Notes: generated by a model not told the origin, from the letters alone. A DNA stretch of 64,000 bases from Candidatus Zixiibacteriota bacterium (GCA_040756055.1 JBFLZR010000002.1:336411-400410), one strand, 5' to 3'. Shown: positions 1 through 64,000, counted from the stretch's first letter. Program-made: numbers and translations.

Positions 1-452
1 TCGGGAGTCACGAATGAGAAATTGCGTCCCCGGTGGAAGACGCCGACGATGTTGCGCTTGGCGCGCTGGACTATTTTTATCACCGTGCCGGCCTGGCGGC
101 CGCTGATTATTCCGGCGAGACGGACCATCACCGTGTCGCCATCGAGAGCCGTACCCAGCCTGACGGCGGGAATGAAGATGTCTTCATCTTGTCCCTCGAC
201 CACCAGAAAGCCCGCTCCGCCGCGGGTGACCACGATAGTCCCGACGCGGACATCAAGCTCGGAGGCAAGACCGAGGCGGTTGCGTTTTAGTTTGACCAGT
301 TCACCGGAGTCGATCAGGTCTTTGATTGTCTTCCTGAAGGCGTTGTATTCGGACGATGGTATCGCGAGGGCTTTGGCCAGTTCTTTGGTCTTCATCGGGT
401 GCGCCGATTTCTGCCTGATGAAGTCGATTATTTTTCGGGTATCTTGTTTCAT
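1..452 (-). CDS. rnr: Ribonuclease R, N-terminal part (runs off the window)
   Basis: The first about 150 residues of a 3'-to-5' exoribonuclease of the RNase II/R family are present, cut by the left edge of the window. Residues 1-65 form a winged-helix domain of the kind found at the start of RNase R (start MKQDTRKIIDFIRQKSAHP). Residues 66-150 read as the beginning of the cold-shock/OB RNA-binding domains, with segments such as GTIVVTRGGAGFLVVEGQ and GDTVMVRLAG. The catalytic RNB domain would lie to the left and is not seen. The ATG at 452 has no clear Shine-Dalgarno sequence. The family call rests on domain order rather than the catalytic core, so a related VacB/RNase II protein is possible. 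Confidence 0.8.
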   Translation of the reverse strand, partial: MKQDTRKIIDFIRQKSAHPMKTKELAKALAIPSSEYNAFRKTIKDLIDSGELVKLKRNRLGLASELDVRVGTIVVTRGGAGFLVVEGQDEDIFIPAVRLGTALDGDTVMVRLAGIISGRQAGTVIKIVQRAKRNIVGVFHRGRNFSFVTP

Positions 453-600
453 ATTATAGAAATATCGACTTATCATCATGCCGAGTCAAGCAATTTTGGC
501 AGAAATCGGCCAATTTGGCAGCACACTACGTGTGTTTTAGCGCATTTTGGAAGGGTTGGCAGTATTCGGGGGCACCCCGGAGGGATGGTGTGCTCGGGGC

Positions 601-629
601 AATAAAAGAAGCCCGCCGGTGCGGGCTTT
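601..629 (-). terminator. Rho-independent terminator of the sigma/Spy operon
   Basis: A perfect 6-bp GC stem, GCCCGC (611-616) with GCGGGC (621-626) around a CGGT loop, is followed on the minus strand by a T-rich run (TTCTTTTATT). It sits 66 bases beyond the stop of the last Spy-like gene. Confidence 0.75.
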
Positions 630-694
630 CTTAGAGTAGTGAGAATAGAAGGAGGAACTGAAGTTAGGTTCAGTCGTGCTCTTTATATAAGGGG

Positions 695-1261
695 TCAACC
701 ACCCTGCGGGCCGAAACCCATGCCTTGGCCGGGGCCCTGGCCCTGTCCGGGTCCGGGACAGTTCGGGTTTTGGCCGCGCATGCGGGCGGTTTTTTTGCGG
801 AATTGTTTAAGCTGATCGACCTGCTCGGCGGTCAAAACTCCCTTGGCCTGTTGGAAGTGCGTGTAGTGCATTTTCTTCATGTCGGCTTTGAGTTTTGCCA
901 CCTGGTCGATAGCGGCGAAGATCTGGCCCTGGTCGGCATCATCACGCATGAGGGCGCGCAGATTGATCTCGGCTTTTTCGAGGGCGGCTTTTTTGTCGAC
1001 GCGCTCGGTCTGGAAAGTGGTCATCATCTTTTCCAGTTTATCCTGTTGCTCGTCGGTGAGTTTGAGTTCATCGGCGTGAGCCAGGATAGCGCGCAGGCCG
1101 GGCATACCGTCATGTTGCCCCATGTGTTTGCCCATACCGCGGTGCATTCCCTGCGGGCCGAATCCGGGTCCGTCGCAATCGCCGCCGCCCTGGCCGGGCT
1201 GCGCCATGGCCACAGGTGCGGCCAGCGCCAGAATCAGGGTTAGTACGAGTAGTTTCTTCAT
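695..1261 (-). CDS. Spy/CpxP-like periplasmic protein (LTxxQ family)
   Basis: A 188-residue exported helical protein. Residues 1-20 are a clean signal peptide (cleavage after APVAMA). The mature part has the two LTxxQ-type motifs that define the Spy/CpxP family, LTDEQ at 68-72 and LTAEQ at 143-147, joined by charged helices. Met/His/Gly-rich stretches flank the helical core (GMHRGMGKHMGQHDGM; tail rich in Pro, Gly and Gln). Spy/CpxP proteins are periplasmic chaperones or stress and metal sensors. Here it is the last gene of an ECF sigma operon, so a sensor or chaperone role under that sigma factor is likely (inference). The start ATG is preceded by AAGGAG with a 6-base spacer. The metal-binding idea comes only from residue composition. 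Confidence 0.8.
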   Translation of the reverse strand: MKKLLVLTLILALAAPVAMAQPGQGGGDCDGPGFGPQGMHRGMGKHMGQHDGMPGLRAILAHADELKLTDEQQDKLEKMMTTFQTERVDKKAALEKAEINLRALMRDDADQGQIFAAIDQVAKLKADMKKMHYTHFQQAKGVLTAEQVDQLKQFRKKTARMRGQNPNCPGPGQGQGPGQGMGFGPQGG

Positions 1262-1284
1262 TGGTGTCTCCTTTCAGTTATTAC

Positions 1285-1899
1285 TTACAGTGAATCTTCA
1301 TCGTCAATGCTGTCGGGGTCGAAAGGCTCCATACCGGGAGGACCCGGATGAGGTCCCATGCCCCGTCCACGACGCTGCATCATACGCTCGAATACTTCTT
1401 TTTCGAATCGTTGTTCGAACACCAGCAGCAGGGCATACTGTTTAAGAGTGAGAAGATCGCGGGCCTGCTGGTGAAAAGTCGCGATCGAATTCGCCCGTTC
1501 GGATTCCATATCTTCGAGCCTGCTTACGAGTCTTTCTATTTCAGCATCTGAGAGATTTTTCTCCCGAAGGCCGGTGGCGAGAGTATCCTGAATGGCGGTC
1601 AGCTCGCGCACGGAGGTCATCATTCGGAAGCGAAAGTCTTTCGCTATTTCACGAAGGCGCTCTTGTTTATCGTCGTCGAGCTGAAGCAGTTCAAACAGTT
1701 TTTTCATGCGAAGGCGCTCGAACTCCTGCGGTACGGGTCCGAAACCGGGGGCGCCCTGACGATGCATCCCCTGGTGCATCGGCTGACCGGACATCATCAT
1801 GGAAGAATCATCAGGTTTGGCCTGCGCCTTGATTTCTACGGCCGTGAGACCGATAGCCAGGGCGGCTACCAGGGAGATTGTAAATATCAGACGCTTCAT
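1285..1899 (-). CDS. Second Spy/CpxP-like periplasmic sensor or chaperone
   Basis: A 204-residue protein with a signal peptide (about residues 1-26). A short Met/His-rich segment follows (SSMMMSGQPMHQGMHRQG, 32-49), then a long helical core with LLQLDDDKQERL and DLLTLKQYALLLVFEQRF. These correspond to the LTxxQ-type repeats of the Spy/CpxP family in degenerate form. Its start overlaps the stop of the anti-sigma gene as ATGA, so translation is probably coupled. In the Cupriavidus CnrYXH system a periplasmic CnrX protein of this fold senses metal for a sigma/anti-sigma pair, and the gene arrangement here resembles that. Which ligand or stress it senses cannot be read from the sequence. Confidence 0.7.
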   Translation of the reverse strand: MKRLIFTISLVAALAIGLTAVEIKAQAKPDDSSMMMSGQPMHQGMHRQGAPGFGPVPQEFERLRMKKLFELLQLDDDKQERLREIAKDFRFRMMTSVRELTAIQDTLATGLREKNLSDAEIERLVSRLEDMESERANSIATFHQQARDLLTLKQYALLLVFEQRFEKEVFERMMQRRGRGMGPHPGPPGMEPFDPDSIDDEDSL

Positions 1900-2453
1900 A
1901 ATATGTCCTTCACGTCAAAGTTTTCATCGAGATATTTGAGGTCTTCCTCGGTCATTTCTTCCACGAGCATGTTACTGGTGGTTTGGTAATCACCGGCAGT
2001 GGAGCCGTAGAAGAGGTAATCCGTATCTTCATCGCCGGCCTCAGCAATCAACTGGGGGCTGACGTCTACAATAGTCGAGTCGGGGTGGATCCAGGCGGTC
2101 TGTTGGCCGTTGCCGCTGAACCAACCCAGCATGTATGCCATGAATGACATGCCGACTACAAGTATGACTGCGGCGGCGGCCGGGACGTATGACGCAAAAA
2201 TGGAGCTGACGTTGGTGACTCTGGTCAGTTCGAGCTGATCGATCCGCTCGTCGACACGCTCTACCATCCGCTGCACAGTGACTTCATCAGCGTAGAAGTC
2301 CCGGTCGGTTCCGAGTTGTCCCACCGCAGAAAGCAGCTCGCTGTAGAAAGCGCCGCATTCAGCGCACTCATGGAGATGTTTTTGAAGTTCATCGGGAATC
2401 TGTTCTACGCCGACATATAAAAGCAATTCATCTTGTATTTGCTGGCAGTTCAT
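1896..2453 (-). CDS. Zinc-finger anti-sigma factor, single-pass membrane protein
   Basis: A 185-residue protein with the anti-sigma zinc signature HxxxCxxC near the N terminus (H26, C30, C33 in HLHECAEC), one membrane segment at about residues 88-112 (AAAAVILVVGMSFMAYMLGW) and an acidic periplasmic C-terminal part. This topology fits a cytoplasmic sigma-binding domain tethered to a periplasmic sensor. I chose the ATG at 2453 because it overlaps the sigma factor stop as ATGA and has AAGGA eight bases upstream. An ATG at 2462 has no usable spacer. It most likely holds the neighbouring ECF sigma factor inactive until a signal, possibly passed by the two Spy-like proteins, releases it (inference from operon order). 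Confidence 0.8.
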   Translation of the reverse strand: MNCQQIQDELLLYVGVEQIPDELQKHLHECAECGAFYSELLSAVGQLGTDRDFYADEVTVQRMVERVDERIDQLELTRVTNVSSIFASYVPAAAAVILVVGMSFMAYMLGWFSGNGQQTAWIHPDSTIVDVSPQLIAEAGDEDTDYLFYGSTAGDYQTTSNMLVEEMTEEDLKYLDENFDVKDIL

Positions 2454-3004
2454 TGACTCCATCCTTCGCTAACGGCCACCTGGCGAAGCTTTTTGACAGC
2501 CTCGCGATAGAGTGTTTTAACGGTTCCCACGGCGCGGCCGCTGACGTTTGCGACCTCGTCAAAGGGAAGTTCTTTATAAAACCGAAGTTCGAATATTTTT
2601 CTTTGTTGCGCCGGCAGTTGTCCCATGAAAGCCAGGATTCGTTCGCGGAGTTCTTTGCGCTGCAGATCGCGTCCGGGGTCATCGACCGCCGAGATCGCCT
2701 GCAGAGCTTCATCGCCCGCCGACCGACTCTCTCTTTTAACGAAGTTGATTGCTTTGTTAGTGGCGATGCGGTAGATCCAGCTTTCGAATTTGGAGTCGCC
2801 CTTGAAGCTGTCGAGGTTCTGCCAGGCGGCGACAAAAGTGTCCTGGGCAAGATCCATGGCGCTGTCTTTGTCGCGAGTCATCTTGTATGTCAGAGCAATC
2901 ACGGGATTCATCATAATCCTTACAATTTCGGAGAAGGCCTTGCGTTCACCGAGCCGGGCCAGCTCCACCAGTCTGCTTATTCGTTCGGTGTCTATCTTGT
3001 TCAT
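2450..3004 (-). CDS. ECF-type RNA polymerase sigma factor
   Basis: A 184-residue sigma-70-family protein with only regions 2 and 4, as in extracytoplasmic function sigma factors. Region 2 includes KDSAMDLAQDTFVAAWQNL and the following FESWIYRIATNKAINFVKR, which binds the -10 element. Region 4 is a helix-turn-helix (LPFDEVANVSGRAVGTVKTL). I chose the ATG at 3004. The frame stays open to a TTG at 3067, but that start would lie inside the mreB terminator. The gene heads a four-gene operon with its anti-sigma factor and two Spy-like proteins, so autoregulation is likely. Promoters it reads cannot be named from the window. Confidence 0.88.
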   Translation of the reverse strand: MNKIDTERISRLVELARLGERKAFSEIVRIMMNPVIALTYKMTRDKDSAMDLAQDTFVAAWQNLDSFKGDSKFESWIYRIATNKAINFVKRESRSAGDEALQAISAVDDPGRDLQRKELRERILAFMGQLPAQQRKIFELRFYKELPFDEVANVSGRAVGTVKTLYREAVKKLRQVAVSEGWSQ

Positions 3005-3069
3005 CCGTTTTTTTTCTGCTTTTAAGACAATCAGGCTCAGAAAAGGATTAATGGCTATTTCTGACAAGC

Positions 3070-3098
3070 AAAAAAAAGCCGGGAGTGTTCCCGGCTTT
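3070..3098 (-). terminator. Rho-independent terminator of mreB
   Basis: A 10-bp perfect stem (3075-3084 with 3089-3098, AAAGCCGGGA) with a GTGT loop is followed on the minus strand by seven T residues. It lies between the mreB stop and the sigma gene and separates the two transcription units. Confidence 0.85.
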
Positions 3099-3121
3099 GT
3101 AAGCTCATGTTTCGTAGCGGT

Positions 3122-4162
<1,041 letters not shown>

Positions 4163-4262
4163 TTATTGTTTATCCCTGTTTCGTAAGCCGTTGGGTTGTT
4201 GCTTCTTTTATCGATTATCGATACAAATTGCCAATAGTTTATCGCCTAAAGTCAAAAAGAGC

Positions 4263-4290
4263 AATAAAAAAGTGGCTTCGCGGCACTTTT
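4263..4290 (-). terminator. Rho-independent terminator of the oad operon
   Basis: The stem AAAAGTG/CACTTTT (4268-4274 with 4284-4290) runs into TTATT on the minus strand, 25 bases after the oadB stop. It separates the decarboxylase operon from mreB. Confidence 0.65.
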
Positions 4291-4314
4291 GAATGTGACA
4301 GCTGATGCTCCGGT

Positions 4315-5445
4315 CTATCCGGCCAGCAGGGTCAAAAACACGCCCGCGGCCACTGCCGAACCGATAACCCCGGCCACATTTGGTCCCATCGCCGGCATCA
4401 GGGGGTTGACCTTGTTGTCGGTGCTATCGGCCACAAACCGCTGTACGACGCGGGCGGACATTGGGACCGCAGAAACGCCGGCTGCGCCAATACACGGATT
4501 AATCTTTTTGCCTTCCGGTAGAATCAGATTAAGGACTTTGGCGAATAGCACCCCGCCGGCCGTGCTGAACGAGAAGGCCACCGCTCCGAGAATCAGAATC
4601 AGGATGGTCCGGTAAGTCAGGAAATGGGGGCCATCCATGGTAGCGCCCACCGCCAGACCGAGGAACATGGTGACGATGTCGATGAGCGAGCCGCCGGCGG
4701 TTTTGCGCAGACGTTCGGTCACGCCGCACTCCCGCAGCAGGTTGCCGAACATGAGCATCCCGATAAGCGGGGCGCTGGACGGTATGGCCAGAGAGGCCAG
4801 GATACCGGTCACAATCGGGAACAGGATGGCTGCCGTTTTGGAGACCGGCAGGGCCTGAGGCATATCAATCGCCCGTTCGTTGTGGGTGGTGAGCAGCCGC
4901 ATGATGGGCGGCTGGATAATCGGAACCAGCGACATGTAACTGTACGCCGCGACCGCGATTGGTCCGAGAAGTTCCGGCGCCAGTTTGCTTGTCAGAAATA
5001 TCGATGTGGGCCCATCGGCGCCACCGATAATGCCGATACAGGCTGCTTCTTTGGGATCGAATCCGAGCAGGTAAGCCGCTCCGAGAGCGGCCACGAAGAT
5101 GCCCAACTGGGCGGCCGCACCGAGCAAGAAAGTAAGCGGCCTTGCCAGAAGGGGCCTGAAATCAATCAGCACGCCGATACCGAGGAAGATGACCGGCGGA
5201 AGGAGTTCGGTTCTGATGCCGCTGTTGTAAATGAGAGCCATTATACCTTCGCCATAAGAACCCATATCGGCCAGCGGAAGATTGGCCAAGATGGTGCCGA
5301 AACCAATGGGAATGAGAAGCAGCGGTTCATAGTATTTGACGATGGCAAGGTAGATCAAGGTGCCGGCGACGGCAAACATGACCCAGTTGCTCCAGCTAAG
5401 GTGCGCGAAGCCGGACTGTTGTGCCAGTTCAAGAATCGCATTCAT
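4315..5445 (-). CDS. oadB: Sodium-translocating decarboxylase beta subunit (OadB type)
   Basis: A 376-residue polytopic inner-membrane protein of the OadB/GcdB/MmdB family. The beta subunit decarboxylates carboxybiotin and couples this to export of sodium ions. The signature GGADGPTS (141-148), containing the conserved aspartate needed for sodium transport, is present. Further glycine-rich membrane segments such as GVTERLRKTAGGSLIDIVTM and a C-terminal PNVAGVIGSAVAAGVFL fit the family. Length is close to the usual 370-430. It follows the alpha subunit gene by 13 bases. The substrate is set by the alpha subunit, which here has a keto-acid-type carboxyltransferase, so the whole complex is most likely oxaloacetate decarboxylase. 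Confidence 0.93.
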   Translation of the reverse strand: MNAILELAQQSGFAHLSWSNWVMFAVAGTLIYLAIVKYYEPLLLIPIGFGTILANLPLADMGSYGEGIMALIYNSGIRTELLPPVIFLGIGVLIDFRPLLARPLTFLLGAAAQLGIFVAALGAAYLLGFDPKEAACIGIIGGADGPTSIFLTSKLAPELLGPIAVAAYSYMSLVPIIQPPIMRLLTTHNERAIDMPQALPVSKTAAILFPIVTGILASLAIPSSAPLIGMLMFGNLLRECGVTERLRKTAGGSLIDIVTMFLGLAVGATMDGPHFLTYRTILILILGAVAFSFSTAGGVLFAKVLNLILPEGKKINPCIGAAGVSAVPMSARVVQRFVADSTDNKVNPLMPAMGPNVAGVIGSAVAAGVFLTLLAG

Positions 5446-5458
5446 AATGTCCGGCCCT

Positions 5459-7312
5459 TTATGAAATTGTCATTATCGGTTTCGACGCATCGATTTCATC
5501 GCCAATTCTAACGTATATGGCGGAGATTCTTCCATCGCACGGGGCTTTGATTTCGTGCTTGGCTTTCATCGCCTCGACAGCGGCGATCACATGTCCTTTT
5601 ACTACCGATTCACCTTCCTTCACGAGAATGTCGACGACCTCGACAAATCCGGCAAAGGTGGAGTACACCTTAATACCGCCCGAGGCTGCCGGCGCCGGGG
5701 CTGCCGCCGGAGCCGGAGCGACAGCGGCAGTGGCAGCGCCGCTGGCGGGCTCGACCGTTATCATAAAACTGCGCCGGACGCCATCTTCTTCCACCGTGCA
5801 CCGCGTGGTGACCGGGCCGGTAATGCCGGCAGGTGCGGACGACGGCACGGCGGATGGGGCAGCAGCAGGAGCCGCTTCAGCTTTCTTTTTCAGCGGGAGA
5901 TCAATCTTGCCGTTGCCGGTAAGCAGACGGATACCCTCGTTAAGCTCCATCTTCTTGCCCGGAACCATAGCCGCCAGGACCAGGAAAATATTGTGGTCGT
6001 TGACCGGCAGACCGCGCTCTTCGAGAGCTTTGCGAGCCGGCTCGATGTTTTTCGGCGCGGCTTCCAGCGGGTCGCCGTCAAACACCGGGAGTTCACGTTG
6101 CTCGGACGCAGCCTTGACAACCTGAGGATCGGGCGGAAGAGGAGTTTTTCCGAAGTAGCCGAGAACGGCTTTTCCGTATCCGGCATCGATTTTTTTCCAG
6201 CGGCCGTAGAGAACGTTGTTAAACGCCTGCAGCCAGTACTGCTGGCTTCCGGGGGTAACGCTTGTCCACGCGCCACCGGCTTCGACCACCACCGGGAACT
6301 CGGCCAGCACATCGCTGTACTTGTCGAGAATGCCTGCCTTAACCATCATGTGGACGTTCGGGCCGATAGCTCCACCGGGCATCGGGAAGCCCAGGACGCG
6401 AGCGTCGGCGGTGGTGGTGGCAGGATTGAAGTCGTATTCTTTCAGAGCTTCATCGAGCATCTTTTCGAGCTCGTTCATTTTGGAAACATCGATATCCAGC
6501 GAATATCCGGTTCCCTTGAGGCCGTGCGCGAGCGAGCGAACATCGGGCTGCACCGTCCCCGAGGCCATCGGCCGCAAAGACAGGTCAACACCATCGACAC
6601 CCGCGGCGATACCGGCCATATAACAAGCGACAGCCGTGCTGGCGGTATCGTGAGTATGAAGCCAGAGAATCATTTCCGGCGGCATGAGTTTTTTGAGACC
6701 TTTGGCGGTTTCGTAGATCGTCTTGGGATCGGTGGTGCCGCTGGCGTCTTTGAGACAGATCGAGTCGATCTTCATACCGCTGTCGAGAAGGCGTTTGCCG
6801 ATATTTATATAAAATTCCGGAGTGTGGACTTTGTCGGACTCAAATGGGAGCCCCATGAGAGCGATACAGACCTGGTGGTGCATGCCCGCGTCGATAATGG
6901 GCTTGCCGGTTTTTATCAGATTGTCGACATCGTTCATGTAGTCGAAATTGCGGTCCCAGGTGGTGCCGTATTCTTTCATCAGTTTGGCCTGAAGCGTGAG
7001 GCCTTCAAGCGACTGGGTGGTGAGCGTCACACCTGAGACAGAGCGGGTGAGAATCTGCAAGTCGACCTTTGGACCCACAGCCTCGCGCATCTTTTTCATA
7101 TCGTCGAAAGGATCCTCACCGAGATAGAAATATGGAGCCTGGTAACGAGCGCCGCCTCCGAATTCGAAATGTTTTATTCCCATTTCGGCGCTGGCCTGCA
7201 TCACGGGTAGAATATCATTGAGACGGACCTTGCCGCCGAAGGAGCTTTGAAGACCGTCGCGGAACGGGGTGAACATCACCCTGATTTCCTTAGGTGTACT
7301 GGTGAAAATCAT
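5459..7312 (-). CDS. oadA: Oxaloacetate decarboxylase alpha subunit with biotinyl domain
   Basis: A 617-residue soluble subunit that transfers CO2 from oxaloacetate to biotin. Residues 1-460 form the HMG-lyase-like carboxyltransferase TIM barrel, with FRDGLQSSFG near the start, CLKDASGTTDP carrying the conserved lysine, and the metal-binding HTHDTAS. Two Ala/Pro-rich linkers flank a small beta segment. The C-terminal 80 residues are a biotinyl domain with the biotin lysine (about K583) in VEAMKAKHE. The barrel type argues for a keto acid rather than an acyl-CoA substrate. GAGGAG precedes the start, which overlaps the gamma subunit stop as ATGA. The neighbouring malic enzyme uses the same C4/C3 metabolites. 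A pyruvate carboxylase B subunit is an alternative, but the OadB and OadG neighbours favour the sodium pump. Confidence 0.9.
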   Translation of the reverse strand: MIFTSTPKEIRVMFTPFRDGLQSSFGGKVRLNDILPVMQASAEMGIKHFEFGGGARYQAPYFYLGEDPFDDMKKMREAVGPKVDLQILTRSVSGVTLTTQSLEGLTLQAKLMKEYGTTWDRNFDYMNDVDNLIKTGKPIIDAGMHHQVCIALMGLPFESDKVHTPEFYINIGKRLLDSGMKIDSICLKDASGTTDPKTIYETAKGLKKLMPPEMILWLHTHDTASTAVACYMAGIAAGVDGVDLSLRPMASGTVQPDVRSLAHGLKGTGYSLDIDVSKMNELEKMLDEALKEYDFNPATTTADARVLGFPMPGGAIGPNVHMMVKAGILDKYSDVLAEFPVVVEAGGAWTSVTPGSQQYWLQAFNNVLYGRWKKIDAGYGKAVLGYFGKTPLPPDPQVVKAASEQRELPVFDGDPLEAAPKNIEPARKALEERGLPVNDHNIFLVLAAMVPGKKMELNEGIRLLTGNGKIDLPLKKKAEAAPAAAPSAVPSSAPAGITGPVTTRCTVEEDGVRRSFMITVEPASGAATAAVAPAPAAAPAPAASGGIKVYSTFAGFVEVVDILVKEGESVVKGHVIAAVEAMKAKHEIKAPCDGRISAIYVRIGDEIDASKPIMTIS

Positions 7313-7527
7313 TTTATCTCCTCAACCTTGGTAATTTTTGTTCCAGGGTAAATGGTCGAAATGACCGAGGCAATGGCCGCCAGATAGGCGCTGTCGGTTT
7401 TGAGTTTGACGACTTTCTCCGGAAATACGGCCATGATGGTCCGCATGACCAACGCCAAAAAAGTCAGGACCAGAAATACCACAAAAAAGGCAGAAATGCA
7501 GATGACCAGCAGATCCGTCGATCCCAT
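7309..7527 (-). CDS. oadG: Sodium pump decarboxylase gamma subunit (OadG family)
   Basis: A 72-residue protein with a single N-terminal membrane helix (VICISAFFVVFLVLTFLALVM, split around residues 8-29) and a short hydrophilic tail. In oxaloacetate decarboxylases the gamma subunit anchors and stabilises the alpha-beta complex and helps bind zinc. Identity rests mainly on size, topology and position: it is first in the gamma-alpha-beta operon and overlaps oadA by four bases. The sequence itself is too short for firm family assignment. Confidence 0.8.
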   Translation of the reverse strand: MGSTDLLVICISAFFVVFLVLTFLALVMRTIMAVFPEKVVKLKTDSAYLAAIASVISTIYPGTKITKVEEIK

Positions 7528-7979
7528 AAGGTATTCTCCTGTTTCACAGGTTTCGAGCTAACGATGTATTCAAAAAGAACCGCAATTACGAACGATGGGT
7601 TTTCCCGCGACCGCATGCAGCGGAAAAACAATAAAACAGTATATATAAATGCCATTTCAGATTCAAGAGGCAAAATCAACGAATTCTTGTACCAACGGAT
7701 GATATTGTATTTGTTGCTAGTACAGCCGCCCTATTTTGGAGTATTTTGTCGACATCGGCCGAAAAACCCGCCGTCGGCCGGTTGTCTGTAAGGCGTTCGG
7801 GCGGGAATGCTTTGTGACAACGGATTTAGTTGTCATTGTTGCTTGTACCACGACTCACGAGCGAGACAGTAACCATCATAACTCATTTGGAAAACGGGCG
7901 GCATGGTGCCGTAAACCAGCCTGCAAAAAGAAGGGCCGGGACAGAGCCCCGGCCTCCTTATAGCGAAATATAAGAGAAC
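7528..7979. other. Intergenic gap between maeB and oadG
   Basis: This holds about 450 bases without a convincing gene. The left end carries the promoter region expected for oadG, and the right end the maeB terminator. Short open frames here lack ribosome binding sites and family resemblance. Confidence 0.6.
7924..7956 (-). terminator. Rho-independent terminator of maeB
   Basis: On the minus strand the GC-rich stem GGCCGGGG...CCCGGCC is followed by CTTCTTTTTG. It begins about 25 bases after the maeB stop. Confidence 0.75.
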
Positions 7980-10223
7980 CTACTTCTGAGCATCAACCAC
8001 GGCAATGGCTGCCATGTCAACAATATCGTTGACGTCCAGAGTAGGATGGAGGACATGTACAGGTTTGGCCAAACCCATGAGGATCGGCCCAACAGCCTCG
8101 AGACCACCCATGCGCTGGGCAATCTTGTAGGCGATGTTTCCGGAGTTCAGATCCGGGAAGATAAATACGTTGGCCGTATCTTTGAGTGTGGAGAACGGAT
8201 AACGCTGTTTCAGGTACTCGGGCATGAGAGCCGCGTCGGCCTGCATCTCACCATCGACAATGAGTTCCGGAGCCATCTTTTTGACCAGTTCCGTAGCCTT
8301 CGCGACTTTCATCGATTCCGGTGAACGGGCCGAGCCGAAGTTGGAAAATGACAGCATCGCGACTCTGGGCACGAGGTTGAACCGTTTGGCCACCCGTGAA
8401 GCGCAGATAGCGATTTCGGCGAGTTCTTCGGCCGATGGGTTGATGTTGACGGTGGTGTCGGCGAAGATGTAGATCTTGCCCTTCTGAATCATGACGAACA
8501 TACCGGAGACGCGACTGATACCATCGGCGAGATCGATAATCTCGAGGGCGGGTCGGATCGTGGTCGGGTAGTCGACCGTCACGCCGGCCAATACGGCATC
8601 GCATTCTCCCATTTCGAGCATCATGTAACCGAAATAGGTTCTGTCGCGCATGAGCCAGACCGCTTTTTCCATGGTCATGCCTTTACGACGGCGCTTTTCG
8701 TAGTAGTATCGAGCGTATTCCTGGCGTCTTTCCGAGGCGACATGATTGACGACTTTGATGCCGGTCAGGTCGATTTCATGTTCGGCGGCAAGTTTCTTGA
8801 TCGATTCGGGATTACCCAGGACAATCGGTTCGGCGATGCCATCCTGCTGGGCGATGTGGGCGGCGCGGAGAATCTTGACCGAGTCGCCTTCGGGAAAGAC
8901 CACTTTTTTCGGGTTGCGCTTGGCCTTGTCGCCGATAACACGCATGATAGTGCGGCCGTGTCCGATGCGTTCATCCAGTTCGAGCCGATATTTCTCGATG
9001 TCGACCGGGCTTTGAGCGACGCCGGTTTCGATGGCGGCCTGCGCGACAGCGGAGGCTTCCCACACGAGGATACGGTGGTCGAACGGTTTGGGAATCAGAT
9101 AACCGCGGCCGAACTTGAAGTGATCGACGCCGTAGGCTTTCGCGACTTCTTCAGGGACATCCTGCTTCGCGAGATTAGCCAGGGCGTTCACGGCGGCGAT
9201 TTTCATTTGTTCGTTGATGGCGGTAGCGTGAACGTCAAGAGCTCCGCGGAAAATGAACGGGAACCCCAGCACGTTGTTAACCTGGTTGGGGTAGTCCGAG
9301 CGTCCGGTCGCCATGATAACATCCTTGCGGGCATCGATAGCGTCGGGATAGGTGATTTCCGGATCCGGGTTGGCCATGGCGAAAATGATGGGATCCTTGG
9401 CCATCGATTTGACCATTTCTTTGGTGACCATGTCTTTGACCGAGACTCCAACGAAAACGTCGGCATCTTTCATGGCATCAGCCAGAGTGTGGGCATCGGT
9501 CTTGCGGACGAATTCCTGTTTGTACTTATTAAAGGAGTCACCGCGTCCTTCGTACATAACGCCCTTGGAGTCAACCATCAGCAGATTTTCATGCTTCACG
9601 CCAAGCGAGCAGTACAATTTGGCGCAGGCGATTCCGGCGGCGCCGGCTCCGGAAAATACCACGCGGATTTTACCGATGTCTTTCTTGACGATTTCGAGGG
9701 CGTTAAGCAGGGCGGCGGCGGATATGATCGCGGTGCCGTGCTGGTCATCGTGAAAGACCGGGATGTTCATTGTCTTTTTGAGAGTTTCTTCGATGTAGAA
9801 GCATTCCGGGGCCTTGATATCTTCTAGATTGATGCCGCCGAAGGTCGGTTCGAGAAGTTGGCAGCACTTGATTATTTCATCGGGGTCCTCGGTGTTCAAT
9901 TCGATGTCGAAGACATCGATATCGGCGAAGCGTTTAAAGAGTACACCCTTCCCTTCCATCACCGGTTTGCCGGCCGCGGCGCCGATATTCCCCAGACCGA
10001 GTACGGCGGTACCGTTGCTGACGACAGCGACGAGATTGCCCTTGGTGGTATATTTGTAAACATCAGCCGGATTCTTTTCGATTTCAAGACACGGGATAGC
10101 CACACCGGGAGTGTAAGCCAGTGACAGGTCGAGTTGGGTGCGGCACGGTTTAGTGGACGAAACTTCAATTTTACCACGCCTTCCTCGGGAGTGATAATCC
10201 AGAGCTTCCTGTTTGGTAATCAT
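7980..10223 (-). CDS. maeB: NADP-dependent malic enzyme with phosphotransacetylase-like domain
   Basis: A 747-residue two-domain protein. Residues 1-420 are malic enzyme: [12 protein letters not shown] with the active-site tyrosine, [19 protein letters not shown] with metal and substrate ligands, and a dinucleotide-binding motif [16 protein letters not shown]. Residues from about 440 form a phosphate-acetyltransferase-like domain ([20 protein letters not shown] onward), as in MaeB, where it acts as an acetyl-CoA-responsive regulatory module rather than an enzyme. The enzyme converts malate to pyruvate, CO2 and NADPH. AGGAG lies ten bases before the ATG. Its proximity to the oxaloacetate decarboxylase operon suggests a shared role at the C4/C3 node, though each has its own terminator. 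Confidence 0.95.
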
Positions 10224-10678
10224 CTTTACTTAGCTCCTAACAATTATTAAAACTAGCGCGGCCAGCCTGCCCTATGCGGGTGGACAGAGGGTCGAGATAG
10301 TTATTTTTTTCACAAGCGATATATAAGAGTTACTGCGAAAATGTCAAGTGCTTTTGGTCGAAATACGGGTTTTTCTGGCCAAAACGCAACCAAATCCCTC
10401 CGGCTTATTTCGTTTGATGATATCGCAAATATCCGGGGGCGGGCTTGCTGACCCGATTGACCGGGCTGCTTTTGGACTTGGGATGGGGCCAACGCTGTTT
10501 GGGGTTTCGACGTAGTTTTTAATAGAGAGCCGAACTCTATAGTAGTCGAGCGCCTAAGTTTTGTGGATGGTTGCTCTGGCAGGGGGCTAACAGGAATTTC
10601 CTGGCTTCAACAGCTAAACACTAGGCAAACTTCCCTATTGATGCTCGTCGAGTTCGGCTCGTGTTTTTGGGGCAATTT
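10224..10678. other. Intergenic gap upstream of maeB
   Basis: About 455 bases without a gene that I can support. The left end must carry the maeB promoter. I see no tRNA, riboswitch or repeat structure, and no strong terminator after the rhomboid gene. Confidence 0.55.
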
Positions 10679-11392
10679 TTACCAGTCCATTTTGAAGACG
10701 CGTTGTCCGTCCGAGGGAGGGCTGATTCCCCGGTTTTTCGCAAATAACCTCAGGAGAAGATAACCGAAAGCGAAGCCTCCAACGTGGGCCATCCAGGCCA
10801 CTCCCCCGCCCGTGGAACTTCCCATGAACGACATCAAAAGCTGGTATGCGAACCAGATTCCGAGAACAACTTTCGCGGGAAGAACCATAAATTGGATAAA
10901 GACGAATATCATCAGGACAGTGATTCTTGCCCTTGGGTGGAGTACCATGTAGCCTCCCATCACGCCCGCGATAGCTCCGGATGCGCCCACGAGAGGAATT
11001 TCGCTGTTGGGTCCAAAAAGCGTATAGAGGCCTATTGCGGCCAGCCCGGATAGCAGATAGAAAAAGATGAATTTTATCGGCCCGAAATAATCTTCGATAT
11101 TGTTGCCGTAAATCCACAGAAAGAGCATGTTGCCGATGAGGTGCATCCACCCGCCGTGCATGAACATGGAAGTGAAAGCGGTCAGGTAAACCGGAGCGGG
11201 AAGTTGCGGGGTCAATTCGGTGGCATGGATCAGCTCGAAGGGAATATAGCCGAACTGGTACGTAATCATCTGGAAGCCCCTTGCTCCCTGGACGATTGAG
11301 AACAGGAAGATCAGCGTGTTTGCCGCGATGAGAGACACCGTTATGACCGGTTTTCGCCTAATCGGAGCATCATCTTTTATCGGTATAAACAT
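10679..11392 (-). CDS. Rhomboid-family intramembrane serine protease
   Basis: A 237-residue protein with about six membrane helices. It has the rhomboid catalytic set: serine S138 in GASGA, histidine H203 in WMAHVGGFAFG, and the oxyanion-site pair H84/N88 in GGWMHLIGNM. Rhomboids cut substrates inside or next to the membrane. It follows the M23 peptidase gene by 18 bases, suggesting cotranscription. The substrate is unknown. Length and motif order match the small bacterial rhomboids of the GlpG/YqgP class without an added N-terminal domain. Confidence 0.93.
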   Translation of the reverse strand: MFIPIKDDAPIRRKPVITVSLIAANTLIFLFSIVQGARGFQMITYQFGYIPFELIHATELTPQLPAPVYLTAFTSMFMHGGWMHLIGNMLFLWIYGNNIEDYFGPIKFIFFYLLSGLAAIGLYTLFGPNSEIPLVGASGAIAGVMGGYMVLHPRARITVLMIFVFIQFMVLPAKVVLGIWFAYQLLMSFMGSSTGGGVAWMAHVGGFAFGYLLLRLFAKNRGISPPSDGQRVFKMDW

Positions 11393-11410
11393 TATTTAAG
11401 TGTATGATCC

Positions 11411-13417
11411 TTAATTATTTTGCGCCTTCACGAAAAAATGCAGCGTTTTTTCAGTTTTATTGCCGGCTTTGTCGGTGACTGATATTTTCAGGTCGTGACG
11501 ACCATCCGCCAGTGTCTCCAACGGTCTTGTTTTACATACTTTGGTAAACGGATCATATTCAGGTATCATCCACTGGCCATCGAGTTCAATAAGGATATGG
11601 CGGTCATCGGCAAATTTAGACAGATTATCGCTGAGCAGGAAATCGATGCTCAGCTGGGGATTGAAATAGGTCAGGCCGTTTTTCACGCTGAGCCTGCTGA
11701 TCACCGGTGGCTGGTTATCGGTAAGAAGGGCATAGAGACCGCCTCCGGTGGCGGATGTTTTGAGCCGGTTGGCATCGAGAATGTTGTCGAGCCATACCCA
11801 TTCGTTTTCTTTTTTATCCCACCAGCAGATACCATCGCTGGTTGCCTCGGACGATGATTTTTGGGGCGGCATCAGAACGGCAAAATCGCTCCGGCAGGCG
11901 AAGGCCTCCGGTTCGATGGTATACCGGTTGGGGTTGTTCTTGTCCGCGCCCACATCGATAAACCGCGGGGCAAAGAAATTCTGTCGTCCGGTCGAAACGG
12001 CGAAATTACCATCAACTTCAATTGTTTCTTTATCTTCAAGGCCAACCAAATAGATATTGGCCGGTATGAGACGCTCGGCTGGAATGCTTTCTGACAGAGT
12101 GTAACCGATGCGTCTGATGCGGCGGTATTTTTGCTGTGGGGGGATGAAGCACGCGTAACGGCCGGCGGCTATAAGGCGGGAGCTCTCCACGCCGAGCAGG
12201 GAGTCGCCATCGTAAAGTTCAACGCGCGGCGCGAGTTCTGAACCAACATTAGTGTTGATGTACACGATGAGACCATCATCGACGACAGTATACGCCAAAG
12301 GACCATCACTGACAGCCCTCTGAACCACAACACCGGAGTCGGGAGGTAGAATCACTTCCGGTGATTCCCAGACGAAATCGAAAGTGAGGCGGGAGATATT
12401 ACCGGCTATATCCTCGGCAACGACCAGTCCGCGGTGAGGTCCGGGCAACGTCCAGGCATCAAATCCGAATAAGCCACGGTCATTGTTGGCGGGTTTGCTT
12501 CCGGAGAATTCGTTGCCGGTGTGGTGGAAAAGTCGTCTTACCCGCTTCTCCCCTTCCGCGGCTTCGACAAGATCGTATTCAAGATTAACCGAGCGCTGAA
12601 TGTCGAAATCGAGCGTGTCCATTGTGACCTGATAGTAGAGGGTATCATCGATATACAGCGATAGTCTGCGCGGTGTGTGTCTCATGCCGCCGACTCGGTT
12701 CTGGTCGTAGCAGTCGACCAGCACACCGAAGGGGCTGTTGAAGTGCAGAACTTTTTCGACAACGTAATCGGTGCCGGTCTTTTGCCTGACGGCATCGAGG
12801 ATGAGTTTCCTCGAGCCATTATCGAAAAGAGAATGGTCGTCGGTAAGTTTGAATCCGATTCGGTTGAACACCGGTCTGACGGCATCGTGCAAGCTGAAGC
12901 CGTGGTTCAGCGGGTTTATCGGATAGTTGTCGGGGGTACGGATCTCGAAATGGAGATGCGGAGCGTTGGAGCCGGTGCGGCCGGAGAACGCTATCAACTC
13001 GCCTTGCTTGATTGGAATCTCCGCTTTCTCGAAGGTGAGGTCGAGGTAATACCGTCGAGATTTGAGTTGGGCCTGCTTGACGAATTTGTCTATTTTTGAT
13101 GAGAAGTTGTCGAGATGCCCGTAGACATAGATGTGGCCGTCGTCGCCGATGACGTACAGTCCTTTTCCGTAACCCAAGTAAGACATTTTTATGCGCCACA
13201 CGTAGCCGTTGACGGGTGAATAGATTTTCGTGCCGATTTGTCCGCCGGTGCGGATATCTACACCGGCGTGAAAGCGATTGGGACGCAGGTCGCCGAAACC
13301 GCTGGAGAGGTCGATTTCTCTTTTGACGGGCCAGGGTCGCTGTTTTTGGTCTGCCGCTGTAACATTAAGAGCGACAATTAGAAACAAAGGCCACAGGATA
13401 TTCAGTGATCTATGCAT
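11411..13417 (-). CDS. Secreted M23-family metallopeptidase
   Basis: A 668-residue exported protein. A signal peptide (about 1-21) is followed by a LytM/M23 domain at residues 35-165, with zinc ligands H50 and D54 in HAGVD and H156 in HLHFE, plus H154 and H101 (YGHLDNF). All catalytic residues are present, so it should be active on peptidoglycan cross-bridges or be a regulator of that class. The remaining 500 residues are beta-rich modules without a family I can name. A C-terminal segment with ISRLSVKNGLTYFNPQ and SVTDKAGNKTEKTLHFFV resembles Ig-like repeats. It is divergent from ppiD and upstream of the rhomboid gene. Confidence 0.88.
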   Translation of the reverse strand: MHRSLNILWPLFLIVALNVTAADQKQRPWPVKREIDLSSGFGDLRPNRFHAGVDIRTGGQIGTKIYSPVNGYVWRIKMSYLGYGKGLYVIGDDGHIYVYGHLDNFSSKIDKFVKQAQLKSRRYYLDLTFEKAEIPIKQGELIAFSGRTGSNAPHLHFEIRTPDNYPINPLNHGFSLHDAVRPVFNRIGFKLTDDHSLFDNGSRKLILDAVRQKTGTDYVVEKVLHFNSPFGVLVDCYDQNRVGGMRHTPRRLSLYIDDTLYYQVTMDTLDFDIQRSVNLEYDLVEAAEGEKRVRRLFHHTGNEFSGSKPANNDRGLFGFDAWTLPGPHRGLVVAEDIAGNISRLTFDFVWESPEVILPPDSGVVVQRAVSDGPLAYTVVDDGLIVYINTNVGSELAPRVELYDGDSLLGVESSRLIAAGRYACFIPPQQKYRRIRRIGYTLSESIPAERLIPANIYLVGLEDKETIEVDGNFAVSTGRQNFFAPRFIDVGADKNNPNRYTIEPEAFACRSDFAVLMPPQKSSSEATSDGICWWDKKENEWVWLDNILDANRLKTSATGGGLYALLTDNQPPVISRLSVKNGLTYFNPQLSIDFLLSDNLSKFADDRHILIELDGQWMIPEYDPFTKVCKTRPLETLADGRHDLKISVTDKAGNKTEKTLHFFVKAQNN

Positions 13418-13512
13418 AAAGTATATTCCGTGCTGTCACAAAGTTTTAACAATGTAGATATGCAATTGATTCAAAAAAGCAATCTTTTTGTAAAATTGTA
13501 AATAAAGGTTTG

Positions 13513-13540
13513 TTGCCAAATTGTCATTTTGGGTTATATT
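13513..13540 (+). promoter_or_regulatory. Predicted sigma-70-type promoter of ppiD
   Basis: TTGCCA (13513-13518) and TATATT (13535-13540) are separated by 16 bases. Transcription would start near 13547, giving a leader of about 70 bases that contains the hairpin at 13551-13573. Confidence 0.6.
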
Positions 13541-13550
13541 CATAGCTCAT

Positions 13551-13573
13551 CTAACCCGCGGAAAACGGGTTAG
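13551..13573 (+). other. Stem-loop in the ppiD 5' leader
   Basis: The perfect 8-bp inverted repeat CTAACCCG/CGGGTTAG with a 7-base loop sits at the very start of the predicted ppiD transcript, well before the ribosome binding site. It could stabilise the mRNA 5' end. No T-run follows, so it is not a terminator. Confidence 0.5.
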
Positions 13574-13618
13574 TCGAAGTCGGAATGATTCTTTTTAATA
13601 CTTTAGGAGAGACAAAGC

Positions 13619-15445
13619 ATGTTTCAGTTCTTACGTAGAATGATTTTTCCCATAATCATCATAGCTCTGGTGGGATTTCTGGCGACGATTGTTTTTCAGT
13701 GGGGTATGGATATCAGCAGTCGGAGCGAATACCTGAGCGCCAACACGGCTGCCCGCATTAACGGTGAGGATATCAGTTGGCAGGATTTCAATGTCATCTA
13801 CGACCGTCTTTACCAAAACGAGTTGGGCAACGAGGACCTCGATCTCTCCGAGTACCAGAAGAAGGAATTGCGCACGGCAGCCTGGCAGCAACTTCTTCAT
13901 GACAAGCTGGTGATGCAGGAAGTCGCCAAGCATGAGCTCACTGTTTCCGATGAGGAGCTTTACGCTTATTTGAGGTTTTCTCCGCCTGCGGATCTTCAGC
14001 GCATGGAGCCGTTCCAGACAAACGGGCAGTTCGATTATCAGAAATACATGTCGGCGATGGCCGACCCCAATGCCGCGTCTTTCTGGTCGTCGATCGAGCC
14101 GTTTGTGAGGCAGGAGATCCAAAAGCAGAAACTCCAGGCGATGGTCATTCAGACGGCGCAGGTGACGGATGATGAGCTTAAGAGAACGTATATTTCTGAT
14201 AACGAGAAGGTGAAGCTCGGGGTGGTCAATGTACCGTTCGGACGTTTTAGCGGAACGGTACAGCCGGCGGAAGAAGAGCTTCTCGCCTATTATAATCAGC
14301 ACGCCACGGATTACACGGTCGACGAGCGGGTGGTGCTGAACATGGTAATGATTCCCAAGCAGCCGACCGCTTATGACTGGGAGGTCGACAGCACCCGGGC
14401 GGCGTGGCTTTACGATTCGCTTCAGACGGGAGCCAATTTCGCGGAACTGGCTCAGTATTATTCCGAGGATGTTACGGCACAGAGCGGCGGTGACCTGGGA
14501 TGGTTCAGGCAGGGACAGATGGTGGGGCCGTTCGACTCAACCGTCTTCAGTATGAAACGGGGAGAGATTTCCAAACCGGTCAAGACTGAGTTTGGCTGGC
14601 ACATCATCAAGTTGCTCGAAACCAGAGACACGGGTACGGGGAAAGACAAGGTCAAAGAGGCGCATGCCGCGCATATTCTCGTGAAGGTGACGCCGTCGGC
14701 TGAGACGCTCGATGCGATCCACAAGCGTTTGAGCGATTTCCGGACGGCTGCCGTTGAGCGTGGGTTTGAACAGGCCGCCAGTGACTTCAATCTCGAAATA
14801 ATAAAGACGAAACCTTTCGCCAAAGGGCAGGCGATAGATAACCTCGGTGCTGACCGTGTCGCCAACGATTTCGCTTTCGCGGCTGAGCTCAATGATATGT
14901 CGCTGGTACAGGAGAACCGCGATGAGGCTTATATTCTGCAGCTGGCCGAGAAGCTTCCCGCCGGACAGGCCTCTTTCGATGAGGTCCGTGACCAGGTGAG
15001 AATAGCCTATGAAGATCAAGTGCTGCGGACAATGTGTCGGGACACAGCTTCAGCCATTTACGCGGAAACTCAGCAAGGGACCGACCTGAATAAGGCTGCC
15101 GAGAAACATGGCGCCGAGTATAAGATCTCCGATAACATTACGAGGAATTCTTACATCAGCGGTCTCGGTGTCGGCAATGAAGCGGTGGGCGTGGCTTTCG
15201 CCATGACAGAAAAGGGACAGATTTCCGAGCCGGTGGATTACTCCCGCGGCAGCGCGGTGCTGCAGCTTCTGGAACGCACCTATGCCGACATGACCCAGTT
15301 CGAAGCCAAGCGTGATTCGCTTTATCAGGTTGTGCTGCAAAACAAGCAGCGGGAGCTGTACAGTCGCTGGTTCGATCATCTGGTGGAGACATCGGATATC
15401 GTCAATAATATCGAAGAAGCTTTCGAGCAGCAGACCGAGTCGTAA
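13619..15445 (+). CDS. ppiD: PpiD/SurA-like membrane-anchored peptidyl-prolyl isomerase
   Basis: A 608-residue periplasmic folding factor. An N-terminal membrane anchor (residues 10-30, FPIIIIALVGFLATIVFQWG) precedes a SurA/PpiD-type chaperone region. A parvulin domain follows at about 235-340 (EDVTAQSGGDLGWFRQGQMV and KTEFGWHIIKLLE are typical). A second, weaker parvulin-like repeat starts at EAHAAHILVKV. This order matches PpiD, which helps newly exported proteins leave the Sec channel and fold. AGGAGA lies eight bases before the ATG, and a promoter and terminator bracket the gene, so it is monocistronic. Confidence 0.85.
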   Translation: MFQFLRRMIFPIIIIALVGFLATIVFQWGMDISSRSEYLSANTAARINGEDISWQDFNVIYDRLYQNELGNEDLDLSEYQKKELRTAAWQQLLHDKLVMQEVAKHELTVSDEELYAYLRFSPPADLQRMEPFQTNGQFDYQKYMSAMADPNAASFWSSIEPFVRQEIQKQKLQAMVIQTAQVTDDELKRTYISDNEKVKLGVVNVPFGRFSGTVQPAEEELLAYYNQHATDYTVDERVVLNMVMIPKQPTAYDWEVDSTRAAWLYDSLQTGANFAELAQYYSEDVTAQSGGDLGWFRQGQMVGPFDSTVFSMKRGEISKPVKTEFGWHIIKLLETRDTGTGKDKVKEAHAAHILVKVTPSAETLDAIHKRLSDFRTAAVERGFEQAASDFNLEIIKTKPFAKGQAIDNLGADRVANDFAFAAELNDMSLVQENRDEAYILQLAEKLPAGQASFDEVRDQVRIAYEDQVLRTMCRDTASAIYAETQQGTDLNKAAEKHGAEYKISDNITRNSYISGLGVGNEAVGVAFAMTEKGQISEPVDYSRGSAVLQLLERTYADMTQFEAKRDSLYQVVLQNKQRELYSRWFDHLVETSDIVNNIEEAFEQQTES

Positions 15446-15469
15446 GCGAAAGATATATCGCAGATACGA

Positions 15470-15501
15470 GGGCTCTCCCCTATGCCGGAGAGCCCTTTTT
15501 T
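15470..15501 (+). terminator. Rho-independent terminator of ppiD
   Basis: A 9-bp perfect stem GGGCTCTCC/GGAGAGCCC (15470-15478 with 15487-15495) is followed by six T residues. Its right half overlaps the last codons of the convergent small membrane-protein gene. Confidence 0.88.
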
Positions 15502-15725
15502 ATGACGATAAGCAGGCGCACGAGCGCGGTGGTCGCCCACACGAGTTCCAGAATCACAAACGGTATTATGCCTCCGTCCAGGGCGTACCAGGCAGCCATC
15601 AGCGCTCCAACGCCGTTCATGGCGAGATAAACGGGGCTGGACTCGGACAGCTTTCTAAGAAGGTTTAATCCGAACGCCACCAAAAGCAGCCCGACGCCAA
15701 TCGAACCAATCAACATTGCCGACAC
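15480..15725 (-). CDS. Small membrane protein resembling the CBU_0592 family
   Basis: An 81-residue protein with three hydrophobic helices. The middle and last segments (YLAMNGVGALMAAWYAL, FVILELVWATTALVRLL) match the pattern of CBU_0592-like proteins, in which an asparagine-glycine helix precedes a segment ending in LExxW. Function of the family is unknown. It is convergent with ppiD and its last codons form half of the ppiD terminator. I see no clear Shine-Dalgarno sequence, but the protein composition looks real. Confidence 0.6.
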   Translation of the reverse strand: MSAMLIGSIGVGLLLVAFGLNLLRKLSESSPVYLAMNGVGALMAAWYALDGGIIPFVILELVWATTALVRLLIVIKKGSPA

Positions 15726-15798
15726 ATCTTCCCTCTATCTCAAATAAGTTTCGTGTTCCAATCAAGCCATGTGGCAAACCCACAGGCGGCGGCAGTCA

Positions 15799-15828
15799 CA
15801 AAAAAAGGAGGATGAATTTTTCCTCCTG
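15799..15828 (-). terminator. Rho-independent terminator of the ETF-QO gene
   Basis: The stem AGGAGGA/TCCTCCT (15806-15812 with 15821-15827) is followed on the minus strand by a run of T residues, 25 bases beyond the ETF-QO stop. Confidence 0.8.
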
Positions 15829-15852
15829 AGATAAATGGCGCTGATCGATAGG

Positions 15853-17529
15853 TTAGAGATTCTCGTAGTTCGGTCCTTCCCCGCCCTGCGGTGTGACCCA
15901 TCTTATTACCTGGTACGGGTCGGCGATATCGCACGTTTTGCAGTGAACGCAGTTGGACGGTGTGAGCTGGAGTTTCGTTTTGCCCGGACGCGACGGATCA
16001 TCGACCATCTCATAGACCTGAGCCGGACAGAAATGCTGGCAGGGGTTGCCGTATTCTTCGGTGCACCGGTTGTTACAAATATCGTAGTCGGAGATAACCA
16101 GGTGGGCCGGCTGCTCTTCTTCGTGCATCGTGCCCGACTTGTATACATCGGTCAATTTATCGTAACTGTATTCGTTGTTGAATTTGATTTTCTCTTTTTC
16201 GGGAGCATTGCCAAAACGCTTTCTGTAGTTTTCGATGGTAAGCATGTATTCGTGGTCGGGCTTTTTCTCCCGACGGTCAAACAGGCCGCGTCCGCCGGTA
16301 ATCATCTGCATCACGCCGTTAAACATACCGGCCATCAGGCCGCCGTGGGACCCGGCGTGGAAATTACGGGTTTTGTAGAGTTCCTGTTTCGCCCAACTGT
16401 TATCGAAGCGGTTCTGGTAGCCCTTGAGGGTCGCGGCGGAGAAATCATCGGCTTTGAGGCAATCGACGACAGTTTCGGCCGCCATGATACCGGATTTGAT
16501 AGCCAGATGGATTCCCTTGAGTTTTTGGGGGTTGAGAAATCCGGCCGAATCGCCGCACAGCATGAGACCATCGTGATATAATTTCGGCAATGAATAGTAG
16601 CCGTTGTCCGGAATGGTTTTGGCGCCGTAGTGAAGCATCTTGCCGCCCTCGAGAATTTTCTTCACCAGCGGATGCGCTTTATAGCGCTGGAATTTCATAT
16701 GGGGGTCATTGGTCGGATCGGGGGAGTTCAGCCCTACGGCATATCCCACCGAAACCATGGTGTCACTCATGCCATATATCCATCCACCGCCATACTCGTT
16801 GTTCGGCTGGGGATATCCGATAGTGTGGATGACCTGTCCGGCTTTGATTCGTCCCGGCGGCACTTCCCAGACTTCTTTAACTCCGGTCAGATAGGCCTGC
16901 GGGATTGTATTTTCGACCAGTTGCGGGATTTTCTCGAAGGCGTGGCGCGTGAGCGAGCCGTGAACGCCCTCGCAAAGAATCGTCACGCGTGCTTTAACGA
17001 TTGAGCCGGGTTCGAAATTCGATCTCGGGTGACCTTCCTTGTCCAACCCCATATCAACCGTCTGAACGCCGGTGACTTTTCCATCTTCAACAATCAGCTC
17101 ATACCCGGCCAGTCCGGCATAGGTGTCGATGCCGGCGGCTTCAACCTGTTCACCCAGCCAGGTGGTAAACTTGTTGAGCGAGATTACGTAGTTGCCGTGG
17201 TTATTGAGCGACGGTGGGATAAAGGGGAATTTGATAGAGCCGTCGCGGCTGAGATAATACATCGCGTCGGCGGAGACTTCAGCGGAGAGCGGACATCCTT
17301 TTTCTTTAAAGTCGGGAATGAGTTCAGCTATGCCGCGCGGATCCATGACCGCGCCCGACAGGGCGTGGGCGCCGACATAGGAGCCTTTCTCCATCAGCAG
17401 GACTTCGGGCATATCCAACTGGGAGTCCTGCTCGACGAGCCGGGCCAGTTTATAAGCGAGCGCCAACCCGGCCGGACCGGCGCCAACGATCAGGATATCG
17501 GTTTCGAGAATTTCGCGCTGAACATCCAT
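15853..17529 (-). CDS. Electron transfer flavoprotein:ubiquinone oxidoreductase
   Basis: A 558-residue FAD and iron-sulfur enzyme that passes electrons from ETF to the quinone pool. The N terminus has the FAD-binding motif DILIVGAGPAGLALAYKLA. The C-terminal 80 residues hold the ferredoxin-like 4Fe-4S domain with CQHFCPAQVYE and CVHCKTCDI, typical of ETF-QO. Length agrees with the bacterial and mitochondrial family. ETF subunits are not in the window. The presence of this enzyme implies fatty-acid or amino-acid oxidation feeding a respiratory chain. It is followed by a strong terminator, with the ArsC/Spx-like gene 76 bases upstream. Confidence 0.95.
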   Translation of the reverse strand: MDVQREILETDILIVGAGPAGLALAYKLARLVEQDSQLDMPEVLLMEKGSYVGAHALSGAVMDPRGIAELIPDFKEKGCPLSAEVSADAMYYLSRDGSIKFPFIPPSLNNHGNYVISLNKFTTWLGEQVEAAGIDTYAGLAGYELIVEDGKVTGVQTVDMGLDKEGHPRSNFEPGSIVKARVTILCEGVHGSLTRHAFEKIPQLVENTIPQAYLTGVKEVWEVPPGRIKAGQVIHTIGYPQPNNEYGGGWIYGMSDTMVSVGYAVGLNSPDPTNDPHMKFQRYKAHPLVKKILEGGKMLHYGAKTIPDNGYYSLPKLYHDGLMLCGDSAGFLNPQKLKGIHLAIKSGIMAAETVVDCLKADDFSAATLKGYQNRFDNSWAKQELYKTRNFHAGSHGGLMAGMFNGVMQMITGGRGLFDRREKKPDHEYMLTIENYRKRFGNAPEKEKIKFNNEYSYDKLTDVYKSGTMHEEEQPAHLVISDYDICNNRCTEEYGNPCQHFCPAQVYEMVDDPSRPGKTKLQLTPSNCVHCKTCDIADPYQVIRWVTPQGGEGPNYENL

Positions 17530-17605
17530 AGTCGGTTAGTCAGGATTTTACTCTGCCGAAAAAATAGCGAGTATGCTCTGAGAACGCAACAAAGAAAAGT
17601 ACTGT

Positions 17606-18055
17606 TTACTTGCCCGCTGTCGAGGCAGCTTCCTGATTGTTGCGATGCTGCCGGTTGCCGACGTTGGTGGGCTCTTCTTTTGAGCCGGCGCCGTTCAGGC
17701 TGATCTGCAGCATCTCGGAAATCTTTTTTCGGTCGCAACCGACTGTCAGCAGACGCGAGGCCTGAATGATGGGCCTGCGAATCAGGGTATGATCCTGCGC
17801 CATCAATTCGATGACCTTTTCACGCGGGGGCATGACATGGTCGAGCCGGTACTTGCTGTAGGCCTCCGAAAAGGTGTTCAGGAAGTGCTTGATGTTGATA
17901 AATCTGAACAGGTGGTTCAATTCGTCCAATGTCAGCGGGTTTTTTTCGATATCGCGTACTTCAAGAATCACTCCGGCATTCTCGATGAATTCTTGTGTTT
18001 CTACGCATACAGCGTCCTCACCATAGGTGTAGAATTTCGCGCGCTTGGGAGCCAT
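17606..18055 (-). CDS. ArsC/Spx-like thioredoxin-fold protein
   Basis: A 149-residue protein with the ArsC-family layout: a beta-start FYTYGEDAVC with one cysteine (C17), the middle segment DIEKNPLTLDELNHLF, and the family motif TLIRRPII carrying the conserved arginine. ArsC proteins use a single N-terminal cysteine, whereas Spx proteins have CxxC. Here one cysteine is present, but in a context (GEDAVCVET) unlike the usual arsenate reductase loop. A redox regulatory role or arsenate reductase activity are both possible. It precedes the ETF-QO gene, perhaps in one transcript. The last 25 residues are low-complexity and probably disordered. Confidence 0.7.
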   Translation of the reverse strand: MAPKRAKFYTYGEDAVCVETQEFIENAGVILEVRDIEKNPLTLDELNHLFRFINIKHFLNTFSEAYSKYRLDHVMPPREKVIELMAQDHTLIRRPIIQASRLLTVGCDRKKISEMLQISLNGAGSKEEPTNVGNRQHRNNQEAASTAGK

Positions 18056-18828
18056 ATATCCTCCGAAAAATCACAAGGTTTTCAAAAATCGCATACTAAA
18101 GACGCGTTAGAACAAATTATACTTTCCGAGAATTCTTAATCGACGGGCCCTGGGTGATTAGCCGGTATGGCCTCACGCCGGCCCATTCTCAGACATCAAA
18201 AAACGAAATTTGAAGCAACCTTTTAAAATAAATTTGTACCGATTTGTCAATAATAAATTTTTTGTGTTTCAAGAAATCTCAAATCTCATTCGATTACCAA
18301 CCCCTCCCGCAGCCGAATCGAAACCGATGAGCACTGTGTGACCGCGGAATATCAACCTTGTCGAGATAAAGACTTAAGATAGACCTAAAACGTTTATCGG
18401 TACAACGCACCGGTTGCTTTATAGGCCGTTCGCATATTTAACGCACACGGGCGGTTTTTTGTTTCATGCTTTCGTAAACAAAATTCACGCCACAGCTTTT
18501 GCGCTCGTAAGCTATTGACCTGACTCTACATTTCTCCTCTAAGTGACCTGCGTTACCGACGGACACGTGTAATAAGTCGTCACATTTCAACTCACCGATT
18601 AGCCCTCTCCCCCGAGGCCGGCGGTCAACTTCGACGCACTTCACGGTCGAAGTACAGTTCAACGTTGAGCACAAACTTGAACTATTACAAGGGAAGCGTG
18701 CTGCTATGTCTACCGATCGGGAGCCGATTTACCGGCGCAGCAGCTGGACACTTCTGGTAAAGCCGGATGATGTTATCAGCCCGCTTGAGTAATTAAGATA
18801 ATAAAAAAAACGGAAAAATCAATTTTTT
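18056..18828. other. Long intergenic region upstream of the ArsC-like gene
   Basis: About 770 bases, AT-rich at 18190-18290 and of ordinary composition beyond. I find no supported protein gene. The longest frame (18438-18674, minus) begins with TTG, lacks a ribosome binding site and resembles nothing. No tRNA, tmRNA or RNase P core is recognisable. It may hold promoters for the gene on its left, an unrecognised RNA, or decayed sequence. Confidence 0.5.
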
Positions 18829-21060
18829 TTAAGAGGCGACACTTTTTTTCTGCCGGCTTAAGGCGACCTCCTGGGCCGCGACAACAAACTGTTTTGCTTT
18901 TCTGCGCTTTCGCATCGAAAGGGCTCCCGAAAGAAAACAGATGGTTGTCCCGAGCCAAAAGAGATTGATAAGCGGTTTCTTCGAGATTTCGATCACCAGC
19001 GACGCCCCGGATGGCTCAGAAGCGGGCACGAAACCACCCTGGACGTGGAGCATAACGGCACCCTCTTCGGGTTGAATGCCCGCAATCGAAATACTTCCCC
19101 GTCCGTTGGCGAAAGTGGCCGGAAGGGCCACCACGGATGTCGAGTCCACACTGAGAGACGGCGCCAACTGTTCGGAGTAATCATCATATCTGACGGTGAG
19201 GGTGGCAGCTACCGACGCGGGACCGGCATTCCCGTGACTGTCCAGCTCGAAGTCGTGGAAGGTAATTTCGTATTCGTCTATCCGCGCCGATTGGTCTTTG
19301 TGCAGTGTGAGGACAGACCGGTCAATCGCGGTCGAGGGTTCAAATGCCACGGGAGAAATGTAGACATCGAGAAGCAGAAACTTCTCGACGTGCGGTCTGC
19401 GCATGACGCCCTGGGCGTTTCGAGGAAATTCGTGGGGCAGGATCGCCGTAAACTGGCTGCCTTCGGCATCGACCTGAACATGGCAATCGAAGCCGTCCTG
19501 TTTATCCACAACCCGGGCAAACCGCAGGTTATAGCCCATTTCGTTTACGTCGTGATTTTCCAACAGGGTAACAGTCTTTTTGGATTCAAAACCGGCAGAG
19601 ACAGCCGCTCCCACCAGCGCCACAGCCAGTCCGACATGCGCCAGATATCCGGGCGCGAATTTTCCCTCTCGCCACGAGACAGCCAGCACCCAGCTGTTGC
19701 TGACAAAAGCCATTGCGGCGGCGGCGAAAAAGAGCAGGTAAATAATTTGATGCGTGAAACCGGTAAACAGCAGAGCGGCGATGGTGACGGCTGCCGCGAT
19801 TAATCCCGCGCCCAAGAGACGCGGTTTCGAGAGACCTTTGTTCCAGCGAAAAGCCGGAAACAATCCGATAAGAACAAGCACCGCCACCGCCACCGGTGTC
19901 ATGGTGGTGAAATAGTAGTTCAATCCGACATTGGAAGGGTTATCGGTCACACGCGTAAGCAGCGGCGCCGAGGTGCCGAGCAGAGTCAGCATGCCTCCCA
20001 TAAAGAGCATGACAACACCGAGGGCGACTATATAGGCGCGCGAGTTGACGGCGGAGAAAGATGGGTTGGGCTTGATATCCTGCCATCGCCAGACTATCAG
20101 GAAGAGACCGGCGCCAATGAAGAAAAACAGGCTTGAAATCAAAAACCCGTTAATACCGAGATCGACAAAAGAGTGCACGGAGAAATCGGCCAGCACACCG
20201 GAGCGGGTCAGAAATGTTCCGTATAGAACCGACCAGAATGACAGACAGACCATCAGCAGCGAGAATCGCATCAAGCCTCTGCGCTTGCGCTGGATGAATA
20301 AAACGTGTATCTGGGTGGTGAGAAAGATCCACGGGATGAACGACGAATTCTCAACCGGGTCCCAGGCCCAGAAGCCGCCCCAGCCCAACGTGACATAAGC
20401 CCAGTAGCCGCCCATAACCAGCGATGTCCCGAGCGAAGCCCAGGCAAACACGGTCCAACGTCGGGCCGATTCGGCCCATGTGTCGTATTTGCGTTGAATC
20501 AGACCGGTGACGGCAAACGCGAAAGGAAACAGCGTGGCGGCGAAACCGACGAACATTATGGGCGGATGAATCTGCATCCAGAAATTCTGCAGCAGCGGAT
20601 TCAGACCGGCGCCTTCAACCTGCGCAACCGAAAGCAGCTCGAACGGTGATTTCTTTACCAGAATCATCAGTAACGATAACACAAACAGGTTCACCACTAC
20701 CATGTTGCCCTCCTCGAACTTCCCCGCTGTCTTTATCATCACCAACCCCATCAACGTCACATAGGTCAACCACAAAAGGAAAGTGCCTTCCTGTCCCGCC
20801 CAGAGGGTGGAAATCAGGTATCCGAGGGGAAGGTCGGAGGAGGAATAAGCGAAGACGTAAGCCACTGAGAAATCGTGCGCGAGGATGAGATAAAGCAGGA
20901 CAAGCGCGGCGGCGATGACCAGAGCGGCGGTGCTCTTGAACAGCATGCGCCCTGCGATCAGATTGGCGTCTTTGCCGCGAAGTGTCAAAAGATAGAACGC
21001 CAGAGAGCCGAGCGCACAGGCCGTCGCGGCATAGATGAGAAAATCACCGAAGTGAGGCAT
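18829..21060 (-). CDS. ccmF: Cytochrome c-type biogenesis heme lyase CcmF
   Basis: A 743-residue polytopic membrane protein that attaches heme to apocytochrome c in system I maturation. The tryptophan-rich heme-handling motif WGGFWAWDPVENSSFIPW is at 227-244, surrounded by many membrane helices. A conserved segment FWMQIHPPIMFVGF (160-173) holds a histidine of the heme-binding set. A periplasmic domain spans about 500-700, then one last helix and a basic tail. Length is somewhat over E. coli CcmF (about 650). GGGAGA precedes the start, 37 bases after the ispH stop. Other ccm genes are absent from the window. A CcsA-type protein is less likely given the length. Confidence 0.9.
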   Translation of the reverse strand: MPHFGDFLIYAATACALGSLAFYLLTLRGKDANLIAGRMLFKSTAALVIAAALVLLYLILAHDFSVAYVFAYSSSDLPLGYLISTLWAGQEGTFLLWLTYVTLMGLVMIKTAGKFEEGNMVVVNLFVLSLLMILVKKSPFELLSVAQVEGAGLNPLLQNFWMQIHPPIMFVGFAATLFPFAFAVTGLIQRKYDTWAESARRWTVFAWASLGTSLVMGGYWAYVTLGWGGFWAWDPVENSSFIPWIFLTTQIHVLFIQRKRRGLMRFSLLMVCLSFWSVLYGTFLTRSGVLADFSVHSFVDLGINGFLISSLFFFIGAGLFLIVWRWQDIKPNPSFSAVNSRAYIVALGVVMLFMGGMLTLLGTSAPLLTRVTDNPSNVGLNYYFTTMTPVAVAVLVLIGLFPAFRWNKGLSKPRLLGAGLIAAAVTIAALLFTGFTHQIIYLLFFAAAAMAFVSNSWVLAVSWREGKFAPGYLAHVGLAVALVGAAVSAGFESKKTVTLLENHDVNEMGYNLRFARVVDKQDGFDCHVQVDAEGSQFTAILPHEFPRNAQGVMRRPHVEKFLLLDVYISPVAFEPSTAIDRSVLTLHKDQSARIDEYEITFHDFELDSHGNAGPASVAATLTVRYDDYSEQLAPSLSVDSTSVVALPATFANGRGSISIAGIQPEEGAVMLHVQGGFVPASEPSGASLVIEISKKPLINLFWLGTTICFLSGALSMRKRRKAKQFVVAAQEVALSRQKKSVAS

Positions 21061-21096
21061 ATAGTTCTCCCGTTATCCCGCCCCCGTGGATTCAGG

Positions 21097-22023
21097 TTAC
21101 TTTGCCTGACGCTGGATCTTTCGGATTCTGTTTTTTCTTTCCGGAAAAATGACCTCGGCCGTCCCGCCCGAGATTTCCACCAGTTTTTCGATGACTTGCT
21201 CGACGAGGAAATCAGGGGTGGAAGCTCCGGCGGAGATGCCGACTGATTGTACATTCTGGTCTTCGGCGAACCATTCTTCATCGATATCCACGGCGGACCC
21301 GATGAGAATGCCCCTGCCGCAAATTGCTTCGGAGATGCGCGCCAGACGCCGGGAGTTGGCCGATGATTCGGAGCCCACTACGAGCACCATGTTGACTTTC
21401 GGAGCCAGATCCATTATTGCGTTCTGACGCTGGGTGGTAGCGTTACAAATGGTATTGAATACTTCTATGTGAGGCCATTTCTCTTTGGCCAGTTTTTCAA
21501 CTTCGGCGAAATGCTCCAGATGGGCGGTTGTCTGGACTGTCAGACCCAGTTTACGATCCGTCCAGTCGGGAAGACTCAACAGTTCCTCGCGGCTCGACAC
21601 TACCGTGATATGCTCCGGCGCGTGCCCGACAATGCCGTGGGTTTCGTCGTGGTTGGGGTCACCATAGTGAATGACATAGAAACCGCGTTCGACGATCTTG
21701 TTTATGATCTCATAGATTCTCGACACCAGCGGACAGGTGGCATCGACAACCTTCAGGCCCTTATTCCGCGCGGCCCGGATAACCGACGGCGCGATACCGT
21801 GCGCCGAGATGATGAGCGTGCCTTCATCGACATCATCAACCGAGAACGCCTGTCCGACACCCTGCCGGTTGAATTTTTCGACGACAGCCTCGTTGTGAAC
21901 GATCTCGTTCAGAATAGTAACCCTGCCGGTTTCCTTTTCAGCCGTTTCTTCGGCAATACTGATAGCGCGCTTCACACCCATGCAGAACCCGTGATGATCG
22001 GCGATGATAATCTTTTTCAGCAT
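21097..22023 (-). CDS. ispH: 4-hydroxy-3-methylbut-2-enyl diphosphate reductase
   Basis: A 308-residue iron-sulfur enzyme, the last step of the MEP isoprenoid pathway, making IPP and DMAPP. The three cluster-binding cysteines are in their family contexts: C14 (HHGFCMGVKRA), C97 (VVDATCPLV) and C193 (NTICNATTQRQ). Active-site residues such as H43 (IVHNEAVV) and the DPNHDETHG stretch are also present. GGAG precedes the ATG, and the start overlaps the lipA stop by seven bases, so the two are translationally coupled. The polyprenyl synthetase at 38491 would use its products. Confidence 0.97.
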   Translation of the reverse strand: MLKKIIIADHHGFCMGVKRAISIAEETAEKETGRVTILNEIVHNEAVVEKFNRQGVGQAFSVDDVDEGTLIISAHGIAPSVIRAARNKGLKVVDATCPLVSRIYEIINKIVERGFYVIHYGDPNHDETHGIVGHAPEHITVVSSREELLSLPDWTDRKLGLTVQTTAHLEHFAEVEKLAKEKWPHIEVFNTICNATTQRQNAIMDLAPKVNMVLVVGSESSANSRRLARISEAICGRGILIGSAVDIDEEWFAEDQNVQSVGISAGASTPDFLVEQVIEKLVEISGGTAEVIFPERKNRIRKIQRQAK

Positions 22024-22979
22024 GCCTTCTCCAGCAGTCTGTTTGACTGATTGAAAGCTCTATATGAGCTTCGAACCAAAGGACCGGCCTCGACATAGCC
22101 GAATCCAATCTCCCGCCCGACTTCGGCCAGGTATTTGAACTCATCGGGATGATAATATCTTTCTACCGGTAAATGCAACGGTGAAGGCCGTAAATATTGA
22201 CCGATGGTCAAAATATCGCAGCCGGTAGAGCGAATCTGACGCATTAATTCGATAAGTTCGTCGATCGTCTCCCCAAGACCGACCATAAAGCCGGTTTTGA
22301 CGATGGGCCGGAGATCATATTGAGACGCCCGGCGAAGCAGTTCCAATGAGCGGTCGAGTTTGGCCACACCGCGCACCCGTTTGTGGAGGCGGCCGACTGT
22401 CTCGACATTATGACCGAGGACATCGACACCGGAATCGAGGACTATTTTGAGAGAATCGAACGAGCCACCGAGGTCGGGGATCAGAAATTCGACTTTGACG
22501 TCCTTATCCTGCCTTCGGAGGAGCTCTATAGTCCGGGCAAAAATAGAAGCTCCCCCATCCGGCAGGTCATCTCGCGTGACCGAGGTGATCACGACTTGTC
22601 TCAATTTCAGCTCGGCGACGACATCGGCAACCCGCTTGGGTTCATCCTCGTCGAGGCCGAGCGGTTGACCGTGCAGTACGTCGCAGAAGTTGCAATCGCG
22701 GGTGCAGTATTTGCCGAGGATCATGAAGGTCGCTGTGCCCTCGTCCCAACACTCTCTGATATTCGGACAGGCCGCTTCCTGACAAACGGTATGGAGGTGG
22801 TGTTCTCCCAGGATTGACCTGATACGGGCGTAATTGGGACCGTGTTTTACGGTGGTTTTCATCCACGGCGGCAAAATCGCGCCGGGTACCTGCGCCCGCT
22901 CACTTTTTTTGGGCGCCCGGGGACGCACTCCGTGCGCCGAGTTTTCACCCACGGATTGTGTATATAGGACTTTATACAT
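22017..22979 (-). CDS. lipA: Lipoyl synthase
   Basis: A radical SAM enzyme that inserts two sulfurs into protein-bound octanoyl chains to form lipoate. Both 4Fe-4S sites are visible: the auxiliary cluster motif CxxxxCxxxxxC in CQEAACPNIRECWDEG and the radical SAM motif CTRDCNFCDV. The start is uncertain. The frame opens back to 23057, inside pdxT, so I chose the ATG at 22979, which gives 320 residues. A GTG about 40 bases further in is equally possible, since neither has a strong ribosome binding site. It lies between pdxT and ispH, all on one strand. lipB is not in the window. Confidence 0.95.
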   Translation of the reverse strand: MYKVLYTQSVGENSAHGVRPRAPKKSERAQVPGAILPPWMKTTVKHGPNYARIRSILGEHHLHTVCQEAACPNIRECWDEGTATFMILGKYCTRDCNFCDVLHGQPLGLDEDEPKRVADVVAELKLRQVVITSVTRDDLPDGGASIFARTIELLRRQDKDVKVEFLIPDLGGSFDSLKIVLDSGVDVLGHNVETVGRLHKRVRGVAKLDRSLELLRRASQYDLRPIVKTGFMVGLGETIDELIELMRQIRSTGCDILTIGQYLRPSPLHLPVERYYHPDEFKYLAEVGREIGFGYVEAGPLVRSSYRAFNQSNRLLEKAC

Positions 22980-23004
22980 CCAATTTCTATACGATTGTAA
23001 CGGC

Positions 23005-23601
23005 TCAGAGTTGAAAAAACTTTTGCAGAAAATACCGAAGAAGGGTGGTGTCATCATCGAGTTCCGTATGGAACGAGCTGGCCATGAGGTTTTTCTCAGT
23101 CACCAAAACCGGTACGCCGTCGTACTCGGCGAGTGTCTTAACGCTGTGGCCGACACGGGTAATCATGGGGGCGCGAATGAAGGTTGCTTTAAGGTTAGCA
23201 ACAGTACCGTTAAGGTTGGCCTTGAGGTTATCCTCGAATGAAAACACCTGTCTGCCGTAGCCCATCCGGACGACATCGATATCCATCAGGCCCAGCGGCT
23301 CTACCCCGGCCTGGTTGTCTTTTATGTCCTTCGCCAGCATGATCATACCGGCGCAGGTTCCCCAGACAGGTTTAGCCTTTCCGAAATCGGTCAGAGGAGT
23401 TCTCAAATTGAACCGGTCGATGAGGTTATCCATGGTAGTCGATTCGCCGCCGGGGATTATCAGGCCGTGGATGTGTTCTAAATCTATCGGCAGGCGTACG
23501 AGGGTGACATCAACGCCCAGCGAAACCAGCTGATGGTGGTGGCGCTCGAAATCACCCTGGAGGGCGAGAACACCGATTTTGATGTTGGCGTAGTTTTTCA
23601 T
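23005..23601 (-). CDS. pdxT: PLP synthase glutaminase subunit
   Basis: A 198-residue class I glutamine amidotransferase that feeds ammonia to PdxS for vitamin B6 synthesis. The opening GVLALQGDFERHH, the oxyanion strand IIPGGESTTM, the nucleophile cysteine in WGTCAGMIML and the C-terminal histidine/glutamate in SFHTELDDD are all present. I chose the ATG at 23601 because the conserved beta strand begins a few residues after it. In most bacteria pdxT directly follows pdxS, but here pdxS lies 3.1 kb away with four unrelated genes in between. The lipA start is close downstream. Confidence 0.95.
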   Translation of the reverse strand: MKNYANIKIGVLALQGDFERHHHQLVSLGVDVTLVRLPIDLEHIHGLIIPGGESTTMDNLIDRFNLRTPLTDFGKAKPVWGTCAGMIMLAKDIKDNQAGVEPLGLMDIDVVRMGYGRQVFSFEDNLKANLNGTVANLKATFIRAPMITRVGHSVKTLAEYDGVPVLVTEKNLMASSFHTELDDDTTLLRYFLQKFFQL

Positions 23602-23717
23602 CGCAGTCGGGAAAATACACAAAAAATGGCGGGAAGTATATGGGAAATTCCGTTTGTGAGCGATTATAGCGATGTAACCGGCCGGTGCACCGAAGGTGCT
23701 ACGGACACCTCATTTGC

Positions 23718-24137
23718 CTAGGCAACATTTGTCACGTTACGATTTTCTCTCTGCCAGTCTTCGCGGGAAAGCTCGTGTTGCGCGGCCAGCCAGTTTTTGG
23801 CTTCCTGATAGCCGGTAAAGATTCTCAGCCTGGGAGCCAGCTCGTTGAAGGCGGTATCGAACCAGGAGTATGTCTCGCTGTGAGATTGGACGACGAGAGC
23901 CAGCTTGTAGAATCCCGATTCGCAGATGTGCTCGAGGGCTGCCGGAAGACAGCCTGCCAGTGGAGCCGAGGCAGGAGGCGTTGCCTCGCGCAGATCGATC
24001 AGAAGTCCTCTTGAGTGATATATTCCCGCAAGCGCCAGCGTCTTACAAAAGACGTATGGCCACGATTTTTGTTCCAGTATCCCTTTGATGCCCGCGTGGA
24101 CGATTCCTTCGTCGCAATAGTAGCATTCCCGTGTCAC
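23718..24137 (-). CDS. STAS/SEC14-like domain protein
   Basis: A small protein of unknown function. The segment GLLIDLREATPPASAP and the ending RLRIFTGYQEAKNWLA follow the pattern of SpoIIAA/STAS-type folds, where the last helix commonly reads FxxxxEAxxWL. I chose the GTG at 24137, giving 139 residues, because AGGAAGGAG lies nine bases upstream. An in-frame start at 24239 would add a proline-rich head with no family resemblance. The gene lies just beyond pdxT and starts the accessory stretch that separates pdxT from pdxS. A short CYYCDEG motif near the N terminus might bind metal. Confidence 0.55.
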   Translation of the reverse strand: MTRECYYCDEGIVHAGIKGILEQKSWPYVFCKTLALAGIYHSRGLLIDLREATPPASAPLAGCLPAALEHICESGFYKLALVVQSHSETYSWFDTAFNELAPRLRIFTGYQEAKNWLAAQHELSREDWQRENRNVTNVA

Positions 24138-24413
24138 AACCAACGGCTCCTTCCTTGAAGCATTCAAAGGGGGCGGCGGCAAATGGTCCTTCACTTGCCA
24201 GCCCCCTTTGCTAACAGGCGTTAATTCGCGGCATGGCAACCGCCTGTCTGCTTTAAAAATCGGCAGTTAAAGCATTTTAGTCAATGATAACAAAATGCGA
24301 GTTTATTGCGTATATGTGTGATTTCACCTACTGAATTCAGGCGCCGATAGCCGTTTTCGAGGATTTCTATATGATTTAACGGGTTGTGTCGGTCGGAAAA
24401 TGATGTTGCGGGC

Positions 24414-25157
24414 TTAAAAAAGCGATACCTGGCCTGATTGGAACTGGGGGCAATCTGGCATTTCTTCGTATAGTCTGCCCTGGAGTCTGCGTCCTGTTTT
24501 CTTCTTGTTCACGCCTCCCCACTGCTTGAAGAAAAAGGCTGTGCCGGCTTTCCGGCACTGGTCTTTGATATCGAGCGCCCATTCTTCGCGCATCGGCCTG
24601 GCACCGGAGCCGGATTCGCCGCCCACCACGATCCAGGCTATATCTTCGAGGTTCGGGTTTGGCAGGGGGCTTAACAGAGGCTCGCAGGATAGCCATTTTA
24701 TGTAGGCATCGGTGGCGCGGAGGTCATCGATACGGTGCTTGTATCTTTCGCTTTCGACCGTGACGCCCATCCAGATATTGTTCGGCCAGGGGAGTTCGTT
24801 GCGGAGTCTTTTGAGACGGTCGGAGCGCTTGGTCAGCACTTGAAAGATGTGGTGCTGACATCTTTGCATTACTTCGAAGACCTGTTTTATATAGGCGGTT
24901 GGTACTTTTTCGTGGAAAAGATCGCCCATGGAGTTTGTGAAAATGATGTGCGGTTTCCTGAGCCGTACGGGGATATCGAGGGTCCGGGGGTGAAGCGTGA
25001 CTTCAAACCCGTTTTCGTATTTGGCCACGCCCATGGCTTGCAGTCTGTGAGCCATACGGGCGGCGTAACAATGGTCACAGGCGGCGCTGATTTTGTTGCA
25101 CCCTGTGACCGGGTTCCAGGTGGCGCAGGTCCACTCTATTTCGGAGCGCGAGGACAT
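24414..25157 (-). CDS. DUF5131-family (phage Gp37/Gp68-like) protein
   Basis: A 247-residue protein whose opening, IEWTCATWNPVTGC followed by a CxxC (ACDHCYAARMA), is the signature of the Gp37/Gp68 family first noticed in phages and now DUF5131. Other family segments follow: FTNSMGDLFHE, IWMGVTVE, KWLSCEPLL and WIVVGGESGSGARPM. The clustered cysteines resemble the iron-sulfur motif of radical SAM enzymes, but the biochemical function is not established. In other genomes such genes often accompany three-Cys-motif partner genes and sit in variable regions. No such partner is seen here. It sits among accessory genes between pdxT and pdxS. Confidence 0.85.
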   Translation of the reverse strand: MSSRSEIEWTCATWNPVTGCNKISAACDHCYAARMAHRLQAMGVAKYENGFEVTLHPRTLDIPVRLRKPHIIFTNSMGDLFHEKVPTAYIKQVFEVMQRCQHHIFQVLTKRSDRLKRLRNELPWPNNIWMGVTVESERYKHRIDDLRATDAYIKWLSCEPLLSPLPNPNLEDIAWIVVGGESGSGARPMREEWALDIKDQCRKAGTAFFFKQWGGVNKKKTGRRLQGRLYEEMPDCPQFQSGQVSLF

Positions 25158-25365
25158 ATCTCTTATGGAAGTTATACTTCAATAATCCTCCCAACAAATC
25201 ACAAAGTTGTAGACAAAGGGGGCAGAATCTACGGCGAAACAGCGGTAATTGTCTTTTGGAGCCCTTCAGTACGAACCGCAGTTAATCTATTGTCAGGCTG
25301 CTAGTTTAGAGTCTGAAGCTATAGATTTTCAGGATATTCGGTGAACAAAGGTATTGACAAAAATG

Positions 25366-25395
25366 TTGACAATTTAGCTTATTGTCCGATAATTA
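25366..25395 (+). promoter_or_regulatory. Possible plus-strand promoter
   Basis: A perfect -35 box TTGACA (25366-25371) is followed 18 bases later by TAATTA, a poor -10. A second TTGACA lies 12 bases upstream. It would read towards the hairpin at 25430-25458, against the direction of neighbouring genes. Confidence 0.3.
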
Positions 25396-25429
25396 TGATA
25401 GCTCATCTGCCATGTGTAGAAAGAGTAAC

Positions 25430-25458
25430 GAGGCCGTCCTTCTAGTAAGGGCGGCCTC
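25430..25458. terminator. Hairpin terminator of the DUF3800 pair (possibly bidirectional)
   Basis: The 12-bp stem GAGGCCGTCCTT/AAGGGCGGCCTC (one G-U pair) lies directly after the stop of the 160-residue gene. On the plus strand it is followed by CAGCTATTTTG, on the minus strand by a weak T-rich stretch. Termination in either direction is plausible. Confidence 0.55.
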
Positions 25459-25460
25459 AG

Positions 25461-25943
25461 CTATTTTGTCGCCTCTTCAAACTCTTTTTGAAATTTCCTT
25501 TTTTGGTGGTCACGAGTGACTTGATATGCGGTCCAAAGCAAGACGTAGTTTCGCCGCTTGGCAAGGATTACAGCATATTCGCAGCATTCCAACCAGATCA
25601 CGACTCGGCGCTCTCCGCTGCGTTTATTTTCCCAAATCTTCAGACTGGTCGATTTTTCGTTGTCTATGACAGCCCGAGGCCATCTGATTCTCTCGCACCG
25701 CCTCAGATCAGGAAGCCGTTCCAACTCGCAGTCCCCTTCGCTAATGAGGTGCCAAAATGTAGCCTCCTTTCCCTTGAGCATAGGTAACCGCTTTGGCGAT
25801 ACGCGCTGACCTCTAAAGTTGGGGCGATTATATATAAAGTCTCGTTTGAAGTAGCGGTAAATCTCTTCAAGATACTTCTTCCAATCACCACCGTAGTCCG
25901 ACAATGGGACGAGATCGGGTAACCAATCGGGATTATTCGTCAT
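25461..25943 (-). CDS. Unknown protein coupled to DUF3800
   Basis: A 160-residue soluble protein that I do not recognise by name. It has an aromatic/charged N-terminal half (DWKKYLEEIYRYFKRDF), a central motif ERLPDLRRCERIRWPRAVI, and a C-terminal beta-rich part ending in a basic helix (VTRDHQKRKFQKEFEE). Its start overlaps the end of the DUF3800 gene by 11 bases, so the two are one translational unit. Sampled lines of this pair are near 40-43 percent GC, against about 57 percent in neighbouring pdxS, which suggests horizontal acquisition. Mobile or defence-type function is a guess from context. Confidence 0.75.
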   Translation of the reverse strand: MTNNPDWLPDLVPLSDYGGDWKKYLEEIYRYFKRDFIYNRPNFRGQRVSPKRLPMLKGKEATFWHLISEGDCELERLPDLRRCERIRWPRAVIDNEKSTSLKIWENKRSGERRVVIWLECCEYAVILAKRRNYVLLWTAYQVTRDHQKRKFQKEFEEATK

Positions 25944-26640
25944 CTGGATTCGAGGGGGTCCATTTAAATAGGTTGACTTTGTTTTCTCGGAGAAGCGTCT
26001 TTTGCACTAAACTGAATCCCGACCGCTCCCTCATCCTATTCACCACCGCGATCTTTGACTTGCTCTCAGTCAATTTTCTATTGGCATAAGCTACAGCACC
26101 AATCAGCAAGTCCGCAAGCTGTAGCATCTCAACCTCGTTTGATCTAATTATCTGAAGACGTTGGACTATACGTCGGTCGAAGTCGTAAAGTGAATTTGAA
26201 AGCACGTCGTGTAACTTGGCAACTTTGGCCGAGCCTCTTGTATCCTTGATATCCAAATAAATGTAAAAAATGTCGTTTTGCCCCAGTATGGCTTTCAGCA
26301 TACTAAAATACATTTTATAATACCATGTGTCGTGATCCTGAGCGAAACGCGGGTGATCAAGTTTGTTTTTGCCATCAGCTATAATTGCACGAAAATGCAG
26401 GTCATCGTCATCAAAGAAGTAGTCTAATAAATCGAGATAGAATCTTTCCTTCCCTGACGAAACTTTTGTCCATTTTATCTCAAACGAACTCGGTAGATTG
26501 TGTTTCAATTTGATTTCACGTATCCGAACCGAGATCTCTCGTGATTTCTCGGCAGGACACCAAACTGCTCCCAAAACCATTATGGGCTGGCCATCGTTTT
26601 CCAGATGACAGCTCTCATCACAATAAACATTGTATTCCAT
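25933..26640 (-). CDS. DUF3800 domain protein (putative RNase H-like fold)
   Basis: A 235-residue protein matching the DUF3800 pattern: an N-terminal acidic strand YNVYCDESCHLE, a second acidic strand IYLDIKDTRGS, and a C-terminal segment MLQLADLLIGAVAYANRK. The spaced acidic residues in these three places (D/E, D, D) suggest an RNase H-like nuclease core, but activity is unproven. DUF3800 genes are common in variable and mobile regions. A TTGACA box lies 17 bases from a weak TAATCG just before the ATG, which would give a nearly leaderless mRNA. No Shine-Dalgarno sequence is seen. AT-rich relative to its neighbours. Confidence 0.85.
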   Translation of the reverse strand: MEYNVYCDESCHLENDGQPIMVLGAVWCPAEKSREISVRIREIKLKHNLPSSFEIKWTKVSSGKERFYLDLLDYFFDDDDLHFRAIIADGKNKLDHPRFAQDHDTWYYKMYFSMLKAILGQNDIFYIYLDIKDTRGSAKVAKLHDVLSNSLYDFDRRIVQRLQIIRSNEVEMLQLADLLIGAVAYANRKLTESKSKIAVVNRMRERSGFSLVQKTLLRENKVNLFKWTPSNPDDE

Positions 26641-26684
26641 GCTGTACGATTACGCTATCGAGAGTCACTTGTCAATCATATTAA

Positions 26685-26716
26685 ATAAGAAGCCCACTTC
26701 GTTATGGAAGTGGGCC
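26685..26716 (-). terminator. Rho-independent terminator of pdxS
   Basis: A 9-bp perfect stem GCCCACTTC/GAAGTGGGC (26692-26700 with 26707-26715) is followed on the minus strand by TTCTTATTTAAT. It insulates pdxS from the DUF3800 pair. Confidence 0.85.
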
Positions 26717-26742
26717 GTAAATCTGAACAGAGAAGATGGTGA

Positions 26743-27627
26743 CTACCGCGTGTGCAGTATCTCATCCTCGGGGATGTCGGTCACCTGGATGCCTTTCATG
26801 GCCTGTCCCAACCCGCGGGAGGCATCGGCAATGATGCCGGCGTCCATGTAGTGCGTGGTAGCGGCGACAATTGCCTTGGCGCGTTTTGCGGGGTTGTCGG
26901 ACTTGAAAATACCCGACCCGACAAAGACCGCCTCGGCACCCAGCTGCATGCACAGCGAAGCATCGGCCGGAGTGGCAATACCGCCGGCGGCGAAATTCGG
27001 AACGGGAAGTTTACCCGTCTTGGCCACCATGCGGACAATATCGATCGGCACGCGGTGTTCTTTGGCGACGCCGTAGAGTTCTTCATCGCTCATCACGGTA
27101 AGCTGTTTCATCACGAGGCCTATCTCGCGCAGATGTTTCACCGCTTCGGATACATCGCCCGTGCCGGCCTCACCCTTGGTGCGGATCATCGCGGCGCCTT
27201 CGGAAATGCGCCTGAGCGCCTCGCCCAGATTACGGCAACCGCACACGAACGGGACTTTGAACGGCCACTTGTTGATGTGATACATGTTGTCCGCCGGAGT
27301 GAGCACTTCGGACTCATCGATAAAGTCTATCTCCAGAGACTGGAGCACCTGTGCTTCGGCAAAATGCCCGATGCGGCACTTGGCCATGACCGGAATGGTC
27401 ACGATGCGTTTGATGCCTTCGATAATATCGGGGTCGGCCATCCGGGCCACACCGCCTTCGGCTCTGATATCGGATGGAACCCTTTCGAGAGCCATTACGG
27501 CGGCGGCGCCGGCATCTTCGGCGATTTTCGCCTGCTCGGGAGTGGTGACGTCCATAATAACGCCGCCTTTAAGCATCTCGGCCAGGCCGACTTTGATTTT
27601 GTGCTGTTTATCGTTAAAATCTATCAC
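26743..27627 (-). CDS. pdxS: PLP synthase lyase subunit
   Basis: A 294-residue TIM-barrel enzyme that makes pyridoxal 5'-phosphate from a pentose phosphate, a triose phosphate and ammonia from PdxT. Family segments are intact: [48 protein letters not shown] and [18 protein letters not shown] chose a GTG start at 27627. AAAGGAG lies seven bases upstream and the resulting length equals the family norm, while upstream ATGs would add an unrelated head. The gene has its own terminator. Separation from pdxT by about 3 kb of accessory genes is unusual. Confidence 0.96.
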
Positions 27628-27754
27628 TGTATGGCTCCTTTGAATCGCTTCCATTAACTTGAACGCCGCCGGTGTCAGGAAGTTTCGCTTTCGCGGGCGG
27701 TCTTTCGCGCCCGAGGCCAACCACAATCACCTGGCGTCAATTAGCCAGCCAAAT

Positions 27755-27787
27755 ATAATAAAAAATGGGGCTCTGGCACAAGCCCCA
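27755..27787 (-). terminator. Rho-independent terminator of the Rrf2 gene
   Basis: The stem GGGGCT/AGCCCC (27767-27772 with 27781-27786) is followed on the minus strand by ATTTTTTATTATATT. It lies about 125 bases after the Rrf2 stop, just upstream of pdxS. Confidence 0.7.
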
Positions 27788-27912
27788 AAATGTCACTTAG
27801 ACGGCCAACCACAATGGATGGTGAACCGAACCGTCGGTTGTGGGCCGAGATGCTAAACGATCCTGTCTCCAACTCGACTGCGGTCAGCCATTATAACATT
27901 GTCCTATGACTA

Positions 27913-28323
27913 TTATTTCTTGGTCTTTTTGTATTTGGCGAAGTGTTCCTTGCTCAGAGCTTTCTTGAAGATCTTTTCATGGGCCAGCCAGAATTCTTTC
28001 ATCTGGCACTTGCTGTACTGCTCGCAACGGCAGTTGGGTGTCTCCGTACACAGATTCAGGTGAATCGGACCATCGATAGCCTCAATAACATCAAGAAACG
28101 TAATGTCCTTCGGCATACGCGAAAGGCGATAGCCGCCGGTAACTCCCTGATACGAAACCAGTATGCCGCTGCGCGTGAGATCCTTGAGGATCTTGGCCAG
28201 AAATTCTCTCGGTATATTCTCGGCCTCGCTGACCGAGTTGATCGACCCCAACTTCCCCTTGGGCAGTGAGGATATATGTCGCACAGCCCTCAATGCATAG
28301 TCTGATTTACGTGACAGTCTCAT
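27913..28323 (-). CDS. Rrf2-family iron-sulfur transcriptional regulator
   Basis: A 136-residue winged-helix protein. The opening MRLSRKSDYALRAVRHIS and the wing GVTGGYRLSRMPKDIT are typical of the Rrf2/IscR/NsrR family. Four cysteines lie in the C-terminal half (LCTETPNCRCEQYSKC), enough to hold an Fe-S cluster, although the spacing is not exactly that of IscR. It is divergent from the HesB/IscA, DUF2480 and ferredoxin operon, so it probably senses Fe-S status and controls that operon and itself. The shared intergenic region of about 320 bases would hold its operators. AGGGA precedes the ATG. Confidence 0.88.
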   Translation of the reverse strand: MRLSRKSDYALRAVRHISSLPKGKLGSINSVSEAENIPREFLAKILKDLTRSGILVSYQGVTGGYRLSRMPKDITFLDVIEAIDGPIHLNLCTETPNCRCEQYSKCQMKEFWLAHEKIFKKALSKEHFAKYKKTKK

Positions 28324-28642
28324 GATGCAATCCCTATTTTAGACTTTTTGGGTTTATGATTATTTCCTTGTCAATCCATTCTCTCCCCATTTATATACGA
28401 AAAAAGATTTTCTTAGTCCATAAAAATATTGACTTAAAGGTAATTTTTTGTCGGTATTTTTTCTCTCGCAGAAATCTCCTTATTACCGCGCCAAAAGCGC
28501 AAGAACCGGCCCGTATTATAAGAGGTGAAAACCAAATGTCAAAAAGATTTTGCGACCCCGGAACCAAAGCCTTTCTGACCTGTTAAGGGAATGCAACCGG
28601 GTGATTGCGGTATCGAAATTGACAGCAAGGAGATACTAAATA
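28324..28642. promoter_or_regulatory. Divergent control region between Rrf2 and HesB genes
   Basis: About 320 AT-rich bases between two divergent genes, expected to carry both promoters and Rrf2 operators. I see no exact consensus pair. TATTAT near 28514 could be a -10 for the rightward operon. A small open frame at 28356-28586 looks spurious. Confidence 0.4.
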
Positions 28643-28999
28643 ATGGACCATTTGATTTCTTCGGATAAAAACCAGACTGTAACCATTACCCCTGCCGCTA
28701 TCGCGGAGATAAAGAGACTGATTGAGCAGGAAAAAGCCCAGGACCTTTTTCTTCGCATAGGCGTCGCCGCCGGAGGTTGTTCCGGGATGTCTTATATGAT
28801 GGCCTTTGACAATCAGCTTGGCGAGCACGACCGCCAGTTCGACTTTGACAATCTCAAGGTAGTCATGGATTCACGGGCGATGCCCTACCTGGCCGGTTCG
28901 GTGCTGGACTACAAAGGCGGCATGCTGGGCGGCGGTTTCCAGTTCGAAAATCCCAACGCCAAGCGCTCCTGCGGCTGCGGCAGTTCATTTACCTGCTGA
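28643..28999 (+). CDS. HesB/IscA-family Fe-S cluster assembly protein
   Basis: A 118-residue A-type carrier. The three family cysteines are present: one in AAGGCSGMSY and two in the C-terminal SCGCGSSF. The middle GGMLGGGFQFENPNA segment is also conserved. Such proteins carry or deliver Fe-S clusters to targets. AAGGAG lies ten bases before the ATG. It begins a compact operon with a DUF2480 protein and a 2Fe-2S ferredoxin under a likely Rrf2 regulator. A-type versus ErpA-type function cannot be decided from sequence alone, so I leave the symbol blank. Confidence 0.92.
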   Translation: MDHLISSDKNQTVTITPAAIAEIKRLIEQEKAQDLFLRIGVAAGGCSGMSYMMAFDNQLGEHDRQFDFDNLKVVMDSRAMPYLAGSVLDYKGGMLGGGFQFENPNAKRSCGCGSSFTC

Positions 29000-29004
29000 C
29001 GGCC

Positions 29005-29265
29005 ATGGCTTTTGCGGTAGTTGATCCGTCGGAATTCCTTTCCGGTAGCGTCTTCAAGGAGGATATCTTCCTCAGCAAAGCCAACGCTACGGATTGGAGT
29101 TTGTTTAAGCAAAAAAAAGTGCTGATTCGCGGATGCAGCGGCACGGTCATACCCCCGTGGGCTTTTATGTTCCTCACCGGAAAGCTGGCGCCGCACGCGA
29201 AAACAGTCCTGTACGGCAACGAGCACGACAACGTCGTGGTCTATCGTCAGGGGGAATCTTCTTGA
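29005..29265 (+). CDS. Short DUF2480-family protein
   Basis: An 86-residue protein matching the C-terminal half of DUF2480, a family best known from Bacteroidetes: SGSVFKEDIFLSKANATDW, then VLIRGCSGTVIPPWAFMFL and LAPHAKTVLYGN. Family members I recall are about twice as long, so this is a short form. Function is unknown, but a position between a HesB/IscA gene and a ferredoxin gene suggests Fe-S biogenesis. The start is five bases after the HesB stop. Confidence 0.8.
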   Translation: MAFAVVDPSEFLSGSVFKEDIFLSKANATDWSLFKQKKVLIRGCSGTVIPPWAFMFLTGKLAPHAKTVLYGNEHDNVVVYRQGESS

Positions 29266-29329
29266 AATTATGGATGGCGACTTCTATCTTATGAAAGAAC
29301 AATTGACACCGGTTAGCGAGGTTGGCCTG

Positions 29330-29647
29330 ATGCCGAAAGTAAGATTCCTGCCGTCGGACAGAGAGGTTGTTGTAGAAGAGGGGAAAATTCTTCTCGATGC
29401 CGCTTTAGACAACAATATCAAGATAAACCACAACTGCGGCGGCAACTGTGCCTGTTCCACCTGCCATGTCTTCATTGAGGAGGGCTACGATACCTTAAAT
29501 GAGATGTCAGAGGATGAGGCGGATATGCTCGAGGACGCCGAGAATTTACAGGAAAACTCACGTCTTGCCTGCCAGTGTAAGGTAACTTCGGACCTGATTG
29601 TCCGAATTCCGGAGAAGACGGATATTTTCGGCGACGACGATATATAG
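29330..29647 (+). CDS. fdx: 2Fe-2S ferredoxin, ISC type
   Basis: A small electron carrier of the adrenodoxin/ISC type. The cluster cysteines follow the plant/vertebrate pattern: NCGGNCACSTCHVF holds three and LACQCKV the fourth. An acidic stretch (NEMSEDEADMLEDAENL) between them is typical of ISC ferredoxins. I chose ATG 29330, because GAGGT lies seven bases upstream and the product then begins at the conserved MPKVRFLP. A longer start at 29270 would add 20 residues. It supplies electrons for Fe-S cluster synthesis and closes the operon before a terminator. Confidence 0.92.
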   Translation: MPKVRFLPSDREVVVEEGKILLDAALDNNIKINHNCGGNCACSTCHVFIEEGYDTLNEMSEDEADMLEDAENLQENSRLACQCKVTSDLIVRIPEKTDIFGDDDI

Positions 29648-29691
29648 CCGTAACTTACGGTCTGCCAACCCTCTTTTCATATTTCCCCCGG

Positions 29692-29717
29692 CGCCCTATC
29701 CAAAAGGGGCGTTTTTT
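29692..29717 (+). terminator. Rho-independent terminator of the HesB-DUF2480-ferredoxin operon
   Basis: The stem CGCCC/GGGCG (29692-29696 with 29707-29711) is followed by six T residues. It separates the Fe-S operon from the pilin cluster starting 74 bases later. Confidence 0.75.
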
Positions 29718-29741
29718 GTTTTAGCCCAAAGACTTAAGGCC

Positions 29742-29755
29742 GGTAAAGAACCTGC
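29742..29755 (+). promoter_or_regulatory. Possible sigma-54-type -24/-12 element before the pilin cluster
   Basis: GG (29742-29743) and GC (29754-29755) are separated by exactly ten bases in CCGGTAAAGAACCTGCC, the invariant spacing of sigma-54 promoters. The flanking bases match the consensus poorly. It lies 35 bases before the first pilin gene. Confidence 0.25.
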
Positions 29756-29790
29756 CGATAATCCCCAATAATGGTAATTTCCGAGGTAAA

Positions 29791-30549
29791 ATGCGCTACC
29801 GCAGGTTGATACACGGTTACGGGTACTCCCTGTTTGAGCTTCTGGCGGTAATCATCATAGTGGGGATTATCGCGACTGTCTCAATGAGGTCGATGAGAAA
29901 CACGGTTGATGTTTCCAAGGCGGAGGAGACCAAGCAGGAGATGAATCAACTGGCCTGGGCTATCTGCGGAAACCCGAATCTGGTGTCGGGCGGAGTACGG
30001 ACCGACTTTGGGTACGTGGGTGATATCGGGGCACTGCCGGCGTCGCTTGATAACCTGGTTACCAACCCGGGTTATGGCACCTGGGATGGACCGTATATTC
30101 GCGACGATTTTTACTCGTCGACCGGCGGCTCGGAATCCGAGTTTAAGTATGACGGTTGGGGAGCGGCTTATACTTACACCGGTGACAGCATCATATCCAC
30201 CGGCGGCGGGACGACACTGGCGCGAGAAATCGCCTACGCAACTTCGGACCTGCTCGCCAACACCGTCGAGGTGCTGGTAACGGATATAAACAACACGCCT
30301 CCGGGGGCAAGGCGTACGGATGTTTCGCTGGAGCTGATTTATCCCGATGGCGCGGGATCGACAACCACGACCGTTGCCAACCCGCGCGCCAACGGGTTGG
30401 CGTCTTTCAGTTCCATACCGATCGGGCATCACGACCTGATTGTCGTGTATGCCTATGATACGGTAAGCGACACGCTCTACCGTAAGGTAGTGGTGTATCC
30501 GGGCGAGTCATTTTATACAGAGATGGCCTTTGCGCAAAATTACTGGTAA
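29791..30549 (+). CDS. GspG-like prepilin with beta-domain, paralogue 1
   Basis: A 252-residue prepilin-like protein. A short basic leader ends at G11, followed by YSLFE with the +5 glutamate (E16) and a hydrophobic N-terminal helix (17-32), the signals for prepilin peptidase. Residues about 65-140 match GspG-type globular domains: GVRTDFGYVGDIGALPASLD, then TWDGPYIRDDF and the calcium-loop-like DGWGAAYTYT. Residues 155-252 form a beta domain with IPIGHHDLIVVY and DTLYRKVVVYPG that resembles carboxypeptidase regulatory-like folds. It is the first of five paralogues. GAGGT lies close to the ATG, after a terminator, so a promoter should sit in 29718-29790. Confidence 0.85.
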   Translation: MRYRRLIHGYGYSLFELLAVIIIVGIIATVSMRSMRNTVDVSKAEETKQEMNQLAWAICGNPNLVSGGVRTDFGYVGDIGALPASLDNLVTNPGYGTWDGPYIRDDFYSSTGGSESEFKYDGWGAAYTYTGDSIISTGGGTTLAREIAYATSDLLANTVEVLVTDINNTPPGARRTDVSLELIYPDGAGSTTTTVANPRANGLASFSSIPIGHHDLIVVYAYDTVSDTLYRKVVVYPGESFYTEMAFAQNYW

Positions 30550-30696
30550 GAGCTTTGATGGGATAACAGCAGGAGTGGCATCGATCGCTTATCGAAGCAG
30601 TATTAGGAGGCTGCCGGCGTGGGCTGGCCGGCGGGTAACAATAACGTGGAGCAATAACTGAGATGCAAAAAGCAGTGATGCATCAGGGGGTTATGT

Positions 30697-31875
30697 ATGG
30701 TGGGGCTGCGCGTGTTAAGTCGCGTCGGGGGCGATCGAGGCATTAGTTTAATTGAAGTAGTGGCATTGATTGTCATCGTCGCCATAGTGGCGGCGACAGC
30801 ACTTAAGTCGATGAGACCGGGTATGGAAAATGCCCGCAAAAGAAAAACCGAGCGCGAGATGGAAATGATCATGAAAGGCATTATCGGCGATCCTTCGGTG
30901 ATGTCCGTAGCCGGAGGCGTACGCTCCGACTTCGGGTACGTGGGCGACGTGGGCGCGTTCCCGCCCAATCTTGACGCGCTTGTTGAGAACCCCGGCGGCT
31001 ATACCACCTGGAACGGGCCTTATATCCCGTCTCAATATATGGACGGGTACAAAATCGACGAGTGGGGTCAAGAGTATATCTACGATGGTGCACTAAGCCT
31101 GACCACCGGCGGTTCGAGCAGTCAATTTCGCAGGCACGGCAGTCTGGACACAACCGACATTCTGCATAACACCTTGGCCGGGTTCGTAGTTGACGCCAAC
31201 GATAACCCGCCCGGATCCGATTATGCCGATTCTATCGAAGTGACGATAACGTATCCGAACGGCAGCGGCGGACTGGCCGCAAATACTGCCAACCCCGATT
31301 CCACCGGACACTTCAGTTTCAGCTCCATTGTCATGGGGCAACATCTCGTCGAAGCGGTCTACCTTCCGGAGGTTGATACGCTCGTGCGCTATGTAACCGT
31401 ACTGCCGAGGCATAATGAGGATGAACATATAAGGATGAATTTCGGTTCGGTGTATTTTGCTGAGGATACCTCGGGGGGCGGCGGCGAAGGTCATCTGACG
31501 CTGGTTGATGGAACTCCGCTGGCGAGTGGTACCGGTTGCCGGGATGTATCGTTCGACATTATCAACAATACCGGCAGTGATGTCACCGTTACCACCATTT
31601 ACGCGGCATGGAGCGGATCGGCGGCCTATTATGAGATAATTCGATGGAACTCCACTCAGGTGTTTTCGAGCGGCTCAACCAGAATCGGCACCGAGCAAAC
31701 GGTCGATATAAGCGATCAGACAATCGCCAACGGAGCGACAGCCACCGTGACGATCCAGGGATTTAAAGACCGCGCCACCGGTAGCGGCAATAGCGTAAAC
31801 ATGGGCGGAAAAGAATTTCAAATCGCGTTCTCCGACGGCTCCCAGGTGGAGTTTACGACGCCGAGTTGCCCGTAA
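30697..31875 (+). CDS. GspG-like prepilin with two extra domains, paralogue 2
   Basis: A 392-residue prepilin-like protein. The leader ends at G15, then ISLIE with E20 at +5 and a hydrophobic helix. The GspG-like core (GGVRSDFGYVGDVGAFPPNL, TWNGPYIPSQYM, DEWGQEYIYDG) spans about 70-140. The beta domain (about 160-250) contains the IVMGQHLVEAVY motif. A third domain of about 120 residues follows a Gly-rich linker (SGGGGEGH) and is bracketed by C281 and C391, which probably form a disulfide. AGGGGG lies six bases before the ATG. The 147-base gap from paralogue 1 contains a GCCGGC palindrome pair but no T-run, so it may be processed or hold a promoter. Confidence 0.85.
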   Translation: MVGLRVLSRVGGDRGISLIEVVALIVIVAIVAATALKSMRPGMENARKRKTEREMEMIMKGIIGDPSVMSVAGGVRSDFGYVGDVGAFPPNLDALVENPGGYTTWNGPYIPSQYMDGYKIDEWGQEYIYDGALSLTTGGSSSQFRRHGSLDTTDILHNTLAGFVVDANDNPPGSDYADSIEVTITYPNGSGGLAANTANPDSTGHFSFSSIVMGQHLVEAVYLPEVDTLVRYVTVLPRHNEDEHIRMNFGSVYFAEDTSGGGGEGHLTLVDGTPLASGTGCRDVSFDIINNTGSDVTVTTIYAAWSGSAAYYEIIRWNSTQVFSSGSTRIGTEQTVDISDQTIANGATATVTIQGFKDRATGSGNSVNMGGKEFQIAFSDGSQVEFTTPSCP

Positions 31876-31897
31876 CGATGGGAAGTGCTAAGCAGGT

Positions 31898-33094
31898 ATG
31901 AAACACAGGCTCCTTAACAGTAGATTCGTCGATGCGCGGGGCATGAGCCTTATTGAGGTGGTCATAATCATTGTCGTTATCGGCGTGCTGACATCGCTGG
32001 CGATGCAATCCATGACTGCCCTTATGGGGGATGCCAGAGCACGAGAAACCGAGCGCGAGATGGACCTTCTGGCAAAGGCCATCGCCGGGGATCCATCGAT
32101 CATGTGCGTCGCCGGCGGAGTACGTTCGAGTTTCGGCTACGTTGGCGATATTGGGGCGCTACCGGAAGATCTTGAAGATCTCGTGACCGATCCGGGATTG
32201 GGTACATGGAACGGACCTTACCTGATACCAAGTTTCAACCGCCAGCAGGATGATTTCAAGAAAGATGGTTGGGGAGTAGCATATGCTTATACCGGTGGGG
32301 TTACGATAACCTCCACCGGCTCCGGCGAAGATATCGTCAAGCGAATAGCTGACAGCGAAAACGACCTGCTGTTAAACCAGGTGGCCGGGGTTGTCAGAGA
32401 TTGCCTGGACTCGCTACCGACCGCCGATGACACCGGCGATGTTGATATCGTGGTGATCATCCCCAACGGCAGCGGTTCGACCGTTACGAAATATTACGAC
32501 ATCGACGTTGGCGGTGAATTCCTGCTGGATTCCATACCAATCGGCCGGCATCCGGTCAAAGCGATATATACGCCCGAAAGCGATACTTTGATGCGGTATG
32601 TGACCGTGATGCCCCGCAACAGTATTGGCGAGGCTGTGCCCTTCAATTTCGACTCGTCGTATTTCTCCACTTTGGATACTTCCGGCGGTTCAGAACCCAC
32701 CGGATTAACACTCGTTGCGGGTAGCCAAACCGTATACGGAGCGTCCCCGGGAGACTGCAACTATGTCAGCTTTGACGTGGAGAATCTGACCGGCTCTCCG
32801 GTTCAGGTGAATAGCATCACGGTTTCATATGCCGTGACGGCCTATTATCAGATATTGACATTCGAGGGCACTGAATATTTTGACAGCAATTCTCCCCGTA
32901 ACGGATCCGGCGCCACCGTTTCTTTCGGTTTACCTCAGACCATTCCCGTGAGTGGTTCGGCTACCGTCACGATTGAGAATTTTCGAAGCACCGCCACTGG
33001 GGTGGGTGTCAAGGTGGATATGTCGTTCTCGACTCTGAGCATAGAGTTTTCTGATGGCTCGGCCTTTGATGTGGAGTTTAGCGCCTGTGAATAG
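31898..33094 (+). CDS. GspG-like prepilin with two extra domains, paralogue 3
   Basis: A 398-residue protein with the same layout as paralogue 2. The leader ends at G15 before MSLIE (E20 at +5). The core carries GGVRSSFGYVGDIGALPEDL, TWNGPYLIPSF and KDGWGVAYAYTGG, the beta domain IPIGRHPVKAIY, then a third domain bracketed by C287 and the penultimate C397. Two additional cysteines (C70, C169) are unique to this member and might pair or bind other subunits. It begins 22 bases after paralogue 2 and overlaps the start of paralogue 4 by eight bases, so the three should be cotranscribed. Confidence 0.85.
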   Translation: MKHRLLNSRFVDARGMSLIEVVIIIVVIGVLTSLAMQSMTALMGDARARETEREMDLLAKAIAGDPSIMCVAGGVRSSFGYVGDIGALPEDLEDLVTDPGLGTWNGPYLIPSFNRQQDDFKKDGWGVAYAYTGGVTITSTGSGEDIVKRIADSENDLLLNQVAGVVRDCLDSLPTADDTGDVDIVVIIPNGSGSTVTKYYDIDVGGEFLLDSIPIGRHPVKAIYTPESDTLMRYVTVMPRNSIGEAVPFNFDSSYFSTLDTSGGSEPTGLTLVAGSQTVYGASPGDCNYVSFDVENLTGSPVQVNSITVSYAVTAYYQILTFEGTEYFDSNSPRNGSGATVSFGLPQTIPVSGSATVTIENFRSTATGVGVKVDMSFSTLSIEFSDGSAFDVEFSACE

Positions 33095-34265
33095 CTGTTT
33101 CCAACATCTTGCTGCCCGAAGGGGTATCACCATGATAGAAGTGGTGATGGTGATTGTGATCACGGCTATCATTTTGACTGTGGCTATGAGATCTGTCGTG
33201 ACGGTGACCGAGACCGGGCGGATCGAAGAAACCAAGCAGGAGATGGAACAACTGGCGATGGCGATTGTCGGCAATCCGGAACTCGAGAACAACGGCGTCC
33301 GCACGGACTTTGGTTATGTCGGTGACGTCGGCTCGCTCCCGGCCGGCCTCGATAGTCTATACAACCGACCTTCGGGATACACCACATGGAACGGCCCGTA
33401 TATTCAGCGACGGTTCGCGCAGATAACGAACGATTTCAAAGAAGATGCCTGGGGTGAGGCCTACACATACGCCGGCGGCGTGGATATTGTTTCATCCGGC
33501 TCGGGCTCAGACATCGTGCGCAAGCTGGCCAATGCTACCGATGACCTGGTATCCAATGAGGTGACCGGGATCATCCTGGACCGCAACGGAGCGCCGCCGG
33601 GACCCATAGAAGTCGATTCGGTGGAGCTCCATCTGGTTATACCCGACGGCACCGGCGGCACGACCACGCTGTCGATGCACCCGGAGGCATCGGGCTATTT
33701 CAGTTTCAGCGGCATTCCGATCGGCAATCACGATCTGGAAATTATCTACGAACCCTTGCACGATACGCTCAAGCGATTCGTTTCCGTGCTGCCCAATTCG
33801 GTGCTTTATCAGGAGTATTTCCTGACATTCAGTCCGTGGTCGGAGATTCCTCCCTCGGAAGACTGTTTCGAGTATATCGAGGGCAGTGCGTCGCTGATAA
33901 TGGGCAGTAGTGTATGTGACCGTATCGAGTTCGATATTATCAACAACTGCAGCGAGTATATTTCCATTACAAGCATCATGCTGGAGTGGGACAGTCCGGA
34001 GGCGTATTTCCAGAACGTTCAGTGGGACAACCAGGCCGCCTACAACCAGTCCACTAACGGCGTTGGCTCTGGCGAGGTAGCCGAATTTCAGGCACCAAAT
34101 GATACGAAATGGGCAGCGAGCGGGGAAACAATTACAGTCCACGTGGAGATCTTTAAGACCGGCAGACAACCGTCAAGCACCAGTGTTGACATGAGCAATG
34201 TTGATATTACCATAACGCTTTCGGACGGCACCACTTTCTCATTCAATACCGGCCCGTGCCTGTAG
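33087..34265 (+). CDS. GspG-like prepilin with two extra domains, paralogue 4
   Basis: A prepilin-like protein of 392 residues from the chosen GTG start at 33087. GGAG lies ten bases upstream and the leader is then 13 residues, similar to its neighbours, while an ATG at 33054 would lie deep in paralogue 3. Cleavage would follow the second-arginine RRG before ITMIE (+5 glutamate). The core has GVRTDFGYVGDVGSLPAGL, TWNGPYIQRRF and EDAWGEAYTYAGG, the beta domain IPIGNHDLEIIY. The third domain has several cysteines (SEDC, SSVC, NNCSE) and the penultimate cysteine seen in paralogues 2 and 3. Confidence 0.83.
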   Translation: MNSCFQHLAARRGITMIEVVMVIVITAIILTVAMRSVVTVTETGRIEETKQEMEQLAMAIVGNPELENNGVRTDFGYVGDVGSLPAGLDSLYNRPSGYTTWNGPYIQRRFAQITNDFKEDAWGEAYTYAGGVDIVSSGSGSDIVRKLANATDDLVSNEVTGIILDRNGAPPGPIEVDSVELHLVIPDGTGGTTTLSMHPEASGYFSFSGIPIGNHDLEIIYEPLHDTLKRFVSVLPNSVLYQEYFLTFSPWSEIPPSEDCFEYIEGSASLIMGSSVCDRIEFDIINNCSEYISITSIMLEWDSPEAYFQNVQWDNQAAYNQSTNGVGSGEVAEFQAPNDTKWAASGETITVHVEIFKTGRQPSSTSVDMSNVDITITLSDGTTFSFNTGPCL

Positions 34266-34273
34266 GAGTTCTA

Positions 34274-35008
34274 ATGAGAATTGTCACATCAAAAAGCGGT
34301 TTTACGCTGGTTGAGCTGGCGATTGTGATAGTGATTATCGGGATCATAGCGGCGGTAGCGACAAAGAACATGTCGAGCGCTATCGATACGGCCAAGTACG
34401 AGCACACCAAGAAGGAACTCGATCAGCTCGCGTATGCTATCGTGGGAAACCCCGATGTCTATGCCAACGGCACCAGGACGGATTTCGGCTATGTGGGGGA
34501 TGTGGGCGCGCTGCCGGCGAATCTCGATGCTCTTGTCAGCAACCCGGGTGGGCTGGCGACCTGGGACGGCCCCTATATGGGTAGCGGGCTCAATGCCGAC
34601 GATTTCAAAAAGGATGGTTGGGGAGTCGAATATGCTCTCACTGGCACGCAGATAACCTCGACCGGTTCCGGGTCGGACATAGACAAAGTGTTCGCGAGCA
34701 GCAGCGACGAATTGTTGTCGAACGCAGTGCGGGGGGTTGTGGTGGACGCGAACCACGATGTCCCCGGCGCTATCGATACAACATCGATTGTGATATCGCT
34801 GACATATCCGGACGGCGCGGGAAGCAGTACGACTGCCGAAACTTATCCGGGGCCGAGCGGCAATTTCGCTTTTACGGGAGTACCTATTGGAGCTCACCAG
34901 TTGCGGGTGGTCTACACCGCCCAGCACGATACAGCGACCTACAACATATCGGTCGAACCGAACACCACGGTCAAGCTGAGCATCACCTTTCCCGCCGACC
35001 TCTGGTAG
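34274..35008 (+). CDS. GspG-like prepilin with beta-domain, paralogue 5
   Basis: A 244-residue short form, like paralogue 1. The leader MRIVTSKSG ends before FTLVE (E14 at +5), the most canonical prepilin site of the five, and a strongly hydrophobic helix follows. The core has GTRTDFGYVGDVGALPANL, TWDGPYMGSG and KDGWGVEYALTG. The beta domain ends with VPIGAHQLRVVY and a short strand. It lacks the third, cysteine-bracketed domain. AGGAG lies five bases before the chosen ATG, eight bases after the paralogue 4 stop. It ends six bases from the convergent saccharopine dehydrogenase-like gene without a terminator that I can see. Confidence 0.87.
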   Translation: MRIVTSKSGFTLVELAIVIVIIGIIAAVATKNMSSAIDTAKYEHTKKELDQLAYAIVGNPDVYANGTRTDFGYVGDVGALPANLDALVSNPGGLATWDGPYMGSGLNADDFKKDGWGVEYALTGTQITSTGSGSDIDKVFASSSDELLSNAVRGVVVDANHDVPGAIDTTSIVISLTYPDGAGSSTTAETYPGPSGNFAFTGVPIGAHQLRVVYTAQHDTATYNISVEPNTTVKLSITFPADLW

Positions 35009-35014
35009 GACGTT

Positions 35015-36157
35015 CTAAGATTCTTTTACGACCAGATTTATCCCGCGCTTTTTCAGTTGCGGCAGAAACAGCGATGGTTTAACAGCTATTTCCTGCGGTT
35101 TACATCCGCGCTCACTGATTTGCCCCGCCGCGGCCATCCAGGTGATTATCGCCGCCGGGAACGAGGTGGTCCGCATCATGGCCGTAAGCCCGGTTTTGGT
35201 GTCCTGGCGATCGACTATTTCGTAGACGATGGTCTTATCCTGACCATCTTTCTCACCTTCCAGTGTCAGCCTCACCAAAACGAGATCCAGCCCGCCGAGG
35301 GTAAGGTTTTTGTCGAGAACAGCCTTGAAAACCGCTCTTGGCTCGACCATCTGGCCATCAACCTCGATTTTCTGACGGGAGGCCAGCCCTATTTCAAGCA
35401 TAGTCTTGAAGAGTTTGCAGTGGCCGGGATAGCGGATAGTCTTGTAGTCGAGAAAATCGATTTTGCCTTTGTAGGTTTCGGGCAGAGTTGAGGTTCCGCC
35501 CGAAGTATAGAAAGCCTCAAGCTCGCCGATGCCGTCAAACTCCAGCGACTCGACAGCGGTCATGGGATTAACCGTCTTCTTCTTGCCGTCTTCGAGAATC
35601 ACGCACGGTTCCCAGTACTCGTTAATCAAACCCTCGGCGGAGAAAACCATCTGGTAATTAAGCGGCGGACGGGGTGATTGCGGCAAGCCGCCTACTCTTA
35701 TTTTCAGGGAGCGGACATGGTCCAGTTTTGAGATACCGTCAGCGGCGATAACAGCGACCATACCGGGCGCGAGTCCGCAGTCGGGGATGATTATTACGCC
35801 GGCCTTTTCGGCCTCATCGTTCATATCAAGCTGGGTATTGACAGCATCGTTGTTGCCGCCAAGGTCGACCATGTGACATCCGGCGGCAATGGCGGCCCGG
35901 GTTAGACCGGGGTTGTATTTGTAAGTGACGCACGATACGGCTGCGTCGTATTGTTTCAGACATTCCAGGGCGGCCTTTTCATCGCCGGCATCCAAAAACC
36001 CTGATTCGGCTTTGCCGTCTCCATATCCATCGGCTATTTCCTTCGCGAGCCGGGCGTCGATATCGTACACCCCGACCTTTTCGACTCCCTCGGCCCGGGC
36101 CAAATCATAAACCGCCGCCCTTCCCATCAAACCAGCGCCAATTACCGCTATTTTCAT
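35015..36157 (-). CDS. Saccharopine dehydrogenase-family oxidoreductase
   Basis: A 380-residue NAD(P)-dependent enzyme. The Rossmann motif KIAVIGAGLMGRAAVYDLA opens the protein, followed by YDAAVSCVTYKYNPGLTRAA and GCHMVDLGGNNDAVNTQL, then IIIPDCGLAPGMVAVIAA, all characteristic of the saccharopine dehydrogenase/lysine 6-dehydrogenase group. The exact substrate cannot be fixed. Lysine 6-dehydrogenase, carboxynorspermidine-type and related enzymes look alike at this level. GGGAGA precedes the ATG. It is convergent with the pilin cluster and cotranscription with the VWA gene upstream is possible (85-base gap). Confidence 0.82.
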   Translation of the reverse strand: MKIAVIGAGLMGRAAVYDLARAEGVEKVGVYDIDARLAKEIADGYGDGKAESGFLDAGDEKAALECLKQYDAAVSCVTYKYNPGLTRAAIAAGCHMVDLGGNNDAVNTQLDMNDEAEKAGVIIIPDCGLAPGMVAVIAADGISKLDHVRSLKIRVGGLPQSPRPPLNYQMVFSAEGLINEYWEPCVILEDGKKKTVNPMTAVESLEFDGIGELEAFYTSGGTSTLPETYKGKIDFLDYKTIRYPGHCKLFKTMLEIGLASRQKIEVDGQMVEPRAVFKAVLDKNLTLGGLDLVLVRLTLEGEKDGQDKTIVYEIVDRQDTKTGLTAMMRTTSFPAAIITWMAAAGQISERGCKPQEIAVKPSLFLPQLKKRGINLVVKES

Positions 36158-36242
36158 AGATGAAATCTCCCTGCGTATAAAATTTCTGGAAATATACAGC
36201 AGAAGACGCTACGAGCAACTTAAATCTTTTTGATGTGATATG

Positions 36243-38414
36243 TCAGAGCAGCTGGTGGATTTTTCGCAGCAGCCATTCGACTGACAGCGCCGCCAGAAAG
36301 ATTATCAGCAGCCAGAATTTGTTAAAGATGGCTATGTCGCCGGATGAACTGACTGTCACCGGTGCCATGTTGATCGCGTCGATGGCTTTATCGAAACTGT
36401 CGAACCGGAAATACTGTCCGCCCGTCAGGCTTGCCATTGCCGCAAGGGTTGCGGGGTCGCCGGACTGATTGGCCTGCTCGAGAGAAAACGGCTCCACCAG
36501 AATCTTACCTTCGGCCCGCTTCAGTTGCCTCCCCTCCGCCTCGAATCGGGCGATGAACCGGTATTGGCCGGGGACGACATCATAAAGCTCGGCCGTGTGT
36601 TTACCCTCTCCCCTGTCTATCAAATCCGCCTCGTAACTCAGGTTTTGCGAGGGGTCTTCGAGCCTGACAGTTCCGGTGACGCCGGGAATGGGACGAAAAC
36701 CGAGATCGAACGCGAAGCCCTCGAAGCGGATAGTCTCGCCACGGTGGTAAACATCTTTGTCCGGTTTGATACGCACCGGATCGAGGTCATCGCTGACAGT
36801 CAGCCAGCTGATAGTTCCTTCGACAAACTTCCGGTAGCTCGCGTCGTCCTCGCCGAAACCGAGATTGACGAATCCCCAGGTCCAGAATGGTGATGCCGCC
36901 GAAGCCATCAATTTGCCGGGGCCGAATCTCCGGTAGCCGAGTATCGGCAACCGGTTTTCATCGCGGCCGGTCAGGGCTGCCCACGCCAGAACGGTTGACT
37001 GAGGGTTTATGCTGTCACAAGGGGCTATTGCCTGAAACGGCGGAAGGTCGGCCCAGAGCTTGCGGATTTCGGTCTGGGTGTCCGCGAGTCTCACCGAAGG
37101 ATGAAAGAGCTGGCCTTCAGATGGTGAGCCGTGGAAAGAACGGTACTCGATCGGTTGACGTTGCGATTGTGAGAATGGCAGAAGCCGGTTGAACCAGTCG
37201 ACCGGACCGCGCGCGCAAAACTGCTCGCCCATCAGCGCCAAGATTGAACCGCCCTTCTCGGAGAGATATGAACTCAGCAGGTCTTGCCTGCTTTCCAATT
37301 TGCGCGGGTCAGGGTCGTGGAGGACGACAAGGTCGTACCGGTTAAGCTCGCTCTGGGTTGCGGGGAACTGTCCCGCCAGGTTGCCGGCTTTGGAACCGGT
37401 AGCGATGAGATCAACTTCGTACTTGTCCGATTGTTCGAGCAGTCTTTTAAGAAAACCAACTTCGTAGTCCGGACGCTCGGTAGCTATCAGGACCATCAAA
37501 CGGCTCTTCAGGACTTTTACCGAGAATGATTTCTGGTTATTGGCGCTGTTTTGCTCGGCGCCGGAAGCGCTGACGGAGACTTTCAATATTTTTTGCCCCG
37601 GCTCCATCGGCGTGTACTTGAGGGTTGTTTCTCCGAGACCATCGGGCTGGTCGGGATTGAATTCGGTCTGGAAAACCACTCTGTTTGAGTCGAGAAGTCT
37701 TATGGCGAAGTTTTTGTCATCGGCTCCCTGCCAGCTGAGTTTCAGTTTCATCTCGGCCGGTTGACCCGCGAACAGGATCGGGTTGTACTCGATATCATCG
37801 ATGCCGACATCAAAGCTCCCCACCTCCGATGCCAGGTCAACCGCAATCACCGGATCGCCGATACCAGCCGCCGCTTTGCGCGGGTCGACGCCTGAGTTCG
37901 AGCGACCATCGGTAAGCACGAGCCAGTAGTCGTAGGGCTGGGCTGTTTCAGTCTGTCTGACAGCGTCGAGAGCATCGCCAAGAGCAGTCCGATCCGGCTG
38001 GATTTTGTCCGACTCGCTGGTGAGGTTGCCGGCAAAATAGAAACTGTGGATATCGGCAGAGCTTTGAAGACGGTCGAAATCGTTCGATGACAGCAACGAA
38101 TCGCGGCGGGCGTTTCGGGAGAGGTTGGATTCTACTTTATCCATGCTTCCGGATTCATCGAGAAGCAGCGCCACCGATGGCTTTCGCTGGTAGTCGCGGG
38201 TGTAGCTGATAACCGGCTCCAACAGCACCGTTATGAGGGCGAGGATGGCTATCGCGCGAAGTGCTCCGAGGATTATTCTGAGATAACGCGGCAGCGGCGG
38301 GTTGGTGCGAAGGTAGAGATAGACGGCCAGCGCCAGAAGAATGACCAGCGACGACCAGACGAAAAACCCTGACCCGGTCTGAAAATCTATCGAAATGTTT
38401 TCCAGCCCAAACAT
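36243..38414 (-). CDS. VWA-domain membrane protein
   Basis: A 723-residue protein with two N-terminal membrane helices (FVWSSLVILLALAVYLYL and ILGALRAIAILALITVLLE) and one at the C terminus. A von Willebrand A-like domain starts near residue 75 with the metal site DESGSMDK (DxSxS pattern), a further ALGDALDAV and YDYWLVLTDGRSNSG. The middle has a glutamine-amidotransferase-like or flavodoxin-like section around residues 300-480, and the end a beta-rich region (PGVTGTVRLED). Such proteins accompany MoxR-type ATPases in the Bat systems, but none is adjacent. Role unknown, probably membrane protein scaffolding or stress. Confidence 0.72.
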   Translation of the reverse strand: MFGLENISIDFQTGSGFFVWSSLVILLALAVYLYLRTNPPLPRYLRIILGALRAIAILALITVLLEPVISYTRDYQRKPSVALLLDESGSMDKVESNLSRNARRDSLLSSNDFDRLQSSADIHSFYFAGNLTSESDKIQPDRTALGDALDAVRQTETAQPYDYWLVLTDGRSNSGVDPRKAAAGIGDPVIAVDLASEVGSFDVGIDDIEYNPILFAGQPAEMKLKLSWQGADDKNFAIRLLDSNRVVFQTEFNPDQPDGLGETTLKYTPMEPGQKILKVSVSASGAEQNSANNQKSFSVKVLKSRLMVLIATERPDYEVGFLKRLLEQSDKYEVDLIATGSKAGNLAGQFPATQSELNRYDLVVLHDPDPRKLESRQDLLSSYLSEKGGSILALMGEQFCARGPVDWFNRLLPFSQSQRQPIEYRSFHGSPSEGQLFHPSVRLADTQTEIRKLWADLPPFQAIAPCDSINPQSTVLAWAALTGRDENRLPILGYRRFGPGKLMASAASPFWTWGFVNLGFGEDDASYRKFVEGTISWLTVSDDLDPVRIKPDKDVYHRGETIRFEGFAFDLGFRPIPGVTGTVRLEDPSQNLSYEADLIDRGEGKHTAELYDVVPGQYRFIARFEAEGRQLKRAEGKILVEPFSLEQANQSGDPATLAAMASLTGGQYFRFDSFDKAIDAINMAPVTVSSSGDIAIFNKFWLLIIFLAALSVEWLLRKIHQLL

Positions 38415-38490
38415 GTGTTACCTTATACTCTCTGGCGATAAGTAAGTTTGAAAGGTCAAAGCAGCCAACTTAAAAAGCAACCGGGCGGTC

Positions 38491-39471
38491 TTACGACTGA
38501 CGGGCTGTGGTGAAATTGACCATGTCCTGCAGACGCTCAAAATAAATCGAATCGCTCACCGAAGATATCGATTCCAGGCCGCGCTGGCTCAGGTCGTGCG
38601 CCTTGCGGTAGGTGTAGTCGATCCCGCCGGTTTCGGTCACGAACTTGAAAATCTTTTCGAACGAATTATCCCCCCGGTCTTTCAGGTGCTTGAGAACTTC
38701 GTTGCGACTGGCCTTCCCCGCTTTCTTCAGCGAATAAATAAGCGGCAGGGTTACTTTGCCGGTGAGAACATCGTTGCCCGGTTGTTTGCCGGTCGTCTCG
38801 GCGTCGCCAACGAAATCCAAAAGGTCATCGGCCATCTGAAAGGCGGTGCCTATTTTTTCACCGAAATCGGCGAATCTCGCGCGCTCTTTGGAGACGCGGT
38901 TTTTCAGGATCGGCCCGGTCTCGCAGGAGACTGAAAACAGCGAGGCGGTTTTGTCGGCGATGATCGATATATATTCATCTTCGGATAAATCGTAATTCCC
39001 GGTTTCTTCGATCTGGCGAAGCTCCCCAACTGCCACGCGTTCGGTGGCGGTCGAGATCGCCTTCATAAGATCCAGCGAGTCAGCATCGACCATAATCTTG
39101 AATGCCTTGGCGAACAGATAGTCACCCATCAGCACCGATATCAGGTTGGTCCACTGGGCGTTGACAGTCTGGCGACCGCGACGAAGTTCCGACTCATCGA
39201 CTACATCATCGTGAAGCAAAGTTGCCGTGTGAATCAGTTCAATCGCCAGCGAGGCATCGACCGAGTGATCCGTGAAATTGTCCGAGGCCCGCGAGGATAG
39301 AAACAGAAAGACGGGGCGGATGCGTTTGCCTCGGGTTTTTAAAAGATGCCGCGCTATTGAGGTTATAAGCGGGGAATCCCCCTGAAGGTGGTCGTTGAGT
39401 TTGGTTTCGAACTGGTCCAGATCGCTTTGGATGGGACCGGTGTATTCGTTCATTTTACTTAAGTCGAGCAT
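38491..39471 (-). CDS. Polyprenyl diphosphate synthase
   Basis: A 326-residue trans-prenyltransferase that extends IPP/FPP to long chains for quinone side chains or other polyprenols. The first aspartate-rich motif is LLHDDVVDESELRRGR (DDxxD) and the second is MADDLLDFVGD. TRGKRIRPVFLFLSS carries the IPP-binding arginines. Length and motif order match octaprenyl/heptaprenyl synthases. The ATG at 39471 has no strong ribosome binding site, and a second ATG six codons in is possible. Quinone use is consistent with ETF-QO in this window. Confidence 0.92.
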   Translation of the reverse strand: MLDLSKMNEYTGPIQSDLDQFETKLNDHLQGDSPLITSIARHLLKTRGKRIRPVFLFLSSRASDNFTDHSVDASLAIELIHTATLLHDDVVDESELRRGRQTVNAQWTNLISVLMGDYLFAKAFKIMVDADSLDLMKAISTATERVAVGELRQIEETGNYDLSEDEYISIIADKTASLFSVSCETGPILKNRVSKERARFADFGEKIGTAFQMADDLLDFVGDAETTGKQPGNDVLTGKVTLPLIYSLKKAGKASRNEVLKHLKDRGDNSFEKIFKFVTETGGIDYTYRKAHDLSQRGLESISSVSDSIYFERLQDMVNFTTARQS

Positions 39472-39961
39472 TTGTAACCATATAGACTTGTCTGGAACGA
39501 AAAAATATGCTGTTTTGGCCCGGATGTCAACCGAATTAAACCCGGCGTTTTGGGTGCGTCAATTGTCTCTCTGGCCTAATTAACAGCGGGAGAAGGCTTT
39601 TGTTCCGGCATACGACTCCTACTCCTTCGTGTTCTTTCAGAATGAGAGCCAAAGTTGCCCGCGCAAAATCATTGCGCCTGACCAAAATTTGTGATATAGT
39701 ATTTTCGATGTTCGGCGGGGAAAGCATCACAGGATCTCAAGACATCGAGGGGCTGGATATCAGGCGTGCACCAGTAGCACCACTTTATTTCGTCAGGATC
39801 GAATAGCAGGCTCACAAGGTGGGGCGCTGAGTCGCATCGACGAAATTATGGGAGATTCCAGTCGTGGGCCAGATGTTGCTTACAGTGACTGACCATAAAT
39901 CCTTACAAAAGATACAGTCAATAAATGCTCTCAATTCAATCGTGTCGAAAGGAGACAAGCG
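39472..39961. other. Intergenic region upstream of aqpZ with promoter
   Basis: About 490 bases without a convincing gene. A promoter lies at 39672-39700, leaving a leader of about 250 bases before aqpZ. Short open frames here begin without ribosome binding sites. Confidence 0.5.
39672..39700 (+). promoter_or_regulatory. Predicted promoter upstream of aqpZ
   Basis: TTGCGC (39672-39677) and TATAGT (39695-39700) are separated by 17 bases. The -10 matches the consensus at five of six positions. Transcription would start near 39707. Confidence 0.5.
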
Positions 39962-40651
39962 ATGAAGCAGTATGGAGCTGAGTTCATCGGTACCTTCTGG
40001 CTGGTGTTTGGCGGTTGCGGCAGCGCTGTTTTGGCGGCCGCGTTTCCGGATGTTGGCATCGGGCTGTTGGGTGTTTCTCTGGCATTTGGCCTGACTCTTC
40101 TGACGATGGCTTTCGCGATCGGTCATATTTCCGGATGCCACATAAATCCGGCCGTGTCGGTCGGGCTGTGGGCCGGCGGGCGCTTTCCGGCCAACAAGTT
40201 ACTGCCCTACATAATAGCCCAGGTCCTCGGCGGAATAGTCGCCGGCGCGATACTTTATCTTATAGCTTCGGGAAAAGCGGGCTTCGATCTCTCCGCCGGT
40301 TTCGCGTCGAACGGTTATGGCGCCCATTCGCCCGGCGGTTACTCATTGTTGGCCGCCCTGATAACAGAGGTGGTTATGACCATGATGTTCATCCTCGTCA
40401 TTCTCGGCGCCACCGATAAACGAGCACCTCAGGGTTTTGCTCCCATAGCTATCGGCCTGTGCCTGACTCTCATCCATCTGGTCAGCATACCGGTCACCAA
40501 CACCTCGGTTAACCCGGCTCGAAGCACCGGCGTGGCTCTGTTTTCGGGCGGCTGGGCAATCGGACAGTTGTGGCTGTTCTGGGTGGCTCCTATAGTCGGC
40601 GGTATACTGGGAGCTTTAGTCTATCGCGTCATCGGCAAAAACAATACGTAG
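39962..40651 (+). CDS. aqpZ: Aquaporin Z-like water channel
   Basis: A 229-residue six-helix channel with both NPA boxes: [11 protein letters not shown] in the first half and [14 protein letters not shown] in the second. It opens with [21 protein letters not shown], the usual start of AqpZ. The conserved arginine after the second NPA and the histidine-containing fifth helix ([11 protein letters not shown]) are those of water-selective channels. AAAGGAGA lies before the ATG. It moves water (perhaps also small solutes) through the inner membrane during osmotic change. The OmpA gene follows by 149 bases. Confidence 0.95.
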
Positions 40652-40800
40652 TCCCGAAGTTTGGGACAAAAAGAAAGGATGCATTCTTGGCTCGGTCATG
40701 GAAGACGGATGGGTGTTCGGCAGGACAATCCCGGTGTGTCTTTCAATTTCAAATAGTAACATTCAACTAACTTTAACACAACCCGGAAGGAGTGTTTCTT

Positions 40801-42291
40801 ATGTGCTCAAAGAGAATGCTTGTTGTGCTGCTGCTGCTCCTTGTCGCTGCATCGGGGTCTGCAGCGGACCTGAAGGGAAAGACCAGTGTGGGGGTCAGAT
40901 TCCCGGTTTTCATGCCGCTTTTCAACGGCGATAATTTCACCAGTTCAACCGGTTCCCGGCAGCCTTTCATGATGGGCTGGGACTTCGGCATCGAAGTCAA
41001 ACGCGGGTTTTCGGATCAGTGGATGCTCGGATTCACCGCGAATTATCTCACGACGTATGACGATACAACCAGCATAGACAATTCGGGCGATGAGCTTAAC
41101 AACAGTGACAATGCCACCGCCAAACTGACCGGCATGGTGTTTGGCGCGCAGGCGTATTGGTTCTACGAACCCGACTGGCGATTCCAACCATATCTTCTGG
41201 CCGGAGTGGGAGCTGATCTCTGGAAGGTCAAGGACGTTGTAACCGACGATTCGTACGGTTCAACCGATCTCAATGTCAAGATAGGAACCGGCCTTCTGTT
41301 TCCGGTGAACGAGAATTTCACCATCGACGCGCAGGTGAAGCTTACGCGCGATTTCGCCAATTTATCTGAAGACTTTCCGGCCGGATTCTACGGACCGGAT
41401 ACATGGGAAAAATACAGCGACCGGCCGTTTAAGGGATACCTTGAGGTGTCGGTCGGCCTCGCCTACTTGTTCGGCGGCGAGCCTGACACTGATGGCGACG
41501 GGGTGCCGGATAAGAAAGATCAGTGCCCCGGCACTCCCGAGGGCGTGACGGTGGACGCGTCAGGTTGTCCGATAGACACCGATGGCGACGGGGTAGCCGA
41601 TTATCTGGATAAGTGCCCCGACACTCCCAAGGCCGCGCCGGTAGACGCCCAGGGATGCCCGCTCGATAGCGATGGCGACGGCGTCTTTGATTATCTCGAT
41701 AACTGTCCGAACACTCCGAAGGGATGGAAGGTCGACGCCGCCGGATGCCCGTTCGACGACGACGGTGACGGTGTTGTCAACGAATCCGATAAGTGTCCGG
41801 ATACTCCCGATGGCGCCGAGGTAGATGCCAACGGCTGTCCGCTGGATTCCGATAAAGACGGCGTGCTGGACTATCTCGACAAATGCCCCGGTACTCCGGC
41901 TGGTATCGAGGTGGATGAGACCGGTTGTCCCAAGATCCTGAAGAAGGGCGAGAAGATAACGCTGCACATCAACTTCCCGTCCAACTCTTACGAGATTGAC
42001 GATGAGTCAAAGGTTATTCTCGACGGGGTCGCGCAGACTATGCAGTCGTTCCCGGAAATCAAGATTCGGGTAAGCGGCTTCACCGACAACACCGGCAGCG
42101 CCGGTCATAATCAGCAGTTGTCTGAAAACCGCGCTAAGGCCGTGGTTACATACCTTGAGAGCAAAGGCGTCGAAGGAAGTCGGATGTCATCGGTGGGTTA
42201 CGGCGAGACGCCGGAATATTTTGTCGGAGACAACACTACCGAGGAAGGCCGGGCGTTAAATCGCCGCGTCGAGCTTGAATCGGTTGAATAA
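40801..42291 (+). CDS. OmpA-family outer-membrane protein with thrombospondin type 3 repeats
   Basis: A 496-residue outer-membrane protein. The signal peptide (RMLVVLLLLLVAASGSAA) is followed by an eight-stranded barrel region to about residue 220. Next come five calcium-binding TSP3 repeats, each containing DxDGDGV and ending in xCP (roughly 225-380). The C terminus is an OmpA-like peptidoglycan-binding domain with VSGFTDNTGSAGHNQQLSENRA and GRALNRRVEL. AAGGAG lies eight bases before the chosen ATG. The protein would anchor the outer membrane to the wall. The repetitive DNA here (about 41480-41930) is coding, not CRISPR. Strong terminator follows. Confidence 0.93.
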   Translation: MCSKRMLVVLLLLLVAASGSAADLKGKTSVGVRFPVFMPLFNGDNFTSSTGSRQPFMMGWDFGIEVKRGFSDQWMLGFTANYLTTYDDTTSIDNSGDELNNSDNATAKLTGMVFGAQAYWFYEPDWRFQPYLLAGVGADLWKVKDVVTDDSYGSTDLNVKIGTGLLFPVNENFTIDAQVKLTRDFANLSEDFPAGFYGPDTWEKYSDRPFKGYLEVSVGLAYLFGGEPDTDGDGVPDKKDQCPGTPEGVTVDASGCPIDTDGDGVADYLDKCPDTPKAAPVDAQGCPLDSDGDGVFDYLDNCPNTPKGWKVDAAGCPFDDDGDGVVNESDKCPDTPDGAEVDANGCPLDSDKDGVLDYLDKCPGTPAGIEVDETGCPKILKKGEKITLHINFPSNSYEIDDESKVILDGVAQTMQSFPEIKIRVSGFTDNTGSAGHNQQLSENRAKAVVTYLESKGVEGSRMSSVGYGETPEYFVGDNTTEEGRALNRRVELESVE

Positions 42292-42316
42292 CTTTTGGTC
42301 CGAGTAACTCAAATCG

Positions 42317-42345
42317 GGGGTGATCGTGTGATCACCCCTGTTTTA
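42317..42345 (+). terminator. Rho-independent terminator of the OmpA-family gene
   Basis: An 8-bp perfect stem GGGGTGAT/ATCACCCC (42317-42324 with 42331-42338) is followed by TGTTTTAT. It sits 26 bases after the stop. Confidence 0.82.
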
Positions 42346-42447
42346 TATTTGGACAACGATCACTGCGTTGTTTGAAATAGTAGGTAATTGCGCGGGCAGA
42401 TGGAGACATCTGCCGTTCACAACAGGATCCCACCGCAAGCGGATGGG

Positions 42448-43824
42448 TTACCGGATTTTTGACTTGGCTTTTTTTGATTTTCTTGCTTTGAAAGATCGCT
42501 GCTTTGGCCCGAGGCGCTTCATGGCGAATTTCCCAAAACCACCCTTTTTGAAATTCCGGCGTTCTGATGAACGCTTGCTTGAAGACGACTGGCTCAAATT
42601 CGATTGATCGGCCACTTTTGAAAGAAGCGTTTCCGATGGCAACGTCGGCAAAGCGGAAATTGCCATCTTGGTCTTCATGAATCTTTCAAGACTCCTGATT
42701 GACCCTCTTTGCTCGGTGGTGGCGAAAGAAACAGCGTGACCGGTCTTTCCGGCACGACCGGTGCGCCCGATACGGTGTACGTAATCTTCCGAATTAGCCG
42801 GCATGTCATAGTTGATCACCAGCTCGATGCCGCAGACATCGATTCCACGCGCCGCTATATCGGTGGCTATGAGAACCCGATACCTGCCCCGTTTGAATCC
42901 CTCCAGAGCGTTTTGCCTCTGTCCCAGGCTCCGGTTGGAATGAATTTCGGCCGCGGCAAATCCCATACTATTCATCTTATCGGTCAATTTGCTCGCCATC
43001 CGTTTTGTGCGGGTGAAGACCAGCACCGGACCGGTACAGCGCTGAAGCTGCAGAGCCAAAAGCCGACTCTTGTCCTGATTGCGGATGAAGAACGTTTCGT
43101 GACTGACCTCCGATGGTGTCGCACCGGAACGATCGACCTCGATACGGACCGGATTTTCCATCAACTTTTCGGCAATAACCTCAATCTCTTTCGGCATGGT
43201 CGCGGAGAACAACATCGTCTGGCGTTTATCGGGAATTGACTTCATTATTTTCTTGATAGCCGGCAGAAATCCCATGTCCAGCATCCGGTCAGCCTCATCC
43301 AATATGAAAACCGCGATGTCGGCGAGATTGACGGTCTTTCTTTCAATGTGATCCATCAGCCGTCCGGGCGTAGCGATAATAATGCGAGGATTCTTCCTGA
43401 GCGCATTCAACTGCGCGGACATCGAGGCTCCCCCGATCAAAACCACCGACCGCAGATGCGTGGTGCGTCCGATAGACTGAAGCGCCTGTTCCACCTGAAC
43501 CGCAAGTTCACGGGTCGGGACCAAAACAAGCCCGGTGCTTCTTTTCATCTTTGACAAACGCTGAAGCATCGGAATGCCGAATGCCAGGGTCTTGCCCGAT
43601 CCGGTCTGGGCCAGGGCTATAATATCCGTGCCCGTAATACCCGCCGGTATGGCTTCTTTTTGAATCGGCGTAGGCTTCGTAAAGCCAAGCCGTTTTATTT
43701 CCTTTATCAGGTTCGGGGTAATATCCAGATCATAGAATCCGTCAACGGATTGTCCGGTTATATCATCATTGCTTTTGTTGTAGTCTTCCAGGGAAGTATC
43801 ATGTAATCGTTGGTTCAAACTCAA
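42448..43824 (-). CDS. DEAD-box RNA helicase (RhlE-like)
   Basis: A 458-residue ATP-dependent RNA helicase. The Q motif (FTKPTPIQKEAIP), motif I AQTGSGKT, motif Ia PTRELAVQ, DEAD box in FILDEADRMLDMGF, SATMP and the motif VI sequence HRIGRTGRAG are all intact. The last 60 residues are basic and serine/lysine-rich, as in RhlE-type helicases of ribosome assembly and mRNA decay. It uses a TTG start (43824) with AGAGGA four bases upstream, or a later in-frame start. It follows typA by 32 bases and is probably cotranscribed. Confidence 0.94.
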   Translation of the reverse strand: MSLNQRLHDTSLEDYNKSNDDITGQSVDGFYDLDITPNLIKEIKRLGFTKPTPIQKEAIPAGITGTDIIALAQTGSGKTLAFGIPMLQRLSKMKRSTGLVLVPTRELAVQVEQALQSIGRTTHLRSVVLIGGASMSAQLNALRKNPRIIIATPGRLMDHIERKTVNLADIAVFILDEADRMLDMGFLPAIKKIMKSIPDKRQTMLFSATMPKEIEVIAEKLMENPVRIEVDRSGATPSEVSHETFFIRNQDKSRLLALQLQRCTGPVLVFTRTKRMASKLTDKMNSMGFAAAEIHSNRSLGQRQNALEGFKRGRYRVLIATDIAARGIDVCGIELVINYDMPANSEDYVHRIGRTGRAGKTGHAVSFATTEQRGSIRSLERFMKTKMAISALPTLPSETLLSKVADQSNLSQSSSSKRSSERRNFKKGGFGKFAMKRLGPKQRSFKARKSKKAKSKIR

Positions 43825-43856
43825 GTAATCCTCTTTCGAAAATAGTAATAGGGCGC

Positions 43857-45770
43857 TCAGGCGGACAGCCTCGATGGCAGCACACCGGAGCTTTCATCCA
43901 GGGCGAGCTGCTTTTTCTCGGCCCGTCTGCGCTCTTCAACATCCAATATCGTTTTTCTGACCCGGATGGATTTGGGAGTCACCTCGACCAGTTCATCATC
44001 GCGAATCCATTCCATCGCCTGTTCCAGCGTCATCTTGCGGGGAACATCGAGTTTGACAGCGATGTCTTTCGTTGATGACCGATGGTTGGTCAGGTTTTTC
44101 CGTTTGGTCGGATTGCAGGTCATGTCCATATTTCTTGAATTTTCCCCGACAATCTGACCCCGGTAGATTTTATCCGTCGGCTCGATAAAAATAACCGACC
44201 GCTCCTGAAGTCCTTCCAGAGCATAAGCTGTGGCCGTGCCCGTTTCGATACTCACCACAGAACCCTTGCTTCTCGATACAATCTCGCCGCGCCACAAGCC
44301 ATAACCGATAAAGCGGGAAGCCATCACTCCCAGACCACGGGTGTCGGTCAAAAATTCCGACCGGTATCCGATCAAGCCGCGGGTGGGGATTTCGAGTTCG
44401 ATGCGGACAGTGTTGGTACCGGCATTCTCAACCGATAACAACTCTCCCTTGCGCCGGGCGAGTTTTTCGATGATGATCCCCTGATATTCTTCCGGTACAT
44501 CGATTATAAGCTGTTCGACCGGCTCCAAAACATTGCCGTTTTCATCAAGACGCGTGATTACTTCCGGCCGGGAAATACAGAACTCAAGCCCCTCGCGCCT
44601 CATTTCTTCTATCAGGATAGCCAGGTGAAGCTCGCCGCGCCCCGATACTTTCACGCCATCCGGACGACCGATATCTTCCATCCTCAGCGCGACATTCACG
44701 CGAAGTTCCCTTTCGAGACGCTCTTTTAGCTGACGGAGCATAATCGCGGTGCCATCCTGTCCCGAGAACGGCCCATTGTTGACGATGAAAAACATCGAAA
44801 GAGTCGGCTCTTCGATCTCAAGCGGTTTGAGGGCTTCTTTCGTATCCTCATTTTTGGAAAAAGTGTCGCCGATGCCGATTTCGGGAGGTCCCGCTATCCA
44901 AACAATATCGCCGGCCGAGACTTCATCGGTCTCCACCCGGGTCAGACCCCGGGTAATCCACATGTGGACACCTTTGGTTTTCGAACAAGAATGCAAAAAC
45001 CAATCCTTGTCTCGCGACGACGGATCTTTCAGCCTGGTGACCATGCGGGTAAAACTGTCACCTTTTTTCAGCGTACCTCTCAGAACCCGCCCGCAACCGA
45101 TTTGGCCGATATAATCACTCCAGTCAAGAGAACTGACCTGCATAAGAAAATCACCATCCTGATTGACCTGCGGCGGGGGAACCTCGTCAATGATTGTCTG
45201 GAAAAGGGCGTCCATCCCCTCATGCTCTTCGGTGTCCAGATCCCTGACAAACCATCCATCAAGGCCGCTGCCATACAGGACCGGAAAATGAGCCTGTTCG
45301 TCGGTAGCGCCCAATTCTATGAAAAGATCAAATGTCTTGTTCAGGGTATGACCCGCCCGGGCGTTGGGACGGTCGACTTTATTGACAATCACAATCGGCC
45401 TGAGTCCGAGCTTGAGGGCGCGCATAAGTACATAGCGGGTTTGCGGCATCGGTCCCTCGTTGGCGTCGACCAACAGCAGCACCGAGTCAACCATTGAAAG
45501 CACCCGCTCCACCTCGCCGGAGAAATCGGCGTGACCGGGAGTATCGATGATATTTATCAGGTAATGATTCCATGACACGGTGCAGTGCTTTGAGCGAATG
45601 GTGATGCCCCGTTCGCGTTCCAGCGGGTTGTTGTCCATGAGCCGCTCTGCTACTTCCTGGTTTTCACGGAATGTCCTTGTAGCCTTGAATACCGAGTCTA
45701 TGAGTGTCGTTTTGCCGTGGTCGATATGAGCAACGATAGCAAGGTTTCGAATGTGAGCGATATCAGCCAT
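43857..45770 (-). CDS. typA: Ribosome-associated GTPase TypA/BipA
   Basis: A 637-residue translational GTPase of the EF-G superfamily. G1 [13 protein letters not shown]3 [11 protein letters not shown] and G4 [11 protein letters not shown] are intact, followed by EF-G-like domains and the TypA-specific C-terminal part. The conserved stretch [18 protein letters not shown] fits BipA. It acts on the 70S ribosome under stress or cold and affects assembly. It begins a unit with the downstream DEAD-box helicase, a sensible pairing because both act on ribosome biogenesis. Confidence 0.97.
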
Positions 45771-46439
45771 AAATCAATTCATCTTTCGTCAGCAGAAACA
45801 TCTGCCAGGTAACACTTTCCAAATAATCTACAGATTAGACTTTATGGGAATAATCACGCAGAAAAAAACCGAACAGCTTCTTAACTGTCCGGGTAGACAT
45901 AAAGACCCGACAATTATACCGTTTATTCCTGTTTTGTCAACAAAAAGTTACGCGTCGCAGGCGGTTATCAAATTCAATAGACTACAACAGCCTTTGCGGT
46001 TTTAAGTTCCCTGATCCGCCCGGCCCGCCTCAGCCGGGAGTATTTTCAGTACTTTTTGTCGCCGGGCAATGGCTATCGGCTGTCGGATTTGTTCCGGCTG
46101 CAGGCGGCAATTCGGTATTGACCGGCAGCTTCGGTACAGCTATAATGCTTGTGCAGATGGGAGGATATTATATTCCTTGAGTATAGTGCAAGACGTGGAA
46201 GAAAAGTAGGTCGAAACTCCTGCCCGTCAGGGTCTCCGCCATCGGCGGAGAAGTTTCGACAACTGAGAAATTTTGGGATAGTCCAAGTAGGTCGGCGTTC
46301 CGACGGGCACACCGCGAGCAACGCGAGGGGACGTGAACCAAGCAACCCGACATGGTGAAAAAGCCGAAATCAAATGTCGGGTTTCTCACGATTATATTTT
46401 TTGGAATCCCGCGAAGCGCGGGACAGGTCGGAACCCGAC
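45771..46439. other. Noncoding region upstream of typA, with inverted-repeat block
   Basis: About 670 bases without a supported gene. The right half, 46210-46441, consists of successive inverted repeats (separate entry). The left part, near typA, is AT-rich and probably holds its promoter. An open frame at 46073-46345 (minus) is an accident of the repeats. Confidence 0.5.
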
Positions 46440-46441
46440 CT
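46210..46441. repeat. Block of five to six inverted repeats
   Basis: Successive stem-forming units: GTCGAAACT (46210-46218) with AGTTTCGAC (46252-46260), enclosing the perfect hairpin CTCCGCC/GGCGGAG (46234-46250); GTCGG/CCGAC at 46291-46304; AACCCGACAT/ATGTCGGGTT at 46344-46383; TCCCGCG/CGCGGGA at 46407-46423; AGGTCGG/CCGACCT at 46425-46441. The GTAGGTCG and GTCGG/CCGAC words recur. The last stem touches the stop of the GT87 gene. This resembles REP/BIME-like or small MITE-like noncoding repeats. Confidence 0.7.
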
Positions 46442-47699
46442 AATTTGGCTGTGACACAGGATGTCGTAAGGATATCCGGGCAAGAGCCACGAAGAGGAGA
46501 GTCAAGGATATAAAATAGAGAGGCCCACCAAAGCCGTTGCCCAGATAGAAAAAGATGAAGAAACCGGTCAGCAGCATCCCGCCCGGCAAGACGGAATGGC
46601 TGCGGTCGTAAAGTAGTCTGACCAACAAAGCTGACGCTGCCGGAATCAGATAGGCCAGATGATGTTTTTCGGAGAGCGGAGTTATAAACAATATCGCCAG
46701 AAGGTAGAGGCTAAAGACCCACACGTCCGATCTCCGGTTGTCCTTGCGCCGAGAGACTACATCGATAATGCCGACCGTCAGTACCACAATAAGTGCGGAG
46801 ATGACCTTAAGGCCCGACCAACCCTGCAACGCCGGTACAAGGTTTCCAACCACACCGCTGAGTGTAAAGTATATCTGCCCGGAGTCGTGTGCTCCTCCAC
46901 CGGAGAATTTGCCAAAAACAAAGCCGCGGATGTACTCGCCATAAATGGTGAAGGTGTCGCCACCGAGGGTGACAACCGGCAGAATGAAGAAGGCGGAAAA
47001 TAAAAGAGCCGACAGGATCAACGTTTTGAACCGGCGTCGCAAGAGCAGAAACACGAAGAATATGAGTGGCACGAGCTTAATGGCGGCCGCCAGAGCAAGG
47101 AATACTGATGCCGCCAGAGGTTTGTCCTCGGAGTCGTATTTCAAAAACAGGACGCAAAACAGCAGCACAACGAAATTGACCTGCCCGTTGAGAAAGTGGT
47201 TCTGAAGAATGGAAGTGAGAAGCATTAGAACCAGTACAACAGGCGCAAACAGATGACGCCCCCACGAGGTCGAGCTGTCCTGCAATGATAGTCGCAGTAG
47301 AATGATTATCGAACCGAGCATTGCTGCTACATTGATCAGATACCAGACGAAGTTGCTTAGCCAGTAGGGCAGAAGACTGAGCGGAATTAAGACAAAGGCA
47401 AAGAACATTGGATAGCTGTATGTAAAGGGAGTGTCGGTTTCAAACGGATTCTCTCCGTGCATCACCGCCTTTGCCGAGAGAAGATAGCTCGTGAAGTCAT
47501 ATCCGACATCGCGATAAGCACGGTGGTAAGTTTGAATCAAAAAGACGATCAACAGCAGGACCAGAATGGACAGAGCGACAAGCCTTACGCTACGTCTTGA
47601 TAGAAAATTGCGAGTTGTTTCTGCGTTCACGCTGACCGCCTCAGAGTACGTGGCCCACGATGAAGACTCGGAGTGGTCAAGGTTCTCACTATCATACAT
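46440..47699 (-). CDS. GT87-family membrane glycosyltransferase
   Basis: A 419-residue polytopic protein with about ten membrane helices. The opening luminal segment DVGYDFTSYLLSAKAVMHGENPFE carries the aspartate typical of GT87/DUF2029 polyprenol-phosphate-mannose-dependent transferases, and FTYSYPMFFAFVLIPLSLLP follows in the expected place. It probably adds a sugar from a polyprenyl-phosphate donor on the periplasmic side of the membrane. Acceptor unknown. It ends in an inverted-repeat block. An alpha/beta hydrolase gene lies 24 bases upstream, suggesting cotranscription. Confidence 0.8.
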   Translation of the reverse strand: MYDSENLDHSESSSWATYSEAVSVNAETTRNFLSRRSVRLVALSILVLLLIVFLIQTYHRAYRDVGYDFTSYLLSAKAVMHGENPFETDTPFTYSYPMFFAFVLIPLSLLPYWLSNFVWYLINVAAMLGSIIILLRLSLQDSSTSWGRHLFAPVVLVLMLLTSILQNHFLNGQVNFVVLLFCVLFLKYDSEDKPLAASVFLALAAAIKLVPLIFFVFLLLRRRFKTLILSALLFSAFFILPVVTLGGDTFTIYGEYIRGFVFGKFSGGGAHDSGQIYFTLSGVVGNLVPALQGWSGLKVISALIVVLTVGIIDVVSRRKDNRRSDVWVFSLYLLAILFITPLSEKHHLAYLIPAASALLVRLLYDRSHSVLPGGMLLTGFFIFFYLGNGFGGPLYFISLTLLFVALARISLRHPVSQPN

Positions 47700-47723
47700 A
47701 CTCCTCTACTATCGGAATCCATA

Positions 47724-48548
47724 CTATTGCGTTGTCGCGAACAATCTCTTGAAAGCCTCAACATACGGCGGGGAGTTGATATAGCCCCGGTCGTTGTGGC
47801 CGCCGAAAAGCTCCACGAACTCTTTCGGTTCGTTGGCCCTCTCAAACAAAGCTCTCCCCATCTCGAACGGCACCAGATCATCATCGGGTGAATGCGTCAC
47901 CAGCAAAGGGCAGTTAACCCTGTCGATTTTGTCTATCGAGCGGAATTCGTATTTCAAAAGAAGTCTCGTCGGTAAAATCGGGAAAATCTTGTCAGCCATC
48001 TCGGCTGCTGTCGTAAACGATGATTCCACAATCAAAGCAGCGCACGGCACTTTCGTGGCAAGCTCAATAGCCACCGCGCCGCCCAAAGACCGTCCGAAAA
48101 TATAAATACTATCAGGCGAAAAACCTCTGCCTTGCTTTAGCCATTCATAGCAAGCCGTAGCATCGGCATAGAGACCATCCTCATCCGGCTCGCCGGTCGA
48201 GCGACCATACCCGCGGTAATCGAATATCAGAACATTGACACCCCGATTGTACAGAAACTCGACTGTCTCCAGACGATGCGAGATGTTTCCGGCGTTCCCG
48301 TGGCAGAACAGCACGACTTTTTTCGATTCTGTCTGCGGTTGGACATACCAAGCGTGAAGTCGCGCGCGATCGGACGTATCGATAAAAACATCTTCGAAGG
48401 CGATATTGATATCGCCGGGCGTGACCGCCAAATCCTTCGTCGGGTAGAACATCATGTTCTTCTGATTGAAATACAGATAGATCGAAACTACCGCGAAAAC
48501 GCCAACTATGACTAAAACAAGCCCCAGAAACATTCTCAGAACCTTCAT
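47724..48548 (-). CDS. Membrane-anchored alpha/beta hydrolase
   Basis: A 274-residue serine hydrolase anchored by an N-terminal helix (FLGLVLVIVGVFAVVSIYLYF). The nucleophile elbow is GRSLGG, the oxyanion region is CHGNAGNISHR, the acid is in THSPDDDLVP and the histidine in GGHNDRG, giving a complete triad. The DYRGYGRSTGEP stretch matches the YfhR/BEM46-like group of bacterial esterases. Substrate not known. It is upstream of the GT87 gene, with guaA 70 bases further up on the same strand. Confidence 0.88.
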   Translation of the reverse strand: MKVLRMFLGLVLVIVGVFAVVSIYLYFNQKNMMFYPTKDLAVTPGDINIAFEDVFIDTSDRARLHAWYVQPQTESKKVVLFCHGNAGNISHRLETVEFLYNRGVNVLIFDYRGYGRSTGEPDEDGLYADATACYEWLKQGRGFSPDSIYIFGRSLGGAVAIELATKVPCAALIVESSFTTAAEMADKIFPILPTRLLLKYEFRSIDKIDRVNCPLLVTHSPDDDLVPFEMGRALFERANEPKEFVELFGGHNDRGYINSPPYVEAFKRLFATTQ

Positions 48549-48618
48549 GACCGACTAAATTCCAAAAGTCGGGTTAACGGGATCGCGCTCCCGGCGAATT
48601 GGCCGGAAGAAATTGACT

Positions 48619-50160
48619 TTACTCCCACTCTATCGTGGCCGGCGGCTTGGAGGAGATATCGTAGGTGACGCGATTGACACCCTTCACCTGCCGGATAATG
48701 CGGTTGGAAATGTGGGCGAGAATATCGTTGTCGATTCGCGCCCAGTCGGCGGTCATACCATCGACCGATGTAACCGCCCTGAGCGCCACGACATTCTCAT
48801 ACGTACGTTCATCGCCCATCACGCCCACAGCGCTGACCGGCAGAAGCACCGCGAAAGCCTGCCAGATATCATCATAGATGCCGTTTTTGTGCAGCTCCTC
48901 GATGAAGATAGCGTCGACCTCGCGAAGCAAATCACACCGCTTTTTATTGACCTCGCCAAGAATGCGCACGGCTAAACCCGGACCGGGAAATGGGTGTCTT
49001 CCGATAAACGAAGCCGGAAGGCCCAGACTTTTTCCCAGCACACGGACTTCATCTTTGAAAAGCTCCCTTAGCGGCTCTACGAGTTTCAGGCTCATGCGCT
49101 CTTTGAGGCCACCGACATTGTGATGCGACTTGATTGTCACCGATGGGCCCTTGAAAGAAACCGACTCGATGACATCGGGGTACAATGTCCCCTGCGCCAG
49201 ATAATCGATACCGCCGATCTTCTCGGCCTGCTCTTCGAAAATATCTATGAATGTCGAACCGATAAGTTTTCTTTTCTTCTCCGGGTCGGACACGCCGTTC
49301 AAGCGATCCAAAAACAAATCGGAAGCATCGACCGGATGTAAATTGATTTCGAGACTGGAGAGCATCTTGACGACATCCTCGAACTCGTTTTTGCGAAGCA
49401 ACCCGTTGTTGACAAATACAGCGTGCAGATTGCCACCGATCGCTTTCGACAGAAGGAGCGCCGCTACGGTAGAGTCGACGCCGCCGGAGATACCCAGCAC
49501 CACCTTGCCTTTGCCAACTTTCTGGCGGATATCGGCCACGGTGCTCTCGATGAACGATTCCGTGGTCCAATCGCCGGCCATCCCGCAAATCTCGAACAGG
49601 AAATTGTGGATGATGTTTTTGCCTTCGGTGGTGTGATGGACCTCCGGATGAAACTGAAGGCCATAGAAATGCCGCGTGGTATCGGCGATAGCGGCCACTT
49701 CGAGGCCATCGGTAGACCCGATTATCTTGAAGCCCTTCGGCAGCTCTAAAATCGAGTCGCCGTGCGACATCCACACCTGGCTGCGGTGGGGAATGCCGGA
49801 GAGCAGGCTGTTTTCTTCGACAACATCAAAGTGAGCGCGGCCGTATTCGCGCAGTTCGGAGCGTACCAGCATGCCGCCGAAAATATCGGCCATGAGCTGC
49901 ATGCCGTAACAAAGACCGAGGACCGGTTTGTCGGTTTTGTAGAAAGATTTGTCGAGACGTGGCGAGTCGGGTTCTTTGACCGAGGCCGGACCGCCGGAAA
50001 GAATATATCCCCTCACATTCTTGTCGGAATACTGGCTGAGGTCGACATTAAATGGTACAATCTCGCAATACACTTTCGCCTCACGGACGCGTCGGGCTAT
50101 AAGCTGCGTATATTGCGAACCAAAATCTAGAATAAGTATCATCTCATGATGCGCGGACAC
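48619..50160 (-). CDS. guaA: GMP synthase (glutamine-hydrolysing)
   Basis: A 513-residue enzyme that aminates XMP to GMP. The N-terminal class I glutaminase has the cysteine in LGLCYGMQLMA and the histidine/glutamate in FHPEVHHT. The ATP-pyrophosphatase domain has the PP-loop GISGGVDSTVAAL. The C-terminal dimerisation part includes HPFPGPGLAVRILGE and ends with the XMP-contacting KPPATIEWE. I keep the GTG start at 50160, since AAGGGG lies about six bases upstream. An ATG at 50142 is an alternative. It is next to nadB, 16 bases apart. Confidence 0.98.
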   Translation of the reverse strand: MSAHHEMILILDFGSQYTQLIARRVREAKVYCEIVPFNVDLSQYSDKNVRGYILSGGPASVKEPDSPRLDKSFYKTDKPVLGLCYGMQLMADIFGGMLVRSELREYGRAHFDVVEENSLLSGIPHRSQVWMSHGDSILELPKGFKIIGSTDGLEVAAIADTTRHFYGLQFHPEVHHTTEGKNIIHNFLFEICGMAGDWTTESFIESTVADIRQKVGKGKVVLGISGGVDSTVAALLLSKAIGGNLHAVFVNNGLLRKNEFEDVVKMLSSLEINLHPVDASDLFLDRLNGVSDPEKKRKLIGSTFIDIFEEQAEKIGGIDYLAQGTLYPDVIESVSFKGPSVTIKSHHNVGGLKERMSLKLVEPLRELFKDEVRVLGKSLGLPASFIGRHPFPGPGLAVRILGEVNKKRCDLLREVDAIFIEELHKNGIYDDIWQAFAVLLPVSAVGVMGDERTYENVVALRAVTSVDGMTADWARIDNDILAHISNRIIRQVKGVNRVTYDISSKPPATIEWE

Positions 50161-50176
50161 TGGTATCCCCTTCCAA

Positions 50177-51769
50177 TCACGGCAGGCCTTTTATGATAGT
50201 ATCGTGTTCAAATTCTTTTTTGGTTTCGAGGCAATCTTCGAGATAGTGCAGTCCTCTCGACTCAAACCTCATCAGGGCCGACTTGACAATCAGTTCGGCA
50301 ACAGTGGCCATATTGCGAAGCTCCACCACCGCGTAGGTGGCCGGAGTCGCCAGGTAATACTGTTCAATGGCGGCGTTTATCTGCTGCACTTTTTCCAGCG
50401 CGAGATTCAGTCTCTCCTGCGACCTGACAATACCGACAAAGTCGGACATCACCCGTGTTAATACGCGGCGGTCGTGCGCGACGAGAATTTTCTCGCGAGG
50501 ATATTTGAGCGATGAATACAAAGTGTTGTCGACCGAGACATTCTGTGGTGTTTCGGCGTGTTTGTAATAGTCGGTCGATTTCTTCGAGGCATACTCAGCC
50601 ATCACCAGCGCTTCGAGAAGCGAGTTCGATGCCAATCTGTTGGCGCCGTGCATGCCGGTCATGGCTATTTCGCCCGCGGTGTAGAGTCCGGCGATTTCGG
50701 TTTCGCCGTGGATGTTCGCGACGACGCCGCCACAGGAGTAGTGCGCCGCCGGTACGACCGGGATATCGCGCTGGGTGATATCGAATCCCCGCCGCAGGCA
50801 CTCTTTGTAGATGTTCGGGAATCGGTCCTTTATGAAGGCGGCATCGCGGTGGCTGATATCCAGCATGACATATTCTTCGCCGCTCTCCTTGAGTTCTTTA
50901 TCGATAGCTCTCGCGACAACATCGCGGGGCGCCAGGTCGCGAAGTTCGTGAGCGTCTTCCATGATATACTTTCCGTAGACCGATTTGAGCCTCCCCCCTT
51001 CGCCGCGTACCGCCTCGGAAATCAAAAACGGCCATCTTCCGGGACTGTACAGAAGCGTGGGATGGAACTGAATAAACTCCAGATTACCCACCGAACACCC
51101 CGCCCGGTAGGCTATCGCCACACCATCACCGGTGGCGATTCTCGGGTTGGAGTTGTGGTAGTACACCTGGCACAGGCCGCCCGTGGCCAGCATGGTAATG
51201 GGCGCGTAGAAAGTGTCAAAAGTGCGGTCTTCCTCGGTGAAGACAAACACCCCGGCGCATACTTCTTTTCCCGCGGTTCTGAATGTCAGCAGGTCCAGCA
51301 CGATATGGTCGCGGAATATCTGGATATTGTTCGGCTTGGAGCGGCAGGCGGTTAGAAGGGCACGTTCGATTTCGCGTCCGGTGAAATCTGAGGCGTGCAC
51401 AACGCGGTTGTGGGAGTGTCCGCCCTCGCGTCCGAGATCAAACCTGCCGTTGACTTTGGTGAACTTGACGCCGTAATCGATCAGCTCCTGGATAAGCCCC
51501 GGCCCGGCCTCGACTATCTGCTCGACTATCTCGCGGTGACATAGCCCCTGACCGGTTTTCAGGGTATCCTGTATGTGTGATTCGAACGAGTCGGTACCGG
51601 CCAGCACGCTGGCTATTCCGCCCTGGGCGCGGTTGGTGCTGGTATCGGACTCACCTTTCTTGGTGATAATGGCAATTTTGGCTTTGGGGTTCAGTTCGGC
51701 AACCTTGAGCGAATAAAACAATCCGGCGATACCGCTGCCGACAACTATGAAATCGTAATTGCGTTCCAT
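50177..51769 (-). CDS. nadB: L-aspartate oxidase
   Basis: A 530-residue FAD enzyme that oxidises aspartate to iminoaspartate, first step of de novo NAD synthesis. The FAD motif DFIVVGSGIAGLFYSLKVAE opens the protein, NRAQGGIASVL and GREGGHSHNRVVHASDFTG hold active-site residues, and HYSCGGVVANIHGET is a family signature near residue 345. I chose ATG 51769, whose A overlaps the lpxK stop as TGATG. A GTG three bases earlier is equally possible. nadA and nadC are not in the window. It forms part of the operon running from the lipid A genes. Confidence 0.96.
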   Translation of the reverse strand: MERNYDFIVVGSGIAGLFYSLKVAELNPKAKIAIITKKGESDTSTNRAQGGIASVLAGTDSFESHIQDTLKTGQGLCHREIVEQIVEAGPGLIQELIDYGVKFTKVNGRFDLGREGGHSHNRVVHASDFTGREIERALLTACRSKPNNIQIFRDHIVLDLLTFRTAGKEVCAGVFVFTEEDRTFDTFYAPITMLATGGLCQVYYHNSNPRIATGDGVAIAYRAGCSVGNLEFIQFHPTLLYSPGRWPFLISEAVRGEGGRLKSVYGKYIMEDAHELRDLAPRDVVARAIDKELKESGEEYVMLDISHRDAAFIKDRFPNIYKECLRRGFDITQRDIPVVPAAHYSCGGVVANIHGETEIAGLYTAGEIAMTGMHGANRLASNSLLEALVMAEYASKKSTDYYKHAETPQNVSVDNTLYSSLKYPREKILVAHDRRVLTRVMSDFVGIVRSQERLNLALEKVQQINAAIEQYYLATPATYAVVELRNMATVAELIVKSALMRFESRGLHYLEDCLETKKEFEHDTIIKGLP

Positions 51770-52854
51770 CACTGAACCATCTTTTCGAGTTTCAATTTTT
51801 CCTCGATATAAGCCACCAGCTTTTCTTCTCCCGGATCGAGGTCGACAGTCTGGTTAAGATAATAAATTTCGCGGTCAAAATCAAAATCCTGAAGTTTCAC
51901 CCAATCCTTTCCGGTGGTGAGAATCAAATCGGAATCGTATTTGTCGGCCAGGGTTTTGATGCGCTCGAGCAGCTCTTCGTCGTACACCTGATGATCCGAC
52001 AGCTCCATAGCGAAATCCAGATCGGCGCACAGGGCGCTTACCTGGCGACGGAGACTTCCAAAATTTCCCACTCCCGCGAACAAAAATACCGACTTGTCTT
52101 CGAGATATTTCACCGAGAGCGTTTGCTCTTTACCGATAATATTGGTGGCGGTAAACTGGGCGTGGTAATGCTCGGCGCTTTTGTTAATTCGCAGCAGGCG
52201 TTTTTGGAGGCCATGAAGGTTTTTGGCGAATTTGGCGCGGGTAATTATTATGACATCGGCTCGCTTTAGAGAAGACACCGGCTCGCGAAGGAAACCGTAA
52301 GGGAACGGTTTGAGCTGCTTGCGCTTTATGGCGGCGTCGTAGGTGACGATGTCGATATCGCGGGCGAGCTGAAAGTGCTGGAAACCATCATCGACAATCA
52401 CCAGATCGACCTTGCCGCTGTCGGCGGCTCTTTGGGCGGCGATGGCTTTGACCTTGTCGACAGAAAAGACAGCGTCAGGAAGCAGACCGGCGAGGTGTTT
52501 CATTTCGTCGCCGGTGATATCGGGGTCCAGATCGCGAATTTCGTAACCTTCGCCGAGCACCGGTTCTTCGGATGACCGCCCGTAGCCGCTCGATACGATA
52601 CCTATCCGGTATCCTTCATCGAGCATAAAGCGCGAAAGCACCGCGACCAGCGGGGTTTTTCCGGTGCCGCCGACGGAGATATTCCCGATAGAAATCACCG
52701 GGATATTGAGTTTCACCATCGGTTTGGTTGTCTTTTTCCTGATGTAGAAACCGAGGCGATAAACAAGCGAGACCAGCCACAGAAAGAACGCCGGGATGGC
52801 CAGAAGCGACATCCCGGGCCGCCTGACTATTTTTTTCCACCATCGTTCAAGCAT
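51769..52854 (-). CDS. lpxK: Tetraacyldisaccharide 4'-kinase
   Basis: A 361-residue inner-membrane kinase that phosphorylates the 4' position of the lipid A disaccharide. An N-terminal membrane helix (LLAIPAFFLWLVSLVYRLGF) precedes the P-loop GNISVGGTGKTPLVAVL, in the expected place near residue 57. The segment DLVIVDDGFQHFQLARDIDIV holds the catalytic aspartates, and ILTTGKDWVKLQDF is also conserved. Length is typical. Its start overlaps the waaA stop by eight bases, and its stop overlaps nadB, so translation is coupled along the operon. Confidence 0.95.
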   Translation of the reverse strand: MLERWWKKIVRRPGMSLLAIPAFFLWLVSLVYRLGFYIRKKTTKPMVKLNIPVISIGNISVGGTGKTPLVAVLSRFMLDEGYRIGIVSSGYGRSSEEPVLGEGYEIRDLDPDITGDEMKHLAGLLPDAVFSVDKVKAIAAQRAADSGKVDLVIVDDGFQHFQLARDIDIVTYDAAIKRKQLKPFPYGFLREPVSSLKRADVIIITRAKFAKNLHGLQKRLLRINKSAEHYHAQFTATNIIGKEQTLSVKYLEDKSVFLFAGVGNFGSLRRQVSALCADLDFAMELSDHQVYDEELLERIKTLADKYDSDLILTTGKDWVKLQDFDFDREIYYLNQTVDLDPGEEKLVAYIEEKLKLEKMVQ

Positions 52855-54088
52855 TTTTCATCTTTTCCAAGATAAAGTCCCCCGCCGTGGCGGTGGCTGA
52901 CTGCTTTAGGTCACCGCTGCGTTTGGTCGAGTAAATTATATCACCTGACAGGCACTTTTTCAATACCGAAAGCAAATCTTCTTCAGAACGCACCAGACCG
53001 CCATAATTGCGCCTTCTGATATACTCCGCCGCTTCATTGACGTTGTAAAGCGAAGGCCCGAAAAGGACCGGGCAGCCGGCCCAAACCGGCTCGAGAATAT
53101 TGTGGCCGCCAATGTCAACCAGAGTGCCGCCGACAAAAGCGAGATTGGCCGCCAGATACAGCTCGTTGAGCAGTCCCAGACGGTCGACAAGAATCATGGT
53201 CGCGCCGTTTTGGTCGGCGCCATATATTCGAAAAGGAATCCATTTGCTGTCGAGAAGTTGCTTGATCTCGTCGGCGCGTTCGATGTGCCTGGGCGCGATT
53301 ATCGTAACCAAATTCTTGTGCTCGAAAGAAAGCTCCTTGTGCACGTTGGCGATTATGGCTTCCTCACCCGGCCTGGTTGACCCGGCCACGAACAGAAAAG
53401 CGTCGCCGGGAACTCCGGCGCGAGAGCGCACGTCGCTTATGATACTTTCGGTCCTTTCCAGAAGGGGCGCATCGAATTTCATATCCCCCACAACTTCTCC
53501 TCGCGAAGCGTCAACCCCGAGTTCAAGGTAGCGCTTGCTGTCGTCTTCGGTCTTGTAGAAAAAGCGTTCATATTTATTCAGGAGCTTTTTCATCACGGGT
53601 CGGATCCACTTGTACTTGCCGAGCGCTTTCTCTGTCATACGGGCGTTGACAAGCACTACCGGGATGCCCCGTTTTGACAGTTCGCAAATAAAATTCGGCC
53701 AGATCTCCGTCTCCGTAATAACTACGATGCCGGGACTGAGGCTGTTAACGGTTCGCTCGAGGGCGGCGGGAGTATCGATGGGGAAAAACGAGAACGATGT
53801 GTTCTTGTTTGTGTAAAGCTCAACAGCCGTATCATAACCGGTCTGGGTCATGGTCGTGATGTGTATTCTGAGGTCCGCATTTTTCTTCAGGAGGTAGTCA
53901 ATAAGATAGCCGGCCACTTTAACTTCGCCCACCGAAGCGGCGTGGAGCCAGACATCCGCTTTCGAGTTTCCCGGCAAAATCCCGAGCCGTCCTTTCCACA
54001 GCTTACTGCCTCCATCGGCGCGTCCTTTGGCATAAAGATAGCACGACCAGTATATCAGGCGGGAGAATGTCTTGTAAAACCAGAGCAT
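52847..54088 (-). CDS. waaA: Kdo transferase WaaA (KdtA)
   Basis: A 413-residue GT-B glycosyltransferase that adds 3-deoxy-D-manno-octulosonate to lipid IVA. An N-terminal membrane-associated segment is followed by WLHAASVGEVKVAGYL (conserved glutamate), TETEIWPNFICEL and FVAGSTRPGEEAII. The donor-binding region VGGTLVDIGGHNILEPVWAGCPVLFGP is the family signature. Whether it adds one or more Kdo units cannot be told. It lies between lpxB (18-base gap) and lpxK (overlap), in the order of the Raetz pathway. Confidence 0.95.
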   Translation of the reverse strand: MLWFYKTFSRLIYWSCYLYAKGRADGGSKLWKGRLGILPGNSKADVWLHAASVGEVKVAGYLIDYLLKKNADLRIHITTMTQTGYDTAVELYTNKNTSFSFFPIDTPAALERTVNSLSPGIVVITETEIWPNFICELSKRGIPVVLVNARMTEKALGKYKWIRPVMKKLLNKYERFFYKTEDDSKRYLELGVDASRGEVVGDMKFDAPLLERTESIISDVRSRAGVPGDAFLFVAGSTRPGEEAIIANVHKELSFEHKNLVTIIAPRHIERADEIKQLLDSKWIPFRIYGADQNGATMILVDRLGLLNELYLAANLAFVGGTLVDIGGHNILEPVWAGCPVLFGPSLYNVNEAAEYIRRRNYGGLVRSEEDLLSVLKKCLSGDIIYSTKRSGDLKQSATATAGDFILEKMKNA

Positions 54089-54106
54089 GTTTTTATTATC
54101 ATCCTA

Positions 54107-55225
54107 CTACTTCAAATAACGGTCGGCAATCAGTCGGGCGGCCCGCTGTGAAGCCCCTTCTCCGCCGAGAAGTTGCGGCACGTGGTTCAACATGGCTTTA
54201 ACCGACTGATAGTACGCCGAGTCGGTGTACAGCTTTTCGAGGGCATCGGCAATCCGACGCGGCGAGGCCTGCCGTTGTATCAGTTCGGGCACCACTTTTT
54301 GGTCGAGCACCAGATTAACGAGCGCAATTTTATCGAGCTTCACCAGTCGCCGCGCTATCTGGTATGTCAGAAACCCGGTCTTGTAAATCACGACCATTGG
54401 TCGGCCGATGATGGCTGTCTCAAGCGTAGCCGTACCGGACGCCGTGAGCACGAGCGTACTATCGAACACGACCCGCCGCGAATTATCGTATGAAAGGGTG
54501 ACGTCCATATCAGCGTAGCCACCCAAATAGCTTTCGTAATCGACAACGTCCTTGATCGCGGCCACGACGACTTTCATTTGATACTTCTTGCCGAAAATCC
54601 GCGCCGCCTCGAGCATGGGCGCGAACATCCGCTCAATTTCCTGCGGCCGCGACCCCGGCAGAAGCGCGAGCGACGGCGGCGTGGAATCAGGAACCGGCGA
54701 GGCAATATATTCATTCGGGATGTCTTCCACGAGGTAGTGACCGACGAACTCGGTGTTGATGTCGTGACTTTCGAAGAACGGTTTTTCGAAGGGGAGAATC
54801 ACCAGCGACAGATCCACCAGCTTTCGGATGTCCTTAACTCTCTTTCTTCCCCACGCCCATACCTGTGGGGTGATATAATAAATGATCGGGATCGAGAGGT
54901 GTTTAATCTTTTTGGCGAGGCGAAGGTTGAAGCCGGGGTAATCGACGAGGATAATCGCGGCCGGACGTTTTTGTTCAATCTCACGAGCGCACGATGACAA
55001 AAGGCCGGTAAAAAAGCGGGCTCGTTTGGCGACCTCCCAGAACCCAAGGACGGCCAGGTCCTGCGGTCTGGCCAGTTGATGCTGTCCGAGTTTGCGAAGG
55101 CGATTGCCGCCCAGTCCGAAAATTTGACATTCGGGTTTTATCTGCCTGAGGCTTTCAACCAGTCTGGCCGCGGCATTGTCGCCGGAGGGATCTCCGGCCG
55201 ATAAGAATATGTCGGTGGTATCCAT
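54107..55225 (-). CDS. lpxB: Lipid-A-disaccharide synthase
   Basis: A 372-residue peripheral membrane glycosyltransferase that joins lipid X and UDP-diacyl-glucosamine. The start IFLSAGDPSGDNAAARLVESL matches the LpxB opening (AGExSGD, here AGDPSGD). IILVDYPGFNLRLAKKIK, YYITPQVWAWGRKRVKDI and LALLPGSRPQEIERMF follow in order, and the end has NLVLDQKVVPELIQ. The start codon follows the MocA stop with no spacer. The substrate could be the usual diacyl sugar or its 3-amino form. Confidence 0.95.
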   Translation of the reverse strand: MDTTDIFLSAGDPSGDNAAARLVESLRQIKPECQIFGLGGNRLRKLGQHQLARPQDLAVLGFWEVAKRARFFTGLLSSCAREIEQKRPAAIILVDYPGFNLRLAKKIKHLSIPIIYYITPQVWAWGRKRVKDIRKLVDLSLVILPFEKPFFESHDINTEFVGHYLVEDIPNEYIASPVPDSTPPSLALLPGSRPQEIERMFAPMLEAARIFGKKYQMKVVVAAIKDVVDYESYLGGYADMDVTLSYDNSRRVVFDSTLVLTASGTATLETAIIGRPMVVIYKTGFLTYQIARRLVKLDKIALVNLVLDQKVVPELIQRQASPRRIADALEKLYTDSAYYQSVKAMLNHVPQLLGGEGASQRAARLIADRYLK

Positions 55226-56221
55226 TTATGTCGGGTTCGCGGTCAACATCCGCGCCAGCGACTCCTTGCCAATCCTTTCAATCTCCAGAGCGACCCTGAG
55301 CGCTTCGGTGGCGCGTTCCAGCGTCACGACCACCGGCCTGTTACCCGCGACAGCATCCAGGAAAGCCCCAAGCTCGGCCGCGAGCATATCCTGACCATCA
55401 TCTTCTTTCTTCACGTAGATGATATCCTTGCCCGATTTGCCGAGCGGCAACCTGAGGCCCTCGGCTGGTTCATTCGGACGGGCCATTCGATATACATCAG
55501 CCTGTTTTTTCGCCAGGTCGAGCGAGAAATAACCCGACTGCTGGAAGATGCGGAGTTTGCGCATAGGGTTGAGCGAGATTCGCGAGGCGGTCAGGTTGGC
55601 CACCGCGCCGTTATCAAATGTCAGCCGGGCGTTGGCGATATCGACGGTTTCAGAGGCAACCGCGACCGCCGAGGCCTGGATATCAACGATGTTGGCTTTG
55701 ATAAACCAGAGCACGAGATCGATATCATGAATCATCAGGTCCAGCACAACCGCGACATCGGTCCCGCGGGGATCGAAGGCTGCCAGACGGTGGGCTTCGA
55801 TGAACGCCGGATGGATATCGAACGTGCTCAGCGCTCGCACGGCCGGATTGAAACTCTCGATTTGCCCGACAGTAACTTTGACATTTTTCCTGCGTGCCGC
55901 CTCGGCCAATTCGGCGGCCTGCTCGACCGAAAGAGTCACCGGCTTTTCTATCAGGCAGTGGATACCGCGGTCGATCAGCAGGGCGGCGATATCATGATGG
56001 TGCGTGGTGGGGACGACAATGGAGACCGCCTCGACCCGCCCGGCAAGCTTCTCCAGAGAAGTAAAAGCCTCGACTTTGTACTCCTCGGCATACCTGGCGG
56101 CCTTATCGGTATCGGTGTCATACAGACCGACAAGATCGGATTGTTCCAGTTGCGAGAGCCATCTGAGGTGATGGCGTCCGAGTGCTCCAACCCCGACTAC
56201 CGCTGTTTTGATTTTGGGCAT
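55226..56221 (-). CDS. Gfo/Idh/MocA oxidoreductase in the lipid A operon (GnnA-like candidate)
   Basis: A 331-residue NAD(P)-dependent sugar dehydrogenase. The Rossmann motif TAVVGVGALGRHHLRWL, the family lysine motif CLIEKPVTLSVEQAAEL and IHDIDLVLWFIK are all visible. Its position directly before lpxB and downstream of lpxA on the minus strand is telling. In Acidithiobacillus, GnnA of this family with the transaminase GnnB converts UDP-GlcNAc to its 3-amino form between lpxA and lpxB, giving amide-linked lipid A. No GnnB-like transaminase is in this window, so the role is a hypothesis. The stop abuts the lpxB start. Confidence 0.85.
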   Translation of the reverse strand: MPKIKTAVVGVGALGRHHLRWLSQLEQSDLVGLYDTDTDKAARYAEEYKVEAFTSLEKLAGRVEAVSIVVPTTHHHDIAALLIDRGIHCLIEKPVTLSVEQAAELAEAARRKNVKVTVGQIESFNPAVRALSTFDIHPAFIEAHRLAAFDPRGTDVAVVLDLMIHDIDLVLWFIKANIVDIQASAVAVASETVDIANARLTFDNGAVANLTASRISLNPMRKLRIFQQSGYFSLDLAKKQADVYRMARPNEPAEGLRLPLGKSGKDIIYVKKEDDGQDMLAAELGAFLDAVAGNRPVVVTLERATEALRVALEIERIGKESLARMLTANPT

Positions 56222-56330
56222 CTATACAAACCTCTTGTATGCGGAGAATTCCGTAAGTCTTCCTGACCCTGAAAATAATGCGCCGGAGCCTCGTAATAAA
56301 GGATTATCTAAAGTCATTCGCCGCGCGCGC

Positions 56331-56870
56331 TCATTTCACGATCTGGATTATCTGTTTGAACAAGTCCCCTTCGGCCACAGTGAGCATCTCAAAAAGCGAC
56401 ATTTCGACACTCGTCATAATCGCGCCGGCGTCTTTCATCCGCTCGAGGCCGAGTTGGTAATTATCTTCGATTCGAGACGACACCGCGTCGCGCACGACAT
56501 AAACCTCGTAGCCGTCCTTGCGCAGATCCATGGCCGTCTGATAGACACAGATGTGCGTTTCTATGCCGGTGAGCAGAAGCTGTTTGCGCTTGAGCGTTTT
56601 CAGTTGCGCCAGAAAGTTCCTGTCGCCGCAGCAACTGAAAGTCTTTTTTACCAGAGGAGCGATTCCTTCGAGAGCCGCTGTGATTTCGGGGGCGGTCCTG
56701 CCGAGTTTGTCGGGAAGTTGCTCGGTCCATATGACGGGAACCCCGAGCACACCTGCCCCTTTTATCATCCGGATCACATTGGCGAATAGCGCCTCCTGCC
56801 GTTGCATCAGAGTGGCCAGCCTGCCCTGAATATCGATAACAACTAAAACAGCATCTTCTTTTCTAAGCAT
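56331..56870 (-). CDS. Isochorismatase-like cysteine hydrolase
   Basis: A 179-residue protein of the isochorismatase/nicotinamidase fold. The catalytic aspartate is in VLVVIDIQGRL, the lysine probably in VKKTFSCC, and the nucleophile cysteine in LTGIETHICVYQTAMDL with the usual cis-peptide neighbourhood. The call resembles YcaC-like hydrolases of unknown substrate. The position between lpxA and the MocA gene in a lipid A block is unusual and gives no obvious clue. CAGGAAA precedes the ATG. Confidence 0.88.
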   Translation of the reverse strand: MLRKEDAVLVVIDIQGRLATLMQRQEALFANVIRMIKGAGVLGVPVIWTEQLPDKLGRTAPEITAALEGIAPLVKKTFSCCGDRNFLAQLKTLKRKQLLLTGIETHICVYQTAMDLRKDGYEVYVVRDAVSSRIEDNYQLGLERMKDAGAIMTSVEMSLFEMLTVAEGDLFKQIIQIVK

Positions 56871-56924
56871 ATTTCAATTTCCTGATTTTCGGGACTACTT
56901 TAGTCCATATAGAAAAGTTTGGTC

Positions 56925-57698
56925 TTACTTGACGATACCCCGGTCGGACTTGCTGATAAAGTCGAGTATCGATTGAACCTCCAAAGTGATCTCGACTTCG
57001 CTGCGTATTCGCTCCAGAGCCTGCGAGGTGTTGAGTTTGCTGAAGAATAGAATTTTGAAGGTCTGGTCGATAGCCTTGATTACTTCGGGCTTGAAGCCAC
57101 GCCGTTTGAGACCAATGGCGTTTATGCCGACCACCTTCAGGGGGTAGCCGCCCACCAACGCGTAGGGGCAGATATCCTGCTGCACCCTGAAACCGCCGCC
57201 GACCATGGCGTGAGCGCCAATCTTCACGAACTGGTGCACAGGAAGAACTCCGCCGAGAATGGCCCAGTCGCCGATTTCAATGTGCCCGGCCAGATTCACG
57301 GAGTTGGCCATGATAACGTGATTGCCCACAATACAATCGTGGGCGACGTGAGAATACGCCATGAGCAGACAATCTTCGCCAATCGAGGTCTCTCCGTGAG
57401 CGACCGTGCCTCGATTGATAGTGACATACTCACGAATCTGCGTGCGATCGCCAATTTTCACCAGGGTCTTCTCTCCGCCGAACTTGAGATCCTGAGGCTC
57501 GGTGGCAATCACAGCCCCGTGCGATATTTTCACGTTCTGCCCGATACGGGCGCCGGAAGCAATGAGGGCCGACGATGCGATAGAACTCCCCTCGCCAATT
57601 TGAACATCATCTTCTATGACGGTGTACGGGCCGACTGTAACCGATCCGGCCAGCTCGGCTCCGGGAGAAACGGTTGCGGTAGAGTGTATATTGTTCAT
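56925..57698 (-). CDS. lpxA: UDP-GlcNAc acyltransferase
   Basis: A 257-residue trimeric left-handed beta-helix enzyme, first step of lipid A synthesis. Hexapeptide repeats ([18 protein letters not shown]) run through the first 190 residues. The catalytic histidine lies in [10 protein letters not shown], and [20 protein letters not shown] and [14 protein letters not shown] are family signatures. I chose the ATG at 57698, which overlaps the lpxC-fabZ stop as ATGA. Upstream frame belongs to fabZ. Acyl chain length and whether the acceptor is the amino or hydroxy sugar cannot be deduced here. Confidence 0.96.
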
Positions 57699-59086
57699 CG
57701 ATCCATCACCATAGCCATGAAATCGGCGCCGGCAACGAGGTCCTCGCCGACAAAGGCTTTGCCCGACATTTTGCACGTGTTACGTCGGAAGGCGTGCATT
57801 TCGAGCTCGAAACGAAGTTGATCGCCGGGAGTTACCGGCTTGCGGAATTTGGCGTTATCTATTGACATGAAATAGACCACTTTCGTTTGAGGATCCTCGA
57901 TAGCGTTCAAAAGCAGCACCCCGCCCGCCTGAGCCATCGCCTCGAGAATCAACACCCCCGGCATAACCGGATGTCCGGGGAAATGTCCCTGGAAGAACGG
58001 CTCGTTTATGGTGACATTCTTGATCGCTACCACACTCTTATCCGGCTCCAGATCCAGAACGCGATCGATTAGCAAAAACGGATAACGATGGGGCATGATT
58101 TCGAGAATCGATTCGATATTGAAAAAAGCTTCGCTTTTCTTTTTCGTAAACCGGCCCGCGATTTTCTTTTTCTGGTAGAGCTGGCGCATCCGTTTGGCGA
58201 GCTCAACATTGGCCTTGTGGCCCGATCTCGCCGCCAGAACGTGGCCTTTGAAGGGAACGCCAATCAGCATGAGGTCGCCGAGCAGGTCGAGTGTCTTGTG
58301 ACGTACCGGTTCGTTGTAGAAGCGCAGGGGAACATCGTTGATTATCCCGGTCTCCCCCACGAAGGCTTTTTCTTTCAGGTTGAGAGCTTTGCGAATACGG
58401 TCCACTTCGATCTGCCCGAGATCGGAGTCGTAAATAACTACGGCGTTATCCAGCCCGCCGCCCCTTATCAGGCCGGCTTTTTTGAGCATCTCCACTTCCG
58501 AAAGGAAACAAAAAGTGCGCGCGGGCGCGAACTCCTCGACAAACTCTTTTTCGAGATCGACCAGCGAAGTGTACTGCGTCCCGAGAGCCGGGCTTTTGTA
58601 ATCGATCATGAAGGTTATGCGGAGGTCATCGGACGGCGCCACCACCAGATCGACCCCGCGGTCTTTCTCACTGTAAGCCATCGGGGCGTCGATTTCCAGA
58701 TACACCTTGTCGGCATCCTGATTCTCAATGCCGGCCTCGAGCAGCTTATCGACATACGGCTTGGCCGATCCATCGCCAACCGGCGGTTCGTGACTGTCCA
58801 GTTCGACAATCATGTTATCAAGTTGAAGACCCGCGAAAGCGGCAAGGACGTGTTCGACAGTATGAACCCTCGCTTCTCCATGCTGCAAGGTGGTGCCGCG
58901 GGAGATATCGACCACGTGATCGATATCGGCAATGACCCAGGGTTGCTCCGGCAGGTCGGCCCTGACGAACCTTATGCCGGTATCGGGCGGCGCCGGCTTG
59001 AAAGTCATCCGGCAATTAGTGCCGGTGTGAAGTCCCACACCGGACAGGGAAATCTCTTGTTTAATCGTGCGTTGTTTTTCGTACAT
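57695..59086 (-). CDS. lpxC-fabZ: LpxC-FabZ fusion: UDP-3-O-acyl-GlcNAc deacetylase and hydroxyacyl-ACP dehydratase
   Basis: A 463-residue bifunctional protein. Residues 1-310 are LpxC, with [20 protein letters not shown], zinc ligands in [13 protein letters not shown] and [10 protein letters not shown], and the active-site segment [10 protein letters not shown]. Residues from about 320 are FabZ, with [15 protein letters not shown] (catalytic histidine) and [20 protein letters not shown] (glutamate). LpxC deacetylates the lipid A precursor and FabZ dehydrates hydroxyacyl-ACP, both acting on the same acyl pool. Such fusions are known in Bacteroidetes and relatives. It is coupled by ATGA to lpxA. 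Confidence 0.97.
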
Positions 59087-59170
59087 AAGTATAAACCGTA
59101 AAACAGGTTGGCTTGAGTATACGCATAGATGGTCTTGGACTCAAGCATTTTTTTGCCGCGGCGCTCAGGC

Positions 59171-59428
59171 CTATATATCTTTTAATGACTTGACCTGCCG
59201 TAACTTACGAAAAAGCTGCACGTATTCACGAACCATTATTTCTTCGGCCTGTGTCATACCCTCCATCATAGGTATCCCAACTCGAAGCACCGCCCGGACC
59301 ATATCGGAGACAGTTCGGTCGTATTTTTCGGCCAAGGCATTGAGTCTCTGTTTAAGCTCCTGTGACACAAAAACGTTAACACAGTGCTCGCCTCTGGTCT
59401 TGCGTACCGGGGGTTTACTCGCACTCAT
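59171..59428 (-). CDS. Small ribbon-helix-helix-like DNA-binding protein
   Basis: An 85-residue protein whose strand CVNVFVSQELKQRLNALAEK and helix DRTVSDMVRAVLRVGI follow the ribbon-helix-helix (CopG/Arc) pattern. A C-terminal helix may dimerise or bind a partner. AGGGAG lies seven bases before the ATG. It is next to a sigma-region-4-like gene, 28 bases apart, on the same strand. No toxin is adjacent, so an antitoxin role is not supported. Transcriptional regulator is the safest call. Confidence 0.68.
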   Translation of the reverse strand: MSASKPPVRKTRGEHCVNVFVSQELKQRLNALAEKYDRTVSDMVRAVLRVGIPMMEGMTQAEEIMVREYVQLFRKLRQVKSLKDI

Positions 59429-59456
59429 TTCAGTTCTCCCTCTTTACTGTATAGTT

Positions 59457-59978
59457 CTATCGATGATATTTTTCATGGCCGATTAAAAGTTGTGGGCTGA
59501 CGATCTTAATCGAATACCGCAATTTCAGCTCGGCAATTACCGGGCTCCAGTTTCGACCCCTGTCCCGCCCGGCGATAACAGCATCGATCTCGCCGCGAAA
59601 AGGGGAAGCGCATATCGGGCAGGATGGATGCGGGGTCGGCCTGATATCGTAACGCTGCGCCACAAACCGGGTCAGGCGCTTTTTGATGGCTCTAAGGGTG
59701 CGACGGTGCATGCCCCGCAATTTGAAAATCGACCTGCCGGACCGTCTTGCGATTTCGGCTATACTCTCCCCCATAAAATCGACGCGGATCACAAGCTCTC
59801 TCTCGGCTTCGCTCAGCGAGCCGAGCGCCTGCCGGACGGCTACGACACACGGGCGGGAGTCATCATCTGCACCGTCGTCTTTATCCAGCATCGAGCGGTC
59901 GGCCCGAAACCACGCCGGCCCTCTTTGCGGGTCATAGCCCAGTTGGACTATCCAATCCTGATAAATTACTCTCGGCAA
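59457..59978 (-). CDS. Sigma-region-4-like HTH protein with Cys-rich C-terminal module
   Basis: A 173-residue protein without sigma region 2. Residues 45-100 resemble sigma region 4 (LGSLSEAERELVIRVDFMG, then ESIAEIARRSGRSIFKLR and HRRTLRAIKKRL). The C-terminal part has a CPICASPFRGEIDAVIAGRD motif, reminiscent of small zinc-binding domains, and a second helix-turn-helix-like stretch ending in HEKYH. It uses a TTG start with AAAGGA seven bases upstream. Probably a transcriptional regulator rather than a full sigma factor. Neighbour of the ribbon-helix-helix gene. Confidence 0.6.
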   Translation of the reverse strand: MPRVIYQDWIVQLGYDPQRGPAWFRADRSMLDKDDGADDDSRPCVVAVRQALGSLSEAERELVIRVDFMGESIAEIARRSGRSIFKLRGMHRRTLRAIKKRLTRFVAQRYDIRPTPHPSCPICASPFRGEIDAVIAGRDRGRNWSPVIAELKLRYSIKIVSPQLLIGHEKYHR

Positions 59979-60201
59979 ACAATTGTCCTTTCTTTTTTGC
60001 CACGATAACCGCGCAAGCGGCGTTTGTCGACCACAAGTGCTTCACTTACAGTTCGTTAGAGACAGTGGAGGGATTATCACGTGATTCACATAATGCCAAC
60101 GGTGCCCGGCGTAAGGGACGGCAAAAGATGGAGAAATTTTTAAGGGAGCAATATTGGGGCCGACAATGTATATTAACCGCTGAGACAAAAGCGAAGGGAA
60201 A

Positions 60202-60978
60202 GTGTCGGTGCACCAAGACCAGTTCGAGCGCATAGAAATTTACGAACCATCAATACCCCAGCCCGACGATAATCAAAGGTTCAAAGAGCGGTTCGGCAAT
60301 GACGGTTTCCGGATCTCTACCATGACCTGGCTGTCGCTTTTGTTCCTCGTAGTCGGCTATCCCCTGATGACCTGGGGTTTCGAAGAAGACCCCACGGCGC
60401 TGCTCAAGCAGCTTAACGAAGGGCTCAGAATCATTGTCCTGGTAGCCACGATAATATTCCAGTGGTGCATTTTCTTTATGCTCTGGATAGCTACCTACCG
60501 CGAGAAAACCGACCTCAAAGGAATCGGCCTAAAGAAGATTCGGGGGATCGATTTCGCGTGGGCGGGGGCGTTCCTGCCCGCGTCGTTCGCAATAATCGCC
60601 GGAGTGGAATGGCTGTTGGCCCAGATGGGGATGCCCATGCCCGGCGAGATCGGACTGCTCATCCCGGAGGACACCTTTGGGCGAATTATATGGGTGGCGG
60701 TATCGTTTACAGCCGGCTTCTGCGAAGAGACCGCCTTCCGCGGCTACCTCATGACCCGTTTGCGCATGGTGTTCAACCTGCAAAACTGGGTTATCCCTGC
60801 CATAGTATCATCGCTTCTTTTCGGCGCCTGCCATTCCTATCAGGGCTGGCCGGGTTTTATCGCCATCAGCATTTACGGGCTTTTGTTTGCCCTGCTTTAC
60901 ATCCGCACCGCTTCAATCTGGCCGTGTGTCATAGCTCACTCCTTGATTGACATCGGGGCTCTGTTTTTCCCGCAGTAA
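60202..60978 (+). CDS. CPBP-family intramembrane metalloprotease
   Basis: A 258-residue membrane protein of the CAAX/Rce1 (Abi) family. The glutamate pair with arginine is in FCEETAFRGYLMT (EExxxR), a first histidine in FGACHSYQGW, and a second in CVIAHSLIDIG (HxxxD), the three motifs that form the metal site. About six membrane helices are present, with a soluble N-terminal segment. GTG start at 60202 with AAGGGA upstream. Substrates of bacterial members are mostly unknown. It stands alone on the plus strand. Confidence 0.88.
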   Translation: MSVHQDQFERIEIYEPSIPQPDDNQRFKERFGNDGFRISTMTWLSLLFLVVGYPLMTWGFEEDPTALLKQLNEGLRIIVLVATIIFQWCIFFMLWIATYREKTDLKGIGLKKIRGIDFAWAGAFLPASFAIIAGVEWLLAQMGMPMPGEIGLLIPEDTFGRIIWVAVSFTAGFCEETAFRGYLMTRLRMVFNLQNWVIPAIVSSLLFGACHSYQGWPGFIAISIYGLLFALLYIRTASIWPCVIAHSLIDIGALFFPQ

Positions 60979-61371
60979 TAACTTCACCGAAAAAACACAA
61001 CCAATTTCGTATTTTTTGGTTCATCTGGAATTCCCCTGCGTCTCGAATTAAGCGATTGATTGACAACGCGATAACCTATTCGCGAGAACATCGATTTGAT
61101 CTAGTCGAGGCCCTGAAAAGGCCGAAACCGAAACTAAAAGCCGCAAAAAACGTATTAAAAACCAGGAGTCAGGCTGCTGTAAAACCAATGAATCCCGCTG
61201 CCTGAAAAGTATATGTTGATTTTTTGGAAAATTGTTACGTTAATTGGCGAAAGCTTAATTGCGCCAGTGATTTATCGAAATCGTCGCCTCGCGACTGTCT
61301 CGGTGTCGAAACCTCGCACTGAAGAGCGACAAAATACACGGTCGACAGACTGTTTTGGACGGTGAGTGAAG
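60979..61371. other. Intergenic region before the DUF4097 protein
   Basis: About 390 bases without a gene, tRNA or strong terminator that I can identify. The promoter of the downstream gene should lie near its right end. Confidence 0.5.
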
Positions 61372-63357
61372 ATGAGCAAACGCTTGTTTGGCATATTCGG
61401 CTTTTTGATGGTTACCCTGCTTTTTGCGCAGGGCGCAACCAGTCAGGTAATCCTGCCTCCCACCGATGAGGACCGGCAGCCAAGGATCTTCATTGACATG
61501 TCCCGGGCTAATCTGATGGCAGCCGAAGACTATCAGGACCTGATAGCCCGTCTGGAACAAACCGCCTACGATTACCAGACCTACTTCTCCGAATACTCCA
61601 GCCTTTATGCCAAAAAGTACCAGATGATGCTTCAGAAGCTGATATTCAAGATCAGCGAGGGGAAATACTCCGAAGACATGGAAATGCTCTCCGATGATAT
61701 CACGGATATGATAGAGACTTTTGCCGAAGATGAATCGGATTTGCAGGAGGTTGCCAAGGATCGCAAGCTTTACAGGCTGTCGAGAGGACTTCAGCATGAG
61801 CTCGAAATGCTCAATGAGGAGCTAGTGGAAGATATCATCGACAGGGTGCAAGACGAAGAAATCTCGTTAGAGCTGATTCAGGAGTACATCGACGCCCACC
61901 GCGAAGAGCTTGAGCAGGCAAAAGAAATCATAGCGGAGACAGCCAAGGAATATGAAGCGCTGACCAGGGAGCTCGCTGAGCTTCGCGCCGAAGATTCCGA
62001 GGCGCGAACCGAACTCAGCTTTGAACAGCAAAAAGCCCTTGAAGAAATCACAAAGCTGAGTATGGAGCTGGCCAAAATGGCGATACTCAGCATTGACTCG
62101 ACGGGTATATACATACACGAACTGCCGGAGATTTCCGAATTGCCGGCTCCGCCGGTTCCGCCGGCTCCACCGAATATCGTGATTGGGCCAAAGGACAGGT
62201 GGTTTCCGCTCGAATCGGGTGGGGCGGGCGCTACCAAAGAGTTTGCCGACAGCCTCAAGGTGACATCAAAATCGACACCAATCTTTATCAACAGCGAGAC
62301 CGGCGAACTGCGTGTGACCGGCTGGGACAGACCGATGGTGGCGGTAAATTTCGATGTCGAGATCGTGGCCGAAGATGAAAAAACGGCCAGGGCTTTCACC
62401 GACGAAATCGAAGTCAAACTGTTCTCCAACAAGGAAGGCGTATACCTGACATCGCACTTCCCCAGTCTCAGCGACCCCAAAAGAAAGATCGTCCGGAGCG
62501 CTCTGAATATCAGGGTGCCTTATGCCAACAGTCTCGTCTGCGAAAACTCGTTCGGAAAGATTGACCTGGTACGGGTGGAAGGTGGCGTCAAGATGAGTAC
62601 CGATTACTGTGACGTGAGTCTGGAGAACTCGGCCGGGCGTATCGATGTGGTTAACTCATACGGCAAAGTCACGGTGGCGGATTGCGAATCCGATATCACC
62701 ATAGTCAATTCCCAGGGGCCGATTATGGTCTACGGATGCCGCGGGAAGTTCGACATCGATAATTCATATGCCGAAGTTGAAGCCACGGAGAATACCGGAC
62801 CAATGGTTATCCGCAATTCGGGTAAAGTGATGGTGACCGACCATGAAGGCAAAGTCGACGTGAACAACAGCAACGGCTTGGTGACTATATCGGATGTTGT
62901 CGGCGATGTAGTCGTGGAAAATTCCTTCAAACCCCTCAACGTTACGGATGTAGAGGGCTCCGTCGATATCCGCGCCTCGAGTTCACCGCTCGATCTGCAC
63001 GACATCAGGGGAGCCTCACGCGTCTTCAGTCAGTATGGTCTGATCAGGTGTTCCGATTTGTCCGGCCCCATAGATTTCACGTCGGAGAACGGAAAGATCG
63101 AGCTTCTGGCCGAAGAGCGGTTGCGCGGTCCGTCATCGATCAAAACCCAACTGGGCAGGGTCGAGTTGACTTTTTCACAGGAGGCCGATGTGCTGGTAAC
63201 GGCCTCAATCGAGGGCGGCGTCGTTGAGGTCCCCCGTTATGCTAACACGCGAAGGGATGGCGGGACAACCTCGGTGGAGCTCAAGTTCGGCAAAGGCTCC
63301 AATAAACTCGATATTACCGGCGATTACACCGCCATCGTCATCGCGGATTCTCATTAA
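61372..63357 (+). CDS. Secreted coiled-coil protein with DUF4097-like beta-strand repeats
   Basis: A 661-residue exported protein from ATG 61372. The signal peptide (about 1-25) is followed by a long charged helical region to about residue 235, with heptad-like coiled-coil composition (ELVEDIIDRVQDEEISLELI). A proline-rich hinge (ELPAPPVPPAPP) leads to a C-terminal half of short repeated strands (SLENSAGRIDVVNSYGKV, VDVNNSNGLVTISDVVGD), as in DUF4097-type beta-helix proteins. That half could be a surface or periplasmic scaffold. GGTGA lies six bases before the chosen ATG. Function unknown. Ends near a hairpin shared with a convergent gene. Confidence 0.8.
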   Translation: MSKRLFGIFGFLMVTLLFAQGATSQVILPPTDEDRQPRIFIDMSRANLMAAEDYQDLIARLEQTAYDYQTYFSEYSSLYAKKYQMMLQKLIFKISEGKYSEDMEMLSDDITDMIETFAEDESDLQEVAKDRKLYRLSRGLQHELEMLNEELVEDIIDRVQDEEISLELIQEYIDAHREELEQAKEIIAETAKEYEALTRELAELRAEDSEARTELSFEQQKALEEITKLSMELAKMAILSIDSTGIYIHELPEISELPAPPVPPAPPNIVIGPKDRWFPLESGGAGATKEFADSLKVTSKSTPIFINSETGELRVTGWDRPMVAVNFDVEIVAEDEKTARAFTDEIEVKLFSNKEGVYLTSHFPSLSDPKRKIVRSALNIRVPYANSLVCENSFGKIDLVRVEGGVKMSTDYCDVSLENSAGRIDVVNSYGKVTVADCESDITIVNSQGPIMVYGCRGKFDIDNSYAEVEATENTGPMVIRNSGKVMVTDHEGKVDVNNSNGLVTISDVVGDVVVENSFKPLNVTDVEGSVDIRASSSPLDLHDIRGASRVFSQYGLIRCSDLSGPIDFTSENGKIELLAEERLRGPSSIKTQLGRVELTFSQEADVLVTASIEGGVVEVPRYANTRRDGGTTSVELKFGKGSNKLDITGDYTAIVIADSH

Positions 63358-63368
63358 CAGACACAACT

Positions 63369-63390
63369 ACCGGCGCGATTCCGCACCGGT
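63369..63390. other. Hairpin between convergent genes
   Basis: ACCGG and CCGGT enclose GCG/CGC with a one-base mismatch and an ATTC loop. No T-run follows on either strand, so termination is uncertain. Confidence 0.4.
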
Positions 63391-63424
63391 TACTACCTGA
63401 CCAAATTCAAGGGAAACTCGCTGA

Positions 63425-64000
63425 TCAGCTTGCGGATTGTGCCTGGGCTGTTTTCTGAAGACTCTGAAGCTGCTGCTTGATTTTGTTCTCGATGTCTATA
63501 ATACGGGTATCGTCGTGATAGACGGCCGTATCAAAGCTGGTGAGGTTGCGCAACTCTTCGAGCACAAGCTGGATGGTATTTACGCCGTTGATAATTACGT
63601 CGATAGCCAGCGGAGTGCGATTTTTGTTGTCGATAATCTCACCGCGTTTGACGCCGAGTTCCAGAAGCTGCGCTCTTCCGAGGATGGTGGCCGCGGCGTT
63701 GTTGATATAGTGATTGAACGTGGCGGTGATGGTTTTCAGAGACTCGAGGGCCGCTTTTTCGAGATTCGTCTGGGCCATATCCTTTTGCATCTGCGTGTTT
63801 TCTTTGAGCAATGTCTCGACCGTGTGGTAATGCTGGTAAAGCATCCGGTTGGCCTCGGTCAGAATGTCTTCGGGCGAACCGATATCAATTTCGAGAAATT
63901 GAGCCTGCTCGACAGTATGGCTGAAAAGTTGTTCCTCGATGGGACGCAGACGGTCGGCCGGTAGATTGAGATTCTTGCGCAGGATATCGATATGGTCTAG
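63425..64000 (-). CDS. C-terminal part of a histidine-kinase-like signalling protein (runs off the window)
   Basis: At least 191 residues, open to the right edge of the window. The visible N-terminal part (LEIDIGSPEDILTEANRML) resembles the tail of HDOD-domain proteins. A coiled-coil (ENTQMQKDMAQTNLEKAALE) leads to a dimerisation helix FNHYINNAAATILGRAQLLE, like the H-box of histidine kinases (usually NHxINNxLxxIxGxxQLL). The protein ends soon after, without the ATP-binding G-box region. It may therefore be a kinase-like adaptor or phosphotransfer-type protein rather than an active kinase. The upstream domains are outside the window. Confidence 0.6.
   Translation of the reverse strand, partial: LDHIDILRKNLNLPADRLRPIEEQLFSHTVEQAQFLEIDIGSPEDILTEANRMLYQHYHTVETLLKENTQMQKDMAQTNLEKAALESLKTITATFNHYINNAAATILGRAQLLELGVKRGEIIDNKNRTPLAIDVIINGVNTIQLVLEELRNLTSFDTAVYHDDTRIIDIENKIKQQLQSLQKTAQAQSAS

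Follow-up and report, generated by a model that had tools for sequence, protein, structure and literature searches.

The window analysed here is a stretch of 64,000 nucleotides from a Candidatus Zixiibacteriota genome (G000:C2:336411-400410), and positions of the array are counted within it. Five adjacent GspG-like open reading frames, which a preliminary description of this DNA had placed at 29791-35008, are all present there on the + strand. The genes, the modules that they encode and a hairpin preceding them are as follows.

29690-29722, + strand: terminator-like hairpin with a T-run, located after the ferredoxin gene and before gene 1, from a pattern match only
29791-30549, + strand: gene 1, carrier type A, 252 aa; 11-aa leader ending in Gly, core and module 2, without a third module
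30256-30546 (approximate), + strand: module 2 of gene 1, CarboxypepD_reg/CnaB-like beta-sandwich; placed by alignment, fold via homology to the gene 4 and gene 5 models
30697-31875, + strand: gene 2, carrier type B, 392 aa; T2SSG E 7e-4, CarboxypepD_reg E 0.017
31171-31455 (approximate), + strand: module 2 of gene 2, from the Pfam match
31456-31872, + strand: third module (M3) of gene 2, M3 profile E 1e-49
31898-33094, + strand: gene 3, carrier type B′, 398 aa, paralogue of gene 2
32366-32656 (approximate), + strand: module 2 of gene 3, from alignment of the five proteins
32657-33091, + strand: M3 of gene 3, M3 profile E 5e-47
33054-34265, + strand: gene 4, carrier type C, 403 aa; its 5′ end overlaps the 3′ end of gene 3
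33555-33836 (approximate), + strand: module 2 of gene 4, from Pfam, AlphaFold2 and Foldseek
33837-34262, + strand: M3 of gene 4, all-beta in the AlphaFold2 model, M3 profile E 5e-53
34256-35008, + strand: gene 5, carrier type D, 250 aa, start listed as GTG
34721-35005, + strand: module 2 of gene 5, from CarboxypepD_reg (E 2.7e-5), AlphaFold2 and Foldseek

Genes 1 and 2 are 147 bases apart, and genes 2-5 are close or overlapping; an alternative internal ATG in gene 5 would give a leader of 9 aa. On the 5′ side lie Fe-S genes, named from their translations as an Rrf2-like regulator, a HesB/IscA-like protein and a ferredoxin. The hairpin that separates gene 1 from the ferredoxin gene has a stem of 8 pairs followed by TTTTTGTTTT, which suggests that the array may be transcribed separately from the Fe-S genes. 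A saccharopine-dehydrogenase-like gene, also named from its translation, lies on the opposite strand at the 3′ side. Genes of a secretion or pilus machine were not found in the ORF list of the window across 22-44 kb, and the window gave no Rfam RNA match, riboswitches included. Downstream of the array region, 40792-42291 encodes an OmpA-like protein in which a thrombospondin type-3-like repeat (DxDxDGVxDxxDxCPxTP) occurs several times.

GspG-like cores and a grafted beta-sandwich

The products of genes 2-5 are 40-49% identical to that of gene 1. Since the five proteins align with each other over their full lengths and match family members elsewhere down to E 1e-154, their mutual similarity is, by these alignments, real homology and not chance. 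The preliminary description had claimed a prepilin peptidase site with Glu at +5 for each protein, and all five indeed have it (G^YSLFE, G^ISLIE, G^MSLIE, G^ITMIE and G^FTLVE in genes 1-5), with Gly at −1 and a hydrophobic helix, as in class III prepilins. The GVRxDFGYVGDxGALP and DxWGxxY blocks also recur in all five with minor variations. The C-terminal IPIGxHxL motif holds loosely for four of the five, but gene 2 reads IVMGQHLV. Loss of the prepilin site in most relatives had been raised as a possible objection, and the site is in fact retained: Glu5 was found in 206/206 family members by a strict parse in which Glu itself is part of the required motif, and a looser parse gave two divergent exceptions (L088 and L100), both outside the lineage of the window. 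In these two loci the last member of an operon-borne array is without Glu5 (GFSLVTI at L088:9139-9900 and GFSLIGV at L100:9170-10018), and in this it resembles GspK, the cap subunit of known tip complexes.

The proposed search against GspG and pilin profiles gave TIGR01710 matches for all five proteins (E 7e-9 to 3e-4, the best for gene 5), although all of them, at 20.6-35.8 bits, fall short of the equivalog cut-off of 88.85 bits. With the prepilin model TIGR02532, genes 1 and 5 scored above the cut-off and genes 3 and 4 below it, and gene 2 is absent among the matches listed. PF08334 (T2SSG) matched gene 4 above its cut-off (E 1.5e-5), followed by gene 2 (E 7e-4), gene 5 (E 5e-3) and gene 3 (E 0.28), with no match for gene 1. 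Thus the proteins share with GspG (TIGR01710/PF08334) the prepilin site, the long helix, the W-x-G-P-Y and D-x-W-G-x-x-Y head motifs and the profile matches. GspG has an acidic calcium-binding loop after DxWGxxY. The corresponding loops of genes 1-5 read STGGGTT, GGSSSQF, STGSGED, SSGSGSD and STGSGSD, with at most one or two acidic residues, so that a calcium-binding loop of GspG type is not seen in the five. Other differences from GspG are the 100-240 residues that the array proteins add and their occurrence as four to six tandem copies beside a separate GspG-like gene of the machine described below.

The preliminary description gave each protein one extra beta domain. A beta-sandwich of ~95 residues (module 2) is present in all five, following the class III prepilin site, the long helix and the GspG-like head, but genes 2, 3 and 4 add a second module of ~130 aa (M3). 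Pfam matches of the five proteins were to T2SSG and carboxypeptidase-regulatory-like families and were mostly sub-threshold; even the best module 2 match, PF13620 in gene 5, at E 2.7e-5, is under the curated cut-off. Structure prediction, which had been proposed as a check, was run for genes 4 and 5 with AlphaFold2 on the family alignment, and modelled the helix, the GspG-like head and the beta domains confidently, two beta domains in gene 4 (pLDDT 90.6, pTM 0.64) and one in gene 5 (pLDDT 93.3, pTM 0.82). Foldseek was run on whole models, whose matches are dominated by module 2, and grouped this module with CnaB/transthyretin-like sandwiches (E 4e-7 to 3e-5), among them BcpA (3kpt) and, with TM 0.63, a CnaB2 domain.

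The likeness of module 2 to the CnaB domains of sortase-assembled pilins such as BcpA is one of fold only. Those pilins are without a prepilin helix, and the array shows no sign of their Lys isopeptide bond, because the family alignments contain no invariant Lys; the array proteins were therefore rejected as isopeptide pilins. Module types that are not restricted to type IV filaments are present in the family, as the CnaB fold of module 2 and the Laminin_G_3 domains of relatives indicate. By their sequence plan, the array proteins are modular pilins.

Four inherited carriers with exchangeable modules

In trees of the cores (FastTree with 163 cores, IQ-TREE with 83), four clades match array position (A 99/94, B 100/99, C 80/86, D 88/58). 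Nearly all genomes of the order carry these four orthologous carriers, most complete arrays read A-B-C-D, and the window reads A-B-B′-C-D. A recent five-fold tandem expansion is thus ruled out in favour of four types that are order-wide and one duplicate of B, since B alone is duplicated in the genus of the window. Searching related genomes for the same block recovered the array in almost the whole order, but as four carriers; the fifth, B′, was found only in the genus of the window, and B occurs three times in a sister genome (L038). A comparison of conservation among the carriers singled out no major subunit.

The family was matched in 60/60 sampled relatives, strongly in 59 of them, and 28 fetched loci share the ferredoxin and/or saccharopine-dehydrogenase-like neighbour of the window. 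In the phylum, 106 of 132 genomes gave a strong match, for which a threshold of E below 1e-60 was chosen. A scan of 84,980 GTDB species with two short peptide patterns, of which the best 80 loci were kept, returned loci mostly labelled Candidatus Zixiibacteriota. Within the reach of this two-pattern scan and its best 80 loci, the family is confined to Zixibacteria. Three loci labelled Calditrichota/Calditrichaeota or Ignavibacterium (L050, L055 and L086) were considered as a spread beyond the phylum and rejected; these labels look like older naming, because the machine matches of the loci are identical to those of G084, G042 and G018 of the phylum of the window, which are taken to be the same genomes. 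Array genes broken or fused by N runs in single-contig MAGs (L039:10016-11929, L040:11222-12055 and L126:12849-13451), for example a 637-aa 'B' member falsely fused across an N run, were set aside as assembly artefacts.

Third modules differ among carriers. M3 matched no Pfam family and nothing significant among PDB sequences, and in a profile search of 21 genomes it was restricted to this pilin family. A second type, M4, also has no Pfam match; it matches the C-terminal ~130 residues of the phage families phrog_6368 and phrog_2448, to which no function is assigned, and carriers with such an M4 include L043:3292-4563, L077:6702-7946 and L063:2388-4358. By profile matching, then, M4 is one domain used on both phage proteins and pilins. 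The third type, a Laminin_G_3 lectin (PF13385), is above cut-off in relatives (E 1e-17 to 7e-32) and sometimes occurs with DUF2341. Modules were counted in fetched loci with profiles built in this analysis, identical sequences being removed and close relatives kept at full weight. Carrier A has no third module in 34 cases, M4 in 7, M3 in 2 and another in 2. Carrier B bears M4 in 25, M3 in 19, a lectin in 4, none in 4 and another in 4. Carrier C, whose counts include operon-borne members, bears M3 in 45, none in 10, a lectin in 5, M4 in 3 and another in 1. Carrier D is bare in 44/44, with a uniform length of 233-236 residues (mature plus Gly).

In three loci (L041, L046 and L057), M3 copies from carriers A, B and C cluster together and not by carrier, which indicates that M3 has been copied from one carrier to another. 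Judged from these groupings and counts, module type is independent of carrier and modules move among carriers. Ahead of the end module, about four repeats of ~50 residues (ISTxxxATIGxxSFxxEDIVEYDP) were observed in L070:10013-11956, L076:5864-7975 and L063:2388-4358, and these units possibly form a propeller-like domain.

Grafting of domains onto pilins has been described before (PMC8179133, PMC9934059). Modular pilins are widespread, and PF13620 and PF13385 belong to the domains that are most commonly grafted (PMC8179133, the PilB paper), and Streptococcus sanguinis PilC consists of a pilin part, an Ig-like domain and a ConA-like lectin and belongs to a minor-pilin tip complex (PMC9934059). 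Our array most closely resembles the S. sanguinis tip complex of PilA, PilB and PilC (PMC8179133, PMC9934059) in the class III site with Glu5, in the small pilin part followed by grafted modules, in the encoding of several such proteins together and in the types of graft, which include lectins, PF13620 and PF13385. Unlike these, it has a GspG-like pilin part, keeps four carriers across an order of uncultured diderms, exchanges modules between carriers, includes modules without a Pfam match (M3 and M4) and is linked to a T2SS/T4P hybrid machine. The modules are probably binding domains. For the M3 modules of the window itself we infer binding by likeness to PilB and PilC; this role is analogical because M3 has no recognised relatives and is restricted to the family within 21 genomes.

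The hybrid machine and the position of the carriers

In deeper branches, one to three family members lie inside a T2SS/T4P-hybrid operon with the order GspE-GspF-pilin-GspG-like-[members]-PilM/PilN-M-like-C-like-secretin, and in 17 fetched loci a family member directly adjoins the PilM-like gene. The operon encodes two pilins, one of ~138 aa and a GspG-like one of ~150 aa, together with GspF and a GspE-like ATPase, which has an MshEN domain and also matches a c-di-GMP-binding motif model. Its remaining products are a PilM protein whose end is PilN-like, a protein of ~186 aa that matched nothing, a GspC/B-like protein and a secretin. In the genome of the window this operon lies on another contig, C5 (L110:6035-13892), without family members, and the link between array and machine rests on relatives because here the array is not beside the machine. 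The preliminary description rightly contrasted the array with ordinary operons, which have one GspG, but the contrast was incomplete, as the machine has its own GspG-like pilin and the five are additional.

The C5 operon has strong matches to the T2SS core families PF00437, PF00482 and PF00263, and its second pilin matches TIGR01710 at E 1e-10, below cut-off. As counterparts of L, M and C, one protein combines PilM_2 with a weak PilN match, the next matches nothing, and the GspC/GspB-like protein is a near-miss (PF11356, 26.9 bits, cut-off 27). The ATPase scores 594 bits with PilB and 576 with GspE, and the secretin 217 with PilQ and 196 with GspD, none above its cut-off. The operon contains neither PilT nor separate PilMNOPQ genes and in this differs from a T4aP locus. 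It has two pilins only, with no H-I-J-K genes, and GspK (PF03934) was absent from the search results of the genome, in which controls worked.

Family and machine also occur together. When a profile of the PilM-like machine protein was searched against the same 132 genomes (threshold ~1e-21), 99 genomes had both, 7 the family only, 1 the machine only and 25 neither; after direct reading of the exceptions, these numbers became 103, 3, 0 and 26. Family without machine was rejected for G123, G124, G126 and G128, where a divergent machine lies beside the family, and machine without family for G120, which has only an ordinary T4P PilM/PilN pair. The three family-only genomes (G008, G083 and G087) are drafts, 78-87% complete. 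Fisher's test gives p 1.5e-24, a value that overstates the evidence because it ignores shared ancestry; hence adjacency across many families is the stronger argument. The array very probably belongs to a machine of the C5 type. Single-member branches (L055, L099, L107, L120, L121 and L123) carry an operon-borne member with M3, so that the ancestral state was likely a single M3-bearing member, and the likely path leads from one operon-borne member through duplication to four and then relocation away from the machine.

The same genome has a separate canonical T4aP set, with PilB/PilT on C9, PilMNOPQ on C3, PilA-like pilins on C2, PilV/PilW/PilX-like proteins on C1 and C4 and a further part on C6; its own minor pilins are PilV/PilW/PilX-like and FimT/GspH-like. 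The PilV/PilW/PilX-like proteins form two separate sets (L112:4810-9821 on C4 and L114:6152-9484 on C1), a tested PilX-like protein from these sets has a DUF7305 domain, and L112 also encodes secreted proteins with dockerin-like DPLDLTYLV.. tails. Another T2SS/T4P-like locus (L113, G000:C7:30000-49000) comprises an ATPase, GspF, a secretin, a PilM-like protein and pilins, with an RHS-repeat-like protein alongside.

Tips of type IV filaments normally consist of the four minor pilins H-I-J-K (PMC10191384). Like these, carriers A-D are a conserved set of four prepilins for one machine and ancestrally lie beside machine genes; unlike them, they derive from the GspG side, are not recognisable as H/I/J/K homologues, bear added modules and, in the window, all have Glu5. 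According to our model, to which we give a probability of roughly 0.5, A-D are modular (pseudo)pilins of the C5-type machine and most likely form a tip complex presenting binding modules. Each prepilin would be cut after Gly by the only prepilin peptidase detected in the genome, and the Glu5-bearing helix would be inserted into a filament that the GspE-like ATPase and GspF assemble. Carriers A, B, C and D would then form a hetero-oligomeric tip complex in place of H-I-J-K, with the always-bare D as a structural partner, and the C-terminal modules (M3, M4 and the Laminin_G_3 lectin) would be presented to surfaces, glycans or exported proteins. The machine operon without H-I-J-K, and a genome in which GspK was not found, support a tip complex. 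However, cores that are GspG-like and not H/I/J/K-like could equally be shaft subunits, and all carriers of the window keep Glu5, whereas the cap subunit of known complexes is without it (PMC10191384). Between a position at the tip and one along the shaft, the odds are about even.

The machine could instead be a T2SS-like secretion machine without a surface filament, in which A-D are substrate-recognising pseudopilins whose modules choose folded cargo in the periplasm and drive it through the secretin. The PilM protein with a PilN-like end, the GspC/GspB-like protein and the secretin resemble GspL, GspC and GspD, PilT is missing from the operon, and in T2SS the HIJK tip makes contact with cargo (review PMC10191384). 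Nevertheless, the ATPase is nearer to PilB than to GspE and the secretin nearer to PilQ than to GspD, although all these scores are below cut-off, and the swappable lectin modules have the look of ligand binders that face outwards; we consider both the recognition and the export of cargo in this manner rather unlikely. Still less probable is a heteropolymeric shaft of which A-D are co-major subunits, with beta-sandwich modules along its whole length. Such a shaft would fit the GspG-like, major-pseudopilin-like cores with Glu5 kept and the uniform length of D, and T4P that are heteropolymers of two major pilins are known (PMC10628169), but two small pilins that would suit the shaft are already encoded in the operon, modules as long as several hundred residues (L076 and L063) would be hard to pack along it, and modular pilins are thought likely to be exposed at the tip (PMC8179133). 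Assembly of the array by the T4aP (C9 and C3) as accessory minor pilins, with the operon link merely ancestral, would suit the unlinked array and C5 operon of this genome, its T4aP components and its one prepilin peptidase for all, but is very improbable given that the T4aP already has minor pilins of its own and that the 26 phylum genomes without the family are also without the C5-type machine, though many of them match T4P-type PilM.

The preliminary description envisaged a heteropolymeric fibre or tip of GspG-like prepilins with grafted beta domains. The prepilin sites and the domain plan make this plausible, but not as an undescribed and self-contained system, since relatives tie the array to a recognisable T2SS/T4P-type operon and domain grafting was already known. 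A fixed four-carrier set with exchangeable modules, conserved phylum-wide and relocated from a hybrid operon, was not found described in the open-access papers searched, where nothing useful on Zixibacteria pili was found either; the absence is weak evidence because the search was limited to open-access papers. More tentatively, and less likely than not, the arrays may represent a class of type IV filament in which four GspG-derived carriers replace H-I-J-K as a dedicated tip complex and serve as a modular display, with modules swapped between carriers and gained from elsewhere.

Modular pilins have so far been studied singly, and the arrays offer a natural series of the same four carriers with different modules. 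With this series one can ask which of the carriers accept cargo, D being one that never does, and by what means a filament tip changes its target. Zixibacteria genes that would otherwise stand as anonymous 'prepilin-type' proteins also receive a function that can be tested. If the arrays are indeed modular displays, a whole phylum would retarget one machine, with the carriers fixed by inheritance.
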